This document shows, piece after piece, positions 1 to 64,000 of a stretch of DNA of 64,000 nucleotides (position 1 is its first letter; every line of letters begins with the position of its first letter). Source of the stretch: Tetraselmis striata (lineage: Eukaryota > Chlorophyta > Chlorodendrophyceae > Chlorodendrales > Chlorodendraceae); NCBI GenBank assembly GCA_006384855.1, contig VCJN01000156.1:62001-126000 (forward strand). The letters run 5' to 3'. The translations under genes were made by a program, and so were the position numbers. Below the pieces are notes generated by a model that worked only from the letters and a program-made list of their open reading frames with translations, had not been told where the DNA came from and ran no database searches.

Positions 1-193
1 ACTGAAAGTATAAAACAACCGCTGACCTTTGGTGACAGTGACCGTATCAGCTGTTCCCATTCGTCGGCTACAAGGTAATCCGTTAGCTGTATATACTTAC
101 ATATATGATGTTATTCTAACAAAATTACGTGGCAGCACAGACATGCTGCACAGCCATGTGATGGCATGTCGTGTGCTTGGGGTCGAGGATTGA

Positions 194-2041
194 CTACCGC
201 CGAGCCATTGAAGCGTTTACGGCACGAGCATTGCCGGCATTCGCTAGCAGCCAGGTCTGCATAAGGCCCTTGCCCTTGATTTCCCGCTCGCCGAGGTCAT
301 AAAACTCTTCCGGTGCCAGCGGTGGTGGCCTGGACACCCCCATCACTGCCTCCGAGGTATCGGAGCTCGGCAGACCCCGCAGCTTCAAGTAGGTGGCGTT
401 GCTGATCTGGACACATTGCGGAAAGCTGGTGGATTTCATTCGACTGGCGACGTTTATCGTGTCCCCGAACAGGCAATAGCGTGGACACTTGTGGCCAACG
501 ATGCCGCTGTACGCAGGACCTGTGTGGATCCCGACACGAATCTGCAACTTCGGTGAAAGCTCTGGAATGACCGCCGGCAGCTCTCTCACCAAATCTGACG
601 CGAATGCGACGAGACGGTTCGCATGATCAGTGGCTGACGCCTTGTCGTGCCCGGCCATTGCCATGTAGCTGTCGCCGACCGACTCGATTTTGTACACGGC
701 GTGCTTGTCCGTAAGGTCATCGAACAAGCAGAACATGCTGTCCAGCAGCGCTATGGTGCCGATGACGCCAAGGGACTGCTGTGTCGAAGGAAAGTCGACA
801 ATCTCCGTGAACAGCACGGATATCTCTGGGAGAGCGTCGATGACACGTCGACCTTGCCGGTACCGCGTGATGACCGAAGGGGGCAGAATCTCCAGCAACA
901 GGGCCTCGCTCTTCCGCGACGACACCTCCAGGCGCCAAAAGTAAAGAAGCTCCAGTTGAACATGTATGCGCGCCAGCAGGCTATTGCGCTTCAAAGGCTT
1001 GCAGATGTAGTCATTGCAGCCAGCGCTCAACGACTCGCACAGTACCTCCTCTGAAACCTCGCTCGTGACCATAATGATCGGCATCACTGCATCCGGGAAG
1101 CTGTTCCGGATGGAGCGGACTGACACGCTGCCGGCAACACCATTGCATATGTAGTAGTCGTGCAGTATAATACTGGGAAAATCGACGCCGGTTGCGTCCC
1201 GCCCTTGGAGCAGCTCCAGCGCCGCCTCGCCCGACGGAACGGCCAGCACCGAAAACCCCTCGCGGGACAGCAGCCGCGTCAACACCTTAGCCTGCACCGT
1301 GTCATCTTCGACGATCAACAGCTCGACGCCTGCAGACCGTATATGAGGCAGGTCATTGCTTGACCGGCGCTTGAAGTCCCGATGTTTGCGCGAGGGGCGG
1401 TTGAGGAGCTCCCGACCTTCGGCGGGAGAGGGATCCGCGGCGGGGATAGCCCGCGCTTGTTGAGGGTCACCATCGTCCCCCTCAGAGTAGCGTTCCCCGG
1501 CAGAACGCAGCGGCCAAAAATGGCCGTCCTCACTCTCACCGCCAGGAAATTGCGGGGCCATGGCCCAGCGTGTGCAGTGACCTGTCAGTAGACAGGTAGC
1601 CCCCTCGGGCGCTCGCTTGTAATACGTGCGCGATCCCAGCTGATACGTCGCTGCCAATGTGCCAGTTCTGTCGCCGGATGCCTCGGGTGTCGCCGGCTGC
1701 CAGCAGCCACTGCTGGGCAGGCCCCAACAGTGAAGGCACTCTGCACTTCCTGCGATGATCGCCGCTGTCAGTAGCAGGAGAATCGTCGATTCTTCGAGCA
1801 CCTGGTGGATGCTGGCCTGGCCAGTACGGGCGACTGCCACTCCGGCGGTGACACATGCAGCAAATGCCAGCACTAGCGCGCCGCCTTGCCGGTTGATCCG
1901 CGGCACCCCGCTCACAGTTAGAGCTTCTGGTATGCGCGAGCTTGTCTCCATGCCGCCTCGTTCGGTACAAACCAAGCAGTGGGGCCGTGTAAGCACCTGT
2001 TTACTGCGCCAGCGGGTGCCGGCAGGGTGACGACTACGCAT
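194..2041 (-). CDS. receiver domain-class III guanylate-type cyclase fusion
   Basis: Single-exon ORF of 615 aa that should make a cyclic nucleotide, probably cGMP, under control of a phosphorylatable receiver. Two hydrophobic segments lie near residues 54-72 and 85-101, suggesting membrane anchoring. A receiver domain follows at about 240-365 with the acidic pair D246/D247, phospho-acceptor D295, T326 and the K348-P349 pair. A short helical linker (about 378-400) resembles the one preceding cyclase domains, and the cyclase domain spans about 405-598. There E453 and C523 match guanine-selecting positions, D457 is the second metal aspartate, and N530/R534 are the transition-state pair. The first metal position is E413 (FTEIVDF) where the family normally has Asp. 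Start: ATG at 2041; a second ATG at residue 31 (1951) would keep both hydrophobic segments. No histidine kinase lies nearby. The family assignment is firm; cGMP specificity is inferred from motifs. Confidence 0.9.
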   Translation of the reverse strand: MRSRHPAGTRWRSKQVLTRPHCLVCTERGGMETSSRIPEALTVSGVPRINRQGGALVLAFAACVTAGVAVARTGQASIHQVLEESTILLLLTAAIIAGSAECLHCWGLPSSGCWQPATPEASGDRTGTLAATYQLGSRTYYKRAPEGATCLLTGHCTRWAMAPQFPGGESEDGHFWPLRSAGERYSEGDDGDPQQARAIPAADPSPAEGRELLNRPSRKHRDFKRRSSNDLPHIRSAGVELLIVEDDTVQAKVLTRLLSREGFSVLAVPSGEAALELLQGRDATGVDFPSIILHDYYICNGVAGSVSVRSIRNSFPDAVMPIIMVTSEVSEEVLCESLSAGCNDYICKPLKRNSLLARIHVQLELLYFWRLEVSSRKSEALLLEILPPSVITRYRQGRRVIDALPEISVLFTEIVDFPSTQQSLGVIGTIALLDSMFCLFDDLTDKHAVYKIESVGDSYMAMAGHDKASATDHANRLVAFASDLVRELPAVIPELSPKLQIRVGIHTGPAYSGIVGHKCPRYCLFGDTINVASRMKSTSFPQCVQISNATYLKLRGLPSSDTSEAVMGVSRPPPLAPEEFYDLGEREIKGKGLMQTWLLANAGNARAVNASMARR

Positions 2042-3375
2042 TGCTACCCCGTGTAACCAAACCCAACACTTCGGATCGTTGAGCAGGGTCCCCGCTCAAC
2101 ACCTGCTGAGCAGGAATACAGGAGATTATCGCAATAGTAGTACTTTGCCTTCGCCTGAATGTACCCGTGTAATCAAACCCATCATCAAAGCAGATTGTAG
2201 TCGCTATATTTTATCTACCAGGAGGGCGGTTCGCGGTGGATGAGAGCATGTTCCATCAATTAGGCAGGTCCGATTTTTAAAATGTTGTGTTTTAGTACTA
2301 TGCTTTCCGCCGGAGAAACAGGGGGGGGGGGGGGGGGGTACTTTGTAAGTGGCCTCAATGTTCGCGTACTTAAGCAGTACTCGGCGGCTGGGAGCGGTGC
2401 GTGAGCGGCTGGGGGCTCAGCCGCGCACCGCCGCCGCGGTTAATATCCAGGCCAGGCATATCCTCACGACGTCTAGGTGATGAAGACGGAGGACTCATAG
2501 CTGAGGTCGGGCGTTAGTTAAATACATACTGTCTACACCGTTGTTTTGCCTTTGTGCAAAATATGTGAGCGTGATGGCTATCACGTGCTCTTGAGGGGCG
2601 CTAAGGCCGACTGTGCGGAGAAGATGCGAGAACTTGACATGCATGCATCATTGCGCAGCACGGCAGCGCAGCGCAGTGAGAGCCGCAACACATAGCCGTA
2701 TGTGGCATACATATGCTTATCGCCGCATGATCACATCACTACTTGGAGGGGTGGATAGGGCCGCCGTACGGTTGGTTGCCATGATATGCTGACTGTAATA
2801 TGGTGATGGTTCCACAAAGTGCCCCACCCCCTCTCCATTTTATGCTTGCATATGGCAGGGAACACCCTTCTGCTCACAACCATGCATTGAAACCATTACA
2901 AAAAAGTCATGCCAATGGTAGTTATTATGCAACTTTGGGCATGTTCTACGAAATTCTGTGAGATCAACATGAATTAAGTAGAGGGCGGCGTGGAAACAGA
3001 CGGGGAAGGGGTTCTACAACATAAAATTAAATCGGACCTGCCTTAGTTTGCAAAATACGCAAGAAGGGTTGGGAAGGGACGGTTGCGGTAGCTAGAACCT
3101 GGCGCAAAGGCAGAAGGTGGAGACACCGCCGCGTCGCGGGGCGTCATATAGGGGTGAGGATTGATGCCGACAAACGCCGCTTGTAGCGCACTAGCCACGC
3201 ATGGCGAAATTTGTAACGTCGGGTAACACCCGTCGTACCTACTTCAATCCGTGTATTTCAAACCTCTAGTATTTCAATATGACCATTAGCAAAGCAAAGG
3301 CGCTCGCAGTCTGCCATCATGTCGCCACTTGGCGTGGCAACTGCCCCAGGAAACCATCCAGCCAAAGAGGTGCCA
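2042..3375. other. non-coding stretch
   Basis: No coding segment that I can support. It contains a poly(G) run near 2322-2339 and AT-richer sequence around 2780-3050. The first 100-200 bases would hold the promoter and 5' UTR of the cyclase gene, but I recognise no promoter element. Confidence 0.5.
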
Positions 3376-3379
3376 TGCC

Positions 3380-4090
3380 GCCAAACACGGCAACACCGTC
3401 GGGTCGATGTAGTCGAGCACCACGCTAGACTTGGTCCATCGCCCAACCGCCGAAGTACTTGATTTTCTGCATCATCACGCCGATCACGGACCTGGTTGTA
3501 GTGGCTCCTTTCCGAAGGGAGTCGGACGTCCGCGCGAATCCCGTGAGGGGGGCGGGGGGGGGGGGGGGGGGGGGGGGGGGCTCTTGCACGGCCGCTAACA
3601 CAAGCCACAGCCAACCGGTGAGGGTGTCCGCCTTATTATAAGTCCACTTGGCTTGCCCCTCGCGGTGGCCGATGGCCCATCGGGCCGCTAGCATGCGTTC
3701 GCTAGCGAGCACTTGATGGGCGGTATCGAAATTGCGAAGGGGCTCCGCGATGTCGACATGCTATGCCGTTGGCAGCCGGCACAACAAGTACTTGCGTGCA
3801 TCGCCGCCATGCTGGTCCCTCCGGCGGTCACGATGGTATAGGAGAATTCCGCCGTCCGGGGCGACCGCGAGGTCTCGCGAACAACACGTACTCAACTTCC
3901 GCTCCACCGCGGCAGAAAAACAGACAGAGTACGACGACTGCCAGGCTGGCGCGGAACAGCTCCACGCGCACCACATCCGGGTATGTGCCCCAAGTAAGGC
4001 AGCTCCCGCCGTAGGGCTTTTGCCAGGATCGGGGATTTCAGCACCACAACACGTTACGTTCGGGCAACGGGGCCTACATTTCATGTTCGG
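3380..4090 (-). pseudogene. tyrosine recombinase remnant (DIRS/Crypton-like)
   Basis: Read on the minus strand, the lower-coordinate part carries two signature blocks of tyrosine recombinases in adjacent frames. The first is S-L-R-K-G-A followed by I-K-Y-F-G-G-W (about 3540-3440), the region of the catalytic Arg. After a frame change near 3435 comes V-V-L-D-Y-I-D-P (about 3425-3400), which holds the candidate nucleophilic Tyr. The first His of the usual H-x-x-R appears to be Asp. Between the upstream part (to about 4090, weakly recombinase-like) and the signature blocks sits a poly(G) run of about 35 nt (3545-3582) that breaks the frame, and stops occur in every frame. This is therefore a dead copy. 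Such recombinases belong to DIRS-type retrotransposons or Cryptons, and no reverse transcriptase is visible next to it. Another N-terminal recombinase fragment lies at 43990-44436. Confidence 0.6.
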
Positions 4091-4489
4091 GGTGCAACGT
4101 CACCTATGACGCCGCACGGCCCTTGCATACCATGCTCACCAGTTTGCCCACGGCCTTGCGCTCCCGGCCGTCGGTGGCCCTTGAAGAAGTTGTTGCATTT
4201 TTGACTGCCGACATGTATTGGGCTACAGGCTAGAGGACTTCATTGGTCGTCCCCATGTCGCCCAGCCACGTGACGTACCGCGCCATAGTAGAGGGTCAAT
4301 AGCCATGGCTTACCGCTCCTCCTCCTCGCGGTACCGGAAAGTACTGCTTCATGCAACTGGCGTACGACGCTACCGTGGCAGGAGCTCATGCAGCTGACAT
4401 GAGCAAGGGATGTGGGCCGCAGTTATTGATCTTTAAGTACTAAGCGGCGCTTCGCGCCGGGGATTTGTGGAGGTGCCCCTACCTCTTGG

Positions 4490-4752
4490 GTTCAGTCTGG
4501 TGCGGGATGCGGCCCGCTTTCAGCCGGCTTGTAGTGTTGATCTTGTAATACTGTTGTTTCTGGGTAACGGGTAATACTGCTTTTAGCGTTAGATTTGTCA
4601 GTAATTTATTTTTTTAAAGAGACGTATTAATTTGTAAAACAGATTAAATCTGCAAGCCGCGTAAAAGCGGGCCGCTGACTACTGGTGTGCATTACAAAAA
4701 GGCCAGCACCCAACCAACCGCTAAAAGTTGTATTACCCCCCCCCCCCCCCTA

Positions 4753-4783
<31 letters not shown>

Positions 4784-4862
4784 AAAAAGCAGCACTGCAA
4801 GATCAAGATCAGCAATACAGTACAAGCCGCCTACAGGCGGCCCGCATCCCGCGCGAGGCCGC
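4490..4862. repeat. imperfect long inverted repeat with poly(C) at one arm
   Basis: The segment at about 4497-4585 (GC-rich hairpin core GCGGCCCGCTTTCAGCCGGC, then TTGTAATACTG) recurs in inverse orientation at about 4722-4855, including a GTATTAC stretch next to a poly(C) run (about 4736-4782). A third inverted copy of the hairpin core is at about 4650-4675. The related core at 30784-30808 lies at the 3' end of the LINE-like fragment, so these are probably retroelement 3' ends inserted in opposite orientations. Confidence 0.6.
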
Positions 4863-4904
4863 GCAGGTCGGGCGGGTCGTCAGGTCTACGGGGCGGGCAC
4901 GCCG

Positions 4905-5017
4905 CGAATTGCCATGCCCGCCGCCTGTACCGGCACCGGACGCCGGACGCCGTCGTTCGACCGTCGCCCGTCCGTCGACGGACGCCGGGCCCCGGGTCGG
5001 CGGACGCGGGGCTGTAT
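4905..5017 (+). repeat. GC-rich inverted repeat, left copy
   Basis: A GC-rich block of about 110 bp (CGGACGCCGTCG and CCGTCGACGGACGCCGG motifs, ending GCGGGGCTGTA) that recurs in reverse orientation at 8562-8705. The two copies flank the LINE-like reverse transcriptase remnant. It is too diverged and asymmetric to be called a terminal repeat with confidence. Confidence 0.55.
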
Positions 5018-5037
5018 ATGTGAGTGACCTGAGGCGG

Positions 5038-5535
5038 CTACACCATACCTGTAGCACCATACACCATACCATGCCACAGCGGCGACTTCTCCCAACCAAC
5101 AGTAGGGATGAGCACGCCCCTCTCGCGCCAAGGCAACTTCATAGCCCAATAATACATTACTGGGTTTTTCCCTAGGCAGCCATAAACCGCGATAGACTCA
5201 CCGTCACCCAGCTGGGCGATAAGCGAGGGAATTATCACCACTTGTGGGATGGGCGCGACCTTGCCTTCGTCCCTGCTTTGTTGGACGAGAGCAGCACCGC
5301 CGAAAACCGAGCAGCAAGGCAAAAGCCCCACGCGGGAAGCCACGAGCAGCGTCACGAGGCACATCGCCAGGTTCATGCGACGTTCTGTGTCTGGATCTTT
5401 CGCCGAGGGCGCCATGGCGACTCGAATTCTGGGGAGAGGCAGTGCAAGCGTTGGGGTGCCGTGTTGGCGGTAGTCGAGTGGGCGCATCAGGCGGAGCGGT
5501 TGGCTTATTAGCTTTGAGTTTGAAATGGCTGCCAC
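5038..5535 (-). CDS. uncharacterised ORF, 165 aa
   Basis: A 165-codon open frame with one hydrophobic stretch near residues 55-85 (LAMCLVTLLVASRVG and following). I recognise no family. It begins and ends within repeat-derived sequence, has no visible splice continuation, and overlaps other open frames of similar length, so it could be a chance ORF. It is listed only because nothing else explains this interval between two copies of an inverted repeat. Confidence 0.15.
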   Translation of the reverse strand: MAAISNSKLISQPLRLMRPLDYRQHGTPTLALPLPRIRVAMAPSAKDPDTERRMNLAMCLVTLLVASRVGLLPCCSVFGGAALVQQSRDEGKVAPIPQVVIIPSLIAQLGDGESIAVYGCLGKNPVMYYWAMKLPWRERGVLIPTVGWEKSPLWHGMVYGATGMV

Positions 5536-5910
5536 TCACGCGCGCTGTGACGCGCCGGCGACGCGCGGGGGTCCACGTGCGCGCGGATACCGGGAGTGGC
5601 GAAATATTCCGTATTTCTGAAATACGGGGAACTCCCGCTGGGGCAGCTCCTGCCGAATGCTGACGTGGAGCGGCAGCGCGGGCTTTAACCGGGCGGCAAC
5701 CGAGAATAAGGTATTTCTCATCCTAAAAAGGGGGTAACCCCATTTTTACCCCATTTTTACATGGCTCTAGGTACCAGCGCAGCGCAGTACTACAACAACA
5801 AATGCTTGTACAGTAGTACCCGTATCATATCCGCCCAGTGCTATATTATCTGCTGAGCAACATGAGCGCATCATGCAAAAATGTTGTGTATCAACGCGTG
5901 ATGATGCGTT

Positions 5911-8170
5911 GTGTATGTAGTCATATCATCGTCATATTGTATGTTTTCGACGGCTCCCAACGCGGCCTGTCCGGATTCCAAGCCATCGAGGGGTCCGCCA
6001 GGTTGCGTCCTCGGCCTCATCATGTTCGCCGCCGTCGCTGCCCGAGTGTATGCTCGCATCGCTGCGGCTGCCTCCAATCGTTATTCGGTGTTGGCAGCCT
6101 TCTCTGACGACGCCAACCTGGTCGGCACTTGTGACGGACCCGCGCTTGCTACGTGGCTGGGTGGCCCCGTCCGCTTTTGCCGCCGCTGGGTTAAGCGTCA
6201 CCATTCGCAAACGACAGGGGTATTGCTAGCTTGGCTAGCTCTTCATCCCCTTTCGGCGCCTATCCTTTTGGGCGTTTGTTGCATTTGCTGCCTTTTGGGT
6301 GCTTCAGCCTCCTCGTCCGGAATCAAGGTGCTTGGTGCACCGGTGGGCTCGGCGGCTTTCGCCCGGAACATGTTGGACAAAACGGTCGAAGATTTTCACC
6401 AATTTATATTGGCTTCCGGCTTATCGGTTATTTGGCCGACCACTTCCACTCCCACTCGGCTACTCGTTTGTTGCAAGTTTGCGGCCGCCGTTTCGGCCAC
6501 CACCTCCGCTCCACGCCTCGGGGCTTGGGTCGCTCTGAGGGGTATGGCGACGCTATTGCGTCATTGCTCGAAGATGCAGACGCCGCCGCGTTTTCAACGC
6601 TCGCCGGCATTTGGGGTGTTAGCCCCAACATCTTGGATACGCCCTCCATGCGCACGCAACTGTCCCTCCATGTCCAGTTCGGCGGCCTCGGGATGGGCGA
6701 TAACGTGGTTATTGCAGATGCCTCCCGCGTCGGCGTTGTGGCCCTTGTGGTTGGCCAAGCTATGACTTTACTCCGTGCTAAACACGCCACCCTGAGCGAC
6801 GCCGGCGCGTTCCTTTCCGAGCCGTCTTGGGGCGTCCTCAATTCACCAAGCTTTGGCCACTCTTGCGTTGGCGCCCGATGCCGATGCCAACGCGTCGGCG
6901 CCGATGTGGGCTGTCGAGCTTCGCGCTGCTCATACCCCGTGTCGTCAACGAGTGTGGGGACGGGGTGCTCGAGGATCTAGAGGGGCCGTTTGCCTTTGCC
7001 CTAAAGTTGCTCCCCTCCAAGTGCTCTCCCGTTGCTCGTGCCGGCTGCTCGGCCGTTGGGGCTGAGCCGGCGTCTGTGATGCGCTCGGTGGCCGACCTCC
7101 AAGCTATCCCGCATTACTTGGACTTCCCCTTGCATTCAATGCGGAAAGTCCAAGAAACCCTGAGCCACCGCATCCACACGGTCCGCTTCGCAAAGCTTGA
7201 TGCGCGTATGCATGCAAGCGGCCCTAACATTATCCGCTACTTCCGGGGCCGCCTCTTACGCGCTGCGATAGCGTTTCTAATGACTGATCCTCCAAGTGAA
7301 AGTCGCCATGATTAAGTCCGTGAGCGTTTTCCCGAGTATACTACGATTCCGTGTTCCGCGTTGTCGCTTGCTGCCCATACGGCCTTCCGGCGGCTCATGT
7401 CCTCTCCCGCCTCGGCGAGCCCTGTCCTTGTGCTTTTTACTCCTTCCCGGTACAAGGCATGCTGGCCCGTTTTGAGGCTGGTGGCGTGGAGTTCACTTCT
7501 TCGGCTTGGGCGGCCGCGTACGCTGATCACGTGGCACATTGCTATTGGGGCGACTCTAATCACGCCGCACGCTACGAGCGGGCGGCACATGGCCTTTCCG
7601 ACGTTTGCCACGACGTTAAGTCCGCCCTAAGTGTGGATGTCCAGATCTTCACGGGCCCGTCGGTGCTTGTTTTTTCTTCCGAAGGGCAGCGACGGCCGGC
7701 CGGCTGATGTTAGGCTTTTTGCATATGGAGGTATCCGCGGGAACACGGGTGATGTCGATACCACCATTGCCTATATCCTCGGCGTGTCAAGCTCGGATCC
7801 AACGACTGCATTGCGGGCCGCAGCGCGCCACAAAATCAAAAGTATAAAGATGGTGTCCGAAACGCCGCCGGCATGCTTCGCTTTGTTCCTTTCATTGTCT
7901 CCGAGTTCGGCTCGATGGCCCCGCACGCTGAGGCCTTCTTGGTGGAGCTCGGGAAAGCTAGCAACACGCACACTGGCCAGAGAGTCGGCAAGCTCTTGTC
8001 TGCGTGGCGCCGCCGTTTCTCCTTGCTCGTCAACATGGCGCCTGCAGATATCGTTCTTGGCGGGATCGCGGCGGCGGCAGGTGATGATGCTCATGCGCCT
8101 GCGTTGCGTCGCTTGTCAGCATGTGTTGCTATGACCCGAGTCATAGGTTGCAAGCGCACTCGCCGCGGCT
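5911..8170 (+). pseudogene. LINE-like reverse transcriptase remnant
   Basis: Frame-broken copy of a non-LTR retrotransposon polymerase. A GCVLG block (about 5998-6020) and the F-S-D-D-A-N-L-V-G catalytic block (about 6100-6130) stand for the Q-G-x-x-x-x-P and YxDD regions. Next come I-K-V-L-G-A-P-V-G (about 6325-6350), then a thumb region with W-G-V-S-P and F-G-G-L-G-M-G (about 6600-6700). The C-terminal region has H-R-I-H-T-V-R-F near 7170 and Y-A-D-H-V-A-H-C with G-D-S-N-H-A-A-R near 7520-7570. It ends with F-V-P-F-I-V-S-E-F-G-S near 7880-7910, a block commonly found at the end of such proteins in algal genomes. The frame changes at least five times (around 6230, 6830, 7340, 7690 and 7850). 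There is no intact N-terminus. A T-rich tail at 8200-8430 may be its 3' UTR. It is dead, but order and orientation are preserved. Confidence 0.8.
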
Positions 8171-8561
8171 GATGGCCTACCCCTGGGCGGTGGTCCCCAT
8201 GGGTTACATGTTTTCCTTTTGGGTTTTTCCATGTCGTTCCTTGGCTTTCAGTGTTCCCTGGACCATTTTGTTCCCTGGCGACTTGTTGACTTTCTGGCTC
8301 TTATGGCTCTTCCTTGCTTGGTTCCTCGCTCCCTGGCATGCTTGACCCTTGGTTTCAGGCGTATCTCTATCTTTTGCCGGCAACCTTTCACAATTGCTTT
8401 TAGTTCCGGTTTTAGTCCGCATATGTGAAAGCACTGATGTAAGAAAAATTTATCATCGTCATCGTGTAGTAATTGCGTTGCTGCTTATAGATATGGAGAC
8501 AAGTAGACCATTGCAGGAGTGTTGCCAGAGAGCCGCAAGGATCAATCGTAGTGGTCCCTAC

Positions 8562-8705
8562 GTTGTACAGCCCCGCGTCCGTCGACCCGCTGACCCGGGG
8601 CCCGGCGTCCGTCGACGGACGAGCGGCGAGGTGGACGGGCGATGGTCGTCCGGCGTCCGGCAACGCACGAACGACGGCGTCCGGCGTCCGGGTCCGATGC
8701 ACGCG
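8562..8705 (-). repeat. GC-rich inverted repeat, right copy
   Basis: Reverse-oriented partner of 4905-5017. It starts TACAGCCCCGCGTCCG and shares the CCCGGCGTCCGTCGACGGACG region and the GACGGCGTCCGGCGTCCGG region, with small indels. The pair brackets the reverse transcriptase remnant. Confidence 0.55.
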
Positions 8706-10270
8706 GCGGGCTCGGCGCTTCACGCCATAGACCTGACAAACGGCGACAACCGGCCCGACCGGCGGCGGCCGGGCGGCCGGTACCCGTACCGGTACAATTG
8801 GTCTGCAGGTAAGTGCGACGGTTATTTTGGCTTGCGCGGAATTATGACGGAATCTATATTGTCGATCTATCGAATGCTCTGCGACTAAGAAATATAATTA
8901 GCTACTCTATCCGCGACTAAGAATTATACTATGTCCGGCGGCATCACACTCAGCTACTCTGCGTTACAACTCTAGCGAAACCGTTCCGAAAGTCGGCGAC
9001 AGACAGACTCACGGACGCACAGACTCGGCATCTCGTAATTAATATGGTAGGATACCGGTACCTGGTACTCCTACACATATGCTGGGTACATCAGGGGGAT
9101 CCAATTATTACAAGCATGACGCTGCAGCAAAAGAATCTACCCGAACTTGCGCCTAAGAATTATACGTTTCTGAACTTCTCCCCCCCCCCCCCCCCCCCCC
9201 ACCCGCTGTGCGACAGCCTCGACAGCCGAGACTGCGAAAGACAAATAAAGGTGGTATGCAATGGTGGTGCAAAGACGAGGCTCTTCCGATTTCATTTCCC
9301 GGTTTAGCTTTCCCGCCCTCTGATGTTGCAGCTTGCGCACTTTGTTTCAGGGAAGTCCATTGCTATGTAATGTACGGCCATGGGACATTTAAGCCGGTTT
9401 TCCTCTTTTAATGCCTCTTGCGCATTGCTGCAAGTGCTAGAGGAGTGTAGCGCAAACAAAACATACCATAGAGTGCCAAACATGTAAACCACAATTACAT
9501 GTTGCTGTGGCTACGCCCTTTGCCCTCCCGGCCTCAGGGCCAACTAACCGTCTACTTGTTGCTCGCTGCTCGGTTTCACTGCTCGTTGTCCCTATGTCGC
9601 TCGCTGTCACTGCTCTCTCGCTGTCACCGTCACTCGCTGTCGATGTCACTCGTCACTATGCTCCCTTTCCAACAAGTCGTGCTCCATATGCATCCGGTCG
9701 GGGCTCAGGGCAAGCACGGCAGCCTTGCCGAGGGAGGCGTCTTCCCAAGTGTCGACTAAGACGTTGATCATACGGAGCTGTGGCAGCGGGGGGCGCCGAG
9801 ATGGCCACACCTCGTCCTCGCTGTTGTCCTCCATCGCGGGGCACGGAGGGTGCACATGGCTGTTGGGCGGTGGGTAAGGTAGGAGTGACGGCGGCTGATG
9901 CGGGCCGGTGCTCAAAGGATGACAGCGTGTGTGGCAGCGCGCAAGGGCGCGCGTGGTCGCGCGAGTATTTATCTGCTATTGTGAGCCCGCGCTTATGTTC
10001 CCCCAAAAAGTTCTCTAAATAAAAAAGCCCCCCCCCCCTCCCCCCCCCCTCCGATTTTTCGGGAAATCGGCAGTTAATAAACCAGGAAATGAATTCGGAA
10101 GAGCCCGAGAGGCTTCAATGTTTTGACAATACAAGAATACTGGTTAGGCCATTTCGACAGAATGACCTGGTGTAGGTCAGTATTGTCCGTGGAAGCTGAG
10201 GGGAGAGGGGTTGTTCCGTAAATTGCGAAAGTTTCGTAGTGATGACAGTAAGCAGTATCCGGCCTTTCAG
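8706..10270. other. non-coding / low-complexity stretch
   Basis: No supported gene. It contains a poly(C) run (about 9178-9199), a low-complexity CGCTGTCACTG-type stretch (about 9590-9655) and C-rich runs at 10027-10052. Short open frames on both strands (for example on the minus strand at 9646-9915) have no recognisable motifs. Confidence 0.45.
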
Positions 10271-10275
10271 CGCCC

Positions 10276-10806
10276 GTGTGCACCGCATGTACTCGTATAA
10301 ATATCCCATCCTGCGCCGCCGCCGCTGCTGCCGCAGCGCGCGTCCGGATGCAAACCAAGCTACCTTCAAGTACGCCTCCTACCTCCCCTCATCACACTTT
10401 CAACACACGCCACCAGCCCATGCTACCCACCCACTCTCACATACCAGCGCATGCGCATCATCATGGCGTCGTCGTCGCGACTACCAGTGCCTTTATAAGG
10501 CTCCGCGTTTCGTTCGGGTGGAACGACAAAGTCCTTGGGGACACCTACAAGCTACTCCTAAATAAGACTCAGAAATATGTAGAGAACAACGACTGCATGG
10601 ACTCGCTGAGGATTGCAGTCGCAGCGGCCCCCGACGGGGCGACCCTGCTGCCCACGCTAGCGGACGCAAGCAAGGTAGAGCATATTTCGTTGAAGGTGGT
10701 GTTGCAGCAGGAGTCGGTGCGCGTGTCGCCTGGAAAAGTGCCATATGTGCCGACGTCAAAACGGTCCGTTTTCTGCGCGCAAAAAAATTACCCCCTTGAC
10801 GCGTAA
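10276..10806 (+). CDS. uncharacterised ORF, 176 aa
   Basis: An open frame of 176 codons with an Ala run near residues 14-21 and a His/Pro/Thr-rich middle. Its C-terminal half (about residues 75-150: W-N-D-K-V-L-G-D-T-Y, then A-V-A-A-A-P-D-G-A-T) looks more protein-like than its surroundings. I recognise no domain. It ends just before a C6-ACGT-G5 palindrome near 10811. It may be a remnant of a mobile-element protein or a chance frame. Confidence 0.2.
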   Translation: MCTACTRINIPSCAAAAAAAARVRMQTKLPSSTPPTSPHHTFNTRHQPMLPTHSHIPAHAHHHGVVVATTSAFIRLRVSFGWNDKVLGDTYKLLLNKTQKYVENNDCMDSLRIAVAAAPDGATLLPTLADASKVEHISLKVVLQQESVRVSPGKVPYVPTSKRSVFCAQKNYPLDA

Positions 10807-11459
10807 AAACCCCCCACGTGGGGGTGGAAATCTGAGCAACACCTAGTACTATACGAATGTACTATTAATTATTGGTATGACTCTAGCCAACACTGTACGA
10901 GGTACTACTCACCTAGCTACAAGTAAGAACCTGCCGTATATATTGCACATCAGTCCACTGTGCTTTAACGAGATGCGTCGCTACACCTTATCATGCTGCC
11001 TGGCCGTTTTTTGCGTCGAATGCTACTCCGCCACAGTGCGCCATGCGCGCATTTACCACCACTCGCATGCACCCTCGCTTATGCATGCTTCGACGCATCT
11101 TCTCGCTTCTCTCTCCAAGGAAGCATAGCGGACCCTGCTCGGACTCCTTTGTAGCTCCGGCTGCTTACCGAATCATGGCTGGACATCGTCACGGCGCCTG
11201 GGCACTTCGCGTTCGCTATCTGGCAATCGAGATATGGCGCCTTGGTCGCCCATGTCGTCATCTACGACTCCCTTGTCACAGTCCCCATGCTTACCCTCGC
11301 GAGGCCTTACCTAGGTCGGCAAGCAGTTTGGCTCGAGATTTCTATGCCGGATACCCTCGTTGGGTGGAAGCCCCTACCCCATGACGTCGGCTTCTGCCAC
11401 GGCGTCGTCACTCGACAGAGACGCCAACACCTGATGGGCGAGATGCGTTCTTGCTGCTA

Positions 11460-12719
11460 GATCTGTCGCCATTTTCTTTTTGTGGAGGTTCTTCACCATG
11501 ATGCATGTTCCAAGCCGCGGCGGTGTGCATGACCTGCCCGCGCGTGTGGTCGATGGCGAACATGTCGCCAAAATGGCCAAGGTCTTGGCCCCCTTCTTCG
11601 AGTGTGTGCAAATCTCTTGCAACTCCTCTTTCACCTTCCATCCTCGCCGGGACGTGGTTTACCCGCATCTCCTAGGCAAGTTCACGAGATTCCCCATTGA
11701 GTTCTTCCCTTTGGCCACAAACCTCCTTGCTTCCGCGTGGGCGACGAGACGCCGGTTGTGAGGCACTTCGGCTTCTCCGAGAGAGCTGCCAACAAGATTG
11801 CATGAGCTCTCGACATTGTGTCGACCAAAGTCTTCTCCAAGAGTGTTGCAGACGGAGTTCGGAAACTGTGGGTGCGTGCGCTCCCTCACCCTCTCAACAA
11901 GCACGCGCACGACGACAGCAAGCGCCCTCTCCGCGACTCCAATGGCAGCCACCAAGCCTGGCCGGACGGGTCTTGGCTACGTGCCGTGGAGTGCCAGAGC
12001 AAGACAGTGTAACACATGCTATTCGATTCGCACCGTGCGCGAATGGCACAACGACCTCGACATTCAGCGTGGCCTTCATGGCATGTCAAAACCCGGCTTC
12101 ACGAAGGCGCGACCAACAGCTGCCAACCTTGCCGAAGCGCCAGTTAACCCGTCACCGTCTTGGTTGACGACCGCTACTTCCAAGTCACAGCAGCCCCGCG
12201 CCAGACTAGCGGGTCCTACAAGCCCGCATATCTCCCCCACCACCATCGGCGACTGGCACACATGGCTCCCAAAACGGCGTTGCAACGGCCCTCTTGGTGA
12301 TTGGACGAGCCCCGCCCCCTCCCGCGAGTAGGCTGGGTCCCAAGGAGAGTGCCAAGCCTCCGAGTGAGGCGCCGAAGCGCAAAGACGGTCACAATCCCTC
12401 GTTGAGCACCGGTGGCAAGACCCCCTTCAATAAGAGGGAGAGGCCGACTGCGGAAGATGTGAAGGGCAAGCCCCCTATCCCCCAGCTAGGCGAGGCGGCT
12501 CCGACACCGGAGTCGGAGGAGGAGGACGAGCCCTTCCAGCAGCCCAGGCCGAAACGTCCAGCTCGGTCAAGACGCCAGGCGCCTTCGGGTCCCACAGGTT
12601 CGACTGCTCGTCGCGGGGCCGCATCTTTGCGTGGCGGTGCCGCATCTCCGCCTCACCGACTCGCATCTCCGCCCAAGGAGCCCGCATCTCCGGATTCAAG
12701 CCCGCACCGCCGCATGTAG
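11460..12719 (+). pseudogene. broken ORF, possibly a gag-like element protein
   Basis: A coding-like region spread over several plus-strand frames. About 11493-11758 is open and protein-like (F-F-T-M-M-H-V-P-S-R-G-G-V-H-D-L). The reading continues after frame changes near 11760 and 11800 through T-K-V-F-S-K-S-V-A-D-G-V-R-K-L-W, reaching a Cys-containing stretch near 12010. The last part (12294-12719) is a Pro/Ser/Arg-rich tail of about 140 residues with an acidic patch E-S-E-E-E-D-E and repeated R-G-A-A-S/P-A-S-P motifs. A globular part followed by a basic, proline-rich tail is typical of retroelement ORF1/gag proteins, but I cannot name a family. Internal stops and frame changes mean it is not functional as written. 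Confidence 0.35.
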
Positions 12720-13070
12720 CGACAGTTGGCCTTGCTAAGATAGCGCATGCAGTCCTCCATCGACCCATGACCGGAATCACTCCAAGTACTCCCAGGCTCG
12801 GTTTCCAACGGTATGCTCCTCTCTCTCCCCTTCGTGGGCCGCCCGCAGCTAGGCCCCTCACTCAGCCACTTGTCGCACCTCGCTTTGTTGGGGAAACTCC
12901 GCCAATCACCGACCCTACCGTCGTCTCTCTCGTCGGCAACCAATAATTCCTCCAAACACGCGTGCACTCGTTCTTTGGCTCCCAAGACCTTTGCGACCGC
13001 GTCGCCGACCTGGGCGACATGATCGTTGCTGCACGTATGGTTCCGCAAGTTCCGTGGGTGAAAAGAGTGC

Positions 13071-14314
13071 GTGAACCTTCATTGGAGGCGGCAGGAAGCA
13101 GTTGCGTCTCGACATGAGTGGTGCCCTCCTTCTTCCCTCCACTTTTGTGTTTTGTCTATTGTCTACCAACGAGAACTAACACTGTCCCGGCACGCAGGCA
13201 TTGCTGACATGAGACTGCAGGAGAGGGTTGCGGAAGATAGCACCGTCACCATGCGCCCCTTCCGCTAGGCCTCCAAAGAGAACCGGCTCGTGTGTAACGA
13301 GGTGAAGGGGATTTGCAATGAGTACGTGCAGGAAGCTCACCGCTAGCTCCTCATCTCGTCCCTTGGCTACCTTGCCCCGCACAAGGCCCTCGTTATGACG
13401 GACTCGACCTGCGGCTCGGGTCCGGGCCATGTTGACGGCGTAGCGGGGGGGGGGGGGGGGGGGGGGGGGTTGCTTCTCATCATCTTCCTCACATGCTGCG
13501 CGCCACTCACTCCCGTCCGGAGGGGGGCGGATGTCACAATTGTCGACGCATTGAAGTGGGCTGCACCTCGAATCGTGAGCCTTCCCCCTCCTCCACGCTG
13601 CCGTGAAGTCCTGACGTAAGTTCGACAGAAATCTCACCCTGGCGCATGTCTTTCCCTCCATCTCCGCCTAGTGGGAAGAAGCAGTAGCGTCGCCTCTTGG
13701 CGTCGAACCTTGGCTCGAGCAGAATCGGCCGGATGTCCTTGCAGTTCCCCGGAAGGTGCGGAATCTTTTGCACTGGGCGCGTGGCGCGGAGCCAAGCTTT
13801 CGTCCCCGTTGGCGTCGCGGACGACCGCTACCGGATGGACGTCTGCCAAGGAAACCACGACGCGACGACACACGCGCGTCCGGGCTTTGCTTTCGTCATG
13901 CCCGTTGTAGATGTCCACGCCAGCCCTCCCAAGGGAGGCGTCAACCCCGCGTTCGCAACAGGCTGCCCGAGATACAAGGACAGCCCGGGTGCCACCCCTT
14001 GCTTCCGACTCTTCATCAGCCTGCACCCCAACACGGGCACGATGATGCCGGGGCCGGAATGGCAAATTCTGCCCTATCACGTCCCCAGCTTGTGCGCTTT
14101 CCTGCATGAAGTCGACCACGAGAACGAGGCCTACCGTCGCCAGCACGAGAAAGCTAGAACAATGGCGGCGGCGAAAGAGATGCGCCAATGGAACCCGGAG
14201 GCCCACATCGGGGACGACGAGTACATCGTGGTCGACGTCAAAGCAGCGGTGGCTGAGGCCACGCACCAGGTACAAGACACCCCAACAAGAGAGGGAGAGG
14301 GTGGAGAGAATTAA
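13071..14314 (+). pseudogene. unidentified broken coding region, longest open part 13697-14314
   Basis: Two coding-like stretches interrupted by stops and a poly(G) run (13444-13470). In 13190-13440 the plus frame reads through A-D-M-R-L-Q-E-R-V-A-E-D-S-T-V-T with internal stops. From 13697 to 14314 a frame of 205 codons stays open. It includes F-V-P-V-G-V-A-D-D-R-Y-R-M-D-V and W-Q-I-L-P-Y-H-V-P-S-L-C, and ends in a charged, helix-prone tail (about residues 135-200). I recognise no family. Position and orientation suggest it was continuous with the broken ORF at 11460-12719, i.e. one decayed unit of about 3 kb. A functional intron-containing gene is less likely, because no splice pattern removes all the stops. 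Confidence 0.3.
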
Positions 14315-17300
14315 TCGTGAGGGGTGGGATTACCCGCATCTCCGCAGTGGGGCAAGGTGAACGCCCGCAGCTCTCGCGTGGAACCCGTCTAACACTCGCA
14401 CATTTTGTAACGATGAGATGTTGTTCCGTACCCGACCCGCTTGCCTCGTGGCACCTCGCCATTCCGGAAATTGGTGATGCGTTGTCGACGTACACAGCTC
14501 GCTTGACTGCGGGGATGCCTGGCAAGTGATCAGAGCACACCTTGAAACGCGGACACGCTTTATCCCGGAAGATGTTGAGCAGCAACCCACCCTACCTGCA
14601 TCTACACATCTCCGTGGGAGTATTACTGCTTGACGGCGTCCATAAAGACATGGCGATTGGTTTGCGTGTGGCATCCATGTAGTGGCTTCGCCGGCAGGGC
14701 ACACGCTCTCTTCGGCAGGGCCAAGACGGGTCTTATTCTTGAGCGACGTAAACCCGTCCCGCGTGTCCCACTTCGTCGGCGGGACGCCTTGTCGCCGGAG
14801 ACGCACGACGCGGCCGCTGCCTTGTGCTAGGAGCCCTTCGTCGTTGTCACGTCGCCTTGGTTCAATCACTTGGATTTGCTCCTACCATTGCTAGCGGCCT
14901 CCAAGGCATATATCTCATGCGTGCAGATTCCGAGTAACTACTTGACACAAAGCAAGGGTCCCTCTCGCGAATGGACTACATCGATAGTCTGCTGTCAGCG
15001 GGGCGTCTACTTATCATCGCGTCAAAAGACCCAAGAAATTCCGGGACAAACAGACGCGCCTTGTGGTTGGTCGTGGGAAGATAATTGGCGTCTCTAACGA
15101 CGCATTTTTCCGAGCAACTCGGTCTGCAACGTGGGTTCGTGTATGGTCCGTGACATAAGAATCATACAGCTTAAGCTCCGTCATAGCTCGCCAGGACACT
15201 AGGTAATACCGCTTGTAACACACCCTCCTCGCGGAGATGACGAGCCACATGTCGAATTGAGGAGCACCCTTACAAGCTTACGCCCCTTGTCTCCTCCTTT
15301 GTCACGGTTACGGAGCACTATGCGCGTCTGCGACTCTCGGCATCTCGTCTCCGCGGTCGCCTTCTCTAGCTTCGCATGACTATGACATTCTCTGGGACTT
15401 CTTCTTCGTTTCCGCGGTCGCGTGCCCCCTGCCGCCCGCGGCCGGTGCAACGTGCGAAGATGGAACTCGCGTGCCCGTTGCCGGCTGGAGATTCCCGCGC
15501 TGCGGCGTAGCGTTTCCGCGTCGACCTTGCGATGCGGTCGTGCCGTCTCGGGACCTTTGTAGAGCCGCAGTAGGACCGCGATGCCGATGCCTGCCTGCAC
15601 ACTCGCTCATGTCATCCGCCAGCCTCTAGAGCCGCATCTTCTCCACGGGTCTCGTAGGACACCCCACACAAGCTTGTGGGAGCAGATGCCGTACAACCGG
15701 AACTGCTCGCAGTCGCATCAGGGGCGGCTGTAGTGAAGAGTCACCCGATTTAGGAAGAAAAATTCTCGCTGAATCGCCTGAAGAGTCCATCGCGATATGT
15801 TTCCTAGAATTCCGGCCAAGCTATTGCGGTACCTCAGCGCCGCTTGTCGAGTAACGGCGGTGCGAGTGCTAATTTTGAATGGGTCGCGAACGAGGTACAG
15901 CGCCACGTCGACCTCCAAGTGCCTGCCTAGGTGAGGCGGGCAGTACTTCACGCGACAGATGGCGCGAAGAGGGACGCGTCGACTTTTCTTGTGTAGTACT
16001 TTCGTATAGTATGCCACTAGATATTAAACGTGCCCGAAATGCGGGTAGTTGTCGGGTCTTATGTGTACACGTGTGGGTGCAAATTTGCGGGCACGAAACG
16101 TGCCATTTTGACGCGCAAATGCGCCATGTCCCCGTGTCGCCTAGCGATATCCGGTCAAAGAAGATGCGGGTGTGGACGGGCACGATGGACTGCACGGACG
16201 TGCGGCATCACCCGGATATGCTGTGGAGTTGTGGATATGCTGTCGGCTATGTGCAAAGGGCTGGCGGGGCAATAGCGCGGCGGCAGCAAGCGGCGATGCG
16301 CGTAGTCTTCGTTGCGCGCTTGGATTTCTGCGAGATCAAGAATACATTACATGGAATGATGAACCGTCACGCACCGCAGGGCCCCGCACTGCCGCCGATG
16401 CGTTGCCAATTCGCCTCTCAACAAAGTTAGTATCCAAAAGAAGCAATGCAACTGCCGCACAAAGCCCAAGCACCGCCAGGTGCGGTTTGATGGGTCGTCG
16501 CCGGCACAATACTCAACGCTTGTTCTCTCAACCTTCCCCAACCCCCTCCGCATATTATTGGCTTACCATAGGCAGTTGGGGTGGGGGGGGGGGGGGTGGG
16601 GGGGCGGGGGGGGGCATGGTGCATCGCCTTGTTGTTGTAAGTGCATGCATGTCACCATGACTTACGCAGTGTGTCATAGTGCATAAAGGACTAGAAGATC
16701 ATTACAAACAAACCGGAGGGGGGGGCTCAAAATGGAGGGGGGTGATCTAAACCATGTCATTATGTCGGAATGGCCTTACAAGGTTGCCACAACGCTTACC
16801 ACATGGCAGCATTACATACGGTACGTATACGAAGTTGCATGAACACATCGTGCTAGTACATATAGTACATGTACTAACTCGTACTATATCATACTCGTAT
16901 AATTGTCACACTACATACCGTATCTTCCCTCGAGCTAGCCGGCCCTAGTAGTCGCACACTGAATGCGATGGCGTATGGTGGACATATACGCATTTAAGTC
17001 TAGCATTGATCAAATGCTACATCTTGCCAGGTGAAAATGCGTTACACCTCATGCACGCGGTGTACATGTAGGCTTATCTAGGGTAATTCTATGCCTTACT
17101 CTGAAAGCATTTGAGGCGATGTTACGGCTATGTTGCGTCGCGAGCCCATGGCCGCGCTTGGCGTATGCGCTTCAAAAATCAGCGATACCCGGCCAATGGT
17201 GCGCGCCGGAAATACGGAAACCGCCGATTAGCAAAAAAATGCGATACAAGATTAGCAACATCGCAATACAAGCGCGCAGTACATAAGGTCACAGTGCGGC

Positions 17301-17390
17301 TGAAAGTGTTTGCGGTACCTTATTCGTACGCGCACCCGTGCCCGCTTAGTCCGCGAACGGTGTTTCGCGCGCGGCGGGCCCGCCTCACTA
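14315..17390. other. no supported gene
   Basis: Short broken frames continue on the plus strand to about 15100, perhaps the decayed end of the preceding unit. A 133-codon minus frame (15199-15600) is Arg-rich and unrecognised. A Cys/His-containing plus frame at 16030-16275 has no convincing zinc-finger spacing. A poly(G) tract interrupted by single T/C bases lies at about 16579-16615. Confidence 0.4.
16790..16930 (+). repeat. dispersed repeat, copy 1
   Basis: About 140 bp related to 47365-47505 and 47740-47875. It shares GGCAGCATTA, a CGGTACGTATAC-like block, an ACTCGTACTATATCATACTCG block and TATAATTGTCACACTACAT. It has the same orientation as the two copies near 47.5 kb. Confidence 0.6.
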
Positions 17391-17394
17391 CGAG

Positions 17395-17478
17395 GAATTC
17401 ACGCACTGCGAGAATCGAACCTGCGAACGGGTGTGCGCGCGTACGGAGAGCGCCCCGTAAACGCTCAGGCCGCAGCCC
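17395..17478 (-). other. tRNA-like sequence (tRNA-derived SINE or degenerate tRNA)
   Basis: On the minus strand an A-box-like GGCCTGAGCGTTTACGGGG (about 17472-17454) is followed by CGCTC...GAGCG-like arms. A near-perfect B box, AGGTTCGATTCTCG, lies at about 17423-17409. The spacing resembles a class II (Ser/Leu-type) tRNA. The arms do not fold cleanly by eye and I cannot assign an anticodon, so a SINE head or pseudo-tRNA is as likely as a functional gene. Confidence 0.4.
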
Positions 17479-17489
17479 GAAAGTAACAA

Positions 17490-18115
17490 TGTCGCTTTGT
17501 GTTGTTATATAATCGTTATATCCGGTACCGAACGGCTCGCAGTACCCGTACCACGTGGGGCGCCGATATGAATTCAAAAGTTGAAAGCCGAAAGCTCGAA
17601 AGCCGTTCATTACTTTTGACGCCTCTAGTGGGAAGGGCGTTACACTTGTGGCAAACTTCTAGCTTTCGGTGCGCGCCCCTTGCATGACATACATCGTGCT
17701 ACACGGATGTATTTGGTCGCTATGTGCACCCCTTGCGCGATCGCCCCCAAGTGGCCGAACAATGATTTATAGATAAATTCAAGTGCGGGTTAAAATGCAG
17801 CTGATCGATGGCGCCCTTAAGATTTGCGCTTGAAGTCAGCATTTATATTGTACACTAAGGGGTGCGCTCGAAATCCTATAATTCTATTGCAAATACAATT
17901 ATACTATGCATTGTCTCTATTCATCACTGCATTCGTGGGCCCAATAATAAGTGTATGACGTAATATATACTTATCCATAAAGATATGTACGTCACTAAAC
18001 ACGCCGATTTTTCTGCCGACACCCTCAAAAGTTCAGATGTATATGGACGCCCATCGGGCTTCCTAGAGCATAAGGCTCCCGCAATGCCACAAGCCGGCGT
18101 TTATCTCTCTCTACC
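17490..18115. other. no supported gene
   Basis: AT-richer sequence with no coding frame I can support. The TAAGGGGTGCGCTCGAA motif near 17858 resembles, in inverse, TTCAATGCACCTTA near 19249, so the two might be worn ends of the mariner-like element between them. The match is weak. Confidence 0.3.
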
Positions 18116-18119
18116 CCTA

Positions 18120-19205
18120 TTTTCCTCAGCAAAAACTCAGCCGACACGCTCGCCTAGAGTCGTCGACGCAACTCGCACGACCATGGTAACAAGCACGTTG
18201 TTTGCGTTTTTGCGTATAGAGAGGCTGCACCAAGCAATCAAGCTGAGGAAGCATGGCGAAACCGCTGCTCCAAGGGCGAGGGCGATGGGCCGCGGCGAGA
18301 CTGGAGAAGGTTTTGTTAACCGTGTGCGGCAAGGTAGGCCGCGCGTCCTCAACAACAAGGCTGCTGCGGGAGCGAGGCAAATGGTCGGGGGAAGGGAGGC
18401 CGTAGGGGCAGCCACGATTGCTTGACGACTCAGGGCGCGTGGGCATAAGGCAAGGACGGTCAGCACGAGCACCGTGCGGCGCCCTTTGAAGCGAGGGCGC
18501 GGCCGTAGGAGTTGCAGTTCAAGTCAATGGAAAAGAGGCAACGACGCAGTAAGAGTCACGAGCAGCAACAAGTGGTATGTGTAAAAGAGGACGAAAACTC
18601 AGCCAGACAAAGCAGATGTTCACAGATTCTTAGATATTTCGGAGAGACGACGGAAGTGGCAACGCCACGGCAAACCGGTGAAGCAAGAGGCAGTCAAGCA
18701 TCCAAACCAAGCACACATGTATAACGCGTCGGCGTCAAATGGCGTGTCTAGCTTTGCATGCAGTCTTGGGAACCACACGGCTCAAGGAATGCAAGACAAA
18801 AGGTTTGTGAGCGAAGGAATATTGCAAGATGATTGAAAATCTATTCGTTCTTGAATTTGCGCGGCTCTCTGGCGGGCAGCCGTTCCCGGTCTTTAAACGG
18901 CACACCTCCGCATAGGGTAAAAATAACAAAGTTGACATGGCTAAAAAACCACACATGAGATTGGTGCGCGCACCTCCGTGCTCCCCAGATTTGAACCCTA
19001 TCGAAAATATGTGGGACATAGTTGAGGACTGGCTGTAGGGAATGATATTCTAATGTCCCCGCGCAGCTACTTTATTGAGAATACACTCCATCGCAGTTCG
19101 GCCTTGTATCACTAGAACAATGCAAAAAACTGTGCCTCAATGCCTGCGCGACTATCAACGTCTTTGAGCACGGGAGGAGGACACATAAACCGATTAAACA
19201 TATAT
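18120..19205 (+). pseudogene. Tc1/mariner transposase remnant
   Basis: Decayed DDE/D transposase of the Tc1/mariner superfamily. The N-terminal part (about 18270-18420) keeps the end of a helix-turn-helix region with the arm G-R-P-R-V-L-N-N-K-A. The C-terminal part keeps the highly characteristic C-S-P-D-L-N-P-I-E-N-M-W (about 18979-19014), which precedes the third catalytic acidic residue; the final helix D-I-V-E-D-W-L then runs into a stop. Further on, in another frame, S-M-P-A-R-L and G-G-G-H-I-N correspond to the usual end of these proteins (about 19140-19195). The middle (18425-18900), which should carry the first two Asp residues, is not recognisable. It is non-functional and has no clear terminal repeats. 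Confidence 0.75.
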
Positions 19206-19469
19206 ACACCCAAAAAGTGAAAACCGAAAAAATGTGAAGGTGTAAACTTCAATGCACCTTATTATGGGTCGCTATCGTTAATACAGTATATGAATGTATA
19301 AATAATGGTAACTGCTCATACTACCAATATCCTTATTAAATTCTATTCTATATTATGTGTACTAAATTATCTAATGCGGGTGCTACCCGCCGTTTTATAT
19401 CATGCTTACGGCTAATATATTATTCAACATTAGAAGTCGTTAAGTTCGCCCTGGGTCATCGGCAGAAGC

Positions 19470-19715
19470 CGCCCGAGCACGCGACCTCGTGCGCCAACCA
19501 CAGTCGTAGGTCCTGGCACTGAGCCATTGGGCTAAAACCATTGAGCTAAAGCCATTGAGGACGAGACCGTTGCCTCATTCCAAACCCGAAGGGCTAATGC
19601 ATCAATAACCGGGTATACTCCCGGGACACGGGCCCAGTCGATATTGCCATGAATCAAGGCCGGGAATCGATTCGGGGACCTCCTGAATAGGAGACCACCG
19701 CTCTGCCGAGCGGAA
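19470..19715 (-). other. two tRNA-like tracts, degenerate
   Basis: On the minus strand, TAGCCCAATGGCTCAGTGCC (about 19534-19515) resembles an A box. A second tract (about 19715-19650) has CCGCTCGGCAGAGCGG as a D-arm-like piece, TCTCC/GGAGG as an anticodon-stem-like piece and CGAATCGATTCC as a B-box-like piece with one extra base. Neither folds into a proper tRNA, so these are probably worn SINE heads. Confidence 0.25.
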
Positions 19716-20114
19716 AGACCGGGATTAATATCGTGACAAAAGCAAGTGATAGATGATATCATCCTATGGCCGGTAGTGGTGGGCCCCTGCCTGGGATGTT
19801 GCGCTTTCAGGTGGCATAAATAAAACCCATTGTTTGCTTACATGAATAAATGGGGACAGGGACAGGGGAGGGGGAACGGCAACATTTACCGGAGGAACCG
19901 GCACTACTTGGGCCCCAGGAGGCCAGGACAGAGGGACTGTACTTGCAACTGTCCGGAGATATGCACTTGAGTGGGGGCAACTCCGCGCAACACGCAGGGA
20001 AGCCGCTCGCTAGTTGGGAGCGAACATGACTGAACGTATATGTGACTGGCGGACGAGCTGCGCTATGGTGTCCGCGAACACCCCTATGACGTGGAGCCGA
20101 CCGAGCTGCCCCGA

Positions 20115-22090
20115 TTAAAACTTGCCGGAACTGAGCAGCTTGCGCAGCCCCTTGGGTTTCTTCTGCCCCGACTTGGCTGCAGACTTGGAAGCGGCGACAG
20201 CTGCTGTCGTCGCGTTGACGGTGATGGGCGCTGTGGCGGCGCCATCGGCATCACAGGTCTTGGCGGCCGTGGCGCGTTCTTCCTCCGCACGACGACGCCC
20301 CTCGTCGATGGACGCCGCGACCGCAAGCGCGCGCTGTCGTGCGCTCTGCGCCTCCGCGGCGGCGCGGTCAGCGCGCAACACGACGTCGCGCACGCCGAGC
20401 TGCATCGGACCGTTGGTGCGCCAGTGCTCGTCGGCGCGGCTGGCCCCGTCCTTGGCCGCGGAGCGTGCCTCCTCGGCCGCCTTGGTGGCGCGGGCGACCG
20501 ACGCGGCGTTCGCGCGGCCGTTGGCGTCGTCGGCGTGCGTCACCTCGGCCAGGCTCTGCACCCACTTGGGCTTGCTCTCGCGCCACTCGCCCGCCCACTG
20601 CTCGCCCGTCTCGATGGTGTAGATGCAGAAGCCGTGCTTCTTGCCGTGGTACCACTGGCCCTCGTACTTCTGGCCGCTCGCGAAGAGGTAGACTCCGTAG
20701 CCGTGCGGCACGTCACTCTGGTACTGCCCCATGTAGCGGTCGCCGTTGGGGAAGGAGTAGACGCCGAGGCCGTGGCGCTTGCCGCTATTGTAGTCGCCAA
20801 CGTAGTTGCTCTCGTCGGTACACTGCTGCATGCCGCGCCCGTGGCGCAGCCCCGCCTGCCACTGCCCCTCATAGTAGTCGCCGTTGTAGTAGCGGCAGAT
20901 GCCGAAGCCGCATCGCATGCCCTTAGCGTACTCGCCGTGGTAGGTGCTGCCGCGCGCAAAGGTCTCCATGCCCACGCCCTCGTACAGCGCACGCACCCAC
21001 TGGCCCTCGTAGCGCCCCTGGTTGGCGAACACATACACGCCGTAGCCCTCCATCTGGTCGTCGAAGAACTCACCCGCGTAGACGTCGCCGTTGCTGAAGC
21101 TGTAGACGCCCTCGCCCGCCTTGTGCCCTCGGAGGTAGGGGCCTTTGTAGCCGTCACCGTTGGCCAGCTTGCGGACCTCGTAGGTGACCTCCTTGAGGTC
21201 GCGGCCCTTGAGCACGCGGCTAGTGAGGTGGCCCTCCTCCGGCCGCACCTCCACCACTTCCTGGCCTCCAGCTCCGCCGCAGTCGCCAGCCTGCGCCGAC
21301 TTGCTGTAGCTGTTGGGCGTCAGCGTGGCCGCCACCACCGGCTTTGCGTCCTCCATCTGGCTCGGCACCGCCGGCAGCTGCGAAGCGTAGTCCGTCCCAG
21401 CGTCGGCCGTCTGCGGCGAGGTGTAGTCCAAGTCCGCTAGCATGCCAACCGCCTTCATGGCAGCGCTCTTGGTGGCCGCCGCTGTGAGCGCCTCCTCCTC
21501 GGCGCGCTCGTCCTCCACACGCTCCTCCACCTGCACACAACAGCTTGTCATTATACAGTTCTACAAAAAACAAAATACCAGCGGAGAGACCAAGGCAAAG
21601 GGTTGCCTACCTTGGCAACCGCCAGTGCCGCCGCCACGGCATCTGCCTCCTGCTGCCCCTCCGCGTCCAGGTCAGCGCCCACGCCAGCAGAGGCGAACGT
21701 CTTGGGAGGCCCGCCACCCACACCGCGGCTGGCAAAGCTCGGGCTGCGGGCATCGTTGCCGCCGTCCACACCGTCGGCGCTGCCCGCCTGCGCCACAGCG
21801 GTAGGTACCATCACCATCAGCGCTACAAGCCCAGCTGTCAAAACAGTGTGAATTTAAACATATTCATGTTGTACGCTCTTTAGAAACCCCAATGCAATTA
21901 GCAGCAGTCCCTAAACCACTGAAGAAATTGTAGTCATCATGCAATATTCAACCGTATGTTATCATTGCATGCTGTATACATGTATACATTCATATAAATA
22001 AAATTCAGCATCATATATACTACAAATACAAACTAAATAAGATGCTTTCGGTGTGGTTGGGTGGGAACTAAATGAGGCAACGGCTGGTTT

Positions 22091-22121
<31 letters not shown>

Positions 22122-24682
22122 GGGCAGCCAACCTGCGTGCCAGCAGTGCGGCTTAGGGCTGCGCCCACGGCGACGCTCATGCCGATCGCGGCGGCGGCCG
22201 CCGCGCCCTCACCCATGCGGCGTGGCTTGGAGCTCGCGTACTGCGTGCTGTGGTGCGCGCTGTCCTCCACCTGGTCGCTCACCATCTGGGTGGCCTCCGG
22301 CGACATGACCTTGTACACAGGCGCCGCGGCCCGCGAGCGCGGGGTCAGCGCAGCCTCTGCCTCGCCGTAGTCTCCCAGCCCGTACTTGGCCAGGCCGCCA
22401 GCGCCGCCGTGGACCATGCCACCAGAGCGCGGGGTTGTGGGCTTGCCGTCAGCGCCGTGAAGTGCCGAGACAATGTTGTCGGGATCGTCGCCCTTGAAGG
22501 GCACATGGAAGCGCGGCTTGTCGGGGTCTTCCGGGAAGTTGCGCAGCTGCGCCAGCCAATCCTCCGTGTCCTTGTACGCGCCGTTGTTGATGCTGCCCAC
22601 GTAACCCATAGTGTCTGGCTTGACAGTGATACGGAAGGGCGGGCGGGCGTTACCGCCATCGCTCGCCAGTGCCTCGCGCGCCTATGCAATTGCAGCAACG
22701 TGATTCAGTATAACTACCCACAGCGATGGCAGGGGAAAATGGCAAATACTGGATTGGCAGAGAGGCTTGGGGTGTAAAGGGGTGTAAAGATGTGGGGTGC
22801 AGACCTGCGCGAGGATCGAGTCCGCATGGTGGCACTGCGCCTCCGCTGCAATGAGCGAGGCCTTGTGCAGCGGCGCCAAGCTGGTCTGCGCGGCGCCCAC
22901 GGCGCGTAGCGCCTGGTCCAGCTGCCGGGTGTCCATCTGCTTGCCCTCGCCTGCTGCCTGCTTGGCAGCAGCCAGTGAGGCGAGCGCGCCCTCCGGGATG
23001 GGGAAGAACTTCTCTGCCTTGTCCACCTCTTCGCAGAGCTCCTCAAACAGCGCTTGCGCACCCTGACACAAAAAAGTAAAATGGTGCGGGGATCAGAACA
23101 TCAGCTGACTCTCCCCTTTGTTGCTATTGAAATACCATCATATTTCATCGTTAAAAACACTGGCGGTGTATCATTAGTGCTGAGGTGTGTGTCGGTGACA
23201 AATGAAATGGGCATTACATTGTGCTGAGTGCTGTGCGCCCGACTCTCACCTGCAGCTCTTTCTGGAGGTTCTCCAGGCGCCTGGCGCGAGTGCGGCCGCC
23301 CATGCCACCAGAGTTCATGCTGTTGAGATGGAGGTCACGCAGAAGCACCCAGGTGTGCTGCACCAGCGTCTGCATCACGTCGCGCCGGCTGCGGAGCTTG
23401 CCACGGTGCGTGTAGCCGTCGTGCGTCTCGCTACCGACCTGGCCGAGCAGGCGCTTAAGTCCGGGCAGGCTGCGCAGCAGCACGGTCACTGCCTGCTGCG
23501 CGGCGTCGTCCGCCACCTGGGCAAGCAGCAGGAGGGGCGGGCACCAAGTCAGCGTGGCGTAACGCTTGAAGCCACCAGACATAACAATACTCGTAATAAC
23601 AAGCTGTGAAGGAAATTGGCCTAGACAATGAGGTGGAAAATCAATACAGGAATAGTAAAAATTGCGACTTTGTATTAGAGAACAAGGTAAAAAGTAATTG
23701 AACTCCACACCAGAACTGTCAAGCGATTGATGGGAGTGCAGAATCATATCGATCGACACACCCACCCTCCCCTCTCTTGGGCAGACTCTGCGAGTCACGC
23801 AGGCAAGCTTACCTGCGCAGTTGCGGGGTCGAGCACAAAGCCGTCAGGCCCAACCTCCGCGTCGCCAGCAGGCGCCGGCGAGGACTCCATGCCACTCTCC
23901 GACGGCGAAGCGGCCGCGCGGCTCTTGTTGGCTGACCCCATCGGGCGGGCCTGCCCGCCAGATACGCCTGGGTTCTGGGCAGTCTTGTGCCTGGCAGATG
24001 CGGGGCGGCCCGGGGACGTAGGCATGGCCTCCTGGGAGGCGGTGCGGCGGGAGGCAGGCCGCACGCGGGGCTCGACATCGGCTGCAGCTCGCGGGCTGTT
24101 GACAGCGGCAGCCCGGGGGGTGGGCTTGTTGGGGATGTACTTGTGGCGGGTGTCGCAGTCCTTCACCTCGCCATTGGGCTCCAGCAGGCCGCTGTCATGC
24201 TGCCGGCTGAGCGGCGTGTTGTAGCCACCCACGGGGTTGAGGGGCTTGACGGTCGAGTGCGGCAGCGGCAGCTCCGCCAGGTTGCCGCCGCGGCTGGCAG
24301 AGCGACGCTCACGTGCCGTGTAGCCTGCAGACTTGCCGGTACGGCGGCAGTAGTAGTACAGCCACTGCAGGAACTCCAGGTTCTCTGAGGGGTGGCCCTT
24401 GATGAGGCGCTCCACGTCGATGTTCTTGTCCACCTCCATCTTGTTCAGCCCGATCTGCAGCTGCTTGTAGTTGGTCACGAACTCGTAGTCAAAAACGGCG
24501 GCGAAGTTGACCTTGGCCATGTTGAGCTTGCCGGTGTGGTATGCGTCAAAGAGCTGACAGTACACCGCGCCGCTTGCAAATTGCTCTAGCCGCGTGAGCT
24601 GCAGCTCCAGCAAACGATTCGCCCACTCCAGCAGCTCATTCTTCGGCACTGTGTATGCATGCTCCCCCACGGACGACGCCAT
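20115..24682 (-). CDS. EB1-type CH domain / MORN-repeat fusion protein
   Basis: Six exons on the minus strand: 24682-23813, 23516-23250, 23062-22805, 22681-22133, 21787-21611, 21530-20115. Every junction is GT-AG, every intron is phase 0, and all exon lengths are multiples of three. The product is about 1178 aa. Residues about 5-115 form an EB1-family calponin-homology domain (L-L-E-W-A-N, I/L-E-Q-F-A-S-G-A-V-Y-C-Q-L, N-L-E-F-L-Q-W), the microtubule plus-end-binding module. The middle is helical and low-complexity. Residues about 775-980 carry eight to nine 23-residue MORN repeats (Y-x-G-x-W/Y, then G-x-G-x-Y-x-F-x-N-G-D), and a Lys-rich end follows. I see no canonical EB1 C-terminal dimerisation motif. 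A membrane- or flagellum-associated microtubule linker is a reasonable inference. The ATG at 24682 is the first in the exon. A two-gene reading is possible, but no intervening stop, start or promoter was found. Confidence 0.85.
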
Positions 24683-24699
24683 GCCGGCCCACAATTTAA

Positions 24700-26093
24700 A
24701 GGAGGCTATTTAATAGTGGGGTGTTTAGAAATTGGGTGTTGGTTGTTTGGGTGTCAGGCCCTGTGGAAAAGAGAGGGTACAGCGTTTCTCTGTCAGAGCT
24801 CCAGCGGTATAGACAGCCACAGTTGTGCCAGCGCCTACGCGTAATGTCTCACACCAATATCCCCAATATCCCCCCAGAGTCTGCCCTAAGGCGGCACCTT
24901 TCAGCCTGAATCATTGCCTCCATCCGCTATCTCCCTCGGAAAAGCCAGCTAAAGCTGGGTTCGAAGCAGTTGGGTGTCAAAAAATTGACCCACCCCAACA
25001 CCATCTGGTGGCGCGCCGCCCTGCCGGTGGTAACTACTCAATCGTGCTCAGCTGTACACCAGTGCTCACAAGGCCACAAGGCAATCCGTGCGTGGCGACT
25101 GCGCAGCCCGGCGCGGAAACACGCCCTACTGTACCGGCACCGGTAAGGTGCACGGGGTATGGTACCGCACGAACTGGCTCGGTTTTGGTGCGCAGTAGGT
25201 ACCGGTGGCATCGCCAGGGACCCGCTTAGCGACTAATTATCTCCGCGGAAACAAATCTAGTGACGAGTGAAAATTTGTATCAGGTACGGTAGGTCGTTAG
25301 CAGTTTGTAATGGTCCAGTAGCGCTAATCCTGCTTGATACATGAGGATCATCGCAGTTTGTAATCGTGGGGACTTCTACGAGCACAGTAAATTCATTATT
25401 CGCTGCACCCGCAAGGCGAGTAAAGTCGCACGATAACGATAAAGATGAACCCCCCCCCCCCCCCCCCCCCGCTGGCCAGAACCTGGCGGCTGATAACTTC
25501 GCAGCACGTGCGTGGTTATTCCAATCGGAGGAGCAGGCAAAAGCGAGATAGACATATCGAATGCATCCCAGGCATGCAGAGGTCAGTAGGCGACCGACAT
25601 CGCCTACCCACCAAAATCGACTGACCCACCGACATCGGCTCGCGAACTCGTACCCGTACGACAAGGCCCATATCTGCCCGCGCCGCTGCCGCGATATAAG
25701 CCCATACAATGTGCTGTTGTGCACCCTTCGAGTGCGGCGGTTGTCGGGGTTTAATTAATTGCAAGTTAGGGCGACGACCCGCTGCCGACGCCTGCCGCAG
25801 CTGTGCGCGCTGGGAAGGGAGGTCCGGGGTGGTAGTGTGAGTGGGAGCGAAACGGCATGCCTGCGGAATATCTACAGGCTGGCATGCAATCATCAACCTA
25901 AGCTCGTGGCAGATGGTTCCCGGCTGGTCGGCTGGGAGGACTCCGTTCTTTCGTGTGTTCCCCAGACTCAGCGACGCGGGCACGCAAGCCGGCCCGACCC
26001 AAACCCCAACCCCCCCGAGGCTTATAGCCAAGATTGCCGTCCATATGTTTTCCTGACCAGGGGCTCGGACTTGTGCGCTAGTATCAGATTTCT

Positions 26094-26132
<39 letters not shown>

Positions 26133-26840
26133 CTTCGTGTCGGCGATAGGCGGGTGGCGCGGCTGCGCGCTTGCGACTTTCGCCCGTCCGCCGAGCTGTT
26201 CGGTGCTCACGTCCCCCCGGCCAAGCCAACGCCCCCGCAGCACTAGACTCAAGCTGCGCCAACGCAAAATCATAAGCGAGCGTCTCACCTCCCGGCAGTC
26301 ATCCAGGCTCCGGTCCGGCAAGCGCTGCGGCGCACACGGGCTCCCTCCCGCTTGGTCGGTTAAGCTGCGGATGGTGCGGTTGGCGGAGGGCGCCGCACAA
26401 GCAAAGATGTGTGGTGCCACACGCGCAACGCCCACCCGCTCTATCGCTAACACAGAAAGGGGGACCCAGTAGCGTTCAGAAGGCCGCAAAGTGGACCTCG
26501 CTATTGTCTGCCCGGGGCCGACGGGGAGCGGGCGAGGATGGCGGATGGTGTGGTTGGTGGCCGCGCCACAGGCAACTGTCCTCGACGGTTGAACCCCGCG
26601 TCAGCCTACTGGCAGTTACGGGCGTCCGTCACTCTCGGTCGATCGGTCGGGATGAGATTCGCTCATTCCGCGAATAGCGACTAAGGATTAGCGACCACCA
26701 GTAATCCTTACATCAATATCACGATAAAGCAGAAGCGCGGAGCGGAGGCTACGAAATCATCTGTCTCCCATATTTACTTTTGTACTTTTACCTGGTACTT
26801 CGGCGGATTTCATCGGAAGGATACATGCTGACTTTCTCGC
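24700..26840. other. intergenic, no supported gene
   Basis: The first 150-200 bases lie upstream of the EB1/MORN gene and would hold its promoter. Beyond that are a poly(C) run (about 25449-25470) and a poly(G) run of about 37 nt (26096-26132). Long minus-strand frames here (e.g. 25516-26262) exist only because poly(G) is read as poly-Pro. Confidence 0.45.
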
Positions 26841-26848
26841 ACTGACGA

Positions 26849-26888
26849 TATATATGATATAGATAGGGCCCTATCTATATCATATATA
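26849..26888. repeat. 40-bp perfect palindrome
   Basis: TATATATGATATAGATAGGG is followed immediately by its exact reverse complement, with the centre at GGG/CCC (26868/26869). It is AT-rich and has no spacer. It sits about 75-115 bp outside the left end of the TIR element at 26963. Confidence 0.9.
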
Positions 26889-26962
26889 ATCTAGCAGCAG
26901 AAGGTGATATCAGGAAATCGCCAAAAAAAATGTACGGTATATTTATTATATAGTTACATCCT

Positions 26963-28650
26963 GAGATAGCTGCAAAAGGCGATCAGGAAACCACCCGAAA
27001 AGGCAATAGAAAACGTCCACTACAGCAATTGCGCGGTGGAAGCAGCCCCAGAAGAGGGTGCGGAATGAGGACGGGCAAACGCATCAGACTTGGCCGTCTG
27101 CACTCCGGCAGAGAGAATGCCGCCCAAGGTACCATGTACGCAAGCTGAGACTCGTTGCAACAACCCCCGCCGCGTGCGCAATAGGTGATGGCGGAACTCA
27201 GCGGGCTGGCTGGCAACAAAGATTCGAGGAGCATGAACGGATTGACCACGAAGGAAGCATGAAGTCAGGGCGGAAGGACTGCCAGGGATGTTGCGCACAG
27301 CAAGTAACACCGCGAAGATGTAGATTGCCGTAGTTCAAGCGGATTTTTTGAGGCGGCCGCGGTCCTCAATAACCACAAAAGGATAGTACCGGTGAACACC
27401 CTGCACCAGGGCGGAAGACGCCCGGTCCGCCGTCATCTTGTTGTGTTCCGCCTCGGTTGCCGCGATCCCTAGGGTGCACCAGCGGGGGTCGTTGCCCCAA
27501 GTGGGGGTCGTGGAGGACAGGCACGCGAAATCGACGATACATGGATTGCAAACATGCAATCGAGCATGGTTCTGCCAAAAATAAAGGTGCGGAGGCACAT
27601 TTTACACGTAAGAAGTGCCATTTTTCGGCGAGGAAGCGACAAGGGGCGGGGGATGGGAGGGGGGGAGTCGGAGGAGGAGCATGCAAGACGGAAACGGAAA
27701 ACGGGAGGGCGCTGCCGAACGCAACGAGCTGGTACATGGCAAGCGAGCTGCGCGTGTGGGTGTCCTATGTAGCTTCCCGTCCGGGAGCGTAGGGCTTGCG
27801 GGCGGGCAATGAGGCAGCCCGTATAGTGAAACCCGACGGTACCGGTAACTTGACCCGTTGAAACCACCAACATACCGTACGGGTTGCACTAGGACGGTTA
27901 AATTGTTGGGAAACTTCATAAACAAATTTAGATCGTTTCAAACATGCAATCGAGTCTGGTTTTGCTAGTTATACGGTTCGTTTACGACTGCAAGCGTGGG
28001 CAGTCGGCGGGCGTGCCGACCAAACGAAGGCGGAAGATGTCTTTTGTAGACGAAGGGTTTCGCGCCGAGAGATTAAGGAACCTCGATCGAGGCCCAAGCG
28101 CAGAACGGGCGCGGATGGGAGATGTTGACGGCACGAATGCCGGCGCAACATAGACCGGACGTGTCGCGAAATCAAGGCGCCATCTCCCGATGCCTAATGG
28201 GGGCCGATGCACCAATCGGTGCACCTTATCGAGAGGGATTATGGGGCGTGCACGGCAAGTTTCTCCCCGTAGACAAACACCTTATGTCCATGTACGGACG
28301 ATGCAGTAACTCGCTGGGGTTACATCAGATGAGCTACAGTGTGTTTCGGAGACCCCTAGTTCGGGCGATTGTCGAGGCAGTAGTTCAGTCCAACCTGAAT
28401 TATTCGGGGGTTTTCGTTCGATTTCGGCCCGAGCTCCCGAACCACCCCGAACTGAACCGCGTTCGGCACGACCTCGGTTGAAACCACCAACAGACCGTAT
28501 GGGTTACACTAGGACATGATCTCGTCGTGTGCTTGTGCTCATTCAGCATCCTCTTGTGCTGCTGCTTCCACCTCGCGGCCGCCGTAGTGGGCGTTTCCTA
28601 TTGCCTTCTTGGCTGATTTCCTGATCGCCTTTTGCAGCTAGCCCATGTGA
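26963..28650. mobile_element. DNA transposon-like element with long terminal inverted repeats
   Basis: The left end (about 26963-27080) and right end (about 28510-28648) are inverted copies about 120 bp long and roughly 80% alike by eye. The outermost shared block is TAGCTGCAAAAGGCGATCAG. Further shared blocks are GCAATAG-AAACG-CCACTAC and GGTGGAAGCAGC, followed by AAGAGG-TGC-GAATGAG. The interior of about 1.4 kb has no intact transposase. It does contain two direct repeats of a GTTGAAACCACCAACA-type block (about 27857-27903 and 28478-28516) and two copies of AAACATGCAATCGAG (27549 and 27940). I found no convincing target-site duplication. A partial copy of the end lies just outside, at about 26893-26925. 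The superfamily is undetermined. Confidence 0.65.
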
Positions 28651-28919
28651 ATATATATACATATGGAGATCTTTTTATTACATTTTTTTTCAGCGCGAGA
28701 TGAAACTATCGCCAATATAGTTACTCGACGTCTTAACTCGTACCGAGACGATACTTGTACATACGATGAGCGCCAGCAACACCGTGCACTTACCGGTACA
28801 ATCACGAGCAATATCCGGGGCAAATTAGTACTTCCTAGACAATGTTATACCCGTAGTCGTCGTAAATCGCGATGCTAGATAAATGACATGGTAATCGTCA
28901 TGATGATTCGTTGTGAGTA

Positions 28920-30830
28920 CTTGTGAGTACTAGTGTGAGTACCAGTGTACCAGGACGCTAGCCTGAGCAAGCTCCTGTCTGCCAAGCCCAACCGTCGGTA
29001 CAACCACGCCCTGCATCACCACGCATGGGCCCTGCTCAAGCATTGCATGCAACACAAGGCGGGGTATTGACTCCGCAATTGCCTTCCGTCCGAGGTGGAG
29101 GCCTTTGCGGAGGCGGTGGATGCCACCGTCCTCGCGGCGGTCGAACGGGTGCTAGGGGTCTCTTTTGATCCCTCCACGTACGGCACCGTGACCAATCCGG
29201 TGGTCACCGATTTCCTGGCGGAGCTTTTGCACGACCCCGACCCCATGGCAGCGGAGGTGGCTACCTTGAGCAAGGATGCAGTGGCCATGGCGCTCAGCAG
29301 GCTTCACCTCCCCACTCGGTTGAAGGGCGCTGGCATCCGCCGCATGGAGGGATCAAGAGATACCCCTAGCACCTTCATTCGGCTGCCGCCTTTATCGGCT
29401 GCATGAATGCCATCCTCCCAAGGTTCATGACTGGAATTCCGGCACCAACACACCCACCCTTGGTTTCTTTGACCCACTACAGCTCGGGTCCGTACTTGGG
29501 CGAGGCAGCTTCAACGCAACTTCTTCCGCCCGCCCGTATGACCACTTCCTCAACGATGCTCATGTGTCGGACAGCTACGCCGCGGCGATGCGCGAGGCGT
29601 GGGGCCGCCTCCAAGCGGCTATTGCTGGCCATCTAAGCAATGCAGATGCGCGCGTGATGGAGCGGGAAGTGGAGGCTGCGTCGGGCTCGCAAAAGGAGCT
29701 GACGGCATTTCTAGACCAGGCCAACACCTCTCGGTTTCAAAATGAGGTGTGCGCTCTCCCTGTCACATGTAGGGAACGGATCTTGTTCAACCAGCTCGAC
29801 GCGGCGTCGGGAATGTGGCGGACAGTGGCCATCCCCACCGCGCGGACGGTCATGACTCCGCATGAGCTGCGGGAGGTCGCTACCATGTACTGCTTTCTGC
29901 CTAGCCCGTGCTTGGCCCCGGTGGTTGGGAGTCACATCATTCTGCCCTCGACAGAGCACAACCCCGTCACTGTTGACCTATACGGCGACGCGCTCATGAA
30001 CCTCCTTTGGAGACACCCATTGGCGTTCGTGTGCAGCACGACGCTATCGCAGATGCCTTCCGCGATCACTGTGTTCACGACCTAGGTATCGCGGTACGGC
30101 AGGAGGTGGCTGGATGACTTGTTCCAGCAGGCAGTGCCTCTCGGCAACACCGCACCCTGGGATGAACTCAAGGACCTAGTGCCGGACGCAGAGCTCTCCC
30201 TTCCGGCGTTCAACGTCGTGACCGGGAGCTGTGATCCCCGGAGCTTGAAGTCCACGTTGATCAAGGACACTGCTTCAGGGCTCCGTGCCACGGCTGTGGA
30301 TCGGTTTGAGCGCTCCCTGTTGGGCGACATACAACGGGGGTTGGCAGCGCGGGATGCAGCGTGGCACAACACGGAGCCCGGACAGAAGGGTCCTCTTCGA
30401 GACATATCCCGGATATGTCGGAGTACACGGGCATGGTCTTCGGCACAGTGGGTGAGGTGAGCGAGGGGGTGCGCCGCACAGTGCGCGGTATCGCATGCTT
30501 GGCTGCGGATCGATCGGGGTGCCCTCTCATCGCAGGGCACTCGATTCACCACCCGGGCTCACCAAGAGGCCTTGCTCGCAAGAGATTTCCTCGGGATCCT
30601 GAGCTTGGTGGCCGCTCGAGAGCGCGCTCGTTGCCTCTATCATCAGGCGACGCAGATTCGTCTGCCATCCCGTTGCAGAAGCTGCACATCACGTCCGAGG
30701 ATCACCCACACACACACACGTGCACGCGTGGCCCGGACTCTGAACCGTGTGCGCATCACTCATCCATCCCGCCTCATGCCGGATGTAGGCCGCTTTTAGG
30801 CGGCTTGTTGTGTAGATTTTTTAGTACTAC
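28920..30830 (+). pseudogene. second LINE-like retroelement fragment (RT C-terminal part)
   Basis: Plus-strand coding remnant in several frames. At 29095-29400 the reading A-L-S-R-L-H-L-P-T-R-L-K-G-A-G-I-R matches the thumb/connection region that follows a LINE reverse transcriptase, the equivalent of F-G-G-L-G-M-G in the copy at 5911-8170. It continues through 29564-30085 (M-R-E-A-W-G-R-L-Q-A-A-I; then L-F-N-Q-L-D-A-A-S-G) and, in new frames, 30119-30460 and 30480-30700. The catalytic YxDD region is absent, so the copy is 5'-truncated, as is common for LINEs. It ends near a GC hairpin (GGCCGCTTTTAGGCGGC, about 30788-30804) followed by a T-rich tail, plausibly the 3' stem-loop. Frame changes near 29400, 29560, 30085 and 30460 make it non-functional. 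Confidence 0.65.
30784..30812 (+). repeat. 3'-end GC hairpin shared with 4.5-4.9 kb
   Basis: The stem GGCCGC / GCGGC(T) with loop TTTTAG is followed by TTGTTGTGTAGAT and a T-run. The same motif occurs at about 4510-4535 in the same orientation, and at 4650-4675 and 4826-4848 inverted. Its place at the end of the LINE-like fragment suggests a conserved retroelement 3' stem-loop. Confidence 0.45.
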
Positions 30831-30834
30831 TTTT

Positions 30835-31500
30835 AGAAGTAGGTGGATTTGTTACTGCCTTTTTTGTAATTCACACCAGTGTGGTAGTACTAATAAGGAC
30901 CTTCCGCAAAGGGGGGGGGGCTTTTGTCCGGGACAGCTCGCATTGTTAACGTGGAAATAAGTATAAAAAGCTCCCCCTCCAATTTTGACCTTCCGCACCC
31001 AGGGGTTCCATGGACGTACCATCGCGGACTGGTACGTCGCGGGGCCTCGGCGCCCTATCCGGCGCGGGTGTTGCGGCCACATCGCTTCCCGCGGTAATAA
31101 CCCGTACCGTAGTTCGGATTCCGAATACACCACGGACAATATAAGGGCGTCAGGCACAGCCGCCGGTGGTGGTGCTATGCCATTCCTGCCACATGGCCCA
31201 CCCACATGGCCCACCCACACAACGAGCCGGCCACCAGGTCGGTCGTCGGTCAGTCCAAGAGACTGGCAAGAGGCCCGTGGGGCGGGGGAGGGAGCACTCG
31301 TAGTTAGAGGGTTTGACCGCAATGGTGATGTCTTGGGTACCGAATCGTCCGCGAACGCGGCATGAGGCAACAGCCCGCCCGCCCGTCGCCCGCAAAACGC
31401 GAGTAACAAAGTAGGCACCTGCTATTGTTGTCGACGGCCTCGACCCGCCGCGGCAAGGACGAGGCCTTGAACACGGCGCTACGCTGCCCGCCCGCACGCC
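30835..31500. other. no supported gene
   Basis: Contains a short poly(G) run (about 30911-30920) and two tandem copies of a CACATGGCCCACC unit (about 31192-31218). Open frames of 126-188 codons on both strands have no recognisable motif. Confidence 0.4.
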
Positions 31501-31504
31501 GGGA

Positions 31505-32620
31505 GCGATGGCGCGGTCGCCGCGTTGGAGTCGCACCTGACGGCCGCCCAATCATCAGCACAGGAGCAACAGCTCGCACGCCGGAGCGTGGAGGAATAGC
31601 TGGCTGAGCTGCAGGATGAGGTGATGCAGCTCCGTGAGGGCGAGGCGGTGCAGCCCGCCGAGCAGCCAGCCCGGGCGGTACAAGACAAGGACAAGCAGAT
31701 AGCCGGGATGCGCGTCTCACAATTTTGTAAAGGGCATCGTGGACAAGGCCTACACGTGCCCGTGCTGCAAGGAGATGATCCGCGATGCCCCCCCAAAGAA
31801 GAACAAGAACTAACTGAGGGAATTTGCAAGGTTTCATGCTGCGGAGAGGTATGTTATCTCGAATTATTTTGCAGCGTTTGCATATGTATTAATATGCTTC
31901 ATGCTGATTGGTGATACTATGTCTCTGGTTGTTTATAGCTATATGCACATTGCAGGTACCTCAAGCCCCCACTGCTACACATCGGAGCCAAGCAGAAGAT
32001 ACCTGATCTCATGCACATCAACCTCCGCATCATGGCGGGCATGTAGTACTACACGGTCCAGTGCCCGTGTAGTGCCACCCCAGCGTACCTGCATGCGTTG
32101 CGACAGTGGATGTTCGACGAGCTCGACATCACAGTCAACAGCAAGAAGAGAAAGAACAAGAAGCAAGATGATGTCTCCATTATTGGCCGGAAGAAGGAGT
32201 CCTTCATCGGCGCAGAGTGCATCAAGCTGATCGCCAAGTACGACAAGACGCTAGAGCACGTCAGGGAGACTTACCCAACGGTCAGCGCCTCCGATGAAGT
32301 GAAGGCGCACACTGCATGGGAAATCTGGATGAAGCTCTGGGAGCTGCTGCTGGAGCCCGTGGACCCAGCGTGCACACCTGGCACCGCCCAGCTGCCACCT
32401 CTGCACCTGCGGGAGGCTCGCGCACAACAGGTCAAGCAGGTGGCAGAGAAATTCGTGCAGGCATTCGTCAGTGCTGCGGTGCTACCACCGTGTACTGCCA
32501 CATTATGTAGTGCTATATCCCTGATTACATCAGCTGGTATGGCGACCTGCTGAGCTCTGGCTGTCACGGGTTTGAGCACGCTCACTTGGACACAGACTGC
32601 CTACCGGAGGGGCACTAATG
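31505..32620 (+). pseudogene. intron-containing broken gene of unrecognised family
   Basis: Coding-like from about 31505. A coiled-coil-type segment (A-E-L-Q-D-E-V-M-Q-L) is followed, in a neighbouring frame, by a C-P-C-C-K-E-M-I zinc-knuckle-like motif (about 31758-31785) and a K-K-N-K-N stretch ending in a stop. After that stop the frame reads R-F-H-A-A-E up to a canonical intron: AG|GTATGT at 31848/31849 and TTGCAG|G at 31955/31956. Splicing yields the continuous reading A-A-E-R-Y-L-K-P-P-L-L. The second exon (31956-32560) includes W-M-F-D-E-L-D-I-T, I-G-A-E-C-I-K-L, W-x-x-W-M-K-L-W-E-L-L and, after a frame change near 32480, G-F-E-H-A-H-L-D-T. An in-frame ATG-TAG sits near 32040. It looks like a recently broken gene or a mobile-element protein; I cannot name the family. 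Confidence 0.45.
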
Positions 32621-32639
32621 GGCACCCAGAGTTCAGGGT

Positions 32640-33760
32640 AGGGGGAGGTCCTTGGCCTCATGAATATTCATGAAAGTCACCAACATGAGCTGCCCACACC
32701 AGAGCGGCCGAAGCGTGGCCCACGAGGCAAGAAGCGGGCTACGCCCACGTAGAGCCCCCCACCCCCCACCCCCCACCTCCCGCGCGCACCAAGCGGGCTG
32801 CGCCCACGGGCTGAGCCACAGCACCGCAGCCCTTTCCCCCCATAGAAACAGTGTAATAGCTTTTTCATGACAGGTGTGATGCACAGTTTGAGGAATGTAG
32901 TGAAAATAGTACATCGCGCGGCTAGCGCCCCACCGCTGTCTTCCCATTAGCGAGCATCTTCTTTCTCTCACGCACTCTCTTGCGCTGCTCTCTCTCAAGG
33001 CGGGCCTGGGCATCTTTAAGCATGGGGCACATAGAGCGAGAGCAACGAGCTCTCTCAAGACACTTGCGCATGAGCGGCGCCATTCCTCAAATCGGGCAAT
33101 GCATAAAGGTAGTGCAGAAAACGCCGCCACATATAGCGGCCGGTGTTGGGATGCCATGTATATAGTGAGGGCGCGCGACGCGGATATGTCATGCATGACA
33201 ACAACGGCCGTCCCGACAGCATGGGCGTCCTCCCTCGTTCGTTCCGGATTGTGCGGTAGGCGTAGCTGTCGTCGTTCATACATGTGACCCTCGGCGGCCA
33301 TGGCATGCCGCGCGCGTCCGCCACACCCAACATCCATACTGTGAACCATTGCAAGAGGATGCTCCTCTGCGGGAGCCATGAAAGCCCGTCCAGTGACACG
33401 GCTACGGGTGTTGAGGTTCACCCCCCCCCCCCCTTTCCAACGGGGACCCTCTATATCCATCACCTTGTGGTGCACCACATCATATGGTCACCAAATTTCT
33501 CTCGGTTGCTTAACCCCGGCAAGACTGCACGGAAACCACCTGAGGTGCATGAACTAGGTAATTAAACCACAATCACCGAGGGGCGTTGTCTATCGCTGCT
33601 GATGAAGTATCGCATGAGCGTGGCACGACGACTTGCAGCACCGTTGCGGACTTGATCAACCGCGACCCTCACGCGTACATGTAGTACGCAAAGCCGCTGT
33701 CGACGATGGCAACGAGCTGCTTGGTTGATGGCAGACGAGTGGTGATGGGTGTCTCAACGA
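32640..33760. other. no firmly supported gene
   Basis: A minus-strand frame (32633-33478) and neighbouring frames contain weakly protein-like pieces (G-R-Y-M-W-R-R-F-L-H-Y-L-Y near 33130; Q-A-R-L-E-R-E-Q-R-K-R near 33000), suggesting another worn element. Stops occur in each frame. A poly(C) run lies at 33421-33433. Confidence 0.3.
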
Positions 33761-33774
33761 CCGGGAAAGCATGC

Positions 33775-33925
33775 CTCACGGGCGATGGGGCAGCCCGTAC
33801 TTAAACATGGTGGCACCGGTAATTCAACCGGTTGAAATGACCACCATACTGCACGGTTGCTTGCACTAGGACAGTTAACATTGGTGGGAAATCCCATAAA
33901 CATGCTATTCGGAACAAATCGCATG
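33775..33925 (+). repeat. diverged copy of a block inside the 27-28.6 kb element
   Basis: Shares, in the same orientation, GGGGCAGCCCGTA, GGCACCGGTAA, CCGGTTGAAA, TGCACTAGGACAGTTAA and GGGAAA--CCATAAACA with 27790-27930. This suggests that the TIR element, or a relative of it, also inserted here and has since been truncated. Confidence 0.55.
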
Positions 33926-34107
33926 AAATGAGACGGCGATGCGGCTCGCGCGTCTTCGTGCGCTGCGGTCCATCGGGGCCGCCAAGTAGGCCAGGGGCTA
34001 TGCCGGGGGGAGGCTCTGCTGTTGCTCCAACGCACGGTATTTAGTATTTGCCTGCTCTACCGAGCAGCCGGCTACGGCCTGTAATCCTCAGTCTTTGGTC
34101 GCTAATA

Positions 34108-34987
34108 CAGTGACTATACCGATATAATAAACATTGCGTCCCCCCGGCCCCCCCCCCGTTCACTATATCGGTATGTTCACTATATCGGTGTTCATTATAA
34201 GCAGGCCCACCCCGACCGCTATAGTAAACGGTTCACTAAATCGGTACTATTGTTTATTGTAACGGTGACCCCGTTCACTGTAGCAGTCTGTGCCCATGCA
34301 AGGCAACATGTGACTCTGGATTTGTGTTTCAAGAGTTCTTGATTACTTTACATGGCTTTCTAAGGTGCCGGAGAGGGCAGGAGTGACTACGGTGCTGGGG
34401 GGCGGGGAGCGGGAGGGAAGAATTCACGGACGGAGGCCTGCCGTGTGCGGTTTGACGTGTGCATGGCAGCCAAGCCTTCACGCAGGATATCCACAGCAAA
34501 GAGACTGTTGTAGTCTCGGACCATCACTGATGCGTTCACTCGTTCCGCATTCTCAGTCACAAACAAGAAAACTTTCTCCACAAGCCCCCTAACCTCCTGC
34601 AATGTGGGTGCCCTCTCTGGCTCCATCTCATCCACATCCACATCCATGTCCAGCGGCACCATAGCTACGTTACTTGTCATCCTCGGTGTGTTCAATCTCA
34701 TCCACAGTCTCCTCGGGCTCGTCAGTATCCGCTGCTGCCGGCCGGGTTCGGCGTCGGCAACACTGCCGTTATGTAGAGAAGTTTACTATATCGGTATAGT
34801 TTGGGGCATTGTGTCCCCCCCCCCCCCCCCCCCCGTTCACTATAGCGGTAAGTTTATTATATTGGTAAGTTTATTATGGGGTATACATAGGGATTTTTCC
34901 CGGTGTTAAGAATCCGTCCCCCCCCCCCCCCTTCACTATATCGGTATGTTCACTATATCGGTATTCATTATATCGGTATAGTCACTG
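34108..34987. mobile_element. pogo/Tigger-like DNA transposon, 880 bp, internally deleted
   Basis: Complete element with terminal inverted repeats. The left end begins CAGTGACTATACCGATATAA, and the right end is the inverse, ending ...TATCGGTATAGTCACTG. Both ends are flanked by TA (34106-34107 and 34988-34989), the target duplication of the Tc1/mariner/pogo superfamily. Subterminal regions hold repeated copies of GTTCACTATATCGGTA (about 34158, 34175, 34931 and 34948, with variants at 34226, 34263, 34780 and 34835). Poly(C) runs lie at 34141-34157, 34817-34834 and 34918-34931. The interior keeps only the C-terminal end of a transposase on the minus strand, so the element is non-autonomous. Confidence 0.85.
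34387..34701 (-). pseudogene. pogo/Tigger (CENP-B-type) transposase C-terminal fragment
   Basis: An open frame of 104 codons inside the TIR element. The acidic lead-in (D-M-D-V-D-V-D-E-M-E) is followed by a helical segment (V-R-G-L-V-E-K-V-F-L-F-V) and then R-Q-A-S-V-R-E-F-F. That order matches the end of pogo/Tigger/jerky-type transposases, which have an acidic stretch, paired helices and a terminal K/R-Q-x-x-I/V-x-x-F-F. The DDE catalytic core and the N-terminal DNA-binding domains are absent, and an upstream acidic stretch (about 34700-34740) lies in a different frame beyond a stop. It is a relic that supports the classification of the element. Confidence 0.55.
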
Positions 34988-34989
34988 TA

Positions 34990-35800
34990 AGGGTATACAG
35001 GATTACATAATTTAAAGGATTGCAGGAAGAGGATTACAGAATCCTTGCTTGGGACTAAGGATTATACACGGATTACTTAAATATATAAGGAATACATACA
35101 TATCATCCCTTACATACATGTATATAAGAATGTGCATTTAAGGATAACTTTAAGGATTGCTTAAGGATTATATAATCATGGGTATCCCCTACTGAACCAT
35201 TGGAACTCGAAATGCGGGGCGGCGACGACTAAGATAATCCTTATGCTGCTGCGCAGTCCCCGAGGCCAGTCGCGGCGTCCGCAAACACAGCAAAGACGAC
35301 TCCGCCGCTGATGATACTGTTCCAAGTCCTCGTTGAATGGCGCGGGAGCAGCTCCTTCCAAGTAGCAGGAGGAAGCAACATACTGTCCGTGGCTGTGAAA
35401 ATACCATACTGTCACGGCATTACCCTGCTGTATGATCCGCCAGCCGGTGGGTCGTGGATAAGGCTTGAGGGAGCAAACACAACCTACTTGCCCGGCGGCT
35501 CCCCTTGGCAGCCTTTGTCAGTTTGCCGGGCTACTTCGTAACTCAAGGCGGATCAGTGGATAGCGTCTTCTGCACCGAGAAGCGAGATGCCGCTGCTTCT
35601 GGAAAGCTGAGCACGCAACAGGTCGCCCCTACTCGGCTCGCCTGACATCCAGTGTACCCAAAAGCACAGTACCGCGGCTCGCATCAGGCTCGCCTCACCG
35701 CCGGGGATACGGGAGCCGGCCAGCGCACCCTCGCAGCACCTACTCCCCCCATTTCCTCGGCCACAGCATATAATCCTTAGATAGCAGGCGCACAAGGCGT
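34990..35800. other. no supported gene; region upstream of the capping-protein gene
   Basis: AGGATTA/AAGGATTAC-type motifs recur many times between 34998 and 35180 (degenerate direct repeats). A plus frame at 35311-35541 is unrecognised. The last 200 bases before 35809 would hold the promoter and 5' UTR of the capping-protein gene; no clear element is seen. Confidence 0.4.
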
Positions 35801-35808
35801 CCGGCGGA

Positions 35809-37839
35809 ATGGAGGCGGCGCTGGACCTGCTGCGGCGGCTGCCGCCCTCGGAGGCGGTCGCCAACGCCGCCGTGCTGCGCGAGCTACTGCCGCCGGGCTC
35901 ATCGGCGCCCGTGCTGGCAGCGTCCGACCAGCCGCTGGCCGTCAAGTTTGACGAGGGCGCGCACCGCGAGTTTGTGGCGTGCGAGTACAACCGTGACGGT
36001 GACTCCCACAGGCGCGCCCCACCTGGCTCCACCGTGACTGGAGACGCACAGGAATGAAGAGCGGTGCCGAGATGAGGCAAACGCCAGCGGCATCAGTGTT
36101 GTTGGTTTGGTTACACGGGGTAGCAGCACCAGTCCTTATGTTCTGAATACCTTGCATTGCTTCCAGTACATATAAGGATTACCTTTGATTCCATACTCGT
36201 CGCTATTTCAGAACTGAAATTTGGACGTTGATTCTATGCACGTATATGCCACGCTAGCGCCAGCAGCGATTCCATTAAATGACACAGGATGGATGTATGC
36301 TGCCTGGCTCTCGCGAGATGACCTGCGACCTCATCCAGCACGCCCGACGCACTGCAGGTCGCCCTGGAGCAACACCTACGTGCCGCCGCTCGGCGGCGGC
36401 GGCGTGCTGCCAGACGAGACCCTGCGAGAGCTGGAGGTGCAGGCCAACGAGGTGTTCAACGAGTACCGTCGCATGTGGGCGCCTCCCGCTCCCAGCTCCT
36501 CAACCCCCTCCCAGCACTGGTACCTGGATGTAGCCTCATCGCCTCTCTGAAAATTTAGCATGTCGGTGCTGAATGCCCCCCCCTGTTGGCAGGTACTACG
36601 GCGGCGGTACCTCCTCGGTCTACCTATGGAGCCAGGGCCCCGGCTTTGCAGGCTGCTTTGCGGTCAAGAAGGGTGCGCCCCAACAGCCCCCTCCTGCCCA
36701 ACCCACCACCCTCCAGCACCGCTCTGCCACTGCCTACCCCCCCCCCCCCCCCCCTCTGCCTCCTTCCCCTCTCACTGACCTGCGTGGGCCTGCGCAGAGG
36801 TGGAGGGCGAGGGGCTGGCATGCTGGGACGCCATCCATCTCGTGACAGTGGAGCCGAGGGGGAGCGAGTTTGCGTACCGGCTCAGCTCCACCCTGCTCCT
36901 GAGCGCCTCCGCTGCGATGCGCCGCTACGGGCGCGGCGCCTTCTCTCTGGACGGCGTGCTGCACCGCACGGCGGAGGAGGACTGCGCACTGGGGGAGGGC
37001 CACATTGCCAACATCGGCGGCATGATCGAGCGCACTGAGACCAACGTCCGCAATATGCTGGGCGAGGTGGCCGCCCCGCCAGCCCCCCCCTCGCTGCAGG
37101 CCCTCTGCATGCCCCGTCCGCGTTACCCCCGCACTCCATGCCCTTTTGCTGACGCTCCTCGACCACAGAATACCTCGCCCCCACTACCCCTTTGTCTCGG
37201 TGAATAGTCTTACTGCCCCCATGGCCTTGGTTGCCCCTGCCTCCATCCTTTTATTCTTTGATGTCCAATTTCCCCATGCAAATCGTGCCCCTTCACGGCG
37301 CGCTGCGCACATGCACCAATAGGCTCACATCGCCCCCCACGGCTTGCTACGCTGACCTTGTCTGCTTCCTGTAGCGAAACCGCTCGACATATTCCTCATC
37401 TGCCTGCAGTACCTCTGTGCTACCCCTGAATCCTGGCCGCACTGTGACATGTCTCGCGATTTACTGGTGCATTCTGGCGATCCATACCCGTACTTACAGA
37501 TAGGCGCAGGGTTGTGTGACACTCGGGCTACGGCCGCACCCTTGCAACTGACAACCTGCTGTCACCGGGCGGCTGCCGCGTTCGAAGATTTGTCAAACAC
37601 TATCTCCTGGTGTATTTTTTCGAATGGTGCTGACTCATCTAGGAGATGATGTGTTTTGTTGATGTTGGTCGATACTGGCACCTTGCTCGTCACGCCCTAA
37701 GCTAACCAGGGACTCTCCCTGGATTGTGGTTGCTGATGGTGGATGCCTCTGGTCGCGGCAGGTGTACTTTGGCAAGACCCGCGACGTTGTGCACGTGCTG
37801 CGGGAGCCGGAGGAGCAGATCCGGCACCGCGGCATGTAG
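35809..37839 (+). CDS. CAPZB: F-actin capping protein subunit beta
   Basis: Caps actin filament barbed ends as a heterodimer with the alpha subunit (not in this window). Five exons: 35809-36011, 36358-36474, 36593-36672, 36798-37066, 37762-37839; about 248 aa. Family blocks appear in order: A-L-D-L-L-R-R-L-P-P at the start, D-Q-P-L, E-Y-N-R-D-G-D-S, S-P-W-S-N, S-S-V-Y-L-W, C-W-D-A-I-H-L-V, H-I-A-N-I-G and Y-F-G-K-T-R-D. Joining exon 1 to exon 2 at the conserved R-S-P-W-S-N requires an intron beginning GC (AG|GCGCGC) and ending CAG; the other introns begin GT. The stop at 37837 leaves the C-terminal tentacle shorter than in typical members (about 270 aa). A possible further exon-like stretch begins near 38089 (R-H-K-R-E-Q-L-H-G-A-V). 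Intron 3 contains a poly(C) run. Identification is firm; the 3' end is less certain. Confidence 0.93.
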
Positions 37840-38483
37840 CACGATGCGCGACCCAAGCCCGGCACCCCAAGCCGCCTGCGCCAACACGTGCCCCCTATCC
37901 CCCCCCCTGTGAACAACCATCGCTGGCCGCGTGTAAAGCAGAGCGCAGCGATTGCCTCACTGCAGGTTCCCATGCTAGCTATGGTAGTCTGCAGTCTGCA
38001 TCCGCCACTGGTTGCACGCGCTTGTACTATTGGCGGTGTCACCTTGCCGAAACGCCCTGATCCATCTCAATGCATTCCCGCAGCGGCACAAGCGCGAGCA
38101 GCTCCACGGCGCGGTGGCACACGCTGCTGGATCGTCAGGCAGCGCCAGATTACCCCCCCTCCCCCCCCCCTCAGTGCCCTCTTATGGAATGTTGTGACCC
38201 CTGAGGGCAAGAACCCCTGGCTCATCAGCACGGCGTGGTTTGGGCCTGCCAAGCCCTCTCCACAACTAGGGTTTGCTGCGTCGCGCCGCAGAAGCCTGTA
38301 GCCAGCGCCCTTCTGGGCACTGTCGCAGTAACCAGCCGGCATATGTATGACTGCGCCGACGTGCATGCTGCACGGTGAAGGCGCGCCCGGGAGGGGGAGT
38401 GGGGAGGGTCACTTTAGGGTTACAAATGCCTGGCGGGCACAGGGGTGGGCTGGGGCTCCGCCTCAGGCTGGGCGTAGCCGTGC

Positions 38484-39280
38484 CTATGGGATGTACTGCA
38501 CCGCCTTCATCTTCTTCTCCACCTCCGCGTACGCCTCCGCAAACTCGGCGTCCTCCTCCGCCTTCCCCTTGAGCGGCTTGGGCAGCAGCAGCATCACGCT
38601 CGTCGGCCGCTTGGTCTGCCCGGCGGCGCCCAACTCCTGCAGGCACAGCCGGGGGAGCTGTCTCTTAGGGGGGGGCGGGGGGGGCGAGTGCAGGCAGGGG
38701 AGGGCAGCGAGTGTGTTTCGAGAGGATAAGGGGAAGCAGGGGGAGGGGCTCTCACCTCCTTGGAGTCGATGTACACGTAGGGCACGTCCCTGTCCTCGCA
38801 CATGATGGGGAGGGGCGTGATGACGTCGATGGGGGAGATGTCGCCCGCGATGATGCACAATCTGCGTGCGTACAGAAGCAAAGGGGGCACAGCCGGTGAG
38901 CATGCTGTGCACAGAGGGCAGGCGGCATGCTGTGGACACTGGCCAGCTTCAGGTCCTCTTGCAGCCCCTCTGTGGTAAGGGGTGACCATCAACATAACAT
39001 AGGCTCCGCTACTGATAGCAGAAAACCCCGAGGAATTCACTGGGGTTCTGGAGTGCGGGGAGATGGAAAACTGCTCGTACCCCTTCACGTTTTTCCGCAG
39101 CGCCTTCACGACCTCCTTGACCCCCCGCTTCACCTGCTTCTTCTTCGCCGCCTTCTTCGCCAGCTTGAGCACCTTCTTCTTCAACTTGTCGTCCGCCAGC
39201 GGCTGCGCGATGGCGCACATCTTCTTCGCGGCGGCCGGAGCGTCCTCGCTGGCCTCCGCCCCCTTCTTTGACTTGCCCAT
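38484..39280 (-). CDS. NHP2: H/ACA ribonucleoprotein complex subunit 2 (NHP2)
   Basis: Core protein of H/ACA snoRNPs, which direct rRNA pseudouridylation in the nucleolus; it belongs to the L7Ae kink-turn-binding family. Three exons: 39280-39081, 38861-38756, 38636-38484; 152 aa, the usual NHP2 length. Introns are GT-AG (phase 2, then phase 0). A Lys-rich N-terminus leads into I-A-Q-P-L-A, K-R-G-V-K-E-V-V-K-A-L-R-K (RNA-contact helix), C-I-I-A-G-D-I-S-P-I-D-V, L-P-I-M-C-E-D-R-D-V-P-Y-V-Y-I and L-G-A-A-G-Q-T-K-R-P-T. The order of blocks and the R-G-V-K-E/C-E-D signature distinguish NHP2 from other L7Ae proteins such as SNU13. The 3' end faces the capping-protein gene, with 644 bp between the two stops. 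Start: first ATG in frame, at 39280. Confidence 0.94.
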
Positions 39281-39289
39281 TTCTGCGAC

Positions 39290-39980
39290 GCCCCGAATCT
39301 CCCAGCTATAGCCTGCCGCCAAGACTGAGTACGCAGCTGCCCGGCAAGGGCGGCGGCAGCTACGTCGACGCGGCTGTCTAGGCTGTCGACTCGACGGGCC
39401 CGGCGGCGGCGGTGTCGAACCTGATGGATCGGTGGCGAGGCTGAGGCTGTGACTGGACACAGCAGATGACTAGGACTCGGGTGCCCGCTAGCGAGATATA
39501 GTGGGACGGTAGGGAGAGGGCAGCGCTGGTGGCAAACGGTCTGTCCAGTGGCTCACGCGCATGCACGGGCGAAAAGGCGGAAACCAGGCCGCACCGTTGG
39601 ACGCCGGCCTTGATGGCGGTGCTGCTGCGCCGCCGCGCCGCCGCGCGACGAGGCCAGGGACAGAATAACGGGGATGATTGTTTTTCCGCCCCCGGGACAG
39701 GACTGGCACCAGTGAAACCCTTGCGTGCAGCGTCTTTACGACGGCCGTTTCGGCAGCAATCCAGTTACGGAAAGCCCTGGGTAGGCGACGCTCCGTTGTA
39801 GTCAAGCACGTTGCAGAAGGATTCTGCAAGACTAATTGAGGTCCAATGACGGAATTTCCAACACTGTTGGATCACCGTCTAAAACACTGCAATCAAAAAT
39901 ACCCGGCACTGACCACGAAAGGTCCGCCCTACCCGTTGGGCGTCCGCCCATTCGAGTAATGCGAGTTGGGGCAAGCCCCA
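39290..39980. other. no supported gene
   Basis: Upstream region of NHP2, with GC-rich, GGCGGC-type sequence near 39400. Minus frame 39488-39829 and plus frame 39529-39801 are unrecognised. I see no repeat structure. Confidence 0.35.
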
Positions 39981-39984
39981 ACCC

Positions 39985-40465
39985 GCGGAGCAAAGCATTT
40001 CGGGAGTGCGATACATGTGCAACAAAAAAGGCAATGTGAGGGAGGGCCCGACGCCATAGCTGGAAAAATTTTCCCATTCCCAGTAAAATCCAGGGCGCCG
40101 TGAAGGGAGGGGGGGACCCCGCCCAAAATAAAGGCAGTTAAGTCCTCAGGTGTTGACGCAATAACCTGACTACTAATAAAATCCCTGAACTCCGGAACTA
40201 ACAACCCAAAATTAAGACGGTGATACCCCCACCGCGGGCACTCCACCAACATATGTTCGATAGTCTCAGATTCACCTCCGCCACATGCAGGGCAGTGTTC
40301 AGGGAACCGCTCAGGCATGGCATAAATCCGGGTCAATCGGCGGGCAGTGGGAAATACTCGGGTGCGTAATTGTATCATAATGTGCAACCCGGCCACAACC
40401 CCCGCGGGGACACCCACACCTACCGTACTGTGGCAACGGGTTTGACGCATAGGACGCCTGGACAT
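39985..40465 (-). pseudogene. LINE 3'-end fragment with zinc knuckle
   Basis: A minus-strand frame from 40465 carries T-R-V-F-P-T-A-R-R-L and R-I-Y-A-M-P-E-R-F, then the C-P-A-C-x8-H-M-L-V-E-C-P-R-W motif (about 40290-40230). This Cys-Cys-His-Cys knuckle lies at the C-terminus of many LINE polymerases. L-G-G-V-P-P-S-L-H-G follows. No reverse transcriptase core accompanies it, so the copy is strongly truncated. The frame runs on to 39929, but the last part is not recognisable. It differs from the elements at 5.9 and 28.9 kb and so represents another LINE lineage. Confidence 0.6.
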
Positions 40466-40515
40466 ATATACCCCAGGTGTTATTGCGTGCTAACGATGCC
40501 GATCGCGACGATTCG

Positions 40516-40535
40516 TAAACCCTAAAACCCTAAAC
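40516..40535 (-). repeat. short telomere-like tract
   Basis: TAAACCCTAAAACCCTAAAC contains about two and a half imperfect CCCTAAA units (plant/green-algal type). It lies exactly at the left edge of the tandemly duplicated block. It may be a repair scar or coincidence. Confidence 0.35.
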
Positions 40536-41266
40536 GGGGATGATTTCATCGTCAGGAATGGGAACTGGGAAGTTTGCCAAAAGTGTGCGCAGGCTCTCTT
40601 CGGGAAGGGTTTGGGTATATGAAGGTGCTTGTGCAAATCTTCATTTCAAGGACGCAGCAGGGTGGGGGCGCAGGCATATTGCAGAAAAGGTGCTTTGGCA
40701 TTATTACAAGCTTTTTTTGGAGGGGCCAGAGGGCCTAAGGGGCAGACCCGCGAATTTGCACGAAGTGAGGGGAGGGTGGGCATGGCTGTCGCAGCGCGAC
40801 CCCATGGTGGGTGCTTTTGAGCTCACAACGAACCAACATCCGGGAGCAGCGCTACCCGGGATGGCTGCGTCGGGAACCGCAAGCGGGTGGTGTCGTGCGG
40901 GAGTATGGTGTTGATGCAACTCCTCGATGCGTTGCGGGGTCGATGCAGCTCCTCGGGCGGTACGGCATACTAGCACCGGACATATTAGCAACGTACTTGC
41001 GCCGTACCGTGCCTGCTAAGTAGACAAGGTAAAGGAAACCCCAGGTACTATAGTAAAAAAATTTCAAGGAAGGGTGGGGGCGCAGGCATATTGCCAACAT
41101 ATCTTAAGCGCCGGCCGCAGGGCGGGGGCCGGGCAGGAGAGCAGCGACCGCCTACGAGAGAAATGGCGGGCTATTGTATGTCGTACGATGGGGCCTGCGA
41201 AGGGTGGGCGGGGGAGAAGCAGACGATGTAGTCCGTAGCCAGCTCCACGTAGCGACGGCTCGATGG

Positions 41267-41940
41267 CGTCGACCAGCTGGGTGTCCGGGGGCCGCGAAAG
41301 CAGCGTGGGTACAATTAATAATGTGCGGCGGCGGCTCGATGGCGCCGACCAGCTGCGTGTCCGGGCTGCGAAAGCGACCGGGGGACAGGGTGCCGCGGCG
41401 GCCCGTTGGCGCCGATATACTGCGTGCCCATGCCGTGAAAGCCGCTGGGGCGCAGGATGCGGTGGCGGCACGATGGGGCCGACCAGCCGCGTGTCCGGTC
41501 GGCGGAGGCGATCGGGGCACATGGTGCAGGGACGGCCTGACGGCGTTGACCAGCCGCGTGCCCGGGCCGCGGAAGCGACCGGGGCACAAGGGTGCAGTGG
41601 CGGCCTGATGGCGCCGATCAATTGCGTACCGAGAGTGTAGCGACGGCATGTGGCGCCGACCAACGTTGCTTGCGTGCGCATGTCGCGGAGGCGGTTGGGG
41701 AACATGGTGCAGGGACGGCCCAACGGCGATGACCAGTTGCGTGCCCGGGCCGCGAGAGCGACCAGGGTACAAGGTGCAGTGGCGGCATTATGGCGCCGGC
41801 CATCAGCTGCGTGTCCGAGGCTGCGACAGCGACCGTGGCACAGCGTGCATTGACGGCCCGTTTTCGCCGACAAGCTGCGTGCCCGTGTCGCGGACGCGAC
41901 ATGACACATATGGCGCAATGGCGACCCATCGACGCCGACC
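41267..41940 (+). repeat. 67-bp minisatellite, array 1 (about 10 units)
   Basis: Unit starts (CGCCGACCAGCTGCGTG-like) are at about 41267, 41343, 41410, 41477, 41544, 41612, 41655, 41727, 41794, 41865 and 41933. The modal period is 67 bp, with one shortened unit. The rest of the unit reads TCCGGGCCGCGAAAGCGACC, GGGGCACAAGGTGCAGTGG, CGGCCCGTTGG. Because 67 is not a multiple of three and the unit lacks stops on the minus strand, long spurious ORFs (up to 309 codons) run through it. Confidence 0.9.
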
Positions 41941-42766
41941 AGTCCTGTCTTGGGGACCAAAAATAAACGGATTATTAACGGGGATGATTTCATCAGACAT
42001 CATGGGAACTGGGCAGTCTGCCAAAAGGGTGCGCATGCTCTTTTCGGGAAGGGTTTGGGTATGAAGGTGTGCAAACCTATATTTCAAGGAAGGGTGGGGG
42101 CGCATGCATATTGCCGAAAAGGTTCTTTGGCAATATTAACAGCTTTTTGGAGGGGCCAAAGGGCCTAAGAGGCAGACCCGCGAATTTGAACGAAGTAAAG
42201 GGAGGTTGGGTGTGGCTGTGGCGGTGCGACCCCATGATGGCGGGTGCGCCACGACAAAGGAAGATGGGGACAGGCAAGGCCCCTAGCCTGGTGCTTTAAA
42301 GCACACGACGAAGCAACATGCGGAAGCAGCGCTACCCGGGATGGCTGCGTCGGGAACCGCACGCAAGTGGTGTCGTACGGGAGTACGGTGTTGATGCAGC
42401 TCCTGGAGGCGCTGCGGATCGATGCAGCTCCTCGGGCGGTAAGGCATACTAGCACCGGGCATATTAGCAGCGTATTTGCGCCGTACCGCACCTGCTAATA
42501 AGTAGACAAGGCAAACTAAACCTGAAGTACTATTAATTAACATTTCAAGGAAGGATGGGGGCGCAAGCATATTGCCAACACATCTTTGGCACCGGCCGCA
42601 TGGCGGAGGCCGGGCGGGAGAGCAGCGACCGCCTACGAGAAAAAATGGTTGGCTACCGTCGCACGACGGGGCCTACCAGAGGCGGGCGGGGGGGGGGGGG
42701 GGGGGGGGTGGGGGGGACGATGTAGCCCGTAGCCAGCTCCACGCAGCGACGGCTCGATGGCGTCGA

Positions 42767-43985
42767 CCAGCTGAATGTCGGGGGCTGCAAAAGCTCCATG
42801 GGTACATTGTGCGGCGGCGGCTCGATGGCGCCGACTAGCTTCGTGTCCGGGCTGCGAAAGCGACGGGGGGACAGGGTGCAGCGGCGGCCCGTTGGCGCCG
42901 TTCTACTGCGTGCCCATGCCGTGAATGCCGCCGGGGCGCAGGATGCAGTGGCGGCACGATGGGGCCGACCAACCGCGTGTCCGGTCGACGGAGGCGACCG
43001 AGGCACACGGTGCAGGGACGGCCGGGCGGCGTTGACCAGCTGCGTGCCCGGGCCGCGAAAGCGGCCAGGGCACAAGGGTGCAGTGGCGGCCTGATGGCGC
43101 CGACCAGCTGCGTACCCGAGTCTGCAACGGCAACCGAGGCACATCGGTGGCCCGTTGGCGCCGATCAGCTGCGTTCCGGGGCCACGGAAATGACCGGGAC
43201 GCATGATGTAGTGGCGGTTCGTAGGCGCCGATCAGCTGCGTGCCTGGGGGTTCGAAAGCAACCTAGGCACTTTGTGCAAGGGCGGCCCGCAGGCGCCGAC
43301 CATATGCGTTCCCGGGCTGCGGAAGCGATCAGGGGCGCAAGGTGCATTGGCGGCCCGTTGGCGCCGACTAACTTCGTGCGCATGCCGCGGAGGCGACCGG
43401 GGCACATGGCGCAGGGACGGCTGGGCGGCGCCGACTAGCCGCGTGCCCGGGCCGCGAGAGCGACAAACATGGCACAAGGTGCAGTGGCGGCTTGATGGCA
43501 CCGACCAATTGCGTGCCCGAGGATGCGACAGCAACCGTGGCACATCGTGCAGCGGCGGCGGCCCGTTGGCGCCGACCAGCCGCGTTCCGGGGCCGCGGAA
43601 GCGATAGGAACACATGGTACAGTGGCAGCCCATTGGCGCCGACCAGCTGCGTGCGCAGGCGGCGGAGGCGACCATGCGCATGGTGCATGGACGGCATGAC
43701 GGCGATGACCAACCGCGTGCCCGGGCCGCGGAGGCGACTACGGCACGTGGTGTAGTGGCGGCCCATTGGCGCCGACCTGTTGCGTGCGCAAGTCGCGGGG
43801 GCGACCGGGGCACATGGTGCAGTGACGGCATGTTGGCCCCGACGAACTGCGTCCGCATGCCGCGTAGGCGACCGGGGCACATGGTGCAAGGACGGCTTGA
43901 CAGCGCCGACCATCTTTGTGCCCGGGCCGAGGAAGCGACCAAGGCATATGGTGCAATGCCGGCCCGTTGTAGCCGACTAGCTGCA
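42767..43985 (+). repeat. 67-bp minisatellite, array 2 (about 18 units)
   Basis: The same unit as array 1 in the second copy of the tandem duplication, with unit-to-unit differences of several bases and occasional 1-3 bp indels. Its right edge abuts, and interrupts, the tyrosine recombinase fragment at 43990-44436. Confidence 0.9.
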
Positions 43986-43989
43986 TGCG

Positions 43990-44436
43990 CCGGCCGAGGC
44001 CATGAGGGCTCGAAGCCGTAATGGTACTCGAGGGAGGATCGAACATGATTAAATCGGACCGCTCGACGAAAGCGTAATCGGCATCAGCAGGCAACGGGAC
44101 TCGCACAGCGGCAGCCACCATGCGGCGTTGCCTTAGTAGCAGGCCACGACGCGCGGCGGTGAGGTGCATGCTGTCCTTAGTGATGGGGTCGATGTTGTAC
44201 GGGTCGAAGAACGTGTTGATTGCTGACATGTCGGGTTGTAACGACTTAGCCCCAATGTGGGAGTGCTCACCAATCCAATCTACGTACCGGACGACAGTGG
44301 GAGTGGTCACCTCTTGCGGGCTGATGTTTTCGGAGTCGTGCCAAAACTCCGCGAACTGAGACTGCTTGCCGGTGTAACTCTTGCGCACCTGGGCGGTGAG
44401 GGAGCCGGAGAGAAGATCGAGAGCCCGCTTTCCCAA
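43990..44436 (-). pseudogene. tyrosine recombinase N-terminal (core-binding) fragment
   Basis: A minus-strand frame opens at 44436 and reads S-L-T-A-Q-V-R-K-S-Y, F-A-E-F-W, T-P-T-V-V-R-Y-V-D-W-I-G-E, A-K-S-L-Q-P-D-M-S-A-I-N-T-F-F and L-T-A-A-R-R-G-L-L-L-R-Q-R-R-M. This is the helical core-binding domain that precedes the catalytic domain in phage-type and DIRS/Crypton recombinases. The catalytic half (Arg, His-x-x-Arg, Tyr) is missing because the frame runs into the 67-bp minisatellite near 43990. Directly upstream on the same strand lies a gag-like coding remnant, a combination that points to a DIRS-type or Ngaro-type element without its reverse transcriptase. A catalytic-half remnant of a similar recombinase is at 3380-4090. 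Confidence 0.65.
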
Positions 44437-44449
44437 TTCGTCCGAGCGG

Positions 44450-45817
44450 AACGCTTAATGTAGACGGGACCGGAGTGAAGCAGCCCATGGGGCGACATCT
44501 TCGGGCTCGTCAAGTACGTAAGTACGACGTTTGACCGACGGAGTATCATGAGTCTGGTTTATTTCAGCAAAGTAGTCGGCCGCGGCGGTTAGGTTGCCGG
44601 CAGTTGGTGGATAATTGTTTGACGGGTTTGTCTCGACACCAATACGGGTTTGCGGGGCAAGGTTCAGGTAGCGGAAGGGCCGCCCCGCGCGCCCGTCGTG
44701 CTCGTAGCGCATGTCTCACGCGTAAAGTACACGCGCAAACGATGGTCGTTGCGAACCCGTTGCAACACGTAGTGTGTCAAGCGACGGACGCAGTGATGAG
44801 ATGGAACGGGAGGCGGGTTGTTGAGCCGTCATGTGCAGGTGTGCGGATGGTTGAGCCCCACTTGACTGTGGCTCTAAGAAGCGCCGCACACAGGAAGGTC
44901 TAAATGAAGTATGTAGGGTAGGGGGGTCCGGTCCGGACATGGGGCGCTCATCCCGCCGTCGAGCTGCCGGGATTCGTTGTGCGGCGGCCACCGAAAGGTG
45001 ACCTCGGAAAGCGCCAGCAGCTCTGACGAAAGGCGCCCCGCGCCGTCCTTCGTGCTTACCGTTGCGGCCACGCCCTCGACCACCACCGCGCCCACGTCCA
45101 CGACATGCGAGCGTTGCCGCCACCCGAGCTGTGGCCGTAGCCTTCGCGCTACTGCCGACCGTTGCCTCGAAGACCCGACGCTCGTAGTCCTTCATCGGGT
45201 CCGGAAAAGCAGAGAGCCCAAATGCTCGGCTGCAAGCTGAAAGTGCTGAGCTTGCAGTACGTCTAGCACCCCTTGGTCATCGTGCACACGCTTGATCTCG
45301 TTAAGCCGCCGCAGGAAGGCTAGACGAAAGCGAAACTCCTTGTAGATGGCCTTGGCATGATTCCGGGCGTGCACGAGGTAGGGGGCGAAGTCATGATTAG
45401 CATCGGGGACTCAAGGTAGAAGCTCGTCGAGGGCCACGCGAAAAGAACAGCCATGTGAGTCCCAAAACACATGCAAATGTCCTCTTCAGCATGGGCCGGC
45501 AAACGTTGGTAATCTTTCTGGAGGTAGTCGTTCGTAAGAAAGGTACGCAGAGGGAAAAGCCCATGCACTCGGTTGACCGGTCGAACGGCCTCATAACCGG
45601 ACTCTGCTCTTTGCAGTAGCTCTGGCACCGCGAGGTAGTCGTCCTCGTCACTCGCGGATTTTGCTCCGACACTGCCGCTATGGGCTAGCTCTAGCAAGTC
45701 AGGGCGCACTGCGGCTCCCCCGCTACCTGTCGGTTGTCCCGCGACGCGCTGCCCGGAGCGAGAGCCATGTACTACGTGTCCATCAACACCACGTTCACGA
45801 CCCGTTAGTTGGGCCAA
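44450..45817 (-). pseudogene. gag-like coding remnant upstream of the recombinase
   Basis: Minus-strand coding-like reading in changing frames. At 45817-45400: D-E-D-D-Y-L-A-V-P-E-L-L, then F-P-L-R-T-F-L-T-N-D-Y-L-Q-K-D-Y-Q. At 45374-45192: A-I-Y-K-E-F-R-F-R-L-A-F-L-R-R-L-N-E-I-K. At 45195-44716: a Gly/Arg-rich basic tail (R-G-R-G-G-G-R-G-R-G) suggesting nucleic-acid binding. A further frame at 44712-44455 ends beside the recombinase. A helical domain plus basic Gly/Arg-rich tail, followed on the same strand by a tyrosine recombinase, fits a gag of a DIRS-like element. The assignment rests on context, since I do not recognise the sequence itself. Frame breaks lie near 45400 and 45195. Confidence 0.35.
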
Positions 45818-45819
45818 CG

Positions 45820-47330
45820 ACCATGTGAGCTCGAGCAGTTATCTACACCCGCCCACAAAAGTCTTGCCCCCTTTGTCAAGCACCAATTGTAGATTGGCCC
45901 ATTATGAGCCCTCACCTTCGTTTCCGGGTGCGCCCTTCCATGTGCCATGCGTGAACATAACATCATGCGTGGAGGCAGCCCTAAGAAGGGTTTGTTGTAC
46001 TATCGTTGTAAAAGCCATACGTGTGCGTGTCATTGTTCAGGCCGGACTTAGAAATGAATTTGATAACCCTTGGTCACGAAGTCGCGAATTTTTATATCGC
46101 ACGCATATGCGTTCTATGTGTACGGCTGCACGCCAAGAGATAGCTCTACCATCGTAGAACACATTCAAAAACGCGCGCTCTCCCCGCCGTTAGCATGCAA
46201 GCATGTGAGCACTTCCCGCAAAACAGCTAATACAACAATAAGGCTTGCTCCAAAACCAGCCCACCTACGGATGTTGTCCGCATGCAATGCGCCCTTGGTA
46301 GAGCCGGGCTTCACCCGGTACTACGCAGGGTGCAGCCCCCGAGTCAGCAGGTGGGTCCATATGGTCACCTGCTAGGGCATCGTCCAGTGTATGTGATAGG
46401 GCTGGCCATCAATACGCTCCCATATTCTGCTATTGGGCAGCGCCTAGCGGGCCCCTACGCGGGGAAATCCGCCCGGGCCGAGTACATCGCCTTTTTATCG
46501 GGATCCGGGTCGCGCGGTAAGCCACTGTACTAGGGTTTGTAGGAGTACCTAACAATATTTGCATCGCCCCCCCCCCCCCCCCCCCGCCCCCCTACCCCCT
46601 CGGTTATATTTTAACCGAGGGGCCCGGCAGGCTTCGAACCAGCGCCGAGCGGAATCGCGAGCGTAACAAGCGGGCCTCCCTCCGCCACCTATCACATATC
46701 AAGCCGTTGATGAATATTCTAAGCTACTTATATCATAAAAATGTGACATTGTACCACTCGACGGTCGGCGGCGCCGGTGCTGATGTGGCGATACGGAGAG
46801 ATGCGTATAGGGCAAGACTTACGAGGGGGATTGTAGGCATGACATGCATGTTTGCTTGCAATGATTCAAGCGTCGGCTCGGCGACGGGGTCTTCTCCATC
46901 TGGCAAGGTGACTCGCGGATGTACGGATGAGACTTACACACACGGATGGTGAGTTGGGTGTAGTCTCGCAACAACCTCTGACCTTGCCCGGGACAACTTA
47001 CGGGACAATTAATCGTTGTGTGATGACAACGAAACTGGAAGATGGCAGGCTCACTTGTTACGGCTGCTTTTATGTCTACTCGTACTGCACACGAACACGC
47101 GCAACGGCGGCGGTGAACTTAGTTCATGAAGGATCTCGGAAAGTAAAATTTGGTTATTACATGCCATGTATGGGTCGTTTGATCGAGAAATAAAGTGCCG
47201 TTAATTGAGATGCGCGATGAGGCCTATGTAGTTGGAAATTATTTTTCTCGCCGTCACCGAGAGCGAACATACGGACACAGCAAGAAGTTTTATGATCATT
47301 CGCGAGTTCCAGCGATAGCCGATGACTAGC
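45820..47330. other. no supported gene; contains a tRNA-like tract
   Basis: A poly(C) run at about 46567-46597 is followed, at about 46687-46610 on the minus strand, by a tRNA-like tract: GTGGCGGAGGGAGG (A-box-like) then GCTGGTTCGAAGCC (good B box). The remaining short frames are unrecognised. Confidence 0.35.
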
Positions 47331-47335
47331 CGAGC

Positions 47336-47880
47336 TGTAACAATCGAGGCGACATTAAGTTAGTCTCACATGAACAACTCCTGCCGGCAGCATTATATAC
47401 GATACATGTACCCGTAGTCGCAGGTACACATCGAACTAGTACTCGTACACATAATAGTAATACTAATTCGTAGTATGTCGTACTCGTATAATTGCCACAC
47501 TGCATCCCCCCCCCCCCCCCCCCCCCCCGGCAAGATATCAATTCTCGACAACCTTGGGGATTAAAACTGTGACCTTTGCTAGATCCATGCATCGAAACAT
47601 ATGCTCCGATTACCATATATCGATCCCAAATGTTGTCGAGAATTGATATCTCGCAGGGGGGGGGGGGGGGGGGGGGCAAATTGTGACCTCTAGGTCCCTG
47701 GATCCGAGAACCAGTGTAACAACCCGGGCGACATCCGTCTCAAAAGAACAACTCTTGCCACATAGCAGCATTATACGGTACATATACCCGTAGTCGCAGG
47801 TACACATCGCACTAGCACTCGTCCTCATAGTGCGGGTACTAATTCGTAGTATATCGTACTCGTATAATTGTCACAGAGCA
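47336..47880 (+). repeat. dispersed repeat, copies 2 and 3, as a 378-bp partial tandem
   Basis: GTAACAA-C--GGCGACAT at 47336 recurs at 47714. The following 160 bp (AGCATTATA, ACCCGTAGTCGCAGGTACACATCG, ACTAATTCGTAGTAT-TCGTACTCGTATAATTG) are clearly alike. Copy 1 is at 16790-16930. The first unit also contains the poly(C)/poly(G) hairpin. Confidence 0.75.
47507..47678. repeat. inverted repeat with poly(C) and poly(G) outer arms
   Basis: The left arm is a poly(C) run of about 22 nt, then GGCAAGATATCAATTCTCGACAA (47529-47551). The right arm is the inverse, TTGTCGAGAATTGATATCTC at about 47634-47653, then GCA and a poly(G) run of about 22 nt. The arms of about 45 bp are separated by about 80 bp and can form a hairpin. 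Confidence 0.85.
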
Positions 47881-50780
47881 CCTCGGCTATTCAACCGCAG
47901 CCACAGCCACAGCCACAGCCACTGTCGAGCTCACTTGCCCACACGGTCTCGTCGCAAGCACATGCACATTACCCCAGCCGTGTGGCAGGACCTAGACAAG
48001 GTATGTAGTGGCGGAGCTGACATAATACGGACGACGCATCGTGCGCGCACTTGTTCTTCGGAACCTGTCATCTCCCAAGTCGACACGAGCGCGAACACTT
48101 CTACCAGCTTTGTCCAACACGCAAAGCCATGTCACTCAGCAAATCGAACGTCCGGGTAGCCTGAAAAATGTACGGTCGAAAGTGTGTGCCCAACTAGATC
48201 CGAATGGCGGCGCTGAGAAGGGCTACGTGCATCGAGCGAAGTGGCGAGGCAGCTCAGTGGGTAGAAGTAAGCAAGACACAATCGTTTACAATACCATTCA
48301 AGGCTTACAAGGTTTACAATACCATTCAATAGCAACCTTGATGTTCATCAAGGAGGAGGTGCTATAGATACGGCATCACTCACAAGTTCTCCTGCTCGGA
48401 TGATTTTCGGCGTTCCATATAATTAGTAGCCGATGGGCTTTAACAACATTACTATAGTCTACAGTCACGTGTTAGGATATTGCAGTAGTGCAATCGTGAA
48501 TATATTCGTGTTCATGACGAGCAGCAAGCTCAGCAAAAATACACTTTATCCGTATCGTCGTTATATATGTGAGAACGATGGAGTCAACACCGACGGCAGC
48601 AAGTGCGTGGTGATTCGAGACTATGCTTGCGAAACGCCTGGACCAATAACATGCATCCCATGGCGGTAAGGGAAGGCAATCTATTGGCACCGTTCTGAAA
48701 GCGGCAGCACGTGCTGCTTCTGCCCGGGCCTTTCATATGGGGTTTGAGCCATGCTGCCATGGCCCAAAGTTCCGAAAGTGTCGCTGCTGCAACTCTTGTA
48801 GACCGACCGCAACACCGGTATATATATACTCATACTTACATACATACATATATACTACTACTATGTAGACTGCCCGTTCTTACCAATGATGCGCGACGTA
48901 AGACTCGTCAATGGACTCGTCCCGACAATAACATAATGTTTCGCTTGCATTAAGTAGCCTTGCAGTTCGCGGTGCGATTGATGCGCCGCCGGCTATGAAT
49001 CAAGTACCGCGCGGACAAAATTGTTGATGATGATACTGTAGTGCGACACGCCATGTCACTCGCCACTCGCCAGCAACAGAGCAACACTGTCGTCCGCCAT
49101 TGAAAAATGCTATCTTGCCGCTCTACAGCATGATAGATGGGGAGATCAGGTCGATGGGCGGGGCTAGCTAGTGGGGTGTGGTGCTGGGATGCTGCGGACG
49201 ACTTGCGCGCAGTTGACACGAACAACAATGCTACTCCCGACATGAATAACTCGCTCCTATTGAAACATTATCTGTACTATCATTCAAATTTCAAAATAGC
49301 AATACGCCATGGCAGCCGCAAACTCACGAGCGAAAAGCCAGGAACATTATCCTGTCGCCCCGCCCGCTAGGTGGTATAAGGCTCAGCTAACAAATAACTG
49401 CCAGCCTTTCGTGCATTGGTATATGTCAAGATTCCGTGTTTGTTCCACACCATCCGTTGCTCCGAAACCAGGAGGCATGAAATGCGTGAATAACCTCGCA
49501 GCTGGTCGCGCACCCGTCAGTGGATAGACACCGGCCGCATTATTGCACAAGCGAGTGATAATGAGTAGCCCCAAGATATCCATTCTACACCGCACAACTA
49601 AGACGATCCGCAAACACCAACACCACGTCAGTCGCCCTACAGCGCGGGGACGATGGCGGCGGCGACCGGCGCGTTCTCGGCAGTACCGCGCAAAGTACAT
49701 TCTTTTGTGGATTGGCGTAGCTTCTGCCCCGAAATAGAAATATGCAGATACACCATATTATAATTTATTGACAATGTGTACGTAGTAAGTAGCAGCAGTA
49801 AAAACAAATCGGCGATAAAGGTCCTAATAATGTGTTAGTCGCTATAAATATATCCACGACATGTCATAGTGAAGACGTAGTCTGCGAGGCTGATGGCGGC
49901 GCAATAATAACGACGTCTATTTTTTGTGGATCTGTATATCGCAGGATAGAAACTCGCATATGTTTGTGGGAGGGTATATTGTCCGGCGTGCCGCACCCCC
50001 GCGCGCGCGCCGACACCCAACCACGACTACGACTAGTCTGAGAGTGCTGTAGGTGCGTGAGCGGAAATTCGGAGCACGAGCAACACGCGATATCGCGAGA
50101 CACTAATGAAAGAAGTGGTGGAGATCACAGCTAGCTTTTAAACGGCCGCTGAGAGCGTTGCTAGACGTATCGCGATGCCAAGGGCGCGAGGCTGAGACCA
50201 GTCTCACGCCTTCTCGGATGAGCAGCAGCAGGTTCGAATGTGTTTCACTAATTTTGGTTTCGGAGCAACTACCGGTATACACCACGTCACCACACATAAT
50301 ATCATCATAGCAATTCGACGCCACCTTGATAAATGCAAGCACCGGAAGTCTAAAGCCTTTGCCACAGCGCACGAATCGTGCTACATAACTGCTGCCATGC
50401 CATACCTGAGACATAGGTGAGGCGGATATGCTGTCAGAGTATTTGTGCTGTCGGCCCCATGTAAGGGAATCACATCAGCACATGGGATAGCTTGGCAGCG
50501 CGCTGCATCTGCAGCGGCACTGAGGCAGCGGCAGCAAATGATTTTCGAATATGATGACACACATCGACGCTTCATACTGCCATGCTACTTGTGAAATTAT
50601 CGCAGATCCGGCGGACAACGGCTGTAGTGACGCACTATACTGCCCTCTACCAGCAGTCCGGTTAATCATTGGTATACGTAGTCAAAAATAATGAACAGCA
50701 AGATATTGTCCCCCACCGTGGTCAGCACTGCAGTAGCAGCACTGAGCCAAGCTCGGATAATATGGTAAACATGAGGAGCC
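47881..50780. other. no supported gene
   Basis: AT-richer than the genic regions, with a CCACAG tandem (about 47899-47922) and a short ATAC/TATA simple repeat (about 48825-48860). All open frames are below 110 codons and unrecognised. Confidence 0.45.
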
Positions 50781-50787
50781 AGCAAGC

Positions 50788-50915
50788 ACAGCATAGCATA
50801 GCATAGCATAGCATAGCATAGCATAGCATAGCATAGCATAGCATAGCATAGCATAGCATAGCATAGCATAGCATAGCATAGCATAGCATAGCATAGCGTA
50901 GCATAGCGTAGCATA
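50788..50915 (+). repeat. pentanucleotide microsatellite (AGCAT)n
   Basis: About 25 nearly perfect copies of AGCAT, with two G substitutions near the right end. On the minus strand it generates spurious Met-Leu-Cys-Tyr-Ala peptide repeats in three frames. Confidence 0.97.
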
Positions 50916-51190
50916 GGGTTATCAATCTCTTTAATGTGAAATGGTGATTCGGCACTTCATGATCACGATGAGGTGACTATGCCTAGCACCTAGCCAGTGA
51001 AACTGTGACGCAACGAACTGCCCTCATATAAGGTGTCTGGGGCACATATGTCAATGAGATTTACGGAGGGTCTTCATACAGTGCATCGGTGGGGCAGATA
51101 ATCACTCGTGAAGAAATTACGCAATATCGTAAATTGCTGCCGGCGATGGAACCGCTAGTCTGCTACGACATACTACAAGCAGATTCACGC

Positions 51191-52526
51191 TCATCGCGCA
51201 GCAGACGGTCTTACACTCGGCGGCGCCTGCGGGGCGTTGGCAACTGCGCCCGACGAGATGCGGTCCTTGTAGATGCTCATGTACGAGTTGTAGTTTAGGC
51301 GCAGGAGGAACTGGCGCAGGTACGGCGCGCGGTTTGGGCCCGAGAAGAGCGGGCTTTGCAGGATGGTGTACACCGTGTTGACCTTGCGGTGAAAGTCGCT
51401 CGACAGCCTCAGCACCTGTCGTGCGGATCGGCACACACGGCGCGCAAGTTTAGGGCGCCAGGTAGGGCAGCAGGCAAAGGAGACTCCTAGGGTTCGCGAA
51501 GCGCCGAGCTGTTGGACGCCACCGGCAAAACCGACAGGCTAGTCGCGACTCTTGAAAACCTTAACTACCTACGATTAAATCCACAATAATCAGCTTGACA
51601 AACTCTACGAGGAGACAATTGACAGCAACGCATCGACAACGCATATGACAACATCGAGAGGGCGCGCTACATGAGGTGAACGACGAAAATATATTCGACG
51701 AAAATATATTCAGTCGTCAAGTCCCGACAGGATCAGCGACCGCCGACAACAGCGCCATAGTGGCACTAACGACGACATGATTGACGGGAAAAACGGCGAG
51801 AAGCGCATCGACGTCGACGACCGGCTGGCTGCGCAGAAGTGTATCGAGAGTGGCAACGACTTGGCGTTCGGCCCGTTTGAGGGTACCGCCGGCACACCTC
51901 GGTAGGCGACCCCGCATCGCTGTCCTCGCCCAGCACCGCCTCGCGGTGGACCCAGCCGCACAGCTTGCGGCACATCGCCATCATGGACTCGATGTGGGAG
52001 GAGATGTTGGAGATGTCGAGGAAGGCCTGGCTGGTGAGCGCCTTGACGTAGTCCTGGTGCGCGCGCTCGGCCTCCTTGAAGTCCTGGGCCTGCGCGATTG
52101 CTTCGTGCAGCTGGCTGTACTGCACCTCGATCACGTCCAGCTGCAGTAGAGCTGGATGTTGGTGAACACGTGGCACATGAACTGGCGGAGGCGCCACAGC
52201 GGGAGGCGCGCCTCCTCCTTGTTCCATTCCGCGCTCTGGCACGGCCGGAAACGTGCACGGGGCGCCCGCAGTTGGTCAGCGACCGGTACGTCCCGCCGAC
52301 CCAAAACAGCCCGGGGACGCACGTCGAGCGCGAGGGCGGGGCAAAATTTACAAATAACCAAGATATACGTCTTTGATACGTCCTGTAGACTTGGGAGCCC
52401 GTAGGCAATACAACGTTCTGCGCTGCAGATATGGTTGCGCAAAGGCTGCAAAGTCATATCGGCATTCGTAAACCACCCGTACCGTTTTCCCGGAAAACAC
52501 GTATTCCCATTGGCACACGTTTTTGC

Positions 52527-52564
<38 letters not shown>

Positions 52565-55500
52565 TGTACGGGTATGCGATACCATGGGATGGCTACAGGG
52601 CATGACTCCGACAGAAAGCAAAATTTCCTGCTTACGTTTGGGAAATGATGAAGATCGGGAATGGTGCCCGTCCCGGTACTCGTGCATGGCCGAGATGTCG
52701 AGACGGCAAACTGCAACTGATATCCGATATAATGATGACGGCAGCGTAGTTATTTTGTAAAAGCTGCGCTGTAGCACCGTCATCCATGTCGGCGACATTG
52801 GCGCGACTGCATCTTGGCTTGCAGCTTTAGTTCTGATAGCAGCAACCTTCAATTATGATATGACCTCCAAATGGAAACGAGAAGGGGGGGGGGGGGGGGG
52901 GTGGGGGTCCCCGCACCTTCATGTTGCGCCATGCCTCCTCCAGCTCCAGCTGCATGCGCTTGAGGCGCAGCAGGTACTGAAACAGCGTGTTGTACGACTT
53001 GAGCAGCTCCGGCGTGAGCAGCATCCCCAGCGGCCACGCCACCTGCGCGGCCGGCCAGGAGCACGCAGCCTCAGCGGGCGGCGGCGCCTCGCATCCCGAG
53101 CGGCCCGCTTCGGGGCAGCCCGGGCCGCGCGCGACGCACCTTGTACTCCATGCCCAGATAGTCCCAGTCGTTGTTGTCGTACTTCGGCATGTAAACCCTC
53201 CTCCGCCCAGCACCCTGCAGGCAGAGCGCATCCGGTGAGGTATTGAGAGAATAGGACCCAAAATGACGCGTAGTAAACTCAATGGAGATGGCGCACAAAC
53301 TTGGTCATCTACACATTAGTGTTTTTGAACCCAGCAAAGAGAGGTACTTGGAAATCAGCTCAATAATGAAGAACGAATACTGAATGGAATCTGCGACTGG
53401 ATGGTGCAGAAGGATCGATTAGATTCGCGACCAACAAACCCGATTGAATGTTATTGCGGATACGATATCATCCACGGTAAGCGGTCAACACCTTGCGGCA
53501 GAAAATGGAACGCATAGCGCGAAGTATTGTGTGTGTCACTGCACGCGAGAATGACACTTTGGGTTTGCGTGTAAGCAGCATCCTTCAGCCATTCCCCGCA
53601 AAAAAGGACTTGGAACGTTTAATTTCGGGGGAAGGACAGCACCACACAACGCCAGAAATCCTCACAATACACCAGAAACGCTGCACGGGTACATCAACTA
53701 GCGGGAAGTCGCGCAGAATGGGACTATTCTCGGGCCCAATCAAAGCGACAAGCCAAACTACAGTGTTCGGGTGCCGACAGAAGCACCGGTATGAAAGGCC
53801 TCACATCGGGCTCGCATGCAACCTTTGAATGACATCATTGCTGCATAACATTTCTGGTTAATAACATAATAGCATTCGCCATCGTTTCGGACTAGATTCG
53901 GCCTCTGGCAGGTGTAGGGCGGGGTTTCATTCGCGGTGCTTGTATCAATGGCCTCGTCGGCACGCGTACACCGTTTGGTGTGGTGCGGTGATCGGCGACT
54001 AGGGGGGAGGGGAGGGGGGCTTACAGGCTGCGAGGAAGCAGCGCCTGGCTCATCCTCGGGAGTGTCCTTGCATGTCCTGCCGGCGGGGAGCCACTGTCAG
54101 GACAGCTCAAGAGCGCACCGAGCCAGCCCTGGGCAGCAGGGGGGGGGGGGGGGGGGGGTGAGACCGAATGGTGAGGTTGCTGAAGAGGCGGTCGTCCGCG
54201 GCGGTGCTCTTGAGCGCGGACTGGTGGAAGGGGATGTTGATGTCCGAGTCCGCGGTGGCCCGTGGGGGCGCCAACAGCAGCGCGCCCGCCTCCACGAGGA
54301 AGCACTGCCAGAAGTCGCCGCGCGCCAGGAGAAAGTAGTCCTGCGCGGGTCAAGCGGCGCAGAGCAGGGGGGTCACGAGGCTGGCGGGGAGAGAAAGGAG
54401 GAAGTGATGACAGGGGGTGGGCAGAAAAAGGAGGAAGGGATGGGGATGGGGAAAGAGAGAGAAGGCGATGTAGGTACGGGTGCTGGAGCGGTAATAATAA
54501 GAACTTTGCGGAGAATAAGCCGCCCTAGCTGCCAGAGATCAAATGTAGACAAAGCAGTTGCGGAATGAGTGTTCTATAGGCTGCTTTCAAGCCCAATTGG
54601 AGGCTGCTGTAATGTGCTCTTATAGGTGCGTCTCCCTCAAACCCCCCCTCCTACCTCCACCCTCCGACCCACTCCCCCCTCCTTCTTGCCTCGCCTCCTC
54701 TCCCTGTCCCTTCCTTATAGGTCCCGCCGCACCCAATAATACAAACCCGCTTAATGAGCCTCACATTGCTGGGCTCGCTAGCAACACATGGGAACAGCAC
54801 TTTACTTCCCCGATGGCATGGGTTTCAAGCCTGGAGAAGCTGGGCGGTATTCCCAGATGTGGAGGATTTCCTGAGAATCCCAAGTTGGATTCCTGGAATT
54901 TCCCAGGGATTCCTGGAATTCAATCTCTTGGAGTTTGCATCCATGGAATTCCTGGAATCCCTGGGGCGCACCGCTGACCAGGTGAGTGACATGTGTCATG
55001 ACCCTTCCTTGAGCGGGGTTGTAGGGGGGAGACTGGGTGGGGGCGGCGGGAAGGAGAGCTTTCCCGGAGGAGTTGGGGGAGGGGGTAGGTGGGGTGGAGG
55101 GGGGGGGGGGGGGTGGGGCATGGAGGAGGCATTGGTCATCGGAGAGTGAGTCGCGCAACGCGGCCATGTGGCGATGTGGTCTTAGAGCAAGTCTGCTGGG
55201 CGGTGAAGACAAGCGAGGCAAGCTGATCTGATTCAATCCCTGTTTCGGATTGGCCGAGGCGGAGGGGCGGCGGACCTTGAGCGCGCGCAGGTGCGAGGGC
55301 AGCTCCGCCGCCACCACCACCAGCTGCCAGAGGTGGCCAGCCACGTTGGAGCGGATCTGGAAGGGCCATGGGGGCGCTCAGAGGATGACATGGCAGCGAA
55401 GTGAAGGGCTTTCGGATGGTAGAGGGTTTTATATTATCAAATGCTGTTTGCTCATGTAAGATTAGGTTGGACTGAGGCTGCTGTTCTTTTGGCATGGATG

Positions 55501-57033
55501 ACGGCTTGGCCGGGTAGGTGTGGAGGGGGGGGGGGGGGGGGGGGTGGCGGGGGGCAGGCAGCCTCGGGGTGTGCTTGGCGCACCTGCTCGATGGTGTGCT
55601 CAAAGGCCATGCGGTTGAAGAGGGGCGCCTCCTGCAGGCGGCTGAGCGCCTCCGTGGCCGCCAGCGTGTCGCTCGCGGGTAGCAGCTCCTGCGCGCGGAA
55701 AGCGCCGCACGGCTGGCGCAGCACGCGCACCGCCTGCCCGATGAACTTGACTGTCTCCGCGACCGGCAAGCTCACGCCAGGCGGCAGGTTCTCCACGCAC
55801 ACCTGCGCCGCCGCCGCCAAGCAAGCCGCCATGAAGCCCCCCCCCCCCCCTCCCGACCCGCCTCTCCCTAAATACACACACACACCACCACCACCACCAG
55901 GGGAAGCATAGGCTACGACTGCCAGCCCCGGACCTGGAAGCCATGATGCCACTCCACCATGAGGCCGTCCGCCGGGTCCGCCCCCAGCGCCATGTCGGGC
56001 TGCGACGTGGGCGTGGCGGCGTCTGCGCCCTCGGGGGCCCCCGGCGGCGGCGGCGGCTCGGCGCGCTGGATAAAGAACTCGCCGAGCGGGTCCTGCAGCA
56101 GGCCGTGCAGCAGCCACGCGCCTAGCTGCCGGTACATTACCTGCGCACGGCAGGCAGGCAATGCCTGCTGCGTTAGGGACTCGAGACCTGGGACACAGCA
56201 ATCAGTTGAAGCTGACAGGTGAGCCCTTTCAAAAAGGAGCATCTGGAGCAATCCTGAGGCAAATGTGTTGGCCTCGCAAGCTGAGAACTGAGCACCATAC
56301 ATGAAAACAATCGCGGATATGTCTTTTCACTATTGGGGCAAGCGGGGCAACGGGAGGGAGTCATGGAGGAAGGTGCAGGGGGGGGGGGGGGGGGGGGGGT
56401 TCTCCACCGCCATCCTCGCGGCCCCACCTGGTTGGTGTGCCACAGCAGACGCTGCAGGCAGGCCTGCAGGCCAGGCACGCCGCATGCAGCCTTGGTGGCC
56501 AATAGCGCCAGCAGCTGCACGCCGCCCAGCCCCTTGGCCGCGACATCATAGGCGAGGAAGTGCAGCGGGCCCAGAATGGGGCCGAACTCGGCGGCGAAGC
56601 GCTGCAGCGCCGACAGCGGCGGCGCCGCCTCGCTGCGCACGTACTGCTCCAGGCGCAGCACCCCCGAGCGGTACACCTCCAGTACCTCCGCCAGCCCGGC
56701 GGCGAAGGCGCGCCGGTAGGCGCTTGCGCCCGCGCGGCTGGGGTCGCGCTCGTGGCGCACAAGGCGGTCCAGCTCGCGGTAGTGGCCGCCAAGCGCCGCG
56801 ACGGCGTTCAGCACTGACCGGTCGGGTGGCGCCACCCACGCCAGGTCCTCCGCCAGCTGGATGCCGCTGTCCCAGGGGCTGCGCACCGCGTGGCCGCCGG
56901 CCGTCTCCTCTGCCGGCGCCGCCGCGTCCACGAACACGTCGCCCACCTTGCCCAGCAGCGCCAGCAGCAGCTCGTGCAGGACGTTGCGGTACGCCGCCGA
57001 GCCACCGCCGTCGCTCTCCGCCGCGCGCCCCAT
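51191..57033 (-). CDS. TUBGCP4: gamma-tubulin complex component 4 (GCP4)
   Basis: Subunit of the gamma-tubulin ring complex that nucleates microtubules. Nine exons on the minus strand: 57033-56428, 56140-55934, 55802-55584, 55356-55276, 54340-54165, 53200-53140, 53042-52917, 52235-about 51937, 51415-51191. The total is close to 666 aa, matching GCP4 size. Landmarks are V-L-H-E-L-L-L-A-L-L-G at the N-terminus, V-M-Y-R-Q-L-G-A-W-L-L-H-G-L-L, D-Y-F-L-L-A-R-G-D-F, V-A-W-P-L-G-M-L-L-T-P-E-L-L-K-S-Y-N, L-W-R-L-R-Q-F-M and a final F-L-L-R-L-N-Y-N-S-Y. Short length and lack of an N-terminal extension favour GCP4 over GCP2/3. Exon 8 has an apparent one-base loss near 52147 that shifts the frame before L-Q-L-D-V-I-E. 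The exon 5/6 junction is ambiguous (acceptor 53201 or 53215), as is the exon 8 donor (51936 or 51897). Five introns carry sense-strand poly(C); intron 2 carries poly(G). Confidence 0.9.
52529..52561 (+). repeat. (AG)n microsatellite in GCP4 intron 7
   Basis: Sixteen AG units, read as (CT)n in the transcript; it lies between exons 7 and 8 of the GCP4 gene. Confidence 0.97.
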
Positions 57034-57900
57034 GTCGCCCGCCCCCACCTGCTGCTCCCCTTTCTACTCACCCACCCTCGTTGGGGTGCTTGACCCAACC
57101 CAGGGTCGGCACTCGGCAGTGTCTTTGAGGAGCCTCTCTTCAGTTGGAGCCCAGGTTACTGCGGGTAGCGGTAGGCAGTCGCTCTTGACGATGGGCCCGG
57201 ATGATTGGGGTTGACGGAGACGAAGGAGTTGCTGACCACCACGCGGAGCGCCCACCACCGATGAGCGCGCCGTGCTGATGGGGTCGGTTACATGGGAAAG
57301 AGTCGGGTGAAGGGAAAGTGCTGCCGCTGCTCCTGAGCGCGCCGTGCTGCTGCTCCTGATGCGTCGTCAACTCTCGTCGCCATCTGAATTCAAAAACGCG
57401 GACCAGCAATAGCATCACATGCAGGAAAAGGTCTAGCGACTATATTTCGCCGACCTCGCCTCGGAGCTGAGGTCAGAGGCGGCGAAATTGGCGTTTTTGG
57501 AAGGGGCGGCACGGCCGCACGAGTCGCGCGCTCCCCTCTTAGCAAGCGGTAGTGTTTAGTTAAAAAATTACCTAATTATTCCACGCCTACGGGTACCGAT
57601 AGCTGCTTCGCCGGCCAAGCCAGCTGTGCAAGAGTTGCCCTACAACGGGCAACAAGAGCAGGAGCGACGGAAGAGGCAGATCAAGCGACACCAGGTCAGG
57701 GTGTAGTAGGCCGCAGGGGACGAAGGAAACTCGGCTATCCCACTACAAATGATTAGAGTTTGAAAGATCCGGCTCAGTTCCGGCTTTTTAATCGCCGAGA
57801 TATCGACAAGACTACCGTCTCGTCTCTACCCGTTCTTGCACCTCGCACCCTGCCCACCCGCATCATGGCTCCCAGCCCGAGTCGCCCGACAGAAACCTCC
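57034..57900. other. upstream region of GCP4, no supported gene
   Basis: Would contain the GCP4 promoter and 5' UTR. CGCGCCGTGCTG recurs at 57268 and 57338. An imperfect inverted pair (TTTCGCCG at 57446 / CGGCGAAA at 57480) lies near 57460. I recognise nothing else. Confidence 0.35.
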
Positions 57901-58690
57901 GAGGGGACGCTCACCTCCGTCGGAACTCCAACATAGTTGGTGGCCGAGCTGCGTCGTGTGAGAAAGAACGAACACTCTGCGATTGATTGGTTGCGTCGTA
58001 TGCTAAGCGTTGCCGAAGTACACAAAGACATGTTAATGAACAACCGGACGGCAGCGGCAAGGAGTCGAATATGCTGGCACGTCATCTTACTTTATGGCCG
58101 AGAGCAGTTGGCGGCGCTGAAATAGCCGACTAGACTCGCAATGCACGACAACCTAGTATTGGTGCGTCTTTCGGGCAACGGCATGCCGCCGGCTCGGAGC
58201 GGCGCACCGCAGAAGGATGGCAAGCGTTGCCCTCTCACATTGTCGGGGACCGCTCCACAATGCGGCAACCACAAGGCACAAGGTCTACAGATTTCGGCCA
58301 AGGACGCGGATGGCCTCGGGCTTTCCACAGTAGACCGGTTACAAATTGCTGCACCTGGTATCGTAAGACACCGGACGAGCACATGGAGATTAATTTTCCG
58401 GAGGGTTGCGTTGCGAGTACGGTGCCACGGGTGTTGTCAAGTCGTGCACTCAGATGCTCGATGACTCACGGATATACGTTGCAAGAACGTGTGCTTGGCG
58501 TGCTGCGACACACGCTTGGAGTGGGGCATTTTACTCGGTCGAGAGGTGAACGACGGCGAGGAGCCAGTGGGGCCGAAGTCCGTGTTGCGGCTCCCGGTGA
58601 ACGAGTCTTTCTTCCACGACCCGCAGCATATGCCGCCAGCCCCGGGAGAACCGTCGAAATTGAAATTGAAATACAACTTTTAATCCGCTG
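57901..58690 (+). pseudogene. unrecognised broken coding region
   Basis: Protein-like pieces in different plus frames. At 57937-58125: E-L-R-R-V-R-K-N-E-H-S-A-I-D-W-L-R-R-M-L, a charged helix ending in a stop. At about 58380-58480: E-I-N-F-P-E-G-C. At 58489-58683: V-N-D-G-E-E-P-V-G-P-K-S-V-L-R-L-P-V, ending L-K-L-K-Y-N-F and a stop. A helical start and a short Lys-rich end, broken by frame changes, would fit a decayed element protein. I cannot assign it. Confidence 0.25.
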
Positions 58691-60640
58691 CTCTCCGCCG
58701 CCCGGACCGTGTTGTTCTAACGGATTGCCATCTCTAACAATATTAGGGACACAAGTGTGTATTACAACTCAGGCTACCGGCCATCCTCTTATTCCTTGTA
58801 CATCCCCGCCTCCTTCTGTCGCAGCCTCGTGTATGTTGTCTTTGACATCGTGGCATCTCCGTCTTCCGCGCCCGTTTCATTACATAGCCCCATGCAGCCT
58901 CTTCGGTGTTTATTTGGTCCGCTAGACTAGGTGCAACATCGGCCCTTTGCTCGGGTAGGCATCTAGCTAGGGCGGTGCCGTGTTACCGTCCATTCCCATT
59001 GGTGGGGTATGTCCCGCAGAGGAAGCGCAGTTGGAATGAGGCAGCCGAGGCGTCCCGCCTTGCCCCACGCCCCGTACATGGGTCTCCGCCACCAATTGAG
59101 GTTCCGCCTAAAGCATGTGGCAGAGGCGGTTGTGATTGGTGGTGTACGTGATGTTGCCCGAGGCCAAGAGTGAGGTTGCGATTGGTGGACCGTTGGGGCG
59201 CCTGGGGATTTGTGTGGGCGGGGGGGGGGGGGGGGGGGGCTCAGAGGCCTTCCGCATCTGCCTCCATACATAGTCTTCCTAGTCGACCATGTCGCAAAGC
59301 TCGGCGGCGGAGTCATGTTCATCGTCGGCCATCCGGTCGTCATTGATGGGGATAGCGGGTGAGGGGGAGAGAATGAGGGAGTGGAGCGGGCCGCCCGTGC
59401 TGAGGGAGGCGATTCTTATTGCGATGCGGATGCGTTTGCGGGCGGAGCTGCGGTCCATTTTAATCACATCTTATTGGATGAGTAGTTTGCGGCGAGCGGC
59501 AATCCTGGGAGGTGTCGCGGGAGGTGAGATCGTCCGGGAGGTGGGTTATGGCCCGCTGTGAGCTTCCGGGGCGGGGGGGATAGCACCGGGGTTAACCGGG
59601 CGGAGATAGGTGGGTGTTTGTGCGCGTTTCACGCGTTTCTCCCGGGAGCCGGGGCCGTGGCTATGGGCGGGTTGCATACCGCCGCCGGTGGCCACGCTAT
59701 TGACGATGACCGTGCGGGTTGGCTGGGTTGGGGATGCGAGTGAAGGCGGCCACGTCCGGTTCTCTTATTCGCGGGGTGGGTTTTGTCGTGCCTTGGACGG
59801 AAGCGGTGTGTTTGGCTGTGAACCCGTGACCTTGGCCGCGGCCTTTGCCAAGGTTGGGGGCGCAGCCGCAGCCGTTGGCCGGGCCACGGCCTCGGCCGCG
59901 ATGGGTGCGAGTTGCGGGGGCCGGGAGAAGGCGGTCGGGTTCAGAGCTTCTGGGGTTCGCGGACCTGTGCTTCGTTTAGCGGGTATATTCCACGATGGCC
60001 CAATCCGCGAGCTAGGACATCACCGCTTCCGGAATTCGGTGCGTTTGGCTCAGTAGTGTGTAGACTCATTGGTGCATGCCTCGAGTGTGCCGCCTTCGTA
60101 GACGTCATTCAAGAAGTGGAGGTCGATGTTGCTGCCTTGGGTGGCATTGAGTTGTCACGCTGGGCGGCGGGAGGGCTGCGGCAGTTGTGGGAGGGTTGGC
60201 AGGGGGGGGACACTGTGAGATTCAGATGTGACATATAGGTGACGAAGCACTACTACTAGCGACTATTATTTATCCGTGAAGGCTGCTGCTGGTGGCGGCA
60301 CGTCCATCCAGTTACGTGCGAGTACATCCGGCGTTATTGCCGGCGGGCGATAAATCCTTTTTGTCATCATTCTGGTAGTCGTACCAGCCCGGTGAAGCGT
60401 ACATGGCACTGACGTACAAGGTACAAGGTTGTCCGTGTAGTACCGGGTAGTACGCGATATATTTATTACGCCGGTACCGGGTATCTAGTACGAACCCTAG
60501 TCGTCCTGTGGATAACTACGACTATTAGTACATGGGAGCGCAAATCGCAGCCGTACGTATTTGGTAACACTGGGGAATTTTGTGTACATTATAGCTAGTA
60601 CTGCTGAACGGGCCTGCCAGCCGTCCGATCAAAGGTCATC
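58691..60640. other. no supported gene
   Basis: Poly(G) run at about 59219-59239. Several moderately long frames on both strands (e.g. minus 58963-59343, plus 59610-60056) show no motif. GC-rich in 59280-60060, AT-richer afterwards. Confidence 0.35.
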
Positions 60641-60905
60641 AGATGGGCGGTTTGGCTGCCATGTTTTGCCAAAGAGTGCTCACGTTACATAAATATTCGC
60701 GAGGGGGAGGGCGGGGGCAGGCAGCGGTTTGCCGAAGAATGATTGAATTACAATATTCGCGACAGCTGCCATCGGGGAATGTGGCCCGGGGGGGGGGGGG
60801 GGGGTGCGGGGGCGGGGGGACCACGCCCGCCCCGCCCCCCCCCGCCCCCCCTCGCCGCCAGCCGCTCCCGCCTGGGGGGGGGGGGGGGGGTAAAGGGGGC
60901 GGGGG

Positions 60906-61199
60906 CTACTGCTTGTTCTTGTTCTTGCGTGCCCGGGGGACCCTCCGCTTCGACGATCTCGCTGCCTCCGCCTCCGCCTCCGCCTCCGCCTCCGCCTCCG
61001 CCTCCGCCTGCGCCTCCGACTCCGCCTCCGACTCCGCGACCGTCAGTTTCTTACCTCGGCGTTTCTTCACTGGCCTCTTCCGCTTCTTGTCATCCGTCAG
61101 TGTCTTCACCACCCCGGGAGGCTGTGCCGTCGACGACGCCGCCATGAGCTTCCTTACCTTCGCATCGGGACGCCCCCTGTGCCCAGACACCCACAACAA
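60906..61199 (-). CDS. low-complexity acidic/basic ORF
   Basis: A 97-codon minus-strand frame. A basic block with nuclear-localisation-like K-K-R-K-R-P-V-K-K-R-R-G-K-K precedes an (E-A)n/(S-E-A-E) run encoded by a (CTCCGC)n tract (60964-61038), and the frame ends in K-N-K-N-K-Q. The composition resembles disordered tails of nuclear proteins, but the frame has no folded domain. It is flanked by poly(G) runs (60789-60804, 60872-60890). It may be the end of a multi-exon gene extending toward 61640, where two more minus frames (61218-61565 and 61411-61644) lie; their splice joins are unclear. It could equally be repeat-driven. Confidence 0.25.
   Translation of the reverse strand: MLWVSGHRGRPDAKVRKLMAASSTAQPPGVVKTLTDDKKRKRPVKKRRGKKLTVAESEAESEAQAEAEAEAEAEAEAEAARSSKRRVPRARKNKNKQ
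60964..61038 (+). repeat. (CTCCGC)n hexanucleotide tract
   Basis: About twelve CTCCGC units with a few substitutions near the right end (CTGCGC, CTCCGACTCCGC). Confidence 0.9.
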
Positions 61200-61780
61200 G
61201 CCACAATCGTTTCGCCTTTAAGCGGCTGAGGATGCGGCCTCCTCGGCCACCACGAGTTGCGCCGCTGGCACTGTGGAAGCCTTGGCGTTGAGGTGGGCCT
61301 TACGGCGCTCCCGGACGAACCTGCGCGCGGCACAAGTTAGCCACGAGTGGGTGCGTGCTAATGCGGAGGATGGAGTGTTTTGTTGCGCGCCCACCTTGTC
61401 ACGCGTTTCCTCATGTCTTTCTCGTCCTCCTCGATGCCGGCGGCGCGGACACGCGAGACAACAAGGCTCGCCGCCCACTTTTGCCCGGGGGGGGCGAGGT
61501 CGGCCATGGCGCTGTGAGCGGTGAAGGGGGGGGGGGGGGGGCGGCCGAGGTGGAGAAACTAACACCCAGTCGACGACCGCCTTCCGCAGCAGTCAACGAC
61601 ACATCGGAGGCGAGGAGCAGCGCGCCACTACTATTTATATGCACGTATTGTCAAGAGCTAGTCGGTGCGGCATTGTGTCGGTGTAATTTCGCAATGTTTA
61701 TTGTTGAAGTAGCACGGCGTAATGGATACGGCGAGTGAATCCGGGATAATGTGTGCGACGAATGTGCGCGCGCAGCGTTG

Positions 61781-61820
61781 TGCGGCGGTGTGCGGCGGTG
61801 TGCGGCGGTGTGCGGCGGTG
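61781..61820 (+). repeat. 10-bp tandem repeat, four perfect copies
   Basis: TGCGGCGGTG is repeated four times, followed by a broken fifth unit (TGCACCGATG). Confidence 0.95.
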
Positions 61821-61946
61821 TGCACCGATGTTAATATAGTGTGAATATTATATCGGCCGTAGACGATCAGGTCTGGCAGCACCGCCCGTGCTTGTAAATA
61901 AGCGACAATGGGTCTAGTCTCCCGCTAGTCTGTGCACCGCAAGTGC

Positions 61947-63064
61947 ACTCCGCAAGCCTCGCCTCCATCCGCGTCGGAACCGGTAGTAAGTGTTGTTGTG
62001 TGCGCACATCGTGACAACATTACACGGTGGCAATTGCAATTATTAGCGGTGGATAATGTGAAGGCGTTTTCGAAATCGACAGAGAATGAGGCGGTGCTGG
62101 CGGAGTGCATTGGCGGTGCACAGAATAGCGTGTTGCTGGGGTTTTGGCTGCATCGGACGCCGTATTCCCACCCATCCGGCACGGAATGTCCGGTTTTCAC
62201 ACATTTGTGTGTTAATAAAGCAGTGTGAATATTACGCGTCTTTTACGCCGGGTGGGTGGGCATCCGGCGTCCGATGCACCCCAATTATTTGCAGCACGCT
62301 ACTCTACGCACCCCCAACGCACTCCGCAAGCCTCGCCTCCATCCGCGTCGGAACCGGTAGTAAGTGTTGTTGTGTGCGCACATCGTGACAACATTACACG
62401 GTGGCAATTGCAATTAGCGGTGGACAATGTGAAGGCGTTTTCGAAATCGACAGAGAATGTGGCGGTGCTGGCGGAGTGCATTGGCGGTGCACAGAATAGC
62501 GTGTTGCTGGGGTTTTGGCTGCATCGGACGCCGTATTCCCACCCATCCGGCACGGAATGTCCGGTTTTCACACATTTGTGTGTTAATAAAGTGTGAATAT
62601 TACGCGTCTTTTACGCCGGGTGGGTGGGCATCCGGCGTCCGATGCACCCCAATTATTTGCAGCACGCTACTCTACGCACCCCCAACGCACTCCGCAAGCC
62701 TCGCCTCCATCCGCGTCGGAACCGGTAGTAAGTGTTGTTGTGTGCGCACATCGTGACAACATTACACGGTGGCAATTGCAATTAGCGGTGGGTAATGTGA
62801 AGGCGTTTTCGAAATCGACAGAGAATGAGGCGGTGCTGGCGGAGTGCATTGGCGGTGCACAGAATAGCTTGTTGCTGGGGTTTTGGCTGCATCGGACGCC
62901 GTATTCCCACCCATCCGGCACGGAATGTCCGGTTTTCACACATTTGCGTGTGAATATATATAGTGTGAATATTACGTAGGCGTCTTTTACGCTGGGTGGG
63001 TGGGCATCCGGCGTCCGATGCACCCCGAATCTCACCAACACGCTACTCTACGCACCCCCAACGC
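61947..63064 (+). repeat. satellite of about 370 bp, three tandem units
   Basis: Unit starts ACTCCGCAAGCCTCGCC lie at 61947, 62321 and 62689, with a degenerate fourth start at 63065 (374, 368 and 376 bp apart). Units are nearly identical, differing by a few substitutions and small indels (for example an extra TT at 62041 and AGCA at 62219). Each unit contains an imperfect inverted repeat about 31 bp long: TGCATCGGACGCCG...CCCACCCATCCGG and, about 67 bp on, CCGGGTGGGTGGG...CGGCGTCCGATGCA. Open frames of 90-128 codons run through each unit on both strands, but I see no protein family. Confidence 0.92.
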
Positions 63065-64000
63065 ATTCCGCCAGCCCCCCCTCTTTCCGCGCAGGTCCTA
63101 CGTTCCATTGTATGTATATACATACGTACATGTACTGCTCCGAAACCAGCCCAAACTTAATGAGTGCACAAGTGTAAATGTGGGGGGGGGGGGGGGGGGG
63201 ATGTGGCGGCGGGGCATCCACTCACACATACCCCGGCGATGCATGACAAATATTACATGCCGTGGCGGGTCGGCGGGCCGACCCGGCGGGGGGGGGGGGG
63301 GGGGGGGGGGGGCGTCTATTCAACTACACGTGCGACAGTGTCGTTTCGTGGAGCAGTATATGTGCCCGGCCTCATTTATACCGCCCCCTACCTGCGCTGC
63401 ATGGTCTACCCCTAAGAATTACTTGGCACAAACCGCCATTACTTAATAGGAACCTAGCACAGCCAGGCTTATATGCCCGCTTTCCCGATCAACTTCTACG
63501 CACTTTCCGTCCCTCAACCGCCGGACATGGGGGTTAAGCCGCCAGCCTCGGCAGTTGCTTAGCCAGACTTGGCATCCCGTACCGTGTCCATGGCTTCGCA
63601 GCTCTGCCGCTGGCACACGCCGAGTCCGGCGCTTGCTGCCGCGGGGTTGCGCACGCATGCACGCACGGTAATACGCCGCCGACGCCGCCACGCTTACTTC
63701 CACCACCTTCGCCAGCCGCAGCTTCGCACGCCTTTCCGCCGACATACGAAACGCACGAATCCCCCCCCGTCCCCGCGTCATGTATATTATATTCGAGGCG
63801 ACTATGCGGGGCGCAGCACACGCCGCGGCGTGGGTCGGCGGAGCGACAGGCGGCGGGAGCCCTAATGGCCGGGCAGTATCCACACCCACACAGGCACCGC
63901 CGCTCACCTCCGACGCGGATGAACCGCCTCCCACAGGAAACATGCCGGTTGGTGGTAAGCCCAGCAGGCGTGCGTGGGGTGCCGGCGCCGGTACTGGTGC
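63065..64000. other. no supported gene
   Basis: Begins with the degenerate fourth satellite start, then short GTATGTATATACATAC-type sequence, a poly(G) run (about 63182-63200) and a second of about 26 nt (63288-63312). A 166-codon minus frame at 63443-63943 and a 98-codon plus frame at 63569-63865 are unrecognised. Confidence 0.35.

Follow-up and report, generated by a model that had tools for sequence, protein, structure and literature searches.

The analysed window is a 64,000-nucleotide stretch (G000:C123:62001-126000) of a 224 Mb assembly comprising 2903 contigs. A predicted gene occupies positions 24682-20115 of its minus strand, with the ATG at 24682 and a TAA ending at 20115. It consists of six exons (24682-23813, 23516-23250, 23062-22805, 22681-22133, 21787-21611, and 21530-20115) of 870, 267, 258, 549, 177, and 1416 nt, every one divisible by 3. 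When joined across the GT-AG introns, the exons remain in phase 0 throughout and encode 1178 residues with one terminal stop and no internal stop. A sequence-only reading of this DNA had proposed such a six-exon, stop-free, phase-0 join, and our analysis confirmed it with exact coordinates. The open frame of exon 1 starts at 24709, 27 bases ahead of the ATG.

All features described below lie on the minus strand. Exon 1 (23813-24682, residues 1-290) contains the start codon, an EB-type CH domain (24344-24646, residues 13-113), and a basic linker. Exons 2 (23250-23516), 3 (22805-23062), and 4 (22133-22681) encode linker of no known family, and exon 5 (21611-21787) adds a further short linker. 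Exon 6 (20115-21530) encodes a MORN array, a C-terminal tail, and the stop codon. Within it are eight MORN repeats (20565-21116, residues 846-1029), a predicted helical region of two long helices (20241-20549, residues 1035-1137), and a basic C-terminal tail (20118-20174, residues 1160-1178). The motif TGTAA, a polyadenylation signal in Chlamydomonas, occurs at 19838-19842, approximately 270 nt past the stop, as a possible signal for this gene; a second TGTAA lies inside intron 2, at 23218. In the Pfam search of the spliced protein, CH and MORN were the only families above their cut-offs. The third match, MUCL1, fell below its threshold (17.2 bits versus 35). The exon 2 linker had no Pfam match up to an E-value of 1, exons 2-5 combined had no credible PDB match (best E 0.56), and NCBIfam returned no match for exon 1 or exon 6.

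The coding character of each exon was assessed with a codon score. Its training set comprised the algal EB1, two matches each to chlorophyll a/b-binding proteins and to RSP3, and part of the window's GCP exon. The predicted frame scored positive in all six exons (+0.54, +0.72, +0.67, +0.63, +0.71, and +0.73 for exons 1 to 6), and the other two forward frames were negative. Exons 2, 3, and 5 additionally had one positive reverse frame (+0.22 to +0.39), always under the predicted frame. All five introns were negative in all six frames (-0.71 to -1.48). Omitting the RSP3 pieces from the training set gave +0.57 to +0.77 for the exons and -0.60 to -1.27 for the introns, which left the conclusion unchanged. 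In addition, GC3 was 0.78-0.89 in the exons versus 0.35-0.51 in the introns. The uniformity of the codon scores indicates that the four domain-less linking exons look as coding as the two domain-bearing exons. One mRNA probably runs across all six exons. The gene model is real and unusual, and it is very probably that of a single gene.

A second contig, C792, carries the same gene model, with the same frame, splice sites, and exon order. The two contigs differ at 6 of 3537 exon bases, one of these differences being in exon 4, and all six are synonymous, including one transversion. Such an all-silent pattern would arise by chance with a probability of about 2e-4 when every change is equally likely, or 1.5e-3 when transitions alone are considered. 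We regard this pattern as weak evidence for constraint. The contrast between exon and intron divergence was rejected as a proof of constraint, because the introns are as similar between the contigs as the exons are: introns 1, 2, 3, and 5 are identical, and the five introns together show 1 mismatch and a 2-nt gap. The gap is in intron 4, near whose start a long C tract is followed by an A tract (22088-22124). Since exon content and order are unchanged on C792, the second copy is good evidence against an assembly chimera, and we consider a chimera unlikely. When C792 was aligned to positions 7577-32169 of the window, the identity was approximately 91-93% in the outer stretches and 97.9% over 19420-26841. 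The raised identity around the gene may reflect recent gene conversion or partial haplotype collapse.

We next turn to the N-terminal domain. The CH domain scored 33.2 bits in Pfam (cut-off 26), and its best PDB match was human EB1 (E 1.5e-24). At E <= 0.001 the PDB search matched 13 distinct sequences, every one of them EB1, EB3, Bim1, or Mal3. These results bear out the earlier assignment to the EB1 type, and the EB ancestry of the predicted domain is clear. An alignment of the fusion, the algal EB1, human EB1, and Mal3 contained 25 invariant columns. The identity of the CH domain to the algal EB1 was 50% in one alignment and 44.4% over 144 columns in another, and its identity to human EB1 was 43.6% over 94 residues. 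According to the excerpted text of Maurer et al. 2012 (PMC3368265), Mal3 Y56, K63, K76, and Q89 were mutated; Q89 was important for tip sensing, and changes there either increased binding to the lattice or compromised tip tracking. Three of these four residues are kept in the fusion, as Y66, K73, and K86. At the first of these positions, human EB1 carries H. The position of Q89 is occupied by S99 in the fusion, L in the algal EB1, and Q in human EB1. Human EB1 K59, K66, and K100 correspond to A, V, and H in the fusion. The fusion's CH domain carries a net charge of -3, compared with +1 for the algal EB1, +5 for human EB1, and +2 for Mal3, and the linker after it carries +9.

The algal EB1 used for comparison is a separate, canonical gene on contig C640, which encodes 278 residues with CH and EBH domains. 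The only EBH (PF03271) match in the genome is in this protein. No Pfam EBH match was obtained in the fusion up to an E-value of 1, in agreement with the earlier reading, which set the fusion apart from EB1 proteins with their C-terminal dimerisation domain. Because the EBH domain is missing, the predicted fusion is an EB-like CH protein rather than a standard EB1. EB1 also has a C-terminal EEY/F motif. This motif is missing both in the fusion, which ends in LLSSGKF, and in the C640 EB1, which ends in GEGAVM, and it does not discriminate here. The CH domain of the C640 EB1 is interrupted by introns after codons 35, 58, and 87, and that of the fusion is encoded in one exon without an intron, which would fit an old intron-free or a retroposed origin. 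Among the best eight candidates, apart from the genes on C123, C792, and C640, only C1527 (E 0.19) and C1251 (E 3.6) gave EB-type matches, both of them weak.

The genome encodes chlorophyll a/b-binding proteins and radial spoke protein 3 (RSP3). It therefore looks like that of a photosynthetic eukaryote with axonemal genes, and the algal context fits. Many of the chlorophyll a/b-binding matches (PF00504) share one score across several contigs, with four on C1767 (for example, C1767:222840-280606), which may reflect recent gene duplication or assembly redundancy. Three other open frames were recorded on the minus strand of the window. The frame at 56176-57063 encodes a gamma-tubulin complex component N-terminal domain and places another microtubule gene approximately 31 kb from the fusion. 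The frame at 197-2095 contains a response regulator receiver domain and then a guanylate/adenylate cyclase catalytic domain, and that at 38597-39469 encodes a piece of a ribosomal L7Ae/L30e-family protein.

The MORN array scored 121.6 bits in 8 stretches in Pfam (cut-off 22.5), and the best PDB match of the MORN exon was MORN1 (E 2.4e-45). Register mapping placed eight full repeats in a strict 23-residue register, with a mean mutual identity of 32%. The sequence-only reading had counted about nine; eight are full repeats, and the ninth is only a partial repeat, YKGPY at residue 835, before the array. The repeats show a GxG start, a conserved aromatic strand, and YxGxW-like motifs, with GFC in place of GxG in the eighth and no glycine at position 10 in the fifth. 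The helices that follow the array were predicted by a poor single-sequence AlphaFold2 model of exon 6, in which pLDDT was approximately 60-72 in the middle of residues 1035-1137 and below 50 at both ends, against a whole-model mean of 42.7. At the C-terminus, which reads GLRKLLSSGKF, 7 of the last 20 residues are K or R. The genome has at least 31 MORN matches on 12 contigs, C123 and C792 among these. Ten contigs besides C123 and C792 thus bear MORN matches, and for four of them stretches of 1.8-2.8 kb around these matches were compared with the array. An origin of the array as a recent copy of another MORN gene was rejected, given its identity of only about 27-46% to these four sets of stretches. 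No EB CH domain was found in them apart from a single 7-residue match (E 0.83).

Given the joined frame, the presence of both domains, the lack of a recognisable EBH, and the existence of a separate canonical EB1, we propose that one gene may produce a 1178-residue microtubule-associated scaffold. The EB-type CH domain would bind the microtubule, perhaps favouring the growing end, aided by the basic linker. The EBH tail of EB1 binds SxIP-containing plus-end proteins (PMC12695022, in excerpt). In the excerpt of Sajko et al. 2020 (PMC7725318), three MORN1 structures dimerise through their C-termini, and MORN repeats are characterised as protein-protein interaction modules. The most parsimonious view is that, in place of EBH, the MORN part provides both dimerisation and partner binding. 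The array, possibly together with the helices after it, would stand in for the missing EBH by pairing two chains and recruiting partners. Microtubules would thereby be linked to a protein scaffold at the flagellar base, the axoneme, or the cell cortex. We hold this reading, with the CH domain on the microtubule and MORN replacing EBH, to be somewhat better than an even bet; a single transcript, microtubule binding, MORN dimerisation, and the cellular place of the fusion are its inferred elements. Plus-end tracking would be a possible property of the predicted protein, but both the net acidic CH domain and the serine at the tip-sensing glutamine speak against it. The A, V, and H found where human EB1 has K59, K66, and K100 likewise weigh against the proposed reading.

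The same two features favour the main rival, in which the fusion binds the microtubule lattice or the axoneme instead of growing ends and is a structural flagellar or cortical protein. The Mal3 changes at Q89 cited above (PMC3368265, in excerpt) point in this direction, as do several PDB matches of the MORN exon that are flagellar by name (FAP266 and flagellar radial spoke protein 1). The quoted part of PMC7999657 places FAP266 in the central apparatus, and RSP3 is present in the genome. However, the canonical algal EB1 has L at the Q89 position, so this position alone is not decisive, and the CH domain matched EB proteins and no other PDB CH protein at E <= 0.001. We consider this rival doubtful but worth serious attention. 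It overlaps in part with the scaffold reading, as both accept a fused scaffold.

Another explanation is that two adjacent genes lie at the locus. The first, EB-like, would end within the middle exons or beyond them, and the second, encoding the MORN part, would begin inside exon 6 or immediately ahead of it; the fusion would then be an artefact on paper. The TGTAA in intron 2 could be read in this way, and in-frame internal ATG codons in exon 6 could allow a separate MORN protein to begin there. Against this, all six exons share one joined phase-0 frame that is open and coding throughout, the splice sites are preserved on two contigs, and exons 2-5, which link the two parts, would have to be assigned elsewhere. 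Two separate genes are therefore quite improbable. The tethering of microtubule ends to membranes suggested by the sequence-only reading, for which the MORN repeats or the basic tail would contact the membrane, was not supported and appears improbable: the tail and the matches of the MORN exon to junctophilins, which join the plasma membrane to internal membranes (PMC8934682, in excerpt), would favour it, but CH and MORN are the only Pfam families above cut-off, the idea rests on the name of the repeat, and the excerpted account of PMC7725318 found that T. brucei MORN1 did not bind membranes either in vivo or in vitro. A membrane contact through the basic C-terminal tail itself is possible.

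We thus favour the fused scaffold. An extension of it, which we advance very tentatively and rate as rather unlikely, is that green flagellates possess an additional class of EB protein, whose MORN array took over the EBH role and pairs two CH domains. A MORN-based network would then replace the SxIP-based one, and microtubule ends or lattices would be plugged directly into a MORN scaffold. If an EB-type CH domain works with MORN instead of EBH, this would reveal a further means by which microtubule-binding domains are paired and loaded. If true, it would also offer a direct test of MORN repeats as assembly modules versus membrane anchors.

The sequence-only reading had assigned this architecture to no standard family. 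Consistent with that, no description of an EB-type CH and MORN fusion was found in the open-access literature, among the matches listed and in the excerpts that these provide; the fusion may be catalogued somewhere as an automatic domain architecture. Pattern searches gave 9 and 138 matches in IMG/VR and, for relatives with the CH part, 34 in GTDB genomes, none confirmed, and phage records contained no relative; these viral and prokaryotic collections say little on algae.

Finally, we compared the fusion with known systems. It shares the N-terminal EB-type CH domain and the basic linker with the EB1/MAPRE proteins (EB1, EB3, Bim1, Mal3, and the C640 EB1). It differs from them in having a MORN array and no EBH, in its length of 1178 residues versus 278 for the C640 EB1, and in its one-exon CH domain versus the intron-cut CH domain of the latter. 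Like MORN1-type proteins, it has 23-residue repeats that follow one another directly and carry GxG and YxGxW-like motifs. T. brucei MORN1 consists solely of MORN repeats in the excerpt of PMC7725318, whereas in the fusion a long linker and, before it, the EB-type CH domain precede the repeats. The flagellar MORN proteins FAP266/RSPH10B and RSP1 match the MORN repeats of the fusion (E 4.8e-26 and 2.8e-18, respectively), but neither is among the PDB sequences matching its EB-type CH exon. Kinesin-MORN (PDB 9y6s, chain 9y6s_8a), known here from its molecule name alone, would by that name join a microtubule-binding domain and MORN in one chain, with a motor domain where the fusion has the EB-type CH domain. 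Kinesins with MORN in photosynthetic eukaryotes also appear as an abbreviation in a figure legend, the part of PMC1434745 cited here. Kinesin-MORN suggests a precedent for joining a microtubule-binding domain to MORN, and the gene described here, as predicted, combines two known domains in a new arrangement.
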